Below are positions 1 to 64,000 of a DNA stretch of 64,000 nt, one piece after another (positions within the stretch are counted from its first letter, which is position 1; the number at the start of each line of letters is the position of its first letter). The notes beneath the pieces were generated by a model. The model made no database searches, was not told the DNA's origin, and saw only the letters and a program-made list of their open reading frames with translations. Position numbers and translations under genes: made by a program. The stretch lies in the NCBI GenBank assembly GCA_963969395.1, contig OZ017805.1:806001-870000 (forward strand), in the 5' to 3' direction. The stretch comes from Pseudoscleropodium purum. Taxonomy: Eukaryota > Streptophyta > Bryopsida > Hypnales > Brachytheciaceae.

Positions 1-2640
1 AAACAACTTAGTCACTAACCAAAGACTATTAGTTAGACAATTCTTCAATTCCTATCTATATGAAATTCAACAACAATATTGTAGCTTGGAATATAAATGG
101 TGCATTTTAGAAGCAAATAAAAGTATTCACAACAAGTTTAGGATATTGATAATCTTTCAATAGAGGTGGAGAAAAAAAATTATCATTTGTGATTGTTATC
201 TAAAACTACTTGCAATTAGATACAAGAATGTGGCTTTGAATGTAATGAACAAAGTCCCAATATTTTTTCCTTTAAGTGTCTATACACTCTCTAATAGCAA
301 AGGCATTGCATTGTAGTTAAAGAATTGACATTGTCATCTTTGTACATACAATAGTAGATCTCCACTTTGCTTAACAAAAAACATCTATCTTTCAATATAA
401 GATTTGAATTCTATACAACTAAAATTTCGTCTCATTTTCTTACTTTGTCTTGTCCACTCTATCTTATTCATACCTTTAACAATCATCCAATAGCAATCTT
501 CAAGTGGATTTCTTATCTATCCTTATTTTGATGTTTAACCCTTACCTAGCTAATCAATTACATATAGTCAATCTAAAATTTCAAGCTTGCTTTGGTGTAG
601 GCAATTAAATTTCTTTGACTGTTATAAACAAGTTTAAAGGTTAACTATTGAAGACTATTATTTTTCACCAAAAAAGGTAAATATTGGATTTTTGAAAGGT
701 CGTCAAAGACATATAAGTCCATTAGTAAAAGATTAAAGCACCCTAGTTTGAACACATCATTTTCCAACTTTGAGCAAAGTTTGCCAATTTCACTTGATTT
801 GAGATCTAAAAAATTATACTTATCCATTTGCTTTGAAAATGGTCCTTATAGAAAGAATATAGTATTTTCATGATTTTTATGAAAGAAAATTTGAACATGC
901 AAGTGTTGATTTGGAGTTATTTGCAATTTCTACTTATAAAAAAATTACATTTCAACAATTGCAAGGTGGATTGTGTAACGAAATTAATAACTCTTGATGT
1001 GATTTAAAGTTTTTGGAAGTGCATTTTAGTGTGCTAATACAATTTTTAGTTGCTCATGTCATCTCTAATCCTAAAAAAATCTTAAATGCAAATTTTTCAA
1101 ATATTGTAGAGGGAAACATACTAAAAATAGAATAAATACATTTCTCTTGTTATAATCACACAACTCTTATGCAATTTCATGCTGAAATTCGGTATGCATT
1201 CTAATAAACAAGCTCATTAAACATCTATGCAATTTGATTTTGAAAAAAAAAACCTTGCTTCATTAGGAATAATGATAAGCTCCATGTTCTTTTACATAGG
1301 AAAAATACACTTAGAAAGGCTTGGGCATGTAGGGGTTAATGTCCAAATGAACTTCATTTCCACCTTGAAAGACAACACTTCATCGAAAGCAAAGACTTTT
1401 GATTCTAACAAACTTTTTGTTTCAAACTATTGACTCTTGTATATTCTATTATAACTTCAAGCCTTTCAATTCAATTTCCACATTACAGTACTATATTCTA
1501 TTACTTCCAATTTAAATTCACTAATTTAGATTTAATACGTCCAAGATTTTGTAGAGAATTATATTGGAAAATAAGAGCAAGACATGTTGAAATTCAATAG
1601 TGTGAAATGATTATCTCCTTCCATAAACATCTTTGACAGCGACATCTTACAAAATTGGATTGCATGACTAGACAAAAAATAGTCAAAGCTATCTTACTTC
1701 AACCACTTGCACTATTACTTCTAAATTTCAAAACAATTCTACGAAATCAAATCTAGAGGTCAATTGCAACAAAACAATCAAGTGAATGTTGGCATATATT
1801 CCAACTATTCATATATTTATAGCCAACAAATCTTCAATTCCTACCATATATCCTAAACAAATTTTTTGAGAGTTACATTTAGGAAATAGAATGCAACATG
1901 TCTACATCAAATCAAAATCTCATTTTCAAGTTACTAAGAAACATAGACATATGCTACAAACTTAACCCAATTGCAATATTACAATATACATAATCAACAA
2001 CTCTATTACTAGGCTTGAATCTTTCAAAGAAAACATGTAAAAAACTCCATAAGCAAATTGCATCCTAAATTGCATTGGTAGAAAGAGTACAATGTATCTA
2101 CATCCATCATTGTTTAGAAATTATCCTTGTCTATTCACATCTTGCATGTATGGATACCAAAAAAATTCATAATTTAATTGCTTCAACTATTAAATTGCAA
2201 TCACTTTGCTAATTTGCAATAAAATCTAATTCTACTGTCAAAAATCAAAAAAGGTAGGAACATACAATCTTGAGAGAACAAAAAACAAATGGCTAGAATT
2301 ATCACCTACATTCTAAATACTCAATTCAATCGCAGCATTATGATGTACAAGATCTACAACTTTGTCATTAGACTCTAAGCACATAAAGAACATCCACATT
2401 AAGAAATCTTCAAAGAATTGCATTAGCAAAGAAAGTGGTTTAATGTCTACATCCAAAATTGATAAAAGCTTATCCTTGTGTACGTCACATCTAACAATGC
2501 ACTAAACATTTGACATTTGATATAAAAGAAAAGTACAAAATTTGATCAATCACTTTGTGAACTCAAAATAATGCAACAAAATAATAAAAAATTTCAATTC
2601 TTAAGAAGTGGTTATACACTTGGGGTCTTCAACAAACAAA
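1..2640. other. AT-rich non-coding stretch with decayed repeats
   Basis: No gene is supported here; open frames are under 70 codons and look random. The only structure seen is a diverged direct repeat with a period near 350 bp between about 1.95 and 2.5 kb. Phrases such as attgcattgg/attgcattag, a shared 'tctacatcca' block and 'ttatccttgt' recur in the same order near 2075 and 2425. A separate block at about 1225-1345 is a diverged copy of sequence at about 58850-58960. Confidence 0.4.
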
Positions 2641-2649
2641 TAGAGTAAT

Positions 2650-5230
2650 GAATAAATTTAGCTAACTAGTGACTGACTCTCAAGGCTTGGTGTTGATGCT
2701 TTAGTAGCCAAAATAGACTTATATCTAAAGTAGTATAACAAGCCTCTTTTGGGGGTAGAACTAGGAGTTTGATAGTTCCCTATTGAAAAAGCCTCTTCTC
2801 TTCTCAAACCAACCTTAACTCTCTTTCTTGAATGAGACGCTTTTCCACTCAAACCAATGCTTCTCTTTTAGATCTAGATCTGTTTTTGTAGGAAGACAAT
2901 AGGTCATCATTGTCTCTAGATCTAGATCATGTTGCTTAGTATATGCGCTCCTCCTATTCTATCTATGGCATGTTTTGTAAATCTCTTTCTCTCATCTCTC
3001 AACTCCTTCATTATAATTTAGTGTGTGTTTTGATTTTACTTGTTGCATTGAAATTGCTAAGCAAGACGTGTGTGCGTGTTTGATTATCTCTATCTGAGAA
3101 GTGAAGTTGACAAAAAGAAATTGTGCTAGTGAAATGTCCATTTGCACCTAGACAACAACACCTAAAGAGCACCATCAATAAGTGAACTAATATTCTTTTC
3201 ACTGTAGAACAAAAGAAGAATAATGAAAGAATTCATGAGATTGTATTCCAAGACTCTAACATGTTCAAGAATTGCCACTTCAATTATAAATTGATTCCCA
3301 TCCAACCTCATTTTTAGTACTAGCTAATGTTTGAAACATTATATAGACTTCTAATTCAATTTTGAAATTAACAAATGGTGCACCTGTGAGTGCAAGTGTA
3401 TGGGCTACTGGATTGGTGGAAGTCACCAATCATTGACACAAGCTTTTAGAACATACTATAGATCTAGAAGAGTCATCTTGAAAAAAAGTAAATTTCTTGA
3501 AATTTGGCCATAATTATAAATGAACATGACAATAATGCATATAAAGAGCTAACAAACAATAATTGCATCTGAAGCAATAGATGATATGGCTTAACTCTGA
3601 TATTCAAAACATACTTTGCAATTAGAGATGTCTAGAAAAGTATTGGTTTTGCAAGTATTACTCTAAAATATGACCATGATTATTTAGGGGTCTACAAATT
3701 GAAAGTCCCAATTTTGCCTTTAAATGAATATCTTAACACATTTGATGTCTTGGCCAAACTTCAAAAAATTTACTTTTTTTAAGAAATTGGTATGCCACCT
3801 AGCTAGCATTATTATACATTTTTATTTTCATTTTATGATCTTCAATTGTAATTGTTGATGCAAGATGAATTGAAGTCTATTCACATTCTTTGCAAATCAA
3901 AAGGACTTCTTTTTATATGTAGCCAACAGACTTAAATAATTAGAACGAGCACTTACTATACAATAGACTAGGTGAAGTAAAAATATTGGAATTTTTGTGT
4001 CAAGTGTCTTAGAACCAAAGTTCTTTCTATCTCCCATACTAATGAAAATTAGATCAAAATATGTCAAATGCTAATAGAATTATGCTAAAATTGCTTTGTT
4101 CCAGATCTTACATGTCACAATTCTTGTGCTTGAAAAAACATGTCAATATAACTTGACATTAAGTAATCAATCAAATTAGATTATCTAGAAAATAGGTGCT
4201 CTCTGTTAAAAATTACTTGATGCAAATCTCACAAGCATCCCTTACTTCATTCTAAAAGTATACATTGCACTAGGTCTTGAAATGAGAATTTTTGTACATA
4301 AACTAGATTAATTATTATAAATCAATAGTCATTTGAATCAAATTTTCTTAGCCAAGATCAAATGAATTACAACTTTTCAAATAAGGGTGTCATTTACAAG
4401 GGTCCCAACTCCCCAAGTTCTCCTAGCAATACCATAAATCAATCCAACAAATTAGAAGTCTCTCTACAAACTCATTTCCAATTGAGTAGTCATCTACTAA
4501 CTGATCAAGGTTGGCTATAATTGATTTACATATAGAATTGCAATTGGATCATGTCCACTTTTTCCTTAATGATGCAAAAACCCTTCTTCAAAACCTTGTC
4601 CTTGATGTCTGATGGTTCCATTGTCATCTAGTGTCCAGGTGCAAATGGACGTTTCACCATTACTATCTCATTTTGCCACCTTCACTTCCTAGACAGATGT
4701 AATCAAACACACATATGTCTTGCTTAGCAATTTCAACACAAGAAATAAAATCAAAACACACACAAAACTACAATGAGGGAATTGGAAGACAAGTGAAGGA
4801 GATTCACCGAATGTGCTATAGCTAGAGAAGAAGGAGTGCACATACTAAACAATGTGATTTGGATTTAGAGACAACAAGTATGACAACAACAAAGACCTAT
4901 TGTCTTCATACAAAAACAAATCTGGATCTAAGGGAAGAAGCATTGGTTCGGATGGGAAAGCGTCTCGTTTGCGAGGAGACTCTACAAAGGAATGTTACCA
5001 TTTTCTATCAATTCGGACACTTTTTTTGTGAATTTTCTATCAATTCAAACATTTTTCTATTAATTTAGACACTATTTTCTTGTAGTGAGAAGAAAAACTT
5101 TTAGCGAGGAATTGCCCGCCTTCCAGCTCTGCCCCCCAAAAGAGGCTTGTTACACTACTTTAGATACAACCCCAAAATAGAGGTTTGGAGTCATAGAAAC
5201 CAATGCCCAACTCCCAAGGCTTGCCATTGA
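2650..5230. repeat. Large foldback: two inverted ~550-bp arms around a ~1.4-kb centre
   Basis: The left arm (about 2650-3200) reappears in reverse complement at about 4610-5230. Matching landmarks in the same order are the 'caagcctcttttggggg' block (2746; inverted at 5127), the 'agacaataggtc' block (2893; inverted near 4890), 'gaaattgctaagcaagac' (3049; inverted near 4720) and 'gtccatttgcacct' (3136; inverted near 4640). Arms are diverged by substitutions and short indels. No protein is recognised in the centre. It could be a foldback transposon or two copies of one element inserted head-to-head. Outer boundaries are approximate. Confidence 0.65.
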
Positions 5231-6282
5231 CCCCTCAACAAGTGGATTAAAGGAACATAGTGAAGGAGTTGTCAAATTTCTTTTAGAAACTTAGCAAAGA
5301 CAACTTGTGATCCATGATGGGCATCAAATTTGCCTTGCTTGACTATACAATGAACTCCCCTCTTTTTGGAAATTGACAATAATATCCAAGGTATTGCATC
5401 CACTTTTCTAGTAAATTCAACTTTTCAAAATTGTGCCATTTTCATATGCAATACTAGGCCTATAATTTCTCATTGTTTTTCAACAAATTTTTGCGCAAAA
5501 AATATTTGCTAGAGCCAACTCCCTCCTTTCTTTGACCTAAAAAAAGTAGATGAAAAAATGATTGTCTATTAATACAAACCTGTCCAAACTCCAAAGTCAT
5601 CAATTGGACAATTTTCAACTCTAGCATCGTGTTAGGACCAATGGTAGGACTCTAAATTGAATTGGAGTTAGTTCCATCTCTCTTTGCTTTCTAAATTTTC
5701 CACCTGCTTTGTTAAGCTTTAACAAAGAGAATTGGAAAAATTGGTAGTAGAGAGATGAGGCCTTAGGGTTGTGGATTAGCTCGTTGTACAAGCCCTAATG
5801 AACTCAAAGGAGCCCCACTTTTTGTCAACCAGCTCAAATTGCTTGGCAACTGTGGCCTTTGTTTCACTTGGTGCAACTCCACCACCTAGCAACTACAATG
5901 ACCTAGCACTAGAAGAAAAATATGTTTGACACAACCGACTACTATGTAACTAGTGTTCAATACAACTATTATGCAACAAGTTTCCTCTCTATTAACATCA
6001 AATCTAATGTAATTATTTTATGTCATCAAAAACAACATTCATACATTGTTTTAGTTGCAAAGTAATCATTCTATAGTTGCAAAAAATGACTAGGAAACAA
6101 TTAGTGTTCTATACAACTATCATGCAACTATAAAATGACCATAGTTGTTTCCTAGTTGCTTTATAGTTGTACATTAGGTGTTTCCTAGTTGCTTTCAATA
6201 TTCAATTTTATTTGTCTTATATCAATTGTCCCATATCAATTGTAAAGACATGTAATCCAATTGTAAATTTACTTTTTGCTTA
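5231..6282. other. Intergenic, with a solitary CACTA-like terminus at 5907
   Basis: No gene seen. At 5907 the sequence CACTAGAAGAAAAA resembles a CACTA-type terminus. The next few hundred bases carry repeated 'tagttgcttt'/'caactat' words typical of subterminal repeats (about 5940-6190). No matching inner end was found except the shared right end at 10280. Confidence 0.35.
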
Positions 6283-9200
6283 CACTAGAAGAAATTTGTG
6301 TTTTTGTGGACAAGTGTTCATATGTGTCTACATGTTTTTTGAAACATCACATATATATTGCAGATGTTAGAAAAATCCATTAAGATTGATATGGAAAAAA
6401 CACGAAGAAATTTGAAAAAAACATACCATGTTTTTAGAAAAACATCCCAACAAATACAATTTAAAAAAGTGACCAAAATGTACCATGTGGCAACCACATA
6501 AGTGCTACACAAGGAGGTAATGCCGCGTAGGATTTTTTTCACTTGATCAGAAGATGAGATGATAGTTGACATCATGTTTTTGAAAATTTTCATAGTGTTT
6601 TAAATGACATCAACGTAGACGTTCATAAAAATTTGAATAGTATTTTTAGCAACATCGATTTTGATCTGCAAACATTTTCTAAGACATCAATTTTGATGTT
6701 AGCTAAGACATATGTTGTTTACAATACATTATATTCCAAACACAATACATCATATACAATACACCAAACATTCTACAACATACACTATACATTGTACACA
6801 ATATTGGCAATAATATTGAATGACTTGAAAAGCCTTATTGTCAATATTTGAACATGAATAGGTAAGTTATTTATGCAAGAGGGGTGGCTAGAAGGAAGAC
6901 AAACCATATGGGAGATCTAAAATGTAATTTTTTTTATTATAAAAACGGAATTTTAGATTTAAGTACTATGATGAACGCAATGTTGTGTTGCAAAAAACAT
7001 TCAAACATTACAAAGGATGTCTTAATTGACATCGCAAAAAACATCTACCTACAATAGAAGACATCTTAGCTAACATCTACTATGACAATGTTAGAATTCT
7101 GAAATGGCATTAAAGCATGGTGACATGGCATGCCACTTCATGTTCTTTGACTACCATATTACTCAAATGCCAATGTAAGTGACTTTTTTTGGAAAAAAAT
7201 GCTATGTGGTTTACTTTCACCTATTTTTTCACATGTGGTCACCTTTTTACCTTAGGCCTAAAGATTTTCTAGAAATTTACTTACAACCAAATCTGAAGCC
7301 CTTACTAATGTGTGCAAGTCATTTGTAGTCTTTCTATCGTTCTTCTTGTCCCAAGTAAAATCCAAAATGTTGGTCCCAACCAAAAACATAAGCTCTAAGA
7401 ATTCTCTCAATTTCTTTAAATGTATCATATATCTTATGAAATCAAAGATCTTTTGTGATTTTTCCTATAAGATGTATTTTACATCATGCTGATTTAAAAG
7501 AGCCCTCAACAATAGAAAATGAAGATTTGAAGTAGATACTCTTGCACAAAATGTTGAATAGGAAAATCATATTCATTCTTTATGAAAATCAAATGTTCAA
7601 TGTTGAAGCTATACTTAAAGAAGATGTCACTCTTAGAAATAACTAATTAAAATAGTGAGTATTTTAGGATTTCTTTTACTTTTAAGTTTAGTCAATACCA
7701 AATGTTGGTGCCTTTGCATTTTGGATTTACATATCATAGATGTAATAACAAAAGGTGAATATCTAATTTTACAATACCATTATTTTACCTACATTTTAAA
7801 GATCATTTTTTATTAATGAAATAATGAAATTGGATAGAATTTTCATTTATAGGAGAAAAAATGCCTCATAGAATTTCAAGATGATAACAAAATTGTTTCT
7901 AAACATGCAAATAAGAATTTGTGCTAAAATATTGAATATGGCTATAATATGAAAAATGCAACGTCTTTCAATCTATTTGCAATCCAATTATTTTAAAGCC
8001 CTCAATGGAAAATGAAATAATTGCAACATACAATAGAAATGAGTGCAGAATCATTGTTTTGTTTCTAATTTTTTTTGTTGTTTGAAAGAAGATATGAACA
8101 ATAATTACACTAAAAAAACATCCAAAAACATCCTCAAAAAATAGCTAAGCTTTTAGCTTCTTTACATTATCAAATTGTTGCACCTTGGTGCATATGTGAA
8201 ATATAATTTTCATAATACAAAAGGTTGTTGTATATATGCAAAAAGTTGCTTGTATAATGTTAAAAGCTTCTTTTATAATTTGAAAAGGTGCCTTTATACC
8301 TTATCAGTTTGTGAGGGTTGGCAAATAAGTTATTTTTCAAGAATCCAAAAATAAAATAAATTGAACAAGAAAAATTGTCAAATTCACCAAAAATTACTTT
8401 GTGATGTTCCATTGTTCCCTTGCACAAAATAATGGTACAAGTAGAAATGGTATTAAAATTTGTACAATTAGTGTAAGAAAATTTCAATTGGTTAAGCTTT
8501 ATTTCTTATAACCAAAACAATCACTACAAAATTCTTGAAGTTAAATTCTATTATAAGTTTATCTTTTTATCTAATACATGTATAAAATTTTGATATTTTT
8601 TACTAGTATAAATTTCACTTTTTTGTTTCAGTTGATTTTTTCAATAATTTGGATGAAAAAATCAAATTATTGTAATTTTTTCAAGCTATAGGTGAAAATC
8701 TAATTATAACAATTAGAATATATATTAGAGTACTCTATAAATTTTATCATAAGTACAAAATAGAATGAAAAATATAATTTTATAACTTATATCTTGAATA
8801 AATTTTAAAAAATAATATACAAATGAAAAATGTACAATACTATGCTATTTGGATACAAACACATGGAGCTTTCAATTGCAATAATTCCATCAATTTTTGA
8901 CAATTTTCAAAAATTTTCAATAAAGAAAAAACAAAACTTGTCAAACTTTATTTAAAAGAAAATTTAAATCAAATTTCAAAAGTCGTTTTTTGGAAAGTTG
9001 CAATCAAGGTTGACTAAGGAACATCTATTTTTAGGATGTGTGGATCTTTAGAGATTAAAGACCAAAAAAATAATAAATAATAAAAATAAAATTTTATGCT
9101 ATTAATTAAGGAAAAAAAGATCACATTCAAAAATCCAAATAGGCTACTTTTTGTTTTTTCAACAACCAAATATGATGCTAAGATTCCTGTAAACTGCCAA

Positions 9201-10280
9201 AACAAGGCAATGTGTTGATATTTTAGATAACTTTTTTGAGCACAAATCATGGGGAGAAGCTTGAATAAATAATCTTGAAAACAAAAATCGGCCAACAAAT
9301 TATAACTCTTGATTAGCACATGACAGTTTGATTACATAATTCAAAAAAAATTTGAATTAAAAAAAAAATCCCATCAGGAAAAATATAGAATTATAAAATC
9401 TTGAAATTTAATGTGGCATTTACACAACCCCCTCAAATTACTATTTTTGAACTATATTTTTTCAATTAATTTGGATTGTCTATGCTATTTTTAGACATTC
9501 ATGTACATTTTCTGCAAGCGAAGTGACAAGAATCAGAAATTCCCACAAAAAAAATTGCAAATTCAAAGAGTGGTGTAGTATTCAAAGATCAAAGTAGTCA
9601 CAATACCATACAATTGTTTGAGCAATTTTAAGAAGATTAAAATGAACTAAGAGAATAAGTTTGACCATTTAAAAATGCATGGAGTCCTCAAGGGGGTAAA
9701 TGATGATGTCATTTTAATAACAATATATATTGTTCAACAAAATTTCTAAAATAAATTATTGTCCTTCAATTGCCCTTTCTCCTTGAAACTTTTTTAACTC
9801 CAAATTCCAACGCTTCCTAAAAGTACTTCATTTTTTTCCCTCACTAAGGTCACTATATAGAACTTCATCATGCAAAAATGTAGAATACAAAACTTTTATG
9901 CACATCCATGCTAATGTTTTTCCAAAAGACAACAAAGACCTACCTTTCTACTAGATTTACTACAAGTGGCCAACTACTGACTTGACCCCTAAATAACTTT
10001 CCCAAAGAAATCCCTATGTAAAAAGGGCTTTAGCTGCCAATGTGGCGATCTCATGTTCATGAGGACATTTCCAAAAACATGTTGATGTTCACAACGACAT
10101 CACATTCAAGATACTTGTCATACAAAACATTCACTTGTTTCACATTTGACATCCACATGCTCATATCAACATCCTTAGAAATTCTTGCTTCTTAGGCAAC
10201 CACTTGATTTTCTTGCTTATGTTCTAAAAAACATGCCTGCTTCCTAAAAACATTCCAAAAAACACTATTTTCTTCTAGTG
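6283..10280. mobile_element. CACTA/EnSpm-like non-autonomous element (~4.0 kb)
   Basis: The left end reads CACTAGAAGAAATTTGTG (6283). The reverse complement of the right end, ending at 10280, reads CACTAGAAGAAAATAGTG, and similarity continues through the following T-run for about 26 bases. The flanking triplets are TTA (6280-6282) and TCA (10281-10283), one C/T transition away from the 3-bp duplication expected for CACTA elements. Both subterminal zones are rich in 'aaacatgttgatgt'- and 'acatc'-like words (6310-6720 and 10060-10200). The interior is AT-rich with no recognisable transposase, so mobility would depend on an autonomous relative. Confidence 0.55.
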
Positions 10281-12480
10281 TCAATTGGTAGTTTTTTTAG
10301 TAGATTACAATTTTTATCAATTGGGAATATAACAGTGAGGTTATACTTAGTAGTTTACCAATTGGGTACAATATTGTGAATAAGTATAAATATCAATAGG
10401 TAAATACAAATTCAATTAGTGGATTTGGAAAGGTAGTGGTCTAGGTACTTAGGCTCAAGTTCTTCTTGATTGTATTTAGTTGACCTTGTTGAATTAGGCA
10501 CTCCTTCCAATCCCCGGAAGTAAAAAAAACTATTGTGTGTAATTTCTATGTTTGTAATACATTGTGAGTTTGCCAATTATGTGTGTATGTGCAATTGTTT
10601 TGAGATGTTGTAATTGTGTGATGTGGAGAATATGTGTGTGATGAATGTGAGTAATTGATTGTGTTTGAGATTGTAGAAGTGTTTGTGATGTGGGTGGAGA
10701 CAATTGTAAATTGTGAATGAACTATGCCTATAGAAAAAATTCGTTGTAGAAGTACATGAAGAAACCTGTGATGGCCAATTGAGAAAATTGAGTTGTTGAA
10801 TTAATTTAAGAATTGAATTTGTGGAAGTAAGTGGAGGATTTAGAGAATCAATCAGAGTTGAAATTTGTAAAGAAGCTGTTGAGTTGATGATGAAGACAGA
10901 GTCAATTGGGAGAAAATGAAGCATTATAATATCAATTGAGAAATTTGTGTTGAGTGGTTTGTGGTAATTGGTTTGGAAGTGTCATATTTGCTATCAATCA
11001 AGAGATTGGAGCACTATGATTATCAATCGGAAATCTTTGAGTGAATACTGGATACACAAATAAATTTGATTGGAAATTGAGTGATATTGATTTAAAACAA
11101 AATTAAAAAGAAGAAAAATTAATAAATAGAAGAATATAAATAAATTAAAATTTTAAAATTTTAAAAAATTAAAAAATGAACAAAAATGATTTTAAGAAGA
11201 AAATAAAGAAATGTTAATTTTGCAAAAGATTGAACAATATAAAAATAGAGTGTGAAAGTAAGGAGAAATTCATTGTGGAAACAAAGGAAGATGCAATTGG
11301 AAAAGAGAATCAAGGAGCAAAATGGAACAAGTGAAAGAGAATTAAAGTGAAATATTAATTGAAAAGCAAAGACCAATTGTTTTGTGATATGTAGTTCTAT
11401 ACCGATAGTATATTGATATATAATACAGGAGTTTAATAATTCACAATCTTGCAATTGATGATTTTAGGATAAAAGCTTTCCTTCTGAATTATTGTAAATT
11501 TACCTCCTAGAGTTCAAACTGTACTTAGGGTTTGATTTTTGAAAAAGAAATAAAAATCTTGTCTACAAGACATATAAGACTTGTAAGTTGTTATACTCTT
11601 ACATACATAATTTTTTTGATAGATTTCCAATATTTCTACAATCTGTAGAAATTTTTAAAATTAAACTTCAAAATTTTTCAAATCTATAAAACTAAATTTT
11701 TGAAATCTAGGAAGAAGATAGATCTAAAATTTTGAAATCTAGAATAAGGTAGATTTGAAATTCAAAAATCTAGAAAAATGTAGATATGAAATTTTAAAAT
11801 TTTAGCACAACTTGAGTGCAAAGAGAGGGCTTTTCTATTTCTATTGGGGAGTTTTTAATTACTAGGAGTTATTTGGCTTGAAGCTTGGAGAGTAGCTTGA
11901 AAGAGTTTGGAAGACCATCAACTTTATGAGTTTGTATTTTAGTAGGTTTATTTTTTTTTGCATTATTTTTTTTTAAAAGATAGTGAAGGTTGTGGGAAAG
12001 GTTAGGTGATTTTTTGGACTTATATTTTGTGTCTAGTGACAAGTTTTTAAAGTTTTCTCCTTTTTAGAATTTGAATATCAAATTCATTTTTTGAAAGAAT
12101 TTGGAGGAGTTTTTTGAGTGAATATAGAGTCCTCTTTTTGTATTCAAGTTGTACTTATATGGATGATGCTCTCTATGACAATGAGCAACTACTTCATTTA
12201 TAAATTAAAGGCTTGTGAGGTACTTGGGACTTCAATAGACTTTCATTTTCTTCTATTGTTGTTTTTGCTTGGCACAAAGAAAAAAGCAAATACTTCATGC
12301 TTTTTTTGGATAGAAACTAGGCAAACAATACATTAAAACTTTATAGAGAGGGTAGTGTAGAAATCAACTAATGAAATGCACTACAAAAAGTTCAAGAACT
12401 TTATAGGATGAGTTATGATGCATTTGGCAATTTGTTGAACATGTTGATTTCTTTTTTGAGAAGTAGGTGTGTGAATCAAG
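10281..12480. other. AT-rich stretch, no gene recognised
   Basis: Open frames of up to 115 codons on the minus strand (10577-10924, 11161-11454) have compositions expected of AT-rich non-coding DNA and no motif I recognise. About 11690-11810 holds roughly three diverged copies of a ~40-bp unit containing 'aaatctag' followed by 'gtagat'. Words containing caattg recur between 10280 and 10940. Confidence 0.4.
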
Positions 12481-12483
12481 TGA

Positions 12484-12890
12484 TTCACACACCCATATAG
12501 AAATTTAAAAAAATAGTGGCATATGAATTTGTAAATTTGTACATGGTCATAATCTAGAGTACATGGTAGATTGTTTTAAAATTGGAGCTTCAACCATTAA
12601 AAAGTATGTTGACATTGTATGTAACATTCTTATTGACAAAGACAAATTATTTAGCTACTATATTAGCATTCCAAGTAAAGATCAACTTCATAGCATCATC
12701 TCGGATTTTGAAGAAGTAATGGGCTTGCTAAACATTTGTGAAACAATTGATGTGAAAAAATTGATCTGAAACACTTTAATTCTAGAGTAGACAAAGCTGG
12801 TAGAGTTATAATTTCTTGTTGTTGGTTACACAACTACTATAAGATGTTGAATCAACCAAAGTCTAATGTGGCTAATGTAAGTTTGTGATG
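12484..12890 (+). pseudogene. PIF/Harbinger transposase remnant, internally deleted
   Basis: A short plus-strand frame (ATG at 12563) has the wording of the N-terminal part of plant PIF/Harbinger transposases: a helix-turn-helix-like segment ending in STIKKYVDIVCN, then IISDFEEV and NICETID, which corresponds to the family's NICGAIDGTH containing the first catalytic Asp. After a stop, another frame about 30 bases on gives IISCCWLHNYYKML, matching the family's C-terminal 'CCVLHN' block. The stretch between first Asp and C-terminus, which should hold the second Asp and the Glu, is missing. It is therefore a deletion derivative that cannot encode an active enzyme. It faces the Myb/SANT-like remnant at 13.3-13.9 kb. 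Confidence 0.7.
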
Positions 12891-13301
12891 AAATCCACTA
12901 ATTGGATTTGGAAATGAAAGATTACTTGTGCATAGAAAAGGAAAATATGCTAAATGTCAAGGAAAAATCCTTAAATAACAATTGTTTAGGCAATGGGTTA
13001 CTGAAACCCTAATAATGAATTACTACAATGACATTTCATTTTCATTTTCTTAAGCTTTGGATTACTTGGATGTTAACATGTACAAATAGTCATAGAGAAA
13101 AAAAATCTTTTATTGAATATAGTAGATTTTCGAACAAATCCAAACAAACTCAAAACAAATCAAATCAAATTTCATACAACATTAGAATTACATTCCAATC
13201 CCCTATATCATTAGAAGTGAACAATACACAAGATGCAATTTCTACTTAAATCTATCAAAAGAGTCCTTAGACTTTAATACTTCAGCAAATAAAGCTGCCA
13301 T

Positions 13302-13915
13302 CTATAGTTGTCCCTTCATCATCATCTCTCTGCCCTCCCTCTTGATATCTAGCATCGTTTTAGTCATTTGCAATTTCATCTTTTCAATCTCTATAATTTC
13401 CTTAGAGAAACTAGTAATGGCGGAGGCAATGAATTCATCTCCGAAAGCCAATTTCTTCTTTCTTTTAAATACACTCCTATCAACTTGTCCCACACATCTA
13501 GGTTGATTAATTGCTTGTGTGCATGGTGACAGTGAAGAAGTACCACCTATAGAGGAAATAATAGGAGTAGTAGGCTATGTGTTCTCATCATCACTCACAA
13601 TGTGATCCTTTGAATGTTACAAGCAAACCCCTTGGTCAACACCATGCGGCATCCCATTGATTTAGTAGTACAACCAAAAATGTCATCAAAAATGTCATAC
13701 TATAGTGGCCAAGTAGAAGGTAGTGCTTTAGTTTTGTTTTGCTTCACCTTCTCCAAATACGTTGGCTTCATTTTATTCCACTTGTCATGGATTTATTGCT
13801 AAGATTTCTAAGGGTTGTATGAGAATTGTGTATTGATCTCATGCAAAAAATTTCCAATTTGATTTCTTGAACGATTCATGGTTGCATTTTGCAAATTTTT
13901 TTGACACATATCTAT
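13302..13915 (-). pseudogene. Myb/SANT-like (trihelix) protein remnant, probable PIF/Harbinger ORF1
   Basis: Read on the minus strand, the region near 13790-13640 gives HDKWNKMKPTYLEKV, then WPL-YDIFDDIFG, the signature of plant Myb/SANT-like proteins that accompany PIF/Harbinger transposases and help bind element ends. Downstream are a low-complexity Ser/Thr stretch, then RSVFKRKKKLAFGDEF (basic, possibly nuclear localising), and a Lys/Glu-rich C-terminal helix (residues about 25-60 of the last open frame, 13493-13302). Several stops and frame changes interrupt it. Its 3' end points toward the transposase remnant at 12.5-12.9 kb, so the two are convergent and may be parts of one old element. 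Confidence 0.6.
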
Positions 13916-14437
13916 AAGAAACCTTACAGTCCCCTCTTTCTACTCCCTCAACAAAAACTTTAAGTACCCCCTACCTCTCTCTTGAGTCTCTTTATGAACA
14001 TCACCCCCTTCATTATCAAATATGAGTGCTAGTATCCCCCCCTTGGAAGCTCTATGATGTGCACAAATTCGAAAATTCTAACTCTCTTTCAAACAATCAA
14101 ATTGACCTCGCTACCTACCACCGACATCCACCACTTTTCTTAGCACATGCATGGGTATACCATCTCTCTCCTTGAGATAGAATTGTACTAGAAAAGAGCT
14201 CTACCAGAGCAAGTGCCAATTGTTGCTAACTCCCACAAATAAAGGCGGGTTGGGCCTAGCAGAGAAATTCTCACTTTTAGGGGGTAAGAGAAATTTGCGG
14301 ATCCTTTAAGGCCAGTGCTACTTTGTTTCTCCCAAAGTTACTCTTCTAGGGCAAGTTACAAGACAAGTTAGGTTTGAATTTTTTTATTCTTTGAGCATTT
14401 TGTACTTGTGCTGAGGTCTTTCTTTGTGTAATTTTGT
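13916..14437. other. Short spacer between two PIF-type remnants
   Basis: Contains pyrimidine-rich tracts (about 13930-14080) and a moderately GC-rich segment around 14200-14340. No gene, terminal repeat or RNA feature could be identified. Confidence 0.35.
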
Positions 14438-15289
14438 TTGCTAATTGCTTTTAAGTTGTGCTTAGAAGTTAGAATAAGTATGGAAGACGAGAGTTTGTTG
14501 AAGTTGCTTCTTACCAACAATCTTCCACCTTTTAAAGGCATTCCTTCTCAAATTTCTCCTCTTATTTCTTTTGTTCCTACTTCTACACCTCCCTCTTCTA
14601 TATCACAAATACCACAACAAGATCGGTATTAGAGCAATGCTGCCATGAGATTTTTGTTGTCACAATGCAAGGAGTATATAGAGGCTCACAACTCTGTAAT
14701 GATTAGAAATCATCAGTGGATGAAGACTCACAAGCTCTTTATTGCTCAATTTTTGCAAGAATTTGTGAAGAAGGTGAAATTGTTATTGAACAAGTGGAAA
14801 AAGTTGTAAAGCACATATTTAAAGATGAAGAAGTTGCGAAACCAAAGAGGTGGCGGTGTACGTAATGATGGTGCCAAATTTATTTGGTATGACAAAATTA
14901 AGACCAACAATGTTCTTAGAAGCATTGACAAAGTTGTTCTCGTCCTAGGCCTAGGGACCTCTGATGCACCTGTAGATGTATTTGATGAACACAATAAACA
15001 TGGGTAGCCATTTTCACCACCAACTTCTTATATTGGCTATGAAAGCAGTAGAAATAGTCTATGAACACGAGTAGCAAACTTACCAAGTTCTCGCAGCAAA
15101 AGTACTTCCTCAAAACCAAATAAGCGATCTAGAACTGAGAAGAATGTTATGTACATTTTGGACAAGTTGGTTGATTTTGTAGTTGAAATTGAAAAGCTAA
15201 AGATTAAGGCTACATTGACCATATACAATGATAACTTGATTGAGTGTCAAGAGAATAGGAAACTTGAACTTAAATTGTTACGTTTGTAG
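14438..15289 (+). pseudogene. Second Myb/SANT-like (trihelix) remnant, plus strand
   Basis: The first open segment starts at 14438 and includes a Pro/Ser-rich tail. After a stop (14630) the frame continues with a helix-rich stretch (QWMKTHKLFIAQFLQEFV) and then LLLNKWKKL, a Tyr/Lys-rich helix and a Gly-rich turn before FIWYDKI. That order matches the third helix and tail of a trihelix/Myb-SANT domain ('KWK-L...Y...RGG...F.WYDKI'). The last part (about 15100-15289) is a charged helix rich in Glu, Lys and Leu ending at TAG 15287-15289. At least two stops interrupt it. It faces the PIF transposase remnant at 17.0-18.0 kb, mirroring the pair at 12.5-13.9 kb. Confidence 0.5.
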
Positions 15290-15880
15290 TAGGCTAGTGG
15301 TGAGCATTTAGCTAATATGTTTAACTACATTGTTTAAAAAAATGCAAAATAGATTTCATGCTATTGGCATTTTTTTGTAGTATTTTGGTTTCTCCCTTGA
15401 TTGCAATTATGTTGCATTTTATGTCTAATATATGTTGATTACAAATTATCAAATCTTTTAGAGGTTGAAATTAAGTCATTGCTCCTTTACATTGGTCATG
15501 TGTACCTATTTTTGTCAATTGCTTAATTGCAATGATTTTCCGGTTTTTTTAGTTCAATTTTCATTAGGTTTAGGATTTCTATGATTTCATTATCAATTAG
15601 CATCTTTGACTACATCTTTCATTGCATTATTAAATTTCAGGGTTTTGTTTTGCAAATGATCTTCCTATAGGTGATCGGGTTGGAATATAACTTTTTGTTG
15701 TCAATTTGGTTTTGAATGACTAGTTCAATCTTCAACTATTTGGAGATTATTTGTGGACATTTGATATTTTATGGCAGATTTCTATTCAATTTCTATTCAA
15801 TTTTTTGTTTCATGTGCTTTGAATACAAGTTGACTTGTTTACATACATTGAATTCTATGGATTTAGTTGTTGAGTAACCT
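15290..15880. other. AT-rich spacer, nothing identified
   Basis: No open frame or repeat stands out; it leads directly into the tandem repeat that follows. Confidence 0.4.
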
Positions 15881-15884
15881 CAAA

Positions 15885-16400
15885 TTCAATTTTAGATGGA
15901 TTGGTTTATTTAGCTAGAAGTTCATTTCCAATGGTGGTTGATGTAATTTCAATTTTAAATTGTGGTTGAGTAACATCAAATTAATCTTAGATGGACTAGT
16001 TTATTTATCTAGAAGTTCATTCTTAACGGTGGTTGATGTAATTTCAATTTTAAATTGTGGTTGAATAACATTATATCAATTTTAGGGGGACTGGTTTATA
16101 TAGCTAGAAGTTCATTTCTAATGGTCGTTGATTTGATTTTAATTGTAAACTATAGTTGAATAAGATCAAATCAATTTTATATAGATTGGTTCATTTATTT
16201 AGTTCATTTCCAATGATGGTTGATTTTATTTAATTTTGAATTGTAGTTGATTAACATCACATCAATTCCATATGTACAGGTTTAATTAGCTTGAATATCA
16301 TTTCTAAATTCTAATAGTGGTTGATTAACATTACATCAATTTTATTTGTCAATTCTATAGCTTAAACATCATTTTCAATGGTCATTGTTTAAATTTTTAA
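15885..16400. repeat. ~95-bp tandem repeat, five to six diverged copies
   Basis: The unit contains 'ctagaagttcatt', then 'ggtggttgatgt', then 'ttgtggttgagtaacatca'. The word ctagaag starts at 15914, 16009 and 16104, exactly 95 bases apart. Later copies (about 16200, 16295, 16368) are more diverged and slightly shorter. Copies become less alike toward the 3' side, as in an old array. Confidence 0.8.
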
Positions 16401-17044
16401 TCTATTTTATATGGATTTGTATAGTTGATTTAGAGATTAAGAGATATGATTGATATTAATTTAATTATTTTGACTTTTTTAACATAAACCTTAATTGAAG
16501 GTACCAATGCAATGCTATTTACTTGTTCAAAGTATCATTGTACAATTGATTGCCTCTTGAAGGAATTTTAAGTGTTAGTTAAAGAATTATAGGAAATTGT
16601 TTAATAAAGTAAAAATGAATTGGCATGTCTAATTTACATTTGTATATTTTTTGGACCTTCTTAGAATTAGGTAAAAAATTGAGAACCTAAACCTAATTAT
16701 GGGCATTTAATCCCTTGTAATCAAAGATTGATTTTAATCACAATAGAGTGTATTTTGAATTGAGTACAAAGACAACATTTATAGAAACAATCTCATGTGT
16801 TCTAACTATTACTATACAAACTGAAGTTAGAGATGTGAAAGATTATATGGGCAAATAAAAAAATCATAAACAAAGTTATACTTTCAATATTAAAACAAGT
16901 ATTTAAATCACTATGAATTACATTCCATTCATGATTGAAATAAAATCTCTCGTGGCCTCATAGGCAACCCTTGCAAACTTCGTAGGCAACCTTTATTGAA
17001 GAAATTGCATTTTTCCAACATGAAATCCAATTTAAGGGTCATTT
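16401..17044. other. AT-rich spacer, nothing identified
   Basis: No supported gene or repeat. It probably lies inside the old PIF/Harbinger element whose transposase follows. Confidence 0.35.
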
Positions 17045-18032
17045 TTGAAGTCTAGCATCTACAGGTAGAAGCACATGTTGCTTCTTTAATTCATACTAGT
17101 TGTATAAAATACAACAAGCTAAAGTAACAAGAATGGCTTTGTCACCAAACATGTTGAATTCTTTCAAAATGTACCAACAATTTCTTAAACTTGCAAAAGC
17201 TTGTTTGATAAGAACTCTACCACTATTAACAAAAGAATAAAATCTAGACACACTACAAAATTTTTTTAGGAAAGGATGCACAAAAAATTAAAATGTTTAA
17301 ACATTCTAAACAAAAAAATGGGAAAAGAAAAACTTACCGAATTTGGTCCATTACAGTTGGATTATTTAGTTTGAAATTCTTAAATAGATATGGTCTATTT
17401 AGGTAAGCATTGTCACAAATCAAGTATGGTCTAATGTCCATTCAACCCAAGTGGATGACTCATGTCGATAGAATTTGTCTTATATTCAATTGAGCAATAC
17501 GATACAACAAATTTTCCAACATCATATACACCTCTAAGTTGGCCAACATAGACATTCTAAAACATTCTATTTGTATTACACACTACTTATAAAATAATGC
17601 TATGAAATTTTTTGCGATTGAAAAAATCTTGGGCATGGGGGGTATTGTATACTTGGACTACATGCCAAAGGAATATGGATAAGATCAATTGCACCAGCTA
17701 TATTTGATTATCTAGTAAGGTCTCTAAAACTTTCTATAATGCTCTGTAGGCAATTGCTATGAGGTTTATCGATGAATTGAAAGAATAAGCCATCTTTTGC
17801 AATCCCTAATGTTCAGCATACAATCATAGTGTACTTCCAAATAATGTACTCACCACATCGATACAAGTTGTGCATTCTAGTACAATTGACTCCATGTGTT
17901 AATCGGTATAAAACAAGTTTCACTTGTTTTGTAATTAGAATGGGTGGTCTTATAAATGTAATAGCAATGGGATGCAAAAATGGTGTTAATAAATCAACAA
18001 GAGCCTCAAACTTTGAAAAATTCATACGATAA
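17045..18032 (-). pseudogene. PIF/Harbinger (DDE) transposase, full-length but degraded
   Basis: Minus-strand reading from about 18030 gives FSKFEALVDLLTPFLHP, an IRPPI block and YRLTHGVN, matching the N-terminal part of HARBI1-type transposases. Near 17700 NIAGAIDLIHIPLA carries the first catalytic Asp (family GAIDGTH). Near 17420 YLICDNAYLNRPYLF carries the second. The segment 17281-17096 gives LIKQAFASLRNCWYIL and TLACCILYN, the family's 'VE-AFG-LK-RW-IL ... CCVLHN', with Lys where the catalytic Glu belongs. Several stops and frame changes separate these blocks, so it is dead. Its opposite orientation to the remnant at 12.5 kb implies a second, independent element. Confidence 0.75.
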
Positions 18033-20518
18033 ATTTGCTAGTACCTCATATTCAACATCTATAGAGATGTATGTCATACTTTGGCTTTTACAACGTTGTG
18101 GTGGATGTACCAATGTTGCTCAATCTACCACATGCGACGTGGAAACCACTACCTCGACGCCATCACAATAATAATTGGAAGCAAACATTATACAATGAAA
18201 CCTTCTGCAATGTCAAACAAAACAATGGGCACTACATGATGATGTCTATGACCCTCAAAGGTCAATAGTACTACTACAAATGCAAAGAAAACAAGAAAGG
18301 TGTGATTCACCATTTCTACAATTATGTGTTGGCTATAATTTCAACTATTTTTTGAAAAAGAAAAGCAAAAGAAATTGGAAGAAGAGCAATATTTTTGCCA
18401 CAATCTAATTGAACACACCTAAAACACAAACAAAGTTCAAAAGAAGATGAAAATGGAAGCCTTGGAGGCAAATTTTTTTGATAAACAATTCTGTAAGTTC
18501 TTTGGCTTGGCAAGATGTGGGAGAAATCACATTTGTGGAATTGCGTTGCCATAGCCCTGCGGCCCTCAAAATCCCAATCCATGCTAGTATGTCATGTGAC
18601 TAAGTGGATGGCAAGTGGCGTGGGACATATGCGTTGGGGCATGTGTAAGATGGATCAAGCTTGTCCATATTCCAAAGCACGGGTACCTAAGCTTTAGGGC
18701 CAAACCACCCCTGGTAAAGGGCGGGGTACCTATAGTAGAATGGCGAGGTACCTATAGCTAAGCCCAGGGTAGCTCTTACTTGGTTACATAGTTTTTTTGA
18801 AACCTCCCCAAATATCTTTTTTATTTGTTCACTGATGAATCTTGTTCAAGTTTGCTGCTACAGTTTTGCGTGTCTAACCTATCAACACTAGTTGGTATCT
18901 TTTATGCTTTTTTTGTTCTTGTTGGGAGCGCAAAGTTGTGGTGTGCACGAGGGTTGAGCATGCAGTTCTACAAGCAAAAATTGAGCATGCAAGGGATGAA
19001 AAACAAGTTGTATAGTGTTTTAAGAGTTGAGGAGCAAACTGAAGCGCAACTCAAGCAACAACTAGACTTGTCATTGCAAAGTTTCGACTAAACAAATGTA
19101 TTGCATTTCAAAGTATCAACTTCACCCTCAATACAAAAGCTCGTGTACATCTGAAGTTATTAAACATGCACTAAATTGTATAGTGTTTTTGGTCCAATGT
19201 CTCAATACTTATTGATCATTTAAAGAGCAGAATGTCAAGTAAATATTAGAAGTCATGGAAATTAGGTCAAACCGAATCGCCAATTCCAATTCTTGCGCCT
19301 CTAGTGCACAAGTCTAGTGGACAAAACATTGGACTAGAACACTTTGTACCTCGTCTAGAGTATGGACTTGGGATGCTTAGGGTTTAATGGAATTTTTAGT
19401 TCCTTTTAATTTATGCAGAGATCCAAATTGTATGGGTGTGCTTTAGTACATGTTGGTGTTATGGATATGCTCAAATTTTATAAGTTTACAATTGGTAAAG
19501 CTCGATTATGTACCAATTGATACACTATTGATTGTGCATCCATGTTACAACATTGACCTTTACAATCCTAGCACATCAATATCTGGTCATACTCTATGAA
19601 TGTGTGTCTATTTTGGTCATGTGTTTTCTGTGTATTTCCAATTGCACGCATCATTTCTAGGGATTGAGATTTGTTTGACTTTGGATTACATATGGGTTCT
19701 ATATCTCTCTCTTTCATTAAATTACGATTGGTGCCCTAATTTGAATTTAATTTATAGTTTTGAATGCTCATCTTTTGTTGTCTATATGTCAACTCTCATT
19801 GGTCTCAGATCAATAGACCTCTATTCTAGTTACTAATTACACTAATTGGTCTTCATTGTTCCATGGAGCATGAGCTATTGAGTGCTTACTAAATAATGTG
19901 ATGCTACTACAAGTTGCTTTGAATGAAGCGACGTCAACAACAGCAACATTAGAAGCTCTGAAGTGATTAAAAGGACATGCATTATCAATCCAATGTGTTG
20001 CAATTAGTCCCTCCGGGAGTCAAGTAATTGTTATCCTTTTACAAAACTCAAGCGCCAAGAAAGATTGGCTTATGAGACACTTCAAGTGCTACTTGACACA
20101 AAATTTTTGTCTTTCTTTGTTTTAAGAACATTTGTACAGTGTAGTAAAAATTTTGACATTCTTGTTTGACCAGAATGGCAAGATTGCCTTAACATGATGT
20201 TTGTGTGTTTGAAGAAGTACATTATTTCAAAGATTGAAGCATATTTGAGAACAAAAAATAGATGCTAGTGATGTCCCTCTTTGTTTTGTAAGGAACTCGT
20301 AAGTGAGAATGACTGTAGCCACCTTCTTGTTTGATGCTTGACTTGTTCCTTACTTTGATGTTGTAAATTTTTCCTAATATTCTCTAAAGAGAAAATTTTG
20401 TTTCAATAGATAAAGCTTATGTTTTGAATGTGCAGGAATATATATTCCAGAAGGAGCTTTTAGAGTTCATATCTAATTTGAAACTTCTTGGATAGGCATC
20501 TCACAGGGTAGCAATATA
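18033..20518. other. Intergenic, no gene recognised
   Basis: The word ggtacct occurs three times between 18685 and 18755 (ggg/gcgggg/gcgaggtacct), giving a small GC-richer repeat cluster. Open frames at 18825-19091 and 19600-19836 have no motif I know. A short block near 19910-20070 may be an eroded upstream part of the integrase-type gene that follows, but this could not be supported. Confidence 0.35.
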
Positions 20519-21690
20519 GTGGAATTAAATGTAGAGCCCACAATTGTATTGGTTGACTATGTGGAAGCTATGTTAAATGAAGGGACTCGATTTAAGGAAA
20601 TTACACAATCATTGAACATCTCTAATCCCAGACAACTAAGAAAAATGATAACCAAAACTTTGGGATATAAATTTTGAGTTCATTATAGCTTTACAATAGA
20701 AGAAATGTCCAACACCATTCAAGGTGCCCTTTCTATTACAGAACATGGAGTAAATGGGGGGATCCGACATGTGAAGGCATCACTTGTACGATTGCACATT
20801 AGGGCATCTAGGCACCTAGTGGTAGAGCCTTGCAAACCATATCAGGTACTTTTACAAATTCAAATGTATTTTGTTGGATTTCTTATGTGTTTTGGTAAAA
20901 AAAGTCTAATACGTTTATTATTCTCTCCATTACAAAGGCACATTACAATAGACATAGATAAGCATTACCTATTGTTTGTTGTCAATATAATGTCTTTGTG
21001 CCCATGGCCCTTTGGCATATAGATTGTAAGTTAAATGCTCCTTTCTCTATTTAATCTAATTTCCTTACGAAGCTAAGGGATAAGGCATCTTATCTTTCAT
21101 TGTTTTAACATTGGAAATGCTTGCTTTATGCAGCATATGATAAATTAACTATGTATGGATTACGAATACATGGTTGCATTGACGGGGCCTCATATTAAAT
21201 CTTATATGCCAAAGTTGCACCAAACAAGACTCAAGAAACTCTTTTTGAACCATTTCTTGTAGTTGTTGAGAAATTTGGTTCTCCTCTACAGGTGAGGTCT
21301 AAATTTGTTGCTTAGTATGCTTTGATTTGGAAACATGTGTTGGAAATACAAGCGAGGACCTATAATCCATTCCTTATTGGTTCATCATTGCACAATTAAA
21401 GGATAGAGCATTGATGGAGGTTGTGGGAGAAGGTAATTTGGTTTTACAAAAATGCTATCCAAGAAATAATTGAATAAGGATATTTCATTCTTGATAATCC
21501 ATATCATAGGGCTTCTTTTCAAGCTATCTACATCCCTATTTAGCAAGACATTGTAAATGAATGGATTGGAGTTTGGAACCTTCATTGTGTACGACTAATC
21601 AATGAGTAAGGAAGATTTTGTCCATCTCATGTGCTAGCAAGATGTTTTCGGGAATATGAATGTCTTCATGGGTGAGTTCAAGAATTCTCA
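20519..21690 (+). pseudogene. Integrase-core (DDE) transposase of a eukaryotic family, degraded, introns still visible
   Basis: Coding pieces run in the order expected for the eukaryotic 'integrase core' transposase family. An N-terminal helix block (20570-20680) comes first, then VPMALWHID (ending 21024), then MYGLRIHGCIDGAS, FGSPLQVRS and GSSLHN-RIE, and a C-terminal WNLH block (about 21570). The family equivalents are ALWHIDG-HKL, IHGGIDGYSR, VRSDRG and HNQRIERLWRD. Two GT-AG introns can be read: about 20848-20938, and 21026-21133. Splicing the second joins WHID to SYDKLTMYGL in frame as the family requires. The Asp expected after VRS is Lys, and several stops are present, so it is inactive. 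Retained introns argue against a processed copy. Confidence 0.65.
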
Positions 21691-23805
21691 AATCCTTATT
21701 CAAATTTTATTGTGTTATTTTTACTTTATAATTGATATCTTGTTTAGTATTGATGCTCTAGAACCTTTGTTAAAAATTATATAATTGTATTTTTATGACC
21801 AATATCTTGTTCAATGTTATACTACAAAAGGTGGACATCACACATTGAAGACATGTATGCTGAGAATGATCAAGACAATAATGGTACTTAAGATTTAGAC
21901 TCATCTAGTTTACAAATTTGGACTATGCGTAGAAGTGCATGAAATCCCACTTTATTTGACTTTTCTAGCTTGCTAATAGACCTCTTTGCCTTTTGGAATG
22001 CAACATACAAAGTAGGGAAAGTTGGCAAGGACATATTGAAATGTTTTCATTTACACTATTTTTTGTCCCACTATTATTATGTCTCAAGAGAGTGGCATCT
22101 CTGTACAACAATTCATTCCATTAGAGCATTCTACTAAAAGTATAGAAGCCTTTTAGTTATTGGTTAGGACAATTAGTACTAACATTGGCCAGTAATGTTT
22201 TATACTTTGTATATGAGCAGAGGCTACCAGATCCAAAGTGATCAGATTGAAGTTCTGTTAGTAATCAAATACAAATTCTTCTTGACCCTAGCTTCTTGTT
22301 TATTTGGGCATCAAAGGAATGCAAACTCCTTTCAAACATCAGCTTTGCTTACTTTCTTTTGCCCTCTATTTCGTCTCTATTAAGAGATTGGTCTGTAACA
22401 AAAAATCTATGCCAGGGACCTCCTTCCATAGGACCAACACTACGCAGGGCCCAACTATAGCATTAGCAAATCCCACAACAAACATCCGGAATTTTTGATT
22501 CATTGCAATAGAAATTACGCAATCTCACTTTTAAAAGCAAGCTACAAAGTGTAATGGACATGCAATATCTTGTTTCCATAAAGACTAACTAAATGGGTAA
22601 GAATTTGATTACTTGCAAGGTTTAGTTGGAACTCTTCGCCACTACGTACTTGCTTGGTCTTTAGACTTGAGTCTTCATGGCAAGCCTATAGAGTGTATCT
22701 CAATCTTGACTACTAGTCTGCTACACCATTGTGATGTGCATTGTGTCTCTTAGGTGCAACATGTATACTGACTCACAAAGAAAATGACAACAACTTCAAG
22801 GTATTTATATCCCACAATAATGCTTCCAATTGGATATGCACAATCATCAACAAATTGGACTCTCTTGCAATTCTTGGTGCTTAAAATCAACCATTAATCC
22901 ATTCAATCCTAGGTTTGTTATGCTCCTTTGTAATTGCTCATGGTTTCAATTGACCTCTTTGGTTGTAATCATTGAAACTAGCTATGTATAACCCAAATTA
23001 AATTAGTGTCTAATTGAACAACCCAATTCTATTCTTCTTCAGGCCTAAGGTAAAAAACTAGATTCCTTCCCACTCTGACTTTGTTACTCCTTGTTGTTTA
23101 TGGACGTTGTGGTGTTGATTATGAGCCTTTGTTCAAGAATGTGATCATTTGTGCCACTTTATGTACTCAAATTGGCTTATTTCTATGCTTTTAGATGTTA
23201 CATTGTTAAATTAAATAGCATTTGATGCAACAATGAGCGCACTATGACTCGCAGATAATTTGGGTCAAACTGATGGCTATGAGGCCATACTATTGCTATC
23301 ATGTTCTTCAATCTTTTAAAAAAGGAATGGCACTAAATTTATTCTGTTGCAAAGAACCTTTGGGTACTAAAGGGTGATGTTAAATAATGAACCCAACTAT
23401 AAATAATTGAGGACTAGCTATGGAAATGATTAATTAATAAGCTTTTACAAACTCTTTAAGTTTGCTAATGATATTGGGCATGATGTAGTTGTTTTATAAC
23501 TTTCATTTACTTTTTAAGAATTTAAAATTGCTTTCATAGGATGTAATTTGTATTTCTACAAATACAAGTGATGTTTTCTTTCATTGTATCATTGTATCAT
23601 TGTAAAATATAAATTAAATACATTGCCCTATTCAACAAATATTTCAAATGCAAGGGCTTTAAAATATAGCAATGGTCCACATTGCAACCTAATTATATTC
23701 TCTCTACAATGGCTTTCACGTTGTCGGGTTGAGATAAATGCGCTTTGGGAATACACAGGGTATCTGGCTGCAATTAGAATTAGTTAACCAGGGACTTCAA
23801 ACAAT
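21691..23805. other. Intergenic, no gene recognised
   Basis: Mixed-composition DNA with open frames under 70 codons, none with a recognisable domain. No terminal repeats found. Confidence 0.35.
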
Positions 23806-23862
23806 CTTCAGGTCTTCAATCTTCGGTCTTCAATCTTCGGTCTTCAATCTTCAATCTTCCTT
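23800..23862. repeat. Short tandem repeat of ttcggtcttcaatc-type units
   Basis: A run built from 'cttcaatcttc(g/a)gt' repeats four to five times, ending before a GC-richer block (23880-24120). Confidence 0.7.
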
Positions 23863-24355
23863 TGACCTATCCTGTGTTGGCTCTAAACGGGTAAGGGTTT
23901 GATCAGGTAGGTGATAAGAAACCACAGGCCTCGAACGGGTAAAACGGGACAGCATAACACGAGATGCCGTTCGGATGATGGGCTCCTAAACTTCAAACCC
24001 ACGGTGACCAACAATCGTGCCTCACCGGTGGGAACAATAAAATATGACCATGTGGGTGATTAATCCCACTTCGTCACCACAAACACAAAATGGGGCTACT
24101 CTTGGATACCACAGAGCTCGCAACAAGTTTACAATGCAGAAAGGAAAAACAACTAGCCTCCAAAACCGGCTGGGAATAACAAATAAAACAAATTGGGCCA
24201 CAAACCACAACACACAAGAGGGTTCCAAAGATCTTCACTCTTTCATTTCTTCATTCCTCTATGTCTTGTATTCTTGAAGTGTTCAAAAACACAACAAGAA
24301 AATTGAAAACTAACCCCAAACTACTTCTAAACTTCAAACTAACACTACATAGGTT
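23863..24355. other. GC-richer, CpG-containing block, possibly the edge of an element
   Basis: From about 23890 to 24180 the sequence has far more CG dinucleotides (cgggt, ccggtg, acgaga) than its neighbours. It resembles a younger inserted sequence such as an LTR or similar terminus, but no matching partner, primer-binding site or duplication was found. Overlapping open frames on both strands (about 70 codons) are not supported as genes. Confidence 0.3.
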
Positions 24356-24359
24356 TCAC

Positions 24360-24900
24360 AACTTTAAATATTAAGTATCTTAGCTCTCTGAAAATCTAAC
24401 AAAATACACTAAAACTCCTCCAAATTTGAACTCATTCTAAGCTATTATTTAAACATTATGGACAAACAAGTCTTGGCCTTTCTTTTCTAAAGGCAGCGGA
24501 CCTCTTCACCTTTGGATCTCCATATCTCGCTCAAAAATACTCCAATTGTGAAGTATAATAAGTCTCTAGAAAGCTAAAAAAATACACTAATACTCCTCCA
24601 AATTTGACCTCATTGTAAACTACTGTCCAGACATTATGAACAAAGCAAGCCTTAGCCTTCCTTCTTTAAGACAACAAACCTTTCTACCTTTGAATCTCCA
24701 TTTTTCACTCAAAAATACTCCAATTGTGAAGTGTAATATGTTTATAGAAAGCTAACAAAATACACTAATATTCCTCCAAATTTGAGCTCATTCCAAGCTA
24801 CTGTCCAGACATCAAAGGCCTCATAAGTCTCGGCTCCTCTTAATTGGGTAACCGCAAACTTCCTACCTTCAAACTATCACAACTCCTTCAATAATCCTTC
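24360..24900. repeat. 178-bp tandem repeat, about three copies
   Basis: The word aatacactaa starts at 24403, 24581 and 24759, exactly 178 bases apart each time. Each unit also carries 'cctccaaatttga-ctcatt', 'cagacatta', a 'cttcaccttt/cttctaccttt' block and 'tcaaaaatactccaattgtgaagt'. The third copy fades after about 24850. Confidence 0.85.
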
Positions 24901-25338
24901 AAATCAAGCTTGCAAATTCATTTTGGAAAGCTAATTTCACAAGGAACAAACTCACCCATTTTTATTTCAAAAGAGCTCATACATACCGAGATATCTCCCT
25001 CCGAAATTCGGTTTCAAGACACCTCTATACACCCACATTTCTCTCTTCTTCCCCACACTAACTAAGCATCTTTTCCCTCTTTTCCTCCCAATCTCAAGTA
25101 AGAGGTGGGACACATCAGCCCATGCCCCTACTAAGACCCCACCTAAGATGCCAAACTAAATCCCCATTTACACTCTCCCTTTACTCTAAAACCCTAGCTA
25201 ACTTTTAATCACTAACTTCTCATTAAACGTTTATAATTACACATTGTGATTTTAATAAAATACTCAAAGTATAAAATTAGTAACTAACATTTAATAATTG
25301 CTCACTAGAGATAAAAAACTAGAGTTCCAATCACAGCT
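24901..25338. other. Intergenic, nothing identified
   Basis: Lies between the 178-bp array and an orphan open frame; no gene or repeat supported. Confidence 0.35.
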
Positions 25339-25796
25339 TCACTTCATCTGCAGAAAGTTGAGAATGCGTTTGATGGTGGCAGCAACGTAATTTGTACGCT
25401 CGGACTTCATCAATGGGTTGACTGGATCTTCCAACCAACATTGGTGGCCACGACTACCCTCCACCGGCAGAACCATACAATGAAAATGATCGATGTTTTT
25501 GCCCTCATAACTCGTTTCAAAAGTCACTTCCCAAGTGCTTGGCTCAACACACCCAACTTGGAGCAAGATTACCAAAACACGAGCATTGGTATCAAGATTA
25601 CCGTGCCATCGCCGCTCCACGCAAGGTTGCTTCAGCGGTCTAGAAGGCCCAGCTTCATCTCGAGGATGCCTAAGTGACAATGCAAGATCCCGTACCAAAA
25701 GGGGTTGATCTGGTAGCTGTGACAATGAAAGCTCGATTTCAGCCTCTAGTTGAAGCTCTTCATCTTGAGACTAAAAAGAAACCCTGCAGTTCGACA
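25339..25796 (-). CDS. Orphan open frame, unknown protein, with one in-frame TAG near its start
   Basis: The uninterrupted part (25725-25339) encodes 128 residues. The same frame extends upstream through one TAG to an earlier ATG near 25796, adding an acidic stretch (DEELQLEAEIEL). Composition is clearly richer in GC and CpG than its surroundings. Around residues 65-110 are Cys/Trp/His-containing phrases (VGCVEPSTWEV, HFHCMVLPVEG, HQCWLEDPV), followed by a C-terminal helix TIKRILNFLQ. Upstream on the same strand, TATTTAAGAG (about 25872) could be a TATA-like element about 75 bases before the early ATG. I do not recognise the family. It may be a real small gene, a broken exon or a piece of an element. 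Confidence 0.35.
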
Positions 25797-27020
25797 TTCT
25801 AACTCTAAAGTAGAAAACAAAATCCACTACTCGAATGTAATGAAGTTCTAAGGCAAACTACCCTCTTAAATAGATGTCAGAGTGGCGTCACCTTGAAGCT
25901 ACTCAATATAGCATATTATAATATGTTTTTACCTAATTTACAAATCTACAACAGGACAACGTCATTAGAACTAGTGAAGGACCATTGTAATTAGCTAACT
26001 TTGTAACTAATTTTCCTTCAAATTACAATTAATTTTTCTTCAAACTTCCATAGTAATGTTTAATATGTTATACACTACAACTTTTGCATATACACTTTTC
26101 GACTTTGTCCATCGATGCTTATAATATGGTTGTTTGAATGAAAATGTTTCAAATTTGTACTCAATCCTTTGATTGTTATTGTACAAGAAGCAAAATAAAA
26201 ATAAGTTATACAAAGTATCCATATGACCTCAAATTGATTAAAAAATTATGGAGTCCAATTTAGGCCATTGAATCCTTTAAAATATACCCCATTAAGGACT
26301 AAGTGTTCAAATTTTAAATAATATATGAATGAAGTATATCTCAACAAAAAGAATTTTTTTAATTTTTTTGAACATTTTAGAAACATTTTTTTGGTTTTCA
26401 ATTTTGGTTTTACTAGTAAAATAACCAAATAGATATAACCAATGGATTAGATTCTATAACTTTTATTATGAATTCATCAATAAAATATTATTCTCAATTT
26501 TTTTAATTATGTATTTACAATTTAAAAAATTGAAACTCCTCTTAGTCCTTGAAGTGTTTAATAAAAGCTTTTGGCTCCTAATTATAGCAAACTAATATTA
26601 AATTAAATATACCAAAAGCTTATATAGGATAAATTCAAAAATAAACAACCCTTGGAATCTATTGTATTGTATTGGTCAATTCACTTTGAGGATGCATTGA
26701 GTTGTACCTTAATGCAACCTCAACATGCTTTGAGGGTGTTTTGAACTCTACTTCAATGCCCGTCAATATTAAATTATATTATTTATTTGAATTTTGATTA
26801 AAAAAATTATATTCATGTTGTTATTTGATCCTCATTTTTACTACAATTATCTAATAGAATTATTTATTTAAAATTAATATTTATAGCTATCTACAATCAA
26901 ATAGAAAAAATCACAAAAGAAATAGATGAGGTTAAAGGAACCAAAAAATAACCCATATTCATCAAGAAATTCTAGAGAATTTGAAAATAAAAATAAATAA
27001 AAAAATAGATTCAATTTTCT
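25797..27020. other. AT-rich spacer, nothing identified
   Basis: No gene supported. Around 26690-26760 a short imperfect duplication ('tgaggatgcattgag' / 'tgagggtgttttgaa') is visible. Confidence 0.35.
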
Positions 27021-27027
27021 ACTACCT

Positions 27028-27093
27028 CCCCCCCCCCCCCTCCACCACACACACACACCCCCACCCCCACCCCACACACACATACACACACAC

Positions 27094-27160
<67 letters not shown>

Positions 27161-27180
27161 TAGTAGTAGTAGTAGTAGTA
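27028..27180. repeat. Compound microsatellite: (C)n, (CA)n/(CCCA)n, (TA)n, (AGT)n
   Basis: In order on the plus strand: a C-run, CA and CCCCA repeats (27030-27095), a long TA dinucleotide run (about 27096-27158), then seven AGT triplets (about 27160-27180). Such blocks are length-variable and often assembly-sensitive. Confidence 0.95.
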
Positions 27181-29285
27181 TTTATAAATGACCAAAAAAA
27201 ACTTGTAATACTCTTAAATAAAATTTAAAAATAAAATTTCCACCAAGAATATAAATCCCAAGAAGATCAATCAATGTAAGAGAAAAATTAAACCAATCAT
27301 ATCATTAAAAATATAAGTATAACCATTGTTTTGAGGTTGCCAAAAACACTTGAAGATCATAATAAAGTTTGTATTTCTTTAAGTTTAGGATTACAATTAA
27401 TAGTAAAATTAGGTACAATAAATAGTAAAATGAGGCTACCTTAATTTCTAATAATCCAAAGGGGGGATAAAATAGGTCAAAATTGCTATTAACTTAAGCA
27501 ATTCTTTGAGTCATTTTCTTTTAAGTTAACAATTACATTGCTTTATTCCAAAATAATTACTTTATAAGTTATCAAAGTCAACAAATAATTTTAAATCTTT
27601 ACATTAATTCCTAATTCAAATCCAATGGCATTTTTGTGCAGTAACAATAAATATTTATAGTATCAAATGTAATGCAATTTGATTGGATGAAAGTTAAAAA
27701 AAAATTATTCAACAAATTCATCAAGGACAACTAAAAGAAAATGCAATGATTGAAGCTCTAGTGTATTTAGAACATGAGCTACAAGAAGTCAATTTTGTGC
27801 ATAAGTGTTTGGGATTGATGAAATCGATTGCAAATTTGTATTTGATCTTATAAAAGTGAGCTTTATCAAGGTGTTTATAAACTCAATGAGATTTGTCTTG
27901 TTTTTTGCTCTATAAACAAATTATAATTCTTCAAACTATAATTCTTGAATTTGGATTTTTGTACAATTTAGACATGCAAGTTGAAATTTCTTTAAATACC
28001 TTGAGATCTTGTAAACCAAGTGCTTTGTATGTCTTATAAGAGTAAATGGGATCAATTTAATTGAGTTTTTTTAGATGATCACTTTGAAAATTGACACAAA
28101 TTAGGGTTTTAGACTAAGGTTTTGCTCTTTCTAGTGACCTTGTACAAGTACACGGCATGCAATACTTATATCTTCTGATATTGGTGACATCAACACTATT
28201 CAAGATCTGTAAGTGGTTCTTTTTTATCCATAAAATAATTTTTTATTACAAAATATTACTACCAAATTAGACGTTAATAAAAAGCTAAACAAATCAATTA
28301 TGACAAGTATATGTATGCATGCAAGGAGCTCAAATATAATACCTCAACAAATATTAATACACTAGAAATAATTTAGAACATCCACCTTTAAATCTAGAAA
28401 AACTCACATAAAATAGCTGACCCTTTTGTATTGTCTCTATTGTAGCTTATCAACAATACTGATCTGGAAAAGCCAATTGGAGTTGATTTGGACATTGAAA
28501 GCTCAACTAATTTAGCTAACATGGACAGGACGGATCCACTTCTAAGTCTAGAGTCACTACAATCACATGCAATACAAAGCCCAAATGGACAAATACCACC
28601 ACAACCTACAAGACCAACCATGAATGCAAGCATGTCAATATTTCTAAGGGCAATTGGAGAGAGATGCTAGGGTTTTATGTATTCACCAAAATTTGGAATG
28701 CATAGAAGGAGTATTTGAGCTTCATCACTAGGTGACAATTCCTCATCAAGCCATAGAACTTCAGTAGCAGTCCTTTGTGGGTCCACCTTCTCACCTCCCT
28801 CTTCCAATCTAATCTCCCCTTCACCTGCCTCCACCTCTCATGCCTCTCTTTCACTTGCTTCCTTCTTCGTTGGCTCCACACTTCCAACATCTATAAGATT
28901 TATCACCTATTCATTTTTAGTCATTTCAGATGGAATACAATGGACAAATAATATAGTGCCATCCATTAATCATTGGCCATCTGATCTAAGCACAATGGTG
29001 CTAAGTCTACTTGATTCACAGAAGTAGGTAGGAATACACTATCCTCACCAATTTCTAAAAGATAGTGTAGAGTATTGTGTAGCAAAGGCATTTTCAAGAC
29101 TACCTCAATACCAAAATACACTTGGGGATGTAATTACAGGATCATTTTTCAAATGCACTAAGAAACAAAAAAGAGTAGGGTTAGATAGAGCCTATAGATA
29201 AAGTCATATGCCCAAGAAGTAGGTGTAGTTTATGGGAAACTAAATGCCAACACTATAGTGATATACTTCCTTGCATTAGAAACAG
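27181..29285. other. Intergenic, no gene recognised
   Basis: Open frames at 28394-28890 on both strands share the same moderately GC-rich interval and none has a recognisable motif. No repeat structure stands out. Confidence 0.35.
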
Positions 29286-29289
29286 GGCA

Positions 29290-29455
29290 ACTCCCTTCAC
29301 TAGAAACACCTTCGTTACTTCAGCTTCCCTCACTTCAACCTCCCTCACTTCTACTTCCTTCACTTTAGCTTCCCTCACTTCAGCCTCCCTTACTTTAGCT
29401 TCCTCACTTCAGCCTTCTTCACTTCAACTTCCCTCACTTCAATCTTCCTCATAGC
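29290..29455. repeat. Minisatellite of 'cttccctcacttcagc'-type units
   Basis: A ~15-16-bp pyrimidine-rich unit (cttccctcacttcaac/agc and variants with 'tttagc') is repeated about ten times with substitutions. No open frame is clearly associated with it. Confidence 0.8.
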
Positions 29456-30485
29456 TGCTCCAATCTGCAATGCCATCATCATCATTAGAAATCACAGACT
29501 TGACAATATCTAATTTCATCAACCATAGGACTTCAGACGAAAACTATTTTGAACATCATATTTTTTATTTGGGAGGATTAAGAATCTTCTAAAATAATAT
29601 TGTTTAATTGTACATCCTAGAATTCAAATAGAGTTGAATTACTTTTAAGTTGAGGGGAACTCAATTCTTCAATTGTAAATTGCAATTTTCATTACATTGG
29701 GAGTTTAAAATAGTCTAAGAGCCCTATATAACTTATACAGGATTTTGATGACAATGATTTTTAATATAACTGAATACTCGATTTCCTATTAAATACCAAT
29801 TATGAACTAAACCATTAATTGTAAGAGGTTGTTCATGTCTTCCAAGTGTTTGGGGTTTGATCCTCATTGAATTCGTATGAGCAGTTGTGAGACATACATG
29901 ACTTGGTGTTACTTAGTGAGCTCTAATGGCAGGAAAGTAGTAACAACTAACTAGCCCTCTTCCCAAAAGTGTGATAAGAGCTACAAAATAAAAAGTAGTC
30001 TTATCCAATACAAATTTTTTTCACTCATACTCTATTACCAAAAGAAATTTATATAGTGAACGAATTAGAAAAATGACAACAACATAGACATAAAAAAATG
30101 AATATGGTGACAAACAATATATTAAATATTTTGTATTAGTACACTTGCTATGCAAATGTCTTTATACAATATAAAAAAATACAAATACAAATCTATGAAA
30201 CGAAATCATATTATTCTAATGTATATTGTCCACTATCCAATGTTTACACCATACAAAATTGTATAAAATTATTTGCACTCATACTAAAGAAAAAACACTA
30301 AATCAAGCAACATACAAAAACTATTAAACTTAGTTGCATATTCTATAAACCATCACTATAATATTTCATACAAATTCACTCAGAATTGTGTGAGGACAAA
30401 CTTCCATTGACATCAATTTGAGCTTGTGGGATTTTAAAGACACATTCCATTGTGGCTTTTTTGACCCTAGACTTCTAGGCTATGA
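29456..30485. other. AT-rich spacer, nothing identified
   Basis: No gene or repeat supported; lies downstream of the degraded minus-strand gene that follows. Confidence 0.35.
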
Positions 30486-32560
30486 CTAGAGACTTTCATT
30501 TAAGATCTGAAACTTGTCCACTTTCCAACACAACCCATTGGCAAAGTCCCATCCTGAATAAAAGTTTTGAACATTTTGTTTACATGAAGTGGGCCAAAAG
30601 TATTGAATCAATACACAATTAGGATGATCAGGATTAGTGAAAGGATTAATTAGGGCTCTAACAATCCATATAGGTTTTGTATCACCATCAATTGGTCGAA
30701 AGGCGACAAAATACCTTTCAAAAACATCACGCGCCACTTGAAAAGATGGCAATGGACAATTGCGGAGTTGACCTACAAAGGCTTCATCTTCTAAGAACTC
30801 TTTTCGGACTTCATCCTCATCATTAAGTTTGTCTGCTTCTATTACTTTGATTTGGGAAGAAGGCCAAAAGCCGCCCTTCAATGCTGTTGAAGGTTCAATT
30901 GGCTCCTTCAAGGTTGCACTCATTACTCACCCATAGAACATCAAATGTTCAAACCGTCTGATATACTCTTTACTTCTAGTTTCATTACATAATATTTCCT
31001 AATATTTGATAAATCCAGATAAGCCCTTATAAATGTCATCTATGCTCTGCATTGAAAAATAGGCCACATGCATCAGTTCACTATGAAGCTAAAGACTCCG
31101 CCCTTCAAAATCTTCTTTCCACAGTTTGATCCCTCCACCTTCCTTTAGGAGCCAATCATTGTCTATGCAATAGTGCTTGTACTTCATGATTGGCACACCC
31201 ACCGAATTCAAGTAAAACTTAAATTAAGGCTTTAGTGTGGCCAATAGTGCCTCTTCTCCTTCTAGAAGCAAACCTTCAATGTAGGCCTTGAAATCTAGTA
31301 CTTCTTCTATAAGGAAAGGAATTGTAGACACAAAATCCACATCCATGAATGACTTCATGAGGGATGGAATGGTTGGAAAGTTTATTTTTTAATTACATGC
31401 TCCATCTCCCAAACAAAGCATCAATCTCACCATGTGTGTGGCCAACCAACATGAAACTCACATAGACCTCACAAAAGATCCTCTTAGCAACAAGAAGGGA
31501 CTAGAAAGCAAACACAAATTTGTTTTTATTGTCCCTTGTGGCATTGTCCATTTGAACATTCAAAAACAGTGGAAGAAAAATTGTCGGTGTTGCAACTTTA
31601 GGCACTAGACAAAGTGATGACGTGCAAATGTCTACTGCTTGCAATAAAACTTGAAATAAAAGAGCAGAACCAGATCTAGCAAGTAATTCATGGAAAAAAA
31701 ACTTTGGAGGTAATTCAAGGTCTTGTAGAAGCTTTACAAAAGAGCCCACCGGGTAATTAGAGTCATAAAGAAAGATATCAAGGCCATAATGTGCGTAACG
31801 CACATCACCATGTCCATGGGCAATCATACCCGTCACTGAGACTGACAACTTTGTGAGTCCATCAATTTGCTTACTCTTGTGTGAAAAGATAGGAAAAATT
31901 GTCTTTGCATGATCCATTTTGTCATGCATAATTGTGAAGCACTTATGAGGATATGTGCTTGACCTATAGCAATTTGCAAAGTATTGATACCAACGTGCCC
32001 TAGCTGTTTCTAAATATTTTTCCAAGAGATGGGTCCATTTACATTGTAAGCCAACAATGGCATGTCTCCTCAGAGTTTGGAGCCTATTACATTTAGTACA
32101 ATAAGTACAATTATCTCCAGGCTTCTTGGCACTATATTGAGGTAAATTCAACTTCTTAATCTTACTAGTAATAGAAGTTGAGACTTCCTTTAAAACAAAC
32201 ACCGCATTTGCTGTATTCACCTCAAGAAGAGTCTTCTTCCATTTGAAAGTAGCTGGTAAGACCATGGACACTACTTTCTCCCCAAAAAGAAGAATGTATG
32301 AACGATGTGGCATATGATTTGCTAACTTCTCAAACATGTACTTCAACATTGCAGTGACTTGAGAAGTATGCTTGCGAGGCTTCAACAAACCCAAATTACC
32401 ATGCTATTGAATCTATTGTCTTTTCTCACCAAATCCTCAAAAATCGATGGAGGGTAGACTCAGAGACACTTGCAATATGCCTCCATGTTGACAAACAAAC
32501 ATCAATCCCTTCCATTGTAACCACACGTTTGCCTTCAATATTATAATGAATTTGTTGACG
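30486..32560 (-). pseudogene. DUF7869-like mobile-element protein, broken by stops and frameshifts
   Basis: Reading on the minus strand from about 32510: a helix-turn-helix-like phrase (SVSESTLHRFLRIW), then a 297-codon open segment (32394-31501). This has a zinc-finger-like CTYCTKCNRLQTLRRHA, HDKMDHAKT, and near its end VQMDNATRDNKNKFVFAF. Past one TAG the frame continues as LLVAKRIFCEVYVSFMLVGHTHGEIDALFGRW. The 'DN-ENKN ... VGHTHEDID-F' pairing is, from memory, the hallmark of DUF7869 proteins spread by transposons in plants and other eukaryotes. After frameshifts, an open segment at 30923-30486 supplies a C-terminal domain rich in aromatic residues (PIWIVRALINPF, FYSGWDFANGLCW). Function beyond probable transposition is unknown. 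Confidence 0.65.
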
Positions 32561-32732
32561 CACATCCAACTTTATGTGGTACTAGAATTCAAAAGTTGAG
32601 TTCCAATACATCTATTCACAAAAAGCCCAGATCTTATCCCTTGGAAATGGTTGGACATAGTTGTTTGAGCAACATACTTTACTTGATATAGAATTGATGG
32701 ATTCTTGTGTGAACAAGTCTTTTGGCCTTTAC

Positions 32733-33059
32733 TCATGTTTTAGGAGCAAGATTTCTAACCAAGCTTGTATAAGGTCGCGTTTGAGAAGACGAAGGCTCTG
32801 AAGGATAGGACTGCCAGATGTTGTACTCATAACAAGCCTCATGAGTACAGAGGCCTGCTCCATTCAGAAATACTAGCTCAATAGGCAATGCACATAGAGA
32901 ATACCTCCAGTCATTCAGAACTTGTGATACGACTAATGACTTTGAGATTTGAAACGCTACATGAAAAAATTCCAAACGCCCAATACAACCCATAATAAGA
33001 TTAGAGTTGACGCTGTAACAAATTCCCTCTACCACTAGCAACCTAGTTGCATTTAGCAA
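32733..33059 (-). pseudogene. Possible upstream exon of the DUF7869-like gene
   Basis: A 108-codon minus-strand open frame lies just upstream of, and on the same strand as, the DUF7869-like remnant. It has no motif I recognise. Composition and Cys/His content (GAGLCTHEACYEYN) resemble the coding sequence downstream more than the surrounding AT-rich DNA. Assignment rests on position only. Confidence 0.3.
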
Positions 33060-34524
33060 GGTGACTAACTTTGTAGTCTAGAGACGCCAAAAATACCTTC
33101 ACAATTAGGGATGATGGAAGTTTCTTTAGACACATTCTGAACTTCCCACTCATTGCAAGAGTATTTTTGAGAAAGTGGATGTACAAGTTCCATAATAACT
33201 ACACAAACAACCCTAAGTATTTGATTATCATTTGTACAGTTTGAACCAACTAATTTTGGACTTTACCAAGGGATTGAACTACAAATTCACTTATAGTAAT
33301 ATACATTTTACTTCACTCAAAAATAGATGACATATTTATGAATGACTTTAGCTTTCTCACGTCATTATAAGTGATGACCCGTACTTAGACTGCATTTGTA
33401 ATCAAATAAAATAGAATATGCATTCAATTAAACAATTTTGCTAATACTATACATATTCCTCACTGTCATTCAAGTCAAATCAACATAAGCAATCTCATCC
33501 AAAATCCTATTCTAAAAAGACAATTAATCTTCTAGTTCTCAGCATTTAATTATTTTTCCATGCGTGAACGAATGTCATCTATCACATACTCTTTGTTGAA
33601 TTGTAAATAAATTTTTTCTATTCTCGAATTTGAGGAAAACATTACAAGCAGAATTTCTACGCAGCTCAAACATTTAAGTCGAATATACTTGAACTTACCA
33701 TTCTACTTTTTCTAAATGAAAGAAATAGATTATCATAATAAATCAATGATACTTCTATTTAATTATGTAAAAAACTAGTAATGAGATTCATTCTATAAAC
33801 ATCTTTGAAAAGAACTCCTATTTGAATAATGCAAACCATCGTGCTGCATTGATTCAAGTCAAATTTCTCAAATAATTAGTGGTAGACATTTTGATTGAAA
33901 ACCATGTTCCATTTTTCTCAATCACTACTTAGTTCTCAAATCTGAAAATGCACAATATATTACGTCATTTCATTTGGTCTTCAATATTTGTAAGCATCCC
34001 TGACATACGTACAATATCAAGTCAAGTCGAATAAACAAGAATTTAAATAAATTTTCAAAAAATTATCTAATAACATATGCAAAAGTTCTATTCAAATTGA
34101 CTTGAATTTGTTATTCAATAGTATTGCAAATTTGCTTGACAAAAAATCTTTGACGTCAATTCAAATCGAATCAACATGAACTAAACGTTTTATAGTATTG
34201 AAAAATTGTCTAAAACAACCATTTGCAACATTAATTTAAGTTGAATTGACTTAAACTTAAAGTATTTTACTATTGTAGAATTATTTGAAACAACCATATA
34301 TGACGTTAATTCAAGTTGAATTGACTTGAGTTTCAAGGTGTCTTCATTTTATTGTTTTGAGGTTACAAATATCTAATAACTCATTCACATTCAAGTCAAC
34401 TCAACTTGAATAGGTGATTCAAAAATATTGTAGAATTGTCAATTATTTCATTAGAAGACATCTTTTTTGTAAATCATGGCGCTTCTACTAGGATGATTCC
34501 ATTCCCATTGCAGTGACAGATTTC
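33060..34524. repeat. Region with diverged ~85-100-bp repeats carrying a TCAAGTCRAAT motif
   Basis: Between about 33450 and 34440 phrases of the type 'gacgtcaattcaaatcgaatcaacat', 'aatttaagttgaattgactt' and 'aattcaagttgaattgacttga' recur at intervals of roughly 75-100 bases (near 34155, 34230, 34305, 34385 and less clearly upstream). They are connected by AT-rich text such as 'tattgtagaattat'. No gene is present. The same palindromic word appears at 45.9-47.1 kb and in introns near 50.2 and 51.7 kb. Confidence 0.5.
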
Positions 34525-34799
34525 CACTAGTAGAAAATTCATCGTCCATAGTGACAAAAAAATGTTGATTTGGTTTGTTCATGTCTGTGTTGATTTGGAC
34601 GTGTTGACTCAAACGTTGTATAGCAAAAAAATGTTGATTTGGACAAGAAATTGAACACTTTTCTATTAAACAAAGCGAAAAAGTGTTAATTTTGCAACAA
34701 AAAAGTGTTCAATTTCACCAATTAAAATTCACCAATTTAATTCTCAAAAATTAGAATTTTGAGCTAATGAGGGCCTACCACATGGCACCACGCTATACA

Positions 34800-34915
34800 A
34801 GTAGCCCACTATACAAGCAAGCCACCTAGGCAGCCATGCCATGTGGGCAAGGTCACCTCCAAGGTTTGAACCCGGGAGCTTGAAAGTGAAACTCCAAGGT
34901 CTAAACTAATGCACT
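34800..34915 (-). other. tRNA-like segment inside the CACTA-like element
   Basis: On the minus strand a GGTTCAAACC box (polymerase III B-box-like) follows a 'gcattagtttaga' stretch at tRNA-like distance, next to the palindromic word cctagg(c). A close relative in the other orientation sits at 45399-45470. It does not fold into a convincing functional tRNA by eye, so it is best seen as a tRNA-derived relic. Confidence 0.35.
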
Positions 34916-34995
34916 ACAAATACATTTGCATGTACATGGGAGTAAATATTTTATTTATTTATTTAGTTTCTCGATGTTTTTGCATTTGCCATGTG

Positions 34996-35353
34996 AAGTC
35001 AACAAACTTTAGGAGACGTTTTCACATAGTAAACTAATTTATTTTTTTGAAACTTTCAACTAAAAAAAGTTGGTAAATGAAGGTAACTTTCACTTCCAAA
35101 GATTCGTTTGCAATTTAAAGTCTTTAATAAAAAAATTATGGACAAAATTCAGAGAGGGTATTCAAAGTGTTAAAAAAAAATGGCCATTCCTACCCCTCAT
35201 TGAATTTTGTCCATAACTTTTTATTTAAGACTCCAAATTGCAAACGGATTTTTGGAGGTGAAATTTACCTTCATTTCCCAACTTTTTTTAGTTGAAAGTC
35301 TTAAAAAAAAGGTAGTCTTCTATGTCAAAACGACCCCTAAAGTCTGTTGACTT
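34996..35353. repeat. Inverted repeat (hairpin), ~170-bp arms
   Basis: The left arm starts AAGTCAACAAACTTTAGG. The reverse complement of the right arm starts AAGTCAACAGACTTTAGG, and they stay aligned through 'actttcaactaaaaaaagttgg', 'aaatgaaggtaa' and 'ttatggacaaaattca' to a short centre near 35170. Similarity is high enough for a long RNA hairpin if transcribed. Confidence 0.85.
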
Positions 35354-36139
35354 TTAAAAGCACTGATTTATGAATACTTAAGCTATTAAATTCCTTTTTA
35401 CCTATGTGTTATTTCCTTAAAGCATGAATATGAAATTCTTAAAAAAATTTGAATATATATTTCCAACATGTTTTTTCAATATGTAAGCGAAGGCTGAAAG
35501 TTTTATAATTGACAAATACATTTTGGATAAATAGTTTAAAAGATAAAACCTAACCATTTGTAATAAAATTTTATTTTTTTTGTTTCAAAGTTTTCACATC
35601 ATATGTGTCCAAAGATTAGCTTTAAGACACAAAAACTTTTATGACTTTTGATCACATAATTGGAAAGTTATTCTACCATATGTAATTTTCATTTATCTTT
35701 GGAGAAATTGGAAACCTTCAAAAAAATTCTCAAAAAATAACCCTTTTTATAAAAATAAACATTTTAATTTGATTTCCTAAATTTTTTTTTATATAGTAAG
35801 CTTTGAAGTATTCTATTTTGATTAATGAGATGGAAATTACAAAGATTTTTAATTTATCGGTAGTTATAGAATTTGTATTCTAAAATGAAGTTAAAATTTT
35901 TTTTATTACTCAATTTCCAATAATGTTGAAGAAGATATAAAAACATTGGATTTACATGATTTATTACAACATTACAAATTATTTATGATTAGAATTGACA
36001 TTTCTAAATTCTATAATTAAATTTTAAAAAACTTTGATTTTTCAATCATAACAATTAATTCCTTGAAGATATTAATCTTTTAATCAAAAGTTCTAAACAA
36101 AATGGAGATAGGTATTAGAAATTATTTTTTTTATAAATT

Positions 36140-36487
36140 CAGGAAACTTTGGAGGTTGATTTGGTATAGTAGAAGAACTTTTTTGAAAACATTTTGAAGT
36201 AACAAAAGTTGGTAATTCAAAAAAGCTTTCATCTCCAAAATTCCATTTGAGGTTTAGAAATATTACTCAAAAGTTTTGGACAAATTTTAGAGAGAGGTTG
36301 GGATTTTATTACTTTTGACATTTTTAAACATCCTCTCTGATTTTTGTCTATAAATTTTGATTAGAGGATCAAAAATCCGAATAGATTATTGCAGATGAAA
36401 TCTTGTTTGAATTACCAACTATTATTAGTTCAAAATATTTTCAAAAAAGTTGTTTTACTATGCCAAAACAACCTCCAAAGTCTACTG
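36140..36487. repeat. Second inverted repeat of the same family
   Basis: The left arm contains aactttggaggttg and 'ggtatagtagaa'; the right arm ends with their reverse complement (caacctccaaagt). The arms follow the same plan as the hairpin at 34996-35353, with 'ggacaaattttagagaga' near the centre. A further single diverged arm follows at about 36500-36672. Confidence 0.8.
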
Positions 36488-36910
36488 AATTTTTTTTTTT
36501 AAATTCCAACACTTCTTTGAATTTCGCTTATTACTTTTGATTGAACAATTGAAATCTCAAATAGATTGTTGGAAATGAAAGTTGGTTGAATTCCAAAACT
36601 TTTTTCAGTTAAGAGTTTTTTGGAAAAAGTTCATTTAATATGCGCAAATTACTTCCAAAGTCTGTTGACTTTAATGGACACTAAATCGTACGTGAATACT
36701 TAATTTAGAAGAAAACTACATTGTACAATGAAGATTTCCAAAGATTCCAAAAATATTCAACAAAAATTTGTTGATTTCGTCACTACACTACCCAAATGAA
36801 TAAAAAAAATGTCACCATTAACAAGAAAATGTGAAAACAAATATTGCAATACCCAAATTAATAGAAGAATGTTGATTTTTTGGTGATTTGGATGTCATTT
36901 TCTAGTAGTG

Positions 36911-38934
36911 TCTCCCAAGGACACAACAGCAATGATGGAATTGAGGAGTTACAACAATGCAATAGAGATCACAGACATTAGTTTTTGTTGCACAATGCGT
37001 AAACAAATAACTATAAACCATTTCAAGAGCACTTTGCAACATTCAACAACCTTATATACATTGACAGACGTGAAGTCAGTGTCTGAATGTAGAAATTAGT
37101 AAATTGCATTTGAAGACAAATATAACAAAAAATGATGCACTATGAAAGTCCTCTCCCATTAGAAGATTATAGAACTATTGTAACTCAAGCGCAATGTGTA
37201 CCGAACGTATAGCAAGGGGATCGCATACAAAACATTCCAGCAACAAAGTCAAGGCAGTTTAAGAGAGAGAGAAGACTAAGATAGATAAACACTACGAGTA
37301 TGAGAGACAAACAAATGAAATGAAAATGAAAAATGCTCTGCCTAAGAGGAGAGAAACGAATGCTTGGAAGCAGGAAAGTGATGGCAGGAAGTGGATAAGG
37401 GCATCTTGTAGCTTGCGATGGCAAGGACTTCATAATTTCAAACAGGTCTCAATGATAGCTTTGTCATAGCTCACAGTAGCTTATTTTAAGTAATTCTTAA
37501 ATAACTTTTGTTTGTTTTTCTTCTTCCTTTTTTTTGACACAATTAAATTCTAAAAAAAGTTTTCAGATTGCATACAAAAGCTGCTCCAAAACTTCTTTCT
37601 ACACATTGACTACAACTAGAAGTTGAGGACTAAATTTGTAAAGAGAGTCTTTTTTCTAGAAAGTTTTAATTTTTGTTTAGTGGTCTCTGTTGGCACTAAA
37701 ATTAGGGCACATTCTTTCTATAGATGCCTTAGTAGGTGATATAAGAATTTTTCAAGACCGCTATATAGGCCTCATTTACTATAGTTGGCATCTTCCCATT
37801 CTAGGTACTAGCAATCAAGTGGGCTTTACTATCCATACCTTTCCCACTTTTCTCTAAAAAAATAATTACAATTTATAGTTTTATAGTTGAAGGGTTTTAG
37901 TAACCTAGGTGGGTAGGAGGGACATCCCCATACAGTGCCTTCTCTATTAATTTAATAAAATCCACGTTCTTTATAAAATTTGCCAAATTTGCCGAATCTC
38001 AAAACAAGATAGAAGCTATTTATATCATATCTGTTTAGTTAAAAAACCATCATAACCATTAGCTCAGTACAACTTTCTACTAAAATTTGTAGAAAAGAAT
38101 ATTAATCATTAAGCCCATATAGAATACATCAAGGTCATTATATGGGAAAGTAAAATTTCCTAGAGCTAAAGACTATATGTCTAATCATGTCACCAAACTA
38201 AATCTTGCCACCAATAAGATTTAGAAACCCAAATAGAGGTAAGTTGTCAAGGTCTTGAAATGAGTTGCAAAGTTGAGTAATTCTAAAGAGGTTGTGAACT
38301 TTACCTGCACCCATACAATCTAACAAACACGAAATTAGTTAGATTGTGCATGTAAGGTGTCTTCAGTTCACAACAGCTTGTTATTGCAATCACAATAGAG
38401 GAAAAAACCAGCAAAACTCAAAACATTAAACATGACCAAGACAACAAAGGACCATCAAATCATAGTTTTAACAACTTGTAAAACACAAAGAACCTGTGAA
38501 GAAGCCATCTCTAATCCCACACTCTAATGCTTCAACAAATACTTCCAGCCCACTCAAACAAACTACCGGTAGAAAATACTTGTACAGGTTGTTGTGAGAT
38601 TCCATGTACTTATACTACAAAGTTCCTTCCATAACCATGGCCAATTTCAAATTCAAATTTGGACAGGCTAGGTCATGCACTAGCATCCACAGTAGCTAGT
38701 CAATTGAAGCTACCATGAGCCCTAAAGTAGTCTAAGTAGTTGGGCCTAACCTCACCAACTTCTTAAATTAAGTCTTTAAAATTAAAAACATAAGTAGTCA
38801 TTTAATTAGTATGGCATGGTGTCACCTAACATGGTAAAAACACATGTGCAGGTAATTAAGCATGAATGTAATATTGGTCACACAACATGTCCAGAGTAAT
38901 TCCTATAGGTTCAAGTCTAAATCAAACCAACATT
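36911..38934. other. Intergenic, no gene recognised
   Basis: Open frames at 36908-37099 and 37185-37433 have no recognisable domain. No repeat or terminal structure seen. Confidence 0.35.
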
Positions 38935-39215
38935 TTAGAGTCAAAGTACCTTCAACTATACCATTATCATGTAACAAATCATCAAAGCTATGTTGTACTA
39001 ATTTAAACTCAAAGTACCTTCAAATATGCTATCATCAAGTAAAAATCAGCATAGATACAATGTACTAATTTAGATTCAAAAGTACCTCCAAATATGCTAT
39101 CACCATGAGAAAATCATCATAGATATATTGTACAAATTAAGACCTAAAGTACCTCCAAATATGCTATCATCACGTAAAAATCAGCATAGGTAAAGTGTAC
39201 TAATTAATTTAACTT
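38935..39215. repeat. ~68-bp tandem repeat, four copies
   Basis: The word aaagtacc starts at 38943, 39011, 39079 and 39146, about 68 bases apart. Units share 'cttcaaatatgctatcatca(a/c)gta' and 'aaatcagcatag-t-caatgtactaatt'. Confidence 0.85.
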
Positions 39216-42200
39216 AGCATGAATAGAATAATTCCAAAACTAGGGTGTAACCAAAAAGCTCAGGGGTGAAATTAGATTTAAATGGAGAAGAAAGAAAGTG
39301 GGTATAATACCATGAGGTAAAGAACCTATTTGGAAGGGAGGGCCAAAAATAAATGGACTAAAAGGTAACTATTAAAGAACAAATTAATTATTATTTTGTC
39401 TAGAGAATTGCTTAGCCCTTAAAATGAAGATTAAGCCCAACACTCCCAAATAACATAACAATGCTTGCTAGATTTTTATAGACTTTATCAAACAATTATA
39501 CTTAGAGGGCTAAAACTTTGCCATCTCATTATACAGTACAAAGCTTAACAAGAGAAAAAAACTAGACTTAGGGTTTAGGGTTTAGAGTTTTGAATGTTTG
39601 CATTGGCTTCTGATTCGTGTAATTGAAATTGATAAATTATATTAATTTTTTTTAGAATTGGAAAAATGCATTTTTTCGAAAAAAATCTAAAAAGTGTAGA
39701 CTTTGCCATTTCCAAGGACTACTTGAAGTTGGTTGTTGGTATTTCATTTCTAAGAAATGTAATAAATTAGTTTCTACATTTCTGAAGATGTATAGAATGC
39801 AATGTAAAACACTACTACCATCAAGACTTCCAAACTAATCTTGTAAAATATGAAACATAAATAATACTTTGGCAAGTTGGATAGACTACAATAGTATAGA
39901 AAAATTCTCAATATGATTTTGATCAAAACTTTAATATTTTATTTAATGAATGATTTTTACATAGAATATTTATAATTTGTAGGTCTTTTTATGAACTATA
40001 AACATTTTAATCTTTAAATATGGTGACTTTTAAGACAATCACTTGTCATTGTTCATGATGTATTCAAGTACTATTTTAAATGGGAAAAGTTCATTTTAGA
40101 ACTAGAATACATCAATATTGTTTGGTTCAAGAATATTTAAAATATAAAACCTTCAAAACCTATTGTATATAGAGGTTAGAAAACAAATTTAAGAATCTAT
40201 AGCTAAAAAAAATCACACTTTTGTGCACTTAGGATAGGTTTGCATTTATATGTTTCTTAGTGTTTGAATGTCAAATCCTAAATTACTAAAGGTTAATATT
40301 CTTTCAAGGTCCATGGACAATCATGAATGCAATTTTAAAAATGTCATAGTATGTCATCAATAAATTAAAATGAATCTTGGCGACTTTCATCTTTGTATGA
40401 ATTGACTATAAATCTAGATTGTACAATTTTTTATTAATTGTACCCTTCTTTCATGATAAATTCAAATTTCACAGTATTTTCATAGATATAATATTTTGCC
40501 CACCTTCAATTATAGTAAATCATAGTGAATTTAGTTCTTGTCAAAATTTTTGTCAAAATCAAATTAGACAAAAAACATATTTTTCATAAAATGAAATATT
40601 CTCAAAAACCAATATTCAAGTTATGTATTAGCAAAAACTTACATTGATAGATACATTCAACTTAAGGGTCATTGGTAGTTATGGAATTTTGGGTGAATAA
40701 TATAGCAATAATATATGAAGATAAATTTAGACTAATTTCTAGAACTAGTTATTTTTGAAATAATTGCTAAGGTTTGATTAATTTATTTAATTTATTTTAC
40801 TTTACATATGTTTTTCTATTCTTACATGTAGTTTGAGAATTAGAATAGGAAATTTTGTCATATAAAACCTTCAAAAACTTATAGTAATAGACAATTTATA
40901 GTATTGTTTAATAATAATAAAAGATTGTTATTTCAAAATCATTTATTATGTTTAATTTGGCCAAACATGATGTTTCACTAAATTTTACTTAGACATGATT
41001 TCATGTTTTTTGTTAACCATTGATGCCTAGGGGAGTGAGTTATGCCACATGAAACCAAAATGGATTGAAGTTTGGCAACAAACTAAATTGCAAAGATTGG
41101 AAATTATATTTCTTTTAGAATTGGTTTCAATTTATATTTTTGTTTAAAATAGAAAGACTATTTTATTTCAATACAATATTAAAACTATTCTTCAAATGAA
41201 GTTTTATTATGGTTAGGAAATAACCATAACACTCTTATTCATTTAATTTGTACCTTTAATGTAGTATGTACTTGAATTTAATAAATTTTTTGAAGAATAT
41301 AGAAACCACTTTTCTTTGAAAGTTTTCTTTTTAAATTTTGAATCCAATTCTAAATACACATAATGTGATTTACTGCACATTTTCTAATTTAGTAACACAA
41401 TTTAAAGTCTAATAATGTAGTACAAGTTAGACTTACCCATTAATTGCCTTTTATGCTATTTTTTCCTTGTACCTACATAGAGTACATTGTAGAAGGAAAA
41501 AATGTGCACTATTGATATGGGATGATGGAATGGGGTATTAAGGTAGAAATAGATGCATCTACCTTAATAAGGTGAAAAAAAAGACAAGTTTAACATTTAC
41601 ATGAAAACTTGGTTATTGATAACACCTACCAAAACTAAATCTCCACTAATTCATTGCAATTTTTACATAAACTTGAAATATTTATAACATTACTCCAAAA
41701 AATTTTAAGCCATGGCATTTTAAAGTGTAGGAAAAATCCTTTGATTGGGCATCACTAGTAGTATAGAGAGTAGTAAAGACTTTATTTGATCATTTATTAC
41801 CACTAGTAAAAATTTTAGTATATGTAATAATGTTTAATATGAATTGTATAGAATTGAAGTAAGCTTCTCTATCATTTTTTTGGACTATAGTAAAACTATT
41901 GTCTTGAACCGCAAAGGTAACAAAAAATGCCTTTTTTAGTACTTGATACTATGATTACCAATTTTGATAAATAAGAGCTTTGCTCCTACCTTTGCATGTA
42001 ATTATAAAAACACATTGTAAAGATTGATGATTTGCAAATTATAAACTATAAAATTTCAAGCTTTTTGAATTTTAATTGTTAAGATTTCAAGACCCTTTCA
42101 TTTATTTAATTATTTTTTATCTCAAAAAATTTCATTTCTATTTCTTGTATACATTGTATGAAATAGTCTTTACAGTTACTTTTCTTTTCTTATTAAAACT

Positions 42201-44370
42201 ACCATTCAAAAGAATTATTCATTGTCTAGAAATTATTTTAGGAATAAATATGCAATTCAAGTACTTCTATTACAAGGAATAATTTACATTTATGAAAATC
42301 ATTGAATGTGTCTATATATCATTAAAAAACATTCAAGAAAGTAATTTTAGTATATTTGGAATTGTTCATAAATATTTAAAATTTCTTTGCACAAATCATG
42401 TAAATTGAATATGTACGTAAATTTTTTTGATATTCATATAGAAATAGTAGACAAATAAGGCCATGAGGCTAAAGGCTACACTTTTAAGGGATTTTTTGAC
42501 AATACGTATAGGGTATAGAGTCCTATTGTCCTTCTAAGAAAGGATTTAGATTTTAGGCAATCTATTATGACCTCAATATTGATCATGATTTTTGGGAAGT
42601 TTTGGTGAAAATTTAAAAACAAAGTAGTTTTCAAAAAATATATTTTTTATTTGAGATGGTGTCCAAGATCAAAGCTTTAGCATCCTAAATCCCTTTTTTG
42701 GAGTATTGAAAGAACACATAAAACTATACCAAAAAAGTGGAAATTTAAAAAAGTAAAATATTAATTTTTTATAAATTATTTTTTACTAGCATGAAGAGGT
42801 TTAATTTATTCCATTTGGATTTGTTGTTGAGAATCTCAATTTAAGAGCAATCAAAGAGTCTTTTTGAAAAAACAACTAAATGAATTTAATGCTAAATGCA
42901 ATTTTCATAATGTTTAAAGCCTTTTTTAATAAGAGTAATGTTGTTTGCTAAAACAATCTGACTACTGGAATGAAAGTGTAAGAAATACATCTTAAAGTTG
43001 TTAACATTCATTTTCCTTTCAATCTTGGTCTTACTTCTATTTATTCAACAATTTCTTAGTTATAGAAAGTAATTGATTATCTTATTTGGAATTGTATTCT
43101 GCAACTTTCAAATTGATTCTTCATTACAAGGTTCAAAGTTTTTAAATGGAATGGGCACTTGTAATCAATCCTAAAAAGTGCTTTGAAAATGACTTGTGGT
43201 GTTTCTAAGATTAATTTCTATAGACATTGGAAGTGGCAATCACTTTGTTTGCCTTCCCCATCTTCTCACCCTCAATTGTTCAAAAGAGTGGAGACCTTAC
43301 GTGCTAAACTAGGCCCTACAACCCAAATTTGAAAATTTATAAGTGAATTGTGAAATATTTAAACATAACGTACATTATGAACCGCACATAATTATTGATA
43401 GCATTGAAATGAACATGGTTTTGAAATTGACCTCTATAGTCATTGAATGCAACTAAAAACAAATCTATTAATTGCAAGTTACCACTGGTTTTTTTTATTT
43501 GCCAATCTTTCTTTATAATTGCAAGTGAACAATTTAAATAAGGATCTAGAATTATAAAAAGGACCTATGACCCAACTCATTTAAAAATTCATAAGTATTT
43601 GCAAAATGCTCTCCAAAACATAAAACCACTTGTGTTACATTCCTCCTGTTATTTTCTTCCTTTGGAAAGTGAGCTAGAAATATTTTCATCCTAGGAAAGA
43701 AATATAGAAGATCAATCAACCTTTAAATGCTCCGCTTTACCACCTCATACTTTAACTCAATAATATTTGGAAGATAATAACTCAATAATATTTTATTCTA
43801 TTTGTCCTAAATTTGTCACCAATTTTTTATTGTTAGAAAGGTGAGCAAAAAAATTTCAATTTAAAAAAAAGAGGTGATGCAATCCTTGGACGTAGAGGTT
43901 TTTGCTCCCCCATAATATAAGACAACGTCAACCCTAAATTAGGTACCATGTATCAACCACTACTCGTTCCGGGTATCAATCGGTCAAGGAGTTTTGGATT
44001 CAAAGGGTATTGGTGACTTTCCTGTTGTGTAGCTTAGAGTTTCATTGTTTGCTTGCAAGTTTTGGAATACGACGACGCTCTTGTTTGAGAGCAATTTTTT
44101 TTTGTTTATGCTCCCAGTGTTGTGATTTTGTGCATGTTTTAGAAGGACGTTGTAGCATGTTCGTTGGTGTTTTTTGAAATTTGGGTAACTAAAGGATTGG
44201 GTATTTTGGTTGTGCATTAATTTTCATTGTGTGGTGAAATTGCTTGGCGAGTTTTTCATTATGCAATGTTCTTGCATTATTCTCTTATGTGTCAATCTGT
44301 TGTCTTTGATAGGTGAGAAGTCAATTTTTGCAATTTCTACTTTGTGTTGGCATTCAACTGTAGCTATTGC
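39216..44370. other. Long AT-rich stretch without recognisable genes
   Basis: About 5 kb with no open frame above 80 codons bearing a known motif and no clear element termini. One short telomere-like run (TTAGGGTTTAGGGTTTAG, about 39567-39586) is present. CG dinucleotides are almost absent, as expected of old, formerly methylated repeats that have decayed by C-to-T change. Confidence 0.4.
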
Positions 44371-44377
44371 TCTTTGG

Positions 44378-44582
44378 TTGTTTCTAATTTTTGTATTCAA
44401 TGATGCATTAGTTTCAGTATTTCAATTATTCATACATTAAGTTCTTTAGTTTCCTTTAAGGTCACAGAATTTTCATCGGTTGTTTTTAGTTTTTGTATTC
44501 AATATTGTGTTAGTTTTAGTATTTCAATTGCTCGTACATCATGCTCTTTAGTTTCCTTAAAGGTTACAAAACTTCCAATCTG
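44378..44582. repeat. Two-copy tandem duplication, 102-bp period
   Basis: The word ttgtattcaa starts at 44391 and 44493. Both copies contain 'ttagttt(c/t)agtatttcaatt', 'catacat(t/c)a' and 'tctttagtttcctt'. Copies differ at about one base in eight. Confidence 0.75.
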
Positions 44583-44980
44583 CTCCATTGTAAGTAGTGA
44601 TCTTTCTCTTGTTCTTCTAGTGTTTCATATGCAAATTTTCCAATTTCGTTTATCTTACATTTCATTTTGATTTGTCTGTGATGCAGAAATCATGATCTGT
44701 ATAGGCACTACTAGAAATGTATGACCAAAACAATAGAAATTCAATTGTTTTATATTATTTGGGACAGTAGAATGACCATTTTGTAACTTTTTGTGAAAAT
44801 CAACAGAATGGCAAATTCTTTCTGTTGGTTTCGATAGTGCAATGACCAAATCAACAAGTTTTTGTTGAATTTGGAATCTTTTAAGAATTTTTTTGGATTC
44901 CTCTTGGAATGTTTGAGAATTTAAGTATAATGATTTAAAAAAAAAATTAATCATGTAAAATTCAATCTTTTTTCAATTCA

Positions 44981-45320
44981 GCAGACTTTGAAGTCCATTC
45001 TCGCATAGTAGAATAAAAAATTTCAAAAAACATAAAATTAACAAAAGTTGTAAATTCAAGCTGAATTTTACCTCCAAAAATCCATTTGTGATTTCAATCA
45101 TCCAATAAAAAGTTATAAAACAAAACTAGAGAGGGGTAGTTAGGAACATTTATTTTGACATTTTTAAACATTCTCTCTGGTTTTTATCCATAACATTTTA
45201 TCCATAATTACAAACGGATTTTTGTAGGTGAAAGTTATCTTGAATTTATAACTTTTTTTAGTTCCAAGTTTTTTGAAAAAATGTGTTCTACTATTACTAA
45301 ATGACCTCTGAAGTCCATTT
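44981..45320. repeat. Inverted repeat, third copy of the shared hairpin module
   Basis: The left arm starts gcagactttgaagtccat; the right arm ends with the reverse complement of that start (ctctgaagtccat). Between them are 'tacctccaaaaatccatttg' on the left and its inverse 'caaacggatttttgtaggt' on the right, with 'ctagagagg' near the centre. It follows the same order of words as the hairpins at 34996-35353 and 36140-36487. Confidence 0.8.
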
Positions 45321-45398
45321 AAAATACAAAACACACGAAAAAACAATGAAAAAACTAAATAAATAAATTTTTAGTTCTTATGTGGTCACCTAAATATT

Positions 45399-45470
45399 TG
45401 GGTGGTTTAGTGGTTCAAACCTTGAACCTCCAAACATGAGGTCCAAGGTTCGAAACCCCTTGGAGGCACC
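45399..45470 (+). other. tRNA-like relic inside the CACTA-like MITE
   Basis: GTGGTTTAGTGGTT (A-box-like) is followed about 45 bases later by GGTTCGAAACC, a perfect polymerase III B-box match. Between them ACCTC and GAGGT could pair around a seven-base loop (caaacat) at the anticodon-stem position. The T-stem pairs poorly and no amino-acceptor stem is convincing, so a working tRNA is unlikely. Just downstream 'gttgcctaggcggtt' repeats about three times. Confidence 0.4.
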
Positions 45471-45780
45471 CGCCTGTATGGTGGGTTGCCTAGGCGGTTC
45501 TTGCCCATGTGGCGGTTGCCTAGGTGGTTGCCTAGGCAAAAAAAAATTTAATTTTAAATAGGTACCCCTCCCCCCCCCCCCTCCCTGCCCATATTTTTAA
45601 TTTAAATTTTTAAAAAAAGTAAAAATTCAATTCAATTTTTTTTTTGGTCCAAAACAATAGATAAAATCAATAGATTTTAGTTTGATTTTGTCTAAAACAA
45701 CACCTTTAAAATGATTGAATCAGTTAACAGATTTGAGTTGAAATTCTATTGTTTTGATTATGAATTTTCTAGTAGTGAGG

Positions 45781-48700
45781 GGAGGGTTTTGGTTCTTAAA
45801 GAATTGTCCTCTATGGGAAATTAATTTTTGTATATAGCAAAAATTGTTCATCAAATATATTAGTAAGTCTTAGAAGATCCTTAAACCCTTGTTGGTGTCC
45901 TCTAGTTCAATTAGAAGTAGAGGTTCATGGTTTTTTTAGTGAAATTGAAACAATGCAAGTTGAGTCTCATTAGAATAGGCAGTGTTTAATAGTTCAGGGT
46001 ACAAACAGAGAATATGAGAAAATGAAAGGTGGTTTAGGGATTTAGAAAAGTCTCCATCAAAGAGTAGTCAATATGAATTTAGGTTGTCTTGACTTCATAT
46101 TGACGACAATTTCTAGTTTTCAACCTTTAGCAAAGATATCTTGCACTCGTTATCAGCCATTCTTTAGACCTAAGTCTAATCAACTTGAATTTAAGTTGGT
46201 TTTTGTTAGATTCAAGTCAGTTTTTGTCAACTTCAACTCGGTTTTCATTAAATTCAAGTCAATTTGAGGTAAAGGCAAGTTGAATTGCCATGATATCAAG
46301 TTGATTCTACTTGGATTCAAGCCAAGTCGACTTGAAATAAAATGATATGAGTATGAGTTCTCCTAGGAACAACCTAAATTCAAGTCAAATTGACTTGAAT
46401 TCTAGTTGCACCTACAAGAACTCATGCTTGCACAATCTCATTTCAAGTTGACTCGACTTGAATCCAAATGGAATAACCTCATCTCCGATAGATTGAACCT
46501 CATTTAAACTTGATTTGAGATAAAATCTCAGACACTTAGATAAATAGACATGTGTATTCTTTCTAAAAAACCCAAAATTCCAACAAAACAAAAACATTTA
46601 ACTTGCATTGAGTTAAAGATTTGCAGGAAGGCCTTCCTTGAATAATAAATAAAATCTACCCCATATATCCGAGTTTATAAGAAAAAGGTTAAGTCGAATT
46701 GACTTAAACTTCCTAAGTACCTGCAGATCCAATAAGATAACCGGCTTTAATTACCTAGACCCTTTAAACTACATATTCAAAAATTAAAAAACCTTCTAGT
46801 ACATGAGAAAACAATAGAGAATATAGAACTCTACATTAGAACATTAGTACATTGGTACTCAACTCGTATCGACATAAAAAAAAGCAAGCAATAAAAGCTA
46901 CTTGCTAAATGAAAATTCCATAAGGTCGAATAAAGAATTGTCGATAAAAAAGATGACATAAATCAGGATATTGATTGTGGAGTTAGTAGCCAATATAAAG
47001 TTGCAATATTAGGAAAATAAAAAAATCACACATATCTAGAAGTGAATCAACTTGATTTGACTTGAATGCTAATTGGAATCGTTATTCCTTGTAGTGATAG
47101 AGGACAAAAAACAAATCTCCAAGTTCAATTCAAATGATATACAATTTCTGAGGATAAATCCAAGGACTTCAGGGACAAATTTGTTCTCAAAGAATGCTAG
47201 ACTTGGAAGGAGTTAGAGAATGTGGAATTTTGGAACATTGTCCTTACACCAATGAGTGGCATTTAAGCTTCAGAATGAAATATAAGAACTGCTCCTCAAA
47301 TCTTTTAATCACGTTGCCTACGAATTGGTTACTAAAGTAACAATTGGACCGGAGGAGATAAAGATTATCTCTTGCAAAACTAACAGCCTTGAAGAAAACG
47401 TTGAATACATGTTTTTCTTTGTCATACCAACTCAAGGTTTTACCTTCTCGATTGCTACAACATGTTGAAGTCTAGTAGACACTAGCATCAGTGAGTTAGA
47501 GAAGGATTTTGTCAGAACCTAGAGAAACAAATTTCAATTATTTCAAATAGAATTTGAATTAAGAAATCCATTATCAGTATATTTTTTTGATTCTATTGGT
47601 GGAAAATAGAGAAATTATTGGAAGAATGGATTAGCAAACCATAGGGTCTCTTAGTTGAGATAAAGTGGTTGAGGAGGAAATTCACATTTTTCGTCCTAAC
47701 TAGAAACTGGAACCTAGATAGTTGTCCAACAAGTATTTTCAAAGACTTTCGACAATATTGAGACTAGATCAAATCAATCCGGAAATGTGTGGGATTCGGA
47801 TTCTAGAAATGTTTTGAATCCGGAATCTGGAAAATGATCTAGGACAAAAGATTCACACCTGGGTAGCAACCTGGACGACTCTAATGAAGGCTTCTATAAA
47901 GACACCAGGGAGTCAAAGTGGGAGCAATTCAAAGAAGCCGTGGGAGGTAGCTCGTAGGTAGTCTCCACTTAGTTAGGATTTTTTAGGTTTCGAAACGTTT
48001 TTTCTAGATGCAGGCCCAAATTTCGGATTTCTAGAGATTCCAGAATTTTAGGAATTCCGGATTTCACAGGACAACTATCCTATGACTTTCTGGATTTCTA
48101 GGGACACTTGGGTTGAGAACTTTCTAGGTATTCTAGGTTGTTCATTGATTGGTTGCCTTGATTTCTGAGGTGCCTTTTTGGCTTTTTAGGTTTTCATTTT
48201 GGTTTTGCTTTTGGTTTTTAAGGGCAGACAAGTTTCTTGCCCTCTCATTCCATTCTAGAGCGTTTTCAATTGTATTTCATTCCCTTTTGAAATTTGAGCC
48301 TCATAGTGTGTATTTTGGCTTCCTTTGTGTCCGGATTGTGTTGATTTATTACTTGGAATGTTGAAATGTGAGAGGATGGGTGAGGAGGAATCTAGATTTA
48401 GGGTAGCTGGGTTGGATTGAGGGAGTACTATTGTATTAGTATTAGATTTGTGACTAAGGAGCTATGCATGGTGCTTTTGAACTACCAGAATGATACTTCG
48501 GTTATATTGAAGAGTAGTGTGAGTGTAGATCCAGAATTAGAAACGATTCCGTGTGGAGATTAGGGACCGCTAGCGGAAACTTCCACTCACCGGAAGGTCT
48601 ACCAACCTTGGAATCTGTCTTACATCTAGAAAGACTACCTCTTTGTTAGTTCCAGATGCCTGAGATTTGTCTTTGTAGTAAGAAGGAATAAATGTAGTCT

Positions 48701-49117
48701 TGAGTGACCTGTATTCCGGATTGGCCATCTGAAATGTTGTGAGGATCTTAATCTTCTTTCCATACTGCAACACCTTAATTACTTGGGTGTTTGTTTGTTT
48801 TTATGAGTTCAATAAATGTGAAAAACTAGAGTGGTGAGTCCCTACTCCTCGAAAGACCAAGAGCAAACCCTCTGATGGTAAAACAGAGGTATTGAAAACC
48901 AAAACTTTGGAGGGATATAACTGGAAATCGGGTCATACCGGATTTGGATCAAATCCAGATTGAAGTAGTTGGATCCGGAAAAGGAGAGAATGTAAATAGC
49001 TGGAAGAATAGAGAGAGAATCGAGATACTAAAGTTTGGAAGAACATCTTGGAATTCCCTAGGACAATAATCTGTGTCATCTTATCATATTTTTGTGGCTA
49101 AAGATACTTACGCCTAG
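45781..49117. other. Non-coding stretch rich in TTCAAGTC/GACTTGAA palindromes
   Basis: No gene is supported, though it may include upstream exons or introns of the gene remnant that follows. Between about 46130 and 47080 a palindromic word of the type TTCAAGTCRA-TYGACTTGAA, whole or half, recurs around ten times; the best example (46377-46401) is a 25-base perfect palindrome with one central base. From about 47770 to 48090 a different word (ggattc/tccgga with 'ttctagaaa') recurs. CG content rises from about 47.7 kb onward. Confidence 0.5.
46377..46401. repeat. 25-base palindrome, archetype of a dispersed motif
   Basis: Two 12-base arms (AATTCAAGTCAA and its reverse complement) flank a single central A. 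Degenerate relatives occur nearby, at 33.4-34.4 kb and within the introns at 50166-50306 and 51606-51835. Confidence 0.75.
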
Positions 49118-50165
49118 ATGGTGAGCACGACACATTTAGCCAAATACATTGAAGAAAAGCACTTACAATCCAACAAAGAGGGGCCCCTTTCTCCCAAAGC
49201 TTTGGCTTTCCAAATCAACGCAATGCTCAAAGCGCACAACAAATTGGTGGTCAAGAACAAGGCCAAAGCAAAAAGCATGGTTCCAATGTCAATTTCCAAG
49301 GTATACGATGGAGCTAGTGGGAGCCGTGGTTCTCTGGTCATACATACTACTGAGTCAGTGAAGAGCAAAACAAAGAAGAAATTAACAACCAAGGATACTA
49401 GAGGAGCACCTAAAGATAGTCAAGCAAAGGGGTCAAAGACTTAAAGGAAGGCTACAATTGAGGCCACGTCAAAGGCAATAAACGAAGATAACATTGCCTC
49501 AGTTTTGACCACCCTCCTGAAGGACTTCAAGGGGAGTGTGGAGGAATTTAACCAAGAAGAGTCTAGGAAGGTGTACAAGGAGTACTGGTCATTCTATACC
49601 AATTTGTATGTCTTCAGGTAAGGGGTCAAGTTTAGCATTCCAATAGAACAACTTGAGACCCCTCCAAAAACTCTTAACATTCGTGGCATTGAAGAGAGAG
49701 GGGTCATAAAATGCCTACATTACTTTTAGGAAATGCCTGACCTAGACAAGAAGATGACTCCCTACACCATGCCCCAAAATTTGATGGAGACGCCATTATC
49801 TTTTCACGATATAAAGGCCAGAAAATTCTGGATGGTCAATGGTCAATACAATGTAGAGGCCAATAAGAGGATGAAGGACCTTGCTAGAGCCAAGAAAAAG
49901 TTCTAAAATTTTAAAAAATGGGAGTGCTTCATCATCTAGAATTCTAACGTGAAAATTATTTGCAAAATTTTAGCGCACTAAAACATAGTCAACCATTTCC
50001 AAAGCTACATGCCAATATGGGCAACTAGCATGTTGAGTGCACGAAATGTTGGGCTTTCTATTAGGAGGCCACCACCACCAAAGGAACAAATTGAGCTGAA
50101 TAACCCTATTACAGCCAAGAATAAGACAATTAGGGACACTATTGTTTAGGCAAAATGGACGATAG

Positions 50166-50306
50166 GTTTTCTTGTTTATGTCGATTTGACTTGAATTCTT
50201 ATCTTAAATTGTGTATTCTTCTGGTTCTATGCGCATCCACTTTTAAGTCGATGCGACTTGAATTATTTAGCTTCGTATTCTAACTTTTCTTTTGTACTCT
50301 TTGTAG
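50166..50306 (+). other. Intron of the unknown gene, carrying the palindromic motif
   Basis: Begins GTTTTC and ends in a T-rich tract plus TTTGTAG. Removing it keeps the flanking frame open. It contains two copies of gtcgat(t/g)(t/c)gacttgaatt, the dispersed motif seen upstream. Confidence 0.55.
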
Positions 50307-51605
50307 GAATTTCACAACGCCATGAAGCTTCGTTTTTTCATAATCAAAGTAAAGAAGTCCTAAGGCACATTGAGCAAGAGCAAGATGACGGATATTAACA
50401 TCCACAACTAGATCAAGATTATTATGATAGCCAATGATGTCTACGGTTTGTGGATAGAAATTATATTGTGGTAGTTGCTGGGGCTCTTGATCGATCCTAA
50501 GTCCTTGAAACCAAAGAGAGATGTGAAGTCATGGGATCCTCAAAAAGATAGAACCATTAGCAGGAAGTTCTTCAAGTGGTTGGAGAATACACCAGAATAC
50601 GACGTCAAGAAGCTTGCACTACACCTCTTCAACAAGATGCTGAAGCGAATGCTTTTCCACCTAAAGGTTACTATGAAGAAGATAACTAGTGTCCTTTTGG
50701 ATTGCTATAGCTATAAGGTGTGGCAAGAGTGGAATAAGACAAAACAAGCTGTGAGGAAATATCTTTATTTGGAGAAGTGCAACTTGGAATTCTTTGACAA
50801 TAAAGGTGATTATCGAAGGGAGAAGTGGAAAGCCTTCAAGCAAAAATACAAAATAATGAAGGCCACTAAGAACATGTTGTTCATAGCTCCCATGAAGAGC
50901 TTCTTTTTGTTGGTGAAGAGACCATCATTGAAAAACAAAACTGCCCTGTAGCTTTCTCCCTCCGCAACAAAGTTTTTCAAGGTCTTTCTCCGTAGCAAGG
51001 GCGACTACAAGAAGCTTGAGGCATTGGCATATTTGAAGCCGTATGACTATAAAGAGGACACGTTGATCTTGTAGGGGAACGAGGTATGGGGTCTTGAGGC
51101 AATGGACATCAAACTCAAGTTGATGGACTTTTGGAATATTCTAGGAGTAATTAATAGAGAGACAGCCTTGAAGGATTCACCATACTTCAATGAAATCTTT
51201 GACAAATTGATGAAGTTGATTGATCGTTCTTCCATCAACCTAGAGGTGTGGCATTAGATTTGTGGAGATGAAGACATTGAAGATGAACTTTGGATGCATA
51301 TCAGGTTCAGTGTCTTTGGAGCAATGTACATGATGCAAACTGCAGAATACATCCCTCTTCCAATAGAGTGGCTGGACGATTTGGTTGCTAGTTCCACTCA
51401 CTTGAAGGCTCTGGTGAGTCTCATCTTTCTCATCAAAAAGGGGACAAAGATTAAGACTAAGAAAGTACCTTGAAGATTTGAAGCACCAATGCTCCCAAAG
51501 TAGCACAAGCTAGGGTTTAACAATGAGTTGGAGTATAGAGTGTACAACACAGAACTTCGAATGGAGTTTTACATTTGTGTGTTGGACTTCTTCTACGACT
51601 TAAAG

Positions 51606-51835
51606 GTAGATGTGTTTTCAGTTTTTACAAGGGGGAAAATGTTTTGTGCAACTTGGATAAGTAAGATGCTTGAATGCTTTAGTGTTTAAGTCAATCTGAA
51701 TTAATTGGGCTTGTTTTTTATGGTCATCTTACATTCAAGTGATTCATTTCATGAAAATTGACTCCTATAGATATTATTCAAGTCAGCTCAAAATGAACAT
51801 TTCATTGGTGACTAATTCAAAATGGATTGGTATAG
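51606..51835 (+). other. Second intron of the unknown gene
   Basis: Begins GTAGAT after ...TTAAAG and ends TGGTATAG before ATGACAGGAATGG. It contains aagtcaatctgaatt and attcaagtcagc, degenerate forms of the same dispersed motif. Confidence 0.45.
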
Positions 51836-52099
51836 ATGACAGGAATGGATCACTATAACATTGTTGATTGAAAGCATTGCGACAATTTCGAAGACCTTGC
51901 GGTAGAGTCGAAGTACTTGGATAGGGACGACTTTCTTGACACCAACTACTACATGGACAAGAAGAAGCATCTAGTGAAGAGATTGCAAACATTAGGGAAG
52001 GCTAGGTCGAGCTCACAAAAGGACAAGAGTTGGAATTGACCCAAAGAGAGGATCCAAGTGAGGAGCTAAAGGGGACTGACGTTGTTGATCTAGCTAGGG

Positions 52100-52107
52100 A
52101 TGACGAC
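52100..52107. other. Target-site duplication, left copy (ATGACGAC)
   Basis: Perfect 8-bp match to 61883-61890. Eight bases is the standard duplication length for hAT insertion. Confidence 0.93.
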
Positions 52108-52120
52108 CAGGGTTGACAAA
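52108..52120 (+). repeat. hAT left terminal inverted repeat
   Basis: CAGGGTTGACAAA directly abuts the left target duplication. It pairs with the right terminus with two mismatches in 13. Confidence 0.9.
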
Positions 52121-52133
52121 TCTCTACGTCCGC

Positions 52134-52235
52134 CCCAAAATAGCGTCCGTTTTCCGAACGTCCGGACACACGGACGCTAGTAGACGCAGCGTCCCTCTCG
52201 CCGTCGGAAGGCGGACGTGCGGGGCCGCTTAGAAA
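52134..52235. repeat. Left subterminal CGTCCG repeats
   Basis: The hexamer CGTCCG or its inverse CGGACG occurs about eight times in direct and inverted orientation within 100 bases (for example cgtccggacacacggacgc), next to AT-rich DNA. In hAT elements such subterminal repeats are transposase-binding sites; that role here is inferred. Confidence 0.75.
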
Positions 52236-52578
52236 ACCCGTTTTGGGTTTTTTGTTTTGATTGTTTTCACCAATGAGAGATTGAGAGTGAAGTCATTTGG
52301 ATTTTGATTTTTCTTATATTGCAATTGCGATTCAATAGAGTTGTATATCACTATTTATGTAAAAGCTAAAATATGAAATATATTTTTAATTTTTTTTGTT
52401 GAATTTCATTTTGATTTAGAAACAAAATCACTTTAAAATCCAGCGAGATGTATATCATCAATAAACAAACAATTTTATAATAAAATGATTGAAGAAACCA
52501 TTGTCATTTGTCAACATGAGCTCCATATATCATGAGCAACTAAACAATCAAACATCTAAATTCACATCTCCACAATTC
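52236..52578. other. 3' flank of the transposase gene
   Basis: AT-rich sequence between the left subterminal repeats and the transposase stop; it would hold the 3' untranslated region and polyadenylation site. No other feature seen. Confidence 0.4.
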
Positions 52579-55500
52579 CTATGGACGCCAATCCACATTT
52601 CCTCTAACCTCAGCCCCACTACTCTCTCCTGCAGCTCTCCGTTCAAAATCTTCATTATCGGAGTCATCTTCATTGTTGGAATCAGGTATCTTTGTCTCCT
52701 TCAAGTCTTTTCTCAAAGTAGGTTTACTCCCTTCTTTCGAATTTAATTTTTCTTTTTTTACTTTGACAGAACGATTAAAGGCTTTTTGAATAGGAACCTT
52801 TCTTTTCTTTCTATTTGACAAAGTAGCAACATTTTCATCAAGAGGGGTCTTATTCTTCACTGGAGAGATAGCAAAAGGTTGCATTTCTCTTTTCTCTTTC
52901 ACGTTACTCGATTCTTGAACCATCAATCTCAATGTAGGGTCGACATGTCCATGAACGGTTATCTCCACTTTGGCTTTCTTTTGAAGTAATAGAGTGCCGT
53001 TTGTTGATTTGATGGGTTCTTGCGCCATTCCTTTTGCTAAAATACAAGCACGCAAAGATGCCAATGGCATCCGATCACTATCCGTTTCACTTAGGCTTGT
53101 AGGTGATGACGCTACTTTCCGTAGATTATCGCCTGTAGAAATTTCCTTGGAAATGTTCATTAGGCGTTTTCCATATCCAAAGCTCTGAGAATCATTCAAT
53201 CGTGTGCTAACAGACTTCAACGGTATTGGTGGAAGAACACTAGATCTTGGTACTTCAAAAATTGACTTCATTGGCTCTTTTCCTTTATCACTCTTTACAA
53301 TTGCCGAATTTGTGACTGCCATCCCAAATGAATCATTACTTTTCTGTACCGCAATATTTGGTTCCCCCTCATTACCACTATTGTTGCCCACATCTTTTGG
53401 AACATCCACCTCTATGACCGCATCTTCTCTTTTGTCGTTTCCTTGCATTACATTTAATGCCACAGATGGAAATTGAGAAATTACAACTTCTTCATTTCTC
53501 CCATCATCACCAATAGCATTCTCATTGATTTTCACCTCTTTGGCAATAGCGTTTGCCTTTTCCGATAGAATGTTTTCGCTATTCAAGAATCCCATTCTAT
53601 TGCAATATGCAACTAAAGAAGGTAGATTCTCCTGTACCTCTACATTGTCCTCGTCTTCACAAAAGGTATATGCATCGTTTGCATTGTCGGGAACCACATC
53701 CTTGCGATTTAGATGATAATCATGCGTATCATTCACCAAATCGGGAAAGCCTTCTATAACGTCTTCATCTCCCCATGCTGTCGCACGATTGAAGTCATCT
53801 CTGCCATCTACAACTGAAAGGGCCCTTTCCAAATCATCGTCATCATTGTCATCATCGTCTTCTAACGTCGGTCTATCTGAATCCTTTGATTCCATCGGAT
53901 CCACATTATCATTATACCATTTTTTTTCATCTTTTTCCTTCGATGCGTTTAATACTTTGGAATTGGTATACACGTACACCAAATCCACTGCTCTCTCCGG
54001 CTTCAATTTATTTCGAGATTTGTTGTGAACAAAAGAATAGTTGCTCCAATTCCGTTCACATGAAGATGATGACACCGGTTGAACCAATATCCTCTTCGCT
54101 AATGGAGCTATAAACTTGCCACATGCACCTTCAAAATCCCACCAAGCATGTGCGGACAACATTTGTTCTCCCGGATTCAACATATTGTGGAATGGAGGTT
54201 CCTTGTGTCGAAAAGCCACAAATTCCTTCACCATTGCTGCATATTCATCCGGTTTACATATTCTCTCCAAAACTTTCTTACATCCTGACATTGCATCTGC
54301 GTCATCCGCTAGCTCTTTATTATGAAGAAGGTATGGATTCAAAAGAGCTGCGGCTGATTGGAGATCGTTGTCCACCATTCTTCTTTGGGCATAAAAAGAC
54401 TGTACCAATGGAATTGCAAGTTCTTCTAGCAAACAAAATGGTGGACTTTGTAATCCGTTCACGTGCTTCTCTAACTTCCTCATGATATGCAACCCCTTCC
54501 CCATGCATGGTGATTTTGAATCTAAATTGCGGAGTGCACATATGATTGGTTCAACCATCTCTACATAATTGATGGACCGATTCCAAAAATGGTCATCAAG
54601 AACAATTTTCTTCACCGCTAAGGCCAAGTCTTTTGATTGGACTTTGGCTCCACGTTTCTTCTTGAGAGTATGTACATACTCAACCCATTGCGGATCTACC
54701 ACCGTTTGTTCCAATGCTCTTCTCAATTTTGTCAAACGCTTCATCATGATAAATTTAGAGGCGAACCTTGTATCCCCAGGCATCAAGAGACCAAGATTTG
54801 GCGAATACTTTCGCAATAGAGCTAGCGGCATATGTCTCTTCCTGATAAATTTAGCTACAAGAACTCCTTTATCCAATTTGGAAGCAATCCATTTCTGTGC
54901 AGCCCAATCTTTCAACAACAAATTCAATGCATGTACTACGCACCCTTGGTAAAAAATATGAGGATATTTTGCAGATATTACATCCCATGCGGACGGATTC
55001 ACGAGAGCATTATCCGTAGTTATTAACACGACGTTCTTGGACCCCACTTGTTCAATGAACTTTTCCAACACAGCTGCCAAGTACTCCGCATTTTTTTCAC
55101 AACCACTTGTATCCACAAATCCAAGAAATTCTTCACTTGCGGATGATACAAGCATGACATTGATGAAAGGTCGATTAGTCACTGAGCTCCATCCATCAAT
55201 GGACAATGTTGCTCCAAATTTTTTGAATGCTATCTTCGGTCCGTGCATTCAACTGTGTCTGAATGTTGGTCTTCGCCTCATTCAACAATTTGTACCGAAG
55301 GTCCTGGTACGAGGGAGGAATGTATGGCCTACTGAACGCAGCTGTTTTCTTCACTGCTTCTTTAAAAGTTGGATTTCGAGCCACGGAAAATGGTATGTTT
55401 GCTGAATAAAAAAAATTTGCCCACACTGAATGTAATTTGCGTCTATGACCTTCTTCAAACCCATTCACTAAGTTGCCTTGCCTTTGAGGCCTACAACTTG

Positions 55501-55969
55501 ATGCCCTCAGGGTTTCACGTTCACTAGAAGCTTTTGTATTCAAAGTCATTTTAATTGTGGCACATACCATTGATACCAATTCTTTGGACGCTGGACAAGA
55601 GTCTTCGTGGTCAGAATGCGACACAGCCTTTCCGGCCGAAAACTCTTGGACATCTGAAGGGCTAGGGTTGCCATCCACATTGTTCATTACAACGCGTTTT
55701 GGAAAAACTCCTTCGCAATGCTGAAATAAATCTCGAACTGCCATTGATAATCGTGGACAAAGGCTCATCCCTTTATCACGTACACCTTCAGGCCCAAAAT
55801 AGCCTAAGTGGCTGAACATACGGCTGAGCTTCCTTGACATGCTCGCTTTGCAAAGCCTACATTTTACTTTACCACCCTCTTGCACACTAAACCAAGGAGA
55901 AAAATCCTCCGTCGGTTTGGCCACCATACTGACAAGTGTATGTTTTACCTCAATTTCAAAAGAAACCAA
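52579..55969 (-). CDS. hAT transposase (BED finger, DUF659, hAT dimerisation domain), one apparent frameshift
   Basis: The first segment (55969-55196, 257 codons, ATG at 55969) has a BED-type zinc finger at residues ~31-60: VKCRLC (Cys37, Cys40), then His54. The second segment (55248-52579, 889 codons) opens with a DUF659/RNase H-like core: LSIDGWSS (Asp18), LITTDN (Asp79), CVVHALNL (Cys103, His106), GDTRFAS (~158-164). The hAT C-terminal dimerisation region is at ~350-432 (SSSSCERNWSNYS, then LVYVYTNSK). Removing one base from an A6 run on the coding strand (55219-55224) joins the segments as one protein of over 1,100 residues. After residue ~440 comes an extension of about 450 residues, acidic then Lys-rich and ending in basic patches, not normal for the family. 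It would cut and paste this element. The frameshift may be a real mutation or a homopolymer sequencing error. Confidence 0.9.
55219..55224 (-). other. Six-base homopolymer at the transposase frameshift
   Basis: TTTTTT on the plus strand. One base fewer would fuse the 257- and 889-codon segments directly at ...SIQK/FGATLSIDGW. Codons here do not form a standard minus-one slippery heptamer. Confidence 0.7.
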
Positions 55970-56219
55970 TAGAATGTTTTAAATTTGAAACCCACAACGT
56001 GACAATGTATACAATATCAATGAAATTAGTCACATAAAGCTTTGAAAATCAAAGCCCCCCTGTCCACCGAACTATGCATTACCAAGCAAAAGACTCAATA
56101 AGTTGAAGCTCATAGCCCTTGGAAATCTTAGCATTCGGTTTTTCGAGAGTGAATACCAAAGCTTCTCTACTAACATTTATAGTCCCCTCCAGAAAATTAA
56201 AGGTTCATTTTTAGGGTTT
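55970..56219. other. 5' leader of the transposase gene
   Basis: Moderate-composition DNA between the transposase start and the GC-rich repeat cluster; presumably promoter and 5' untranslated region. No clear TATA element could be fixed. Confidence 0.35.
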
Positions 56220-56224
56220 CCATT

Positions 56225-56515
56225 CAAAAACAAGCAACGGCCCGGACGGGGCTGAAGCAAACGGGCGGACGGGTCGAACGGGTCGAACGGGTCGGTCGGA
56301 CAGGGCAAACGAACGGGGCGGGCGGATGGACAGGCGAGATGAGTCAAACGAACGGGTCGGACGGGCGGTCGGACGCGGCGGGCGGGGCAGTCGGACGGGG
56401 CGGTCAGACGAGACTATCCGCACTGTCCGCCTTCCAACGCCGTCCGCGCTTTGGACACACCGACCACCCCACTTAAACACTGACCGCCGACGGCGTCCGC
56501 CCAACTGTCCATTGG
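56225..56515. repeat. Internal GC-rich CGGACGGG cluster upstream of the transposase gene
   Basis: CGGACGG/GGGCGGAC/CGGGTCGAACGGGT words repeat densely, ending with a shorter inverse portion (tgtccgccttccaacgccgtccgc). Relative to the transposase's direction the repeats read CCGTCCG. The 124-codon minus frame and 89-codon plus frame across it are Arg/Pro repeats from the low-complexity sequence, not genes. Confidence 0.85.
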
Positions 56516-59270
56516 AGCATCTTATGAGGCCGATATTACTCAAAAAGAGTAGTAACATTTCCAAAAAAAACAACCTAATAATCACTACTAAATGAGGATC
56601 AATGTAATTGATTTATCATTTTTTTTTTTTTAAAATGTAAACCCTAACCCCTATATCCTAATTACCCTAAACCTTTTCTTTTCTCCCCTAAATTGTTTTA
56701 CGAATGAGGGGAATGTGGTTAAGTTGAATATGTTTGGATTATTTACTCATATTATCCTTCTAAATAGGTTTTGAGAAGATCTGAAGATGGTGGGGATTTT
56801 CTTAAAGTTCATTAGGAAATCAAATGTTTTGCAGAAATAGTCAATTTCTTTTTCATCGTAAGCAAATGAAATTTTTTTAAAAGGCCCCAATACATAATTA
56901 GAATAACAGTTTAATGGATTTCAACCTCATGATATTTAATAAAAGGTTGTGTTTTCTAATTAGAAGTGCATCATGTTCTTCAAATGAACATCGAGTCTTT
57001 CATATTTTTTAATGAAATTTTGATTAGATTTGAAAACAAAGAAAAAGAATCAATGTTTTAACTTTCAAATCATATATGGCTATATTTTTCCTTGAAAACA
57101 TAGAAAAATTCGTTACTTGAGTTGGTTGAGTAGAATACATTATACACTTATACATGTGCTATATTTATTTTGAAGGGTAATTCCAATATTCTTATTTCAG
57201 ATGTTTTTAAATATTAATTTTAAAAAAGAGGATTCATTGTTTAAAGATCTAAAAAATTGAAAAACATAATTTCTATTATAAATAGGAATTGAATTCGGAA
57301 TTCAAATTTTGAAATGATTCAAATGAACAAGATATTGATTATAAAATATTTCTTCGTTTGAGTTTTCAAAATGAATTCACGAAACAATTGCAAACTTTTG
57401 AACTTAGGTATATGATATTGTTTTTAGTTTGTACTTTGTAGAGTATAATACTTCAATTTTAATCCTAAATAAATGAAAAACTCCACATCAATGAAATGTT
57501 TCTATGTATTGCACAAAGATTTCTACCAATTACTATGATAATTAAATACATTGTTACATTTCATAAAATATTCTACATAGAAAGAAAAAATCATTTTAGT
57601 TTTCAATCATGATAAACAATGTCTTCTATTCTTTCTGTTATATGTTCATTTTGTATAACGTGTACATTGTACAATCTTTGAGAGCAAGGTAGTTCATTTT
57701 TGACTCTCATTGAAATAGAAAATATATTTGTGTTTGGATTTTGAAATCATTATATATTCTACGGTCTTGCAAGAATGCATCTTACTCGTTCCTTTGAATC
57801 CTTTTGATATTTTTTTTTTTCCTTTGCTTTCTCGTAGGGCTCTTGTTCTCTTGTTCTCTTCATTTGACCAGCCTATTTAGCTTGGCTCTTAGTTTTTTTT
57901 TTTTTATTGCAATGGTTTATGCATATGTTATAAAAAATATATATTATTTATTTAAAATTAATATATTGATAAACAAACGCATAAAGGCATTGAATGCTTT
58001 CACATTTAAAGTTATAAATCTATCATGAATCACTCTTGCAAATTTGAATGATTAAATTGAAAATTTGAAAATGTAATTACAAGAGCTTTCAATTCAATCA
58101 ATTGCATAAATCATAAATGTTGAAATGCAACTCGTATGAGTTTAGCATCTATGAAGATTAATTCATGCCATCCACATGCAATTTTCCAATTTAATAAAAT
58201 GCAATTGAGTACTTCAATTTCTTTCCCTTCAATTCTCCAAGTAACATTCACTTCATATCTTTCTCTATTTGTTTATTTAATTTTTGGGAACAAATGGAGA
58301 AACCATCTTTGTCTATATTTGAGCATGCACTCTTATTTGATTGATGAAGAATAGATTTATGAAATATATAATCATTGATTTGTTCATGTTGATTTATCTA
58401 ATATATTTTATGTATATATATATATATCATTAAAGGAGTATGGAAGATAAGATTGACAGATTGTGTTTGAATGTTGTTGATTTTGAAATGATTTAGTACT
58501 ATATCATTTATAAGAATATTATAATAGTATTATGTTATAATATTCCTAAAACAATTGCAACAAATATTAAAATACATGCTAAGTTAGGTTTGTTAGCCTA
58601 CCAATTGTTCATTAATAGACATAATTGAGTAGCCCCCTTAAATGAAACATTCAATATCTAATATCTTACAATCCAAATGGTGGATTTGTCTAAAATTTTT
58701 TCCACATCTTTTCTAACTAATTTACTACAAGATCCTACAGTTACATATGCCCAAAAGTATTTTTCTTCCAAGACTTGGTATTTGTACTACTAATGGCAGT
58801 TTTGAAGTGTTTTTAGTAAAAAGAACTTTAGGGGTTAAACATCTATACCGTTAGATTTTGAAAAAAGAACAATTTGCTTCATTGGGATAACTATAAGTCC
58901 ATGCTCTTTTTTGGTAGCCAAAACACACTTGCAAGGACTTGGACATTTAGCGGTTTACTAAGTGATTAGACGTCAACTAATTCAATTTAATAGTAGAATT
59001 TTTATTCAACTACCTTCTTATAATTGCTTTATACACAATGCAACGTGAATATTTGGGTACTTATATTAAACGTCGCAATCCTTTTGTGAATTTTTGCACA
59101 TTTTAGCTCATATCTTTGTACAAAAATATCATTTACCAAGAATTCATAAATTTGGTCATAAAGGAAGGCTACCTTTTTTAATTTCAAATTTTACATTGAA
59201 TGAATGAAAAGTTAGTCGGACTATACAGTGCCATGAAGACCTTTGTTTATCGTGCAAAATATGGACGTCG
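56516..59270. other. AT-rich central spacer of the hAT element
   Basis: No open frame over 75 codons and no known domain. A short degenerate telomere-like stretch (aaaccctaacccctatatcc) lies near 56638, a TA run near 58411, and 58850-58960 is a diverged copy of 1225-1345. The spacer contrasts sharply in composition with the flanking genes and may include an older inserted repeat. Confidence 0.5.
58850..58960 (+). repeat. Dispersed repeat copy shared with 1225-1345
   Basis: Both copies read, in order, 'gattttgaaaaaa', 'cttcattagga/cttcattggga', 'cca-tgctcttttt', 'acactt-(g/a)aa', 'cttggacat/cttgggcat'. Same orientation, roughly three in four bases alike by eye. Confidence 0.6.
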
Positions 59271-59280
59271 AAGCACTTTA

Positions 59281-59610
59281 GGGTGAAACCGCCCCGTCCG
59301 CCTTCGTACCCGTCCGCCCCATCCGTCCAGACCCCCGTTCGCCTAGACCCCATCCGCCATCCGCCCTGTCTGCCCCGTCCGCCCCGATACGGCCGTCTGT
59401 CCCGTTACGACCGATGCGTCCACCCCCCCGGACCGTCCGATCGGGCGGACGCCAGATTTGTCCGCTCGTGGCCGTCCCATCGAGCGGACGGGGCTGTAGG
59501 GTTTCGGGGAGGCGGACGGCCGATCCGTCCGCCACCCCCGGCCCGTTCGATGGAGCGGACGGTTTAGGGCCGTCCGCCCTTATAAGAGGGGTGGACGGGC
59601 CGTCCGCATT
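59281..59610. repeat. Internal GC-rich CCGTCCGCC cluster upstream of the kinase-like gene
   Basis: Dense CCGTCCGCC/CCGCCCCGTCCG words, then CGGACGG words toward the 3' side. It mirrors the cluster upstream of the transposase: read in each gene's own direction, both start as CCGTCCG arrays. Arg/Pro open frames on both strands here are low-complexity artefacts. Confidence 0.85.
59581..59586 (+). promoter_or_regulatory. Possible TATA box of the kinase-like gene
   Basis: TATAAG, preceded by CCCTT, sits at the 3' edge of the CCGTCCG cluster, about 220 bases before the start codon. Position and sequence fit a plant TATA element; no transcript evidence. Confidence 0.4.
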
Positions 59611-59803
59611 GTCACTTTTGCTTTGCCCCTTGTGAATGCAAGGTGGAGCAGAGAGCTTGGTGGTTCATCCTCCATTGGCTCCTTTCCGAGGCAAGGCAAG
59701 AGTGGTTTATTGGGGCCCGCCCCCTTGTTGCCAATTTTTTTAACAGTTGCGCGTGAATTCACATTTAAATTAGAAAATTTCATCTATATCAGTTTCATTT
59801 GTC

Positions 59804-61300
59804 ATGATGACGAAGGGGAAGAAGAAGGTTGCGAAGCTTAAATATGGAGAGGGACCATCAAACTTGGAGATAGCTCGCCAAAGTCCTTCGGAGGAATGCA
59901 AAAAATTCATGATTGAGTGCATCGTTCAATTTTATGAATCGGAAACAACATTGTCTTTAAACAATAAGTACATCAGATATCAAGAGGAGTGCGTGTCTAA
60001 ATTCAAGGTAGACATGACACAGATGTTGTTGGATGCATTGAATGTGGCAAAGTGGCATGACGAAATGCATAAAACGTACTTCACCAAATGTTTGGAGAAC
60101 AAGGTTCATGACGTTTTGTGGAATTCCAAAGTCATTTTGGTTAAATATGGCAAGGAATATCGACCCAATGACGTCCAGTTTGAAGAAGTGATTCTGAAAG
60201 CGGACTTATTTAGGGGGCGATGTGCTCCATTCGCCAAAAAGCACAATCGAGTTGGTTCAATTGGTTGGTGGAAAAGCAATGATGGAGTTGCTGAAGCGGA
60301 AAGGAACAAACGGCACCTCATAGCACTTCCAGATACAGCACGCGTGATTGCTGTTGATGATAGAACGATGAGAGGTGGATATGCAACGATTCGAAAGGTT
60401 CGTATTGAAGGATGTCCAAGAATACTTCTTTATTGGGAGTTTGCGACAAAGAAATCCATTCACCATCAAACTCGACCCGATCTTGCAAAGTTAGAACATC
60501 AAAATGAATCAATGGCTGTTCGAATTCCACACGCAGGTATGATACAGTTTGCTGCGGTGCACGGAACGACGTGTGAAGGTTATGCGTATTGGTGGAATGG
60601 TGGAACTCTTCGACAAATGTTGAATATAGATAAGGACTATCTAGACAACATTCAAATCTGTTTGATGTATACGAATCCAATCGAAGAGGAGGTTGTAAAA
60701 GCTCACAGTTTAGGACGATATCAGAAAAAGCGCATGGAGTTGACATGGGCGTTTATGCATATAATGTATGCAGTGCATCTTGCTGGACATTTGCACAATG
60801 ATCTTTCTCCGGACAACATCTTGTTGCATTTTCCAAAGGATGAGTCACGTGTGTACATTGGAGTTTGCGATTGGGACATGACCACCTTAGCTTCTCAGCC
60901 AATGAAGTCTTTGTACACATTCACATCAGCAGATGAGATGAAACAAACTTTGCAGAGGAGATGGTGGGTGGATCCACGTATTGCATATTTGCATAAAGCA
61001 GGTGCAAATGTGGAAGTCATTCCGATGTATTCACGTAAGTCGGAAGAGTATGCCATTCGAAAAATTGCTCGGCGGATGAATGGAAACAACATGTCTGAAA
61101 CGTATTTCAACGTGCTACTTAAAACACCTAGTGCGACACAATTTGCCTTTCATAACTTTGCAAAAGTGTTTTATGTTTACTTGAAGCGCATTTCTTCGAA
61201 GACTGATGATGAAAATACTAGTTTGGCCCATGTGATTACGCGATTTTCTAATACATATCGTTGGCCGATGCCAGATGAACATTTCCGCCATTTATATTAG
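59804..61300 (+). CDS. Intact protein-kinase-like protein carried by the hAT element (498 aa)
   Basis: One uninterrupted frame. ATG 59804 is the first after an in-frame TAG at 59771, and the stop is TAG 61298-61300. Residues 1-15 are Lys-rich. About 20-180 is a helical N-terminal region I do not recognise. RGGYATIRKVRI (190-201) resembles a glycine-rich loop. FATKK (213-217) offers the ATP-binding Lys. HNDLSPDNIL (331-340) is the catalytic loop (His331, Asp333, Asn338; usual Arg replaced by Asn332). CDWDM (355-359) takes the place of DFG with Asp356. WWVDPRIAY (387-395) lies where the activation-segment end is expected. Key catalytic residues are therefore present. I recall similar intronless kinase-like proteins from seed-free plants. 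It is transcribed away from the transposase, within the same termini. Its role for the element or host is unknown. Confidence 0.85.
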   Translation: MMTKGKKKVAKLKYGEGPSNLEIARQSPSEECKKFMIECIVQFYESETTLSLNNKYIRYQEECVSKFKVDMTQMLLDALNVAKWHDEMHKTYFTKCLENKVHDVLWNSKVILVKYGKEYRPNDVQFEEVILKADLFRGRCAPFAKKHNRVGSIGWWKSNDGVAEAERNKRHLIALPDTARVIAVDDRTMRGGYATIRKVRIEGCPRILLYWEFATKKSIHHQTRPDLAKLEHQNESMAVRIPHAGMIQFAAVHGTTCEGYAYWWNGGTLRQMLNIDKDYLDNIQICLMYTNPIEEEVVKAHSLGRYQKKRMELTWAFMHIMYAVHLAGHLHNDLSPDNILLHFPKDESRVYIGVCDWDMTTLASQPMKSLYTFTSADEMKQTLQRRWWVDPRIAYLHKAGANVEVIPMYSRKSEEYAIRKIARRMNGNNMSETYFNVLLKTPSATQFAFHNFAKVFYVYLKRISSKTDDENTSLAHVITRFSNTYRWPMPDEHFRHLY

Positions 61301-61690
61301 ATTGGTAGTGCAGAAGTAGTAGTTGAATAGGTTATATAGGCATTAAAAATTAGTTTAGAAATATAGAGTTGGAATGAAAAAAATTATATGTGCAATTAGC
61401 CAAATGTGCACAATGTATGGTATTCTAAATTAAATTCAATAGATTTTGCCCATATTGATTATGTTTGTATTTGTGTTGATCTTAATTTTTTAAATAGTAT
61501 ATATATATATTTGAAGTCACAAATTTTTTTAGTTTGCCTTCTGAAAATGAATTGGAATTTTCTCATAGTTTCAAGACTATCATGGACTCATGGTCAAACT
61601 TTATAATCTTTCAACTTATAAGAGACATTGTTTTAATGACAAATCGCGAACCATTGCACTTCATTTTAACATTTAATTGTTTAAAGATTA
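61301..61690. other. 3' flank of the kinase-like gene
   Basis: AT-rich, with a short TA run near 61500; presumably the 3' untranslated region. No further gene supported. Confidence 0.4.
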
Positions 61691-61694
61691 AGGG

Positions 61695-61870
61695 AGTGAC
61701 CGCGGGGCAATTTGGGTAGGGCGATCGGGGGAAATAGGGCCGTCAAAGTGGACGGGGCGGACGGGGCGGACGGGGTGACAGGCGGATGGGGCGATCCTGG
61801 CGGACGCTGTGTCCGCGGGGACCGCAAATGTCAGCGGACGCTGCGGACACAGTGTTTGCGTCCGGACATT
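61695..61870. repeat. Right subterminal CGGACG repeats
   Basis: Tandem ggacggggcg words (61748-61780), then dispersed CGGACG/CGTCCG hexamers in both orientations (gcggacgctgcggacac, tgcgtccggacatt) up to the right terminus. Counterpart of the left subterminal zone. Confidence 0.8.
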
Positions 61871-61882
61871 GTGTCAACCTTG
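61870..61882 (-). repeat. hAT right terminal inverted repeat
   Basis: The plus strand reads TGTGTCAACCTTG; its reverse complement begins CAAGGTTGACACA. It directly abuts the right target duplication. Confidence 0.9.
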
Positions 61883-61890
61883 ATGACGAC
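61883..61890. other. Target-site duplication, right copy (ATGACGAC)
   Basis: Identical to 52100-52107. Confidence 0.93.
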
Positions 61891-62505
61891 AAGGACAATG
61901 ATTGTTGGGAGGGTCTGAGCTCAACTGCCGTTGAAGTTGTGCCCAATGTTGGGGAGGTTTTAAAAGCAAGTCAATTTTGTAGGTTGTCAGCATCGGCTAG
62001 AGAGTGGGTGAACATCACTCTAAGTTTAGTTTGCAAGGATTCAAGGAAGTGATTGCGGGAGGAGTCTTCAAAGTAGGAGTCGGAAATCCAAGCGTTGTTG
62101 AGAATACTCCTACAAGATAGGGAAGACAACAAGAAGGTCCGACAAGAGGATTGGGATATGATGAGGAGCTTCTTGCATGGGATGTTTGAATTGGTCGTGG
62201 GGGTTGCAAAAGGGATCTCTAACTCCATACAAGTCGCTAATCCTATACCCTTGCAAATGATCGAGCCATCCCTTTCTTTGTAGTAGTTGCTTCTTACCAA
62301 TCAAGCACATGGATCCTCCAATACCACAAGGCAAGTACCACAAGAGTCTGGTAATCCTTCTTTGACAATGACAACATTGGAGCCAGCACACTCCGTAAGG
62401 ACTCCAGATTCCGCTCTAGAGAAGGAGGCTATCATTGTTGAGACTATAGAAGATATTGTTGCTTCTGGTCTTGAACCTTTTCCAGATCCTATCCCAGAGA
62501 GCTAG
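61883..62505 (+). pseudogene. 3' continuation of the split unknown gene
   Basis: Immediately after the hAT element the frame reads DD-KDNDCWEGLSSTAVEVV. Joined to the left half (…VVDLARDD) after removing the element and one duplication, it stays in the same frame. It continues through stops near 62049 and 62067 to a helix-rich section (LLQDREDNKKVRQEDWDMM, about 62107-62165) and, after two adjacent stops near 62281, an acidic Thr/Glu-rich tail ending at about 62503 (PFPDPIPES). It is unrecognised, probably a nuclear or regulatory-type charged protein, and was dead or dying independently of the insertion. Confidence 0.5.
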
Positions 62506-62740
62506 CTAGTTTATTGACAATGACTTGTTCCTTCACACTCAACTCAACTCAAGTTGAACTTGCTTCTTCATGTTCCGTTCCCTTGTTGTTGAATGCACTT
62601 TGTAAATAGTTGTAGTTCCCTATATAGCCCAACACATTTCATGTATACATTTTGTATTATCACTTCTTTATGTGAGACATTGTAATAAAATATTTTTTCT
62701 CACAAAACAATATCTATATACAATTGCAACAATCCTAGGA
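62506..62740. other. Spacer with palindromic-motif relatives
   Basis: Contains ctcaactcaactcaagttgaacttg (about 62537-62561), a relative of the dispersed TTCAAGTC/GACTTGAA motif. No gene seen. Confidence 0.4.
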
Positions 62741-63130
62741 TCCATGAGTTCCAATCTTGATGAATCTCATATTCCATTTGTTGTATCTCCGTCTTATGAT
62801 TGTTTATTAGAGATAGATGTACCATTGCCACCCTCTCCCAATTATGACAAAGGTAACGAGGATGTTCTTGAGGTTGTTGAAGATGGATTCATAAGTAAAG
62901 TGGCTGGAGATACAAGTCCAAAAGTGGACAGTCTCCTGTCGGTGATGTTGGATGACATTGTCATCTCTCCCTTGCCTTCTAAGGTAGAGGATCCTATCAG
63001 TTCTTCTTCCCATCTCTTTTGTGCAATGTGTTTATGGTTTTTGTGCTCTACTCTAGTTTCTTATCTTTATTGCGGTACATGCTTGGTTCTAGGTGATAAT
63101 CAATTCTTAGCCCTAATACTTTCTCCATAG
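62741..63130 (+). pseudogene. Acidic open frame, possible further exon of unknown gene
   Basis: An open plus-strand frame begins sensibly at ATG 62743 (MSSNLDESHIPF). It has an acidic, Pro/Ser-rich stretch (LPPSPNYDKGNEDVLEVVEDG; VMLDDIVISPLPSKVED), then turns hydrophobic after about 63010, where a real exon may already have ended. No known domain. Composition resembles the tail of the split gene just upstream. Confidence 0.35.
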
Positions 63131-63380
63131 ATCAAACAACAAATTCACCTTTAGTTGATTACTTTTTGTGGGGTGCAATTAGAGCTTGTATCAAGTAGTA
63201 ACTATACAAAATAATGTAGGCAGTGCATCCATTTAATTGTCTATCCATTATAGTGTACATTCCTAAGTAGGGTATCAATCAACCAGGCGAGACTCCAGAT
63301 GAGGCGTAGGGCAATGTCAACACCCTTCAACATCCAGGGTGAATGAGATATGGCTCAATGTCATCTTGGGTTTGGACAAG
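63131..63380. other. Spacer, nothing identified
   Basis: No gene or repeat supported between the acidic frame and the next coding-like stretch. Confidence 0.3.
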
Positions 63381-63383
63381 GTA

Positions 63384-63943
63384 CTCTGCATTTGTGAAGA
63401 TGTGAGTTGGAATTTTAAAGAAAAGAAGTTCTTGGAACCTAATGAAATTTGCAATAAATTAGAGGGCAAGACCATGGTAGTTAGGAGAGTCACCCTTTGA
63501 CCCTTCTACGAGAAGTTTTTGGGAGGATTGACCTCCATTGCAAACGTTTCGATCTAAAGCTCCATTGAGAAGTCCTACATAATGAAAATTTGCAAGTACC
63601 TCTTCCATGGGCTAGAGTCCTTGTTGCTTATCTATAGATAAGAAGATTGCCAATTCCTAAAATGCAGAAAAGGCCAATGGAGGATAGGACACTATAAGGA
63701 TAAAAGAACAAACAAAGTCTTGTTCATGAAGCCCGTGGAGAAGTTGTTCCAATTACACAAATTCGCATTCATGAGTGAGAATACCATAATAGTTGACTAT
63801 AGTCCTATGAGGCTTATAAAGAACAAATTGATGAATGTACTTCTCTTTAATACATGGATGTATCAGGGCAAGGGAGCAAGTGACTTGATTCTGATTAACC
63901 ATCTTCTTCCCTATATTCAGCGCTTGTACAATAAGAGGCCTTA
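63384..63943 (+). pseudogene. Coding-like stretch of unknown family, interrupted by stops, running to the window edge
   Basis: Allowing three stops, one frame reads protein-like text from about 63384 (LCICEDVSWNFKEKKFLEP) through PFYEKFLGGL, a Cys/Lys-rich centre (ICKYLFHGLESLLLIY, then CQFLKCRKGQWRIGHYKDK) to the last open segment 63720-63944 (KPVEKLFQLHKFAFM ... LLPYIQRLYNKRP). The style (Lys-rich, helical) resembles the split gene at 49.1-52.1 kb, so it may be a second copy or a distant exon. I could not align the two convincingly. It may continue beyond 64000. Confidence 0.35.
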
Positions 63944-64000
63944 GTCATTGGCCTTACTTAGGAGGGACAATGCTATAAGACGTCTTCACCTATTGTAAGA

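Follow-up and report, generated by a model that had tools for sequence, protein, structure and literature searches.

The stretch 52108–61882 of the window (the whole 64,000-nucleotide stretch of DNA analysed) is a single hAT element of 9,775 bp, which carries a transposase gene on the minus strand and, divergently arranged, a kinase-like gene on the plus strand. It probably belongs to a large hAT family of high copy number, with gene modules set between clusters of the GTCCG/CGGAC motif, a reading in which the relations of the architectures called here A, B and C are partly, and the role of the kinase wholly, inferred. In a copy census run in the same 313-Mb genome, the 51 transposase copies that scored best included 45 with kinase DNA in divergent order at most 12 kb away. 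Probe searches of the whole genome located 887 kinase, 520 transposase and 416 B-arm places, with 0 for the controls. These counts therefore support the conclusion that transposase and kinase form a regular two-gene element rather than the outcome of chance capture.

Table 1. Features of the hAT element and its flanks, in positions of the window.
Feature	Position	Strand	Remarks
Left target-site duplication ATGACGAC	52100–52107	.	8 bp, same as 61883–61890
Left terminal inverted repeat CAGGGTTGACA	52108–52118	+	11 bp
Left subterminal GTCCG/CGGAC cluster	52108–52307	.	6 motifs in the 200-bp block
hAT transposase, main ORF, 889 aa	52579–55248	-	DUF659 and hAT dimerisation domain
Transposase, N-terminal part, 257 aa	55196–55969	-	Other frame, weak BED finger
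GTCCG/CGGAC cluster upstream of transposase gene	56230–56507	.	Homology between architectures breaks here
AT-rich middle segment	56508–59288	.	No ORF of at least 90 aa beyond its edges
GTCCG/CGGAC cluster upstream of kinase gene	59289–59607	.	One class of copies loses homology inside
Kinase-like gene, 498 codons, open	59804–61300	+	K216/K217, H331-N-D333, N338 and D356 present; Asp358 replaces the usual Gly
Right subterminal GTCCG/CGGAC cluster	61736–61870	.	
Right terminal inverted repeat CAAGGTTGACA	61872–61882	-	11 bp
Right target-site duplication ATGACGAC	61883–61890	.	Perfect copy of left

The initial annotation had placed perfect 8-bp duplications and matching CARGGTTGACA termini around these 9,775 bp, and both ends and the target-site duplication (TSD) were found as it described, as was the divergent order of the two genes (minus strand at 52579–55969, plus strand at 59804–61300). 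The window contains two exact matches to the end motif, both of them the element termini. With up to one mismatch there are four matches against 2.4 expected by chance; one of the inexact matches, at 9005, is well outside the element, and the other, at 60004–60014, falls within the kinase ORF and is read as chance. Genome-wide, CARGGTTGACA occurs 2563 + 2556 times versus 83 + 73 times for the reversed control motif, and a short relative of 276 bp was found among these thousands of end motifs. A perfect 8-bp TSD is present in four of the five elements traced over both arms (the window copy, L039, L040 and L041+L043), and the TSDs differ among independent copies; in the fifth, the type C element, decay of the right end left no TSD to compare. 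In L039 and L040, and likewise in the B element, the left end reads CAGGGTTGACG, one base different from that of the window copy.

The transposase had been described as near-intact, which is correct: the main ORF carries both domains, and a frameshift puts the N-terminal part of this copy in a different frame. The main ORF matches the Pfam families DUF659 (PF04937, E 1.4e-23) and Dimer_Tnp_hAT (PF05699, E 1.1e-07, 32 bits versus a cut-off of 21.4); the BED zinc finger in the N-terminal part is a sub-threshold match (E 0.012, 16.1 bits, cut-off 20.6). The 8-bp TSD, the C-terminal dimerisation domain, the short terminal inverted repeats and the repeated subterminal motifs are those of a hAT element. 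With the short ends beginning CAGGG and DUF659, they are shared with the Ac/Ds-like superfamily; what differs is that a kinase-like gene is regular here, and that a sister architecture has a low-complexity ORF besides ORFs of RING-finger-like and coiled-coil-like type. In the textbook picture a hAT element encodes a single transposase, and hAT elements are usually seen as one-gene parasites.

The Pfam Pkinase match of the second gene (E 0.003, 17.5 bits) is below the gathering cut-off of 31.7, and because of this the ORF at 59804–61300 is termed kinase-like and is assigned to no named kinase family. Pkinase was reported in all 16 copies scanned (E up to 1), with a best E of 4.9e-05; the best PDB profile matches of the protein are to CaMK1D (E 0.024). 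In the window copy no Pfam match covers roughly the first 300 residues; a kinase profile search of viral contigs found no relatives, and a single-sequence structure model (pLDDT 33.8, pTM 0.20) was too poor for a fold search. Residues K216, K217, H331, D333, N338 and D356 are identical in all 30 best-scoring kinase copies, and in copies chosen by position they are mostly kept (K216 in 31/31, D333 in 29/30, N338 in 28/28, D356 in 23/24). By our reading of the motifs, they include a putative beta-3 lysine, the catalytic-loop Asp and Asn, and a metal-binding Asp. The Lys, HxD...N and D-x-G type motifs follow in the order of the eukaryotic protein kinase superfamily, the difference being HND for HRD and DWG (DWD in the window) for DFG. 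The initial annotation, which spoke of an intact 498-codon gene with conserved catalytic residues, holds for the open frame and for the K, HxD, N and D356 positions; it does not hold for residue 358, where the window copy has Asp in contrast to the DFG-type Gly found in 25 of the 30 copies.

Among the 51 transposase places scored at 90% identity or more in the genome, window included, the 45 with kinase DNA comprise 18 from lists and 5 + 22 from fetched stretches, and in the other six the kinase gene was not seen where looked for. An exact-probe census covered C1 and, of C40, the first 30.4 Mb. At 38 of its 73 exact transposase places an exact kinase probe lies at a distance of 5.3–8.8 kb and in the same relative orientation, compared with a mean of 0.36 and a maximum of 3 in 1000 random shifts of the positions, and the spacing is 6.57–6.95 kb at 34 of these 38 places. 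Twenty-nine kinase loci other than the window copy were compared, and in 28 of them the homology extends to about 65 bp or less from the right end. Neither an exact transposase probe nor an exact B-arm probe is near 45 of the 100 exact kinase places, a count from which probe decay is not separated. The initial annotation had proposed to look for further copies with the same gene order, and such copies were found. Its refuting outcome, copies that nearly all lack the kinase gene, did not appear among the best-scoring transposase copies. The earlier reading of a fixed two-gene element, not a chance capture, is thus supported, and it is incomplete rather than mistaken, there being at least two common architectures and kinase genes that occur without a transposase.

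Architecture A, with transposase on the minus and kinase on the plus strand, measures 9.5–9.8 kb in the three copies read (window, L039 and L040). Architecture B, of which one full copy was read (L041+L043), is 11.87 kb long with a perfect TSD; it has no transposase and encodes RING-finger-like and coiled-coil-like ORFs on the minus strand, and a Ser/Gly/Tyr-rich low-complexity ORF and the kinase on the plus strand. In architecture C, represented by one element, the transposase, the B modules and the kinase stand in a row. The kinase is the sole gene common to every architecture read, and its module adjoins the right end in both common ones, A and B. Positions 56357–58886 of the window element match the transposase-less element at 92%. 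A B-arm probe was found near 5 of the 73 exact transposase places (null mean 0.26, maximum 4). The kinase branch of the C element is long, which fits age or decay.

The GTCCG/CGGAC motif occurs 42 times in the 9,775-bp element versus 6 times in the remaining 54 kb of the window, and its clusters sit at both element ends and between the modules. The homology breakpoints of A, B and C coincide with the clusters; one class of kinase copies loses homology at about 59.39–59.44 kb, inside the cluster at 59289–59607. A cluster lies upstream of every gene or gene pair, so that the clusters may be transposase-binding and/or promoter elements. As the ends and subterminal repeats are common to A, B and C, the transposase from A and C copies would be expected to move copies of all three. 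A and B may have arisen from a C-like ancestor by deletion or by recombination, with the breaks falling at the clusters; C itself was read once, and few transposase places (5/73) have a B-arm probe nearby.

The majority sequences of the A and B kinases differ by 7 nonsynonymous (N) and 13 synonymous (S) changes, with an omega of 0.22 (P 0.001). A position-chosen sample was drawn from 53 pieces (L044–L096), of which 17 showing no kinase gene were left out and 36 kept; L059, which just touches the edge of the gene, was among those omitted, and L064, with 299 matching bases, was retained. Omega in this sample is 0.90 for singletons, 0.85 for variants in 2–3 copies and 0.65 for variants in four or more. 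The last class (24 N : 12 S) gives a weak, non-significant signal, with a value as high in 267 of 3000 simulations; excluding C-to-T/G-to-A changes, the shared variants are 11 N : 9 S versus a neutral 3.5:1. The own-genome protein search scores the best kinase copies alone, and for variants in at least four of the 30 best-scoring copies omega is 0.28. Two stop variants are each common to at least four of the best-scoring copies. The stronger signal of this set is partly ascertainment, because the position-chosen copies give a weak one; the excess of silent singletons inside class A of the set also suggests this (L022, a near-duplicate of L016, was left out of that singleton count and of the A/B comparison). 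The comparison of dN/dS proposed earlier for both genes could thus be answered in part for the kinase, while the transposase counts come from three copies and are, like those of the B-module ORFs, too few for use.

The selection data bear on the rather unlikely explanation that the kinase-like ORF is a functionless passenger, hitch-hiking in successful source copies and open through recent amplification. The kinase tree is star-like with short inner branches, singletons are near-neutral, stops occur in 49 of the 86 best-scoring kinase copies, and the position-chosen sample responds weakly, all as a passenger would have it. Against it stand the mainly silent A/B difference, the constancy of the catalytic-type residues and the retention of the kinase in both common architectures. 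Hosts are generally known to make use of transposon genes, and selection could act on a few expressed copies that serve the host, not the element; this is quite unlikely, as the A/B consensus difference concerns source lineages of the element and not one locus.

It is very unlikely that a transposase element and an independent kinase element chance to touch here. The end-like clusters between the genes might be old nested ends, and the one-mismatch match within the kinase ORF points the same way, but the window element has no exact internal end, a single TSD pair spans transposase and kinase in each of the window copy, L039 and L040, and the spacing of the probes is nearly constant at most paired places, and on these grounds this explanation was rejected; an ancient fusion of two elements may lie at the origin. 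A review (PMC13317346) describes gene capture as common among plant DNA transposons, and one hAT copy might have taken up a host kinase gene, with the window representing that one event. Given the 887 kinase places, the divergent kinase in most of the best-scoring transposase copies and the distinct TSDs of independent copies, this is extremely improbable, and the copy census rules it out as a single recent event; a capture in the distant past that later became fixed would agree with a regular two-gene element. Pack-MULE-type and transduplication transposons likewise hold non-transposase genes, with absence of the captured gene in most copies as the Pack-type criterion; here kinase DNA accompanies 45/51 best-scoring transposase copies and occurs in two subfamilies, not sporadically.

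The kinase would aid the spread of the element, and would most likely do so through phosphorylation, either of proteins that the element itself encodes or of a host factor restricting transposition or enforcing silencing. Its retention in transposase-less copies would be easiest to understand if it favours the copy encoding it, or if B depended on it at its origin. Tentatively, and with less than even probability, a core hAT with transposase, RING-finger-like, coiled-coil-like, Ser/Gly/Tyr-rich and kinase genes may split at the clusters into cooperating sub-elements (transposase with kinase; RING and coiled-coil with kinase), with an indispensable kinase acting for the encoding copy via host silencing or transposition control. 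The VANDAL MULEs of Arabidopsis, with the anti-silencing gene VANC, and the KIU MULEs, with an Ulp1 domain, are also DNA transposons with extra genes, and VANC targets, frequently tandem repeats, fall in non-coding portions of the element (PMC5735166, PMC13317346), a layout that may be comparable to that of the GTCCG clusters. These MULEs belong to a superfamily other than hAT, and the likeness is one of gene content and layout.

Among the papers found in an open-licence literature search, no title or abstract opening mentions a kinase gene carried by a hAT element. The present family, with its hundreds of copies, regularly includes a kinase-like gene, and the clusters that lie where modules meet suggest a physical basis for module exchange. 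Kinase genes of such elements could pass for host kinases in genome annotation. The family makes it testable whether transposons use signalling enzymes, such as a kinase or a RING ligase, on their own movement or on host silencing.

The insertion at 52108-61882 of the window is flanked on each side by ATGACGAC and terminates in CAGGGTTGACA and CAAGGTTGACA. With at most one mismatch, the end motif matched four times in the 64-kb window versus 2.4 matches expected; the two exact matches are the element ends, and one single-mismatch match falls within the kinase ORF. This bears out the target duplications and matching ends described in the initial annotation. The same annotation proposed a near-intact transposase accompanied by an intact 498-codon kinase-like gene; the kinase frame is indeed open, while the transposase is split over two frames, in keeping with 'near-intact'. 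The Pfam Pkinase match had an E-value of 0.003 for the window copy and 4.9e-05 for the best of 16 stop-free copies.

Features of the window element and of a complete element of class B, which has the kinase and other ORFs in place of a transposase
Feature	Location	Strand	Similarity or content
hAT transposase	window, 52579-55248 and 55196-55969 (two frames)	-	DUF659 and hAT dimerisation domain
Kinase-like ORF, 498 codons, open	window, 59804-61300	+	weak protein kinase match
368-aa ORF, RING-finger-like stretch	B element (L041+L043)	-	best Pfam E 0.00031, below cut-off; PDB RING finger protein 24, E 0.00018
706-aa ORF, coiled-coil-like by our reading	B element (L041+L043)	-	weak SlyX-type matches below cut-off
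347-aa Ser/Gly/Tyr-rich ORF	B element (L041+L043)	+	no Pfam match
Kinase	B element (L041+L043)	+	
B-element modules	L041+L043 joined, 6541-9765 and 13619-14659		RING-finger-like, coiled-coil-like and Ser/Gly/Tyr-rich ORFs

The searched genome (313 Mb, 52 contigs, containing the window) has 5119 occurrences of the end motif versus 156 of a reversed control. Probes of 30 bases, with up to three mismatches, matched 887 places for the kinase, 520 for the transposase and 416 for the B arm of class B elements, and no places with reversed controls. Protein searches were scored for the best part of the candidates only: the best 86 of 1544 kinase places, which, the window excluded, share 91-93% identity with the window copy and of which 37 are stop-free, and the best 51 of 1303 transposase places, window included, nine of them stop-free. 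The first eight end-motif places cut out included at least one short relative, a 276-bp sequence on contig C1 (~272.2-272.5 kb) with both ends and target duplications alike in seven of eight bases. The genome-wide list also contains many close pairs of end motifs in opposite orientation, which look like further short relatives.

Transposase and kinase are regularly linked. The kinase list includes a neighbour no more than 20 kb away (in practice within 12 kb) for 18 of the 51 best-scoring transposase places, and all 18 pairs are divergent. For the remaining 33, DNA was taken from the expected kinase position, and divergent kinase DNA was found at all five places of a first set and at 22 of 28 of a second, including one (L059) that touches only the edge of the kinase gene. 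The kinase thus accompanies 45 of the 51, in agreement with the initial proposal of a fixed two-gene element. At the expected position in the other six the kinase was not seen: L063 has there the repeat cluster that normally precedes the kinase, and L067, L068, L069, L075 and L076 have no family DNA. An exact-probe census covering C1 and the first 30.39 Mb of C40 paired 38 of its 73 transposase places with an exact kinase probe 5.3-8.8 kb away in the same element orientation (6.57-6.95 kb in 34 of the 38), versus a mean of 0.36 and a maximum of 3 in 1000 trials with shifted positions. Among the 35 unpaired places, five have the kinase by the list or fetched-DNA evidence; 20 of the other 30 were looked at, yielding the kinase in ten, another family part in six and nothing in four. 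Overall, the kinase was demonstrated at 53 of the 73 places.

The kinase also occurs in other architectures. A BLAST comparison of 29 kinase loci gave two classes, in which upstream homology continues (18) or ends at ~59.39-59.44 kb (11); the latter were named B from this breakpoint, and two of them, L041 and L042, were read further. L041 joined with its neighbour L043 gives a complete 11.87-kb B element with perfect TTGCATAT duplications, no transposase and a left end, CAGGGTTGACG, one base different from that of the window element. Since its 368-aa and 706-aa ORFs lie in the same frame with one stop between them, they may represent one gene or two. The 706-aa and 347-aa proteins resemble each other in an N-terminal stretch of 51 residues (41%). 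Type C (L098+L096+L097) runs in one stretch from a left end through the transposase and B arms and the middle segment to the 347-aa module and then the kinase; it also contains three short nested relatives and additional DNA past the kinase, and a right end was not recognisable in it. For five of the 73 exact transposase places a correctly oriented B-arm probe lay nearby, against a null mean of 0.26 and a maximum of 4. The 100 exact kinase places divide into 39 with an exact transposase probe, 16 with an exact B-arm probe and 45 with neither.

The window element contains 42 GTCCG/CGGAC motifs versus six in the remaining 54 kb of the window, concentrated in four places: the two ends and the regions upstream of the transposase and of the kinase. 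This layout recurs in the class B element, which has one more cluster ahead of the 347-aa ORF, and the homology breakpoints between types A (transposase and kinase), B and C coincide with such clusters. We infer that these repeats bind the transposase or act as promoters, and that modules are exchanged at them.

The comparison of dN/dS across copies, suggested initially, gave a divided result for the kinase. In the 30 best-scoring copies, picked by protein score, omega (a dN/dS-type ratio) was 0.80 for singletons (nearly neutral), 0.65 for variants in two or three copies and 0.28 for those in four or more; with L022 left out, none of 5000 simulations gave as many silent changes as seen in this last group. 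The pairwise dN/dS of best-scoring copies was 0.345 (ratio of means), and two stop variants are each common to four or more of these copies. Because the sample was score-picked and class A showed a silent excess even among singletons (6 of 3000 simulations), the test was redone on 36 copies picked by position. Here omega was 0.90, 0.85 and 0.65, the last value, for variants in four or more copies, being not significant (267 of 3000 simulations). The A and B majority sequences, the latter built from 11 best-scoring copies, differ by 7 amino-acid-changing and 13 silent substitutions (omega 0.22, P 0.001), or by 6 and 8 over 905 columns with the position-picked A sample; the A majority differs in one base of 905 between samples. 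In the position-picked sample, shared variants other than C-to-T and G-to-A comprise 11 amino-acid-changing and 9 silent changes versus a neutral ratio of 3.5. These two less biased comparisons favour selection. C-to-T and G-to-A predominate among the changes, as would be expected of methylated, silenced DNA. In the non-coding kinase flanks (L009-L038), the rates were 0.49 and 0.47 per site versus 0.02-0.10 for other changes. In the trees, B kinases form one group (support 89/91 and 92/93) within a star-like burst.

Judging from contig sizes, AT content and the DUF659-type transposase, the source may be a moss or another plant. The window sits on C49 (12.7 Mb), the smallest of the 11 large contigs encountered, which, in a moss, could be a sex chromosome. 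Two inverted transposase pairs have identical scores (C46:391389-394046 and 404526-407183; C49:12644663-12647299 and 12672066-12674702), which suggests inverted duplications; the kinase is absent from the expected place in all four copies.

Sequence comparison reveals nearly identical ends, modular differences and conserved catalytic-type residues. VANC of Arabidopsis VANDAL elements sets a precedent as an anti-silencing passenger targeting repeated motifs (PMC5735166; PMC13317346); the likeness to the present hAT family is one of layout only. Elements of types A and C would supply the transposase that mobilises all types, and the kinase may modify an element or host protein, favouring transposition or escape from silencing.
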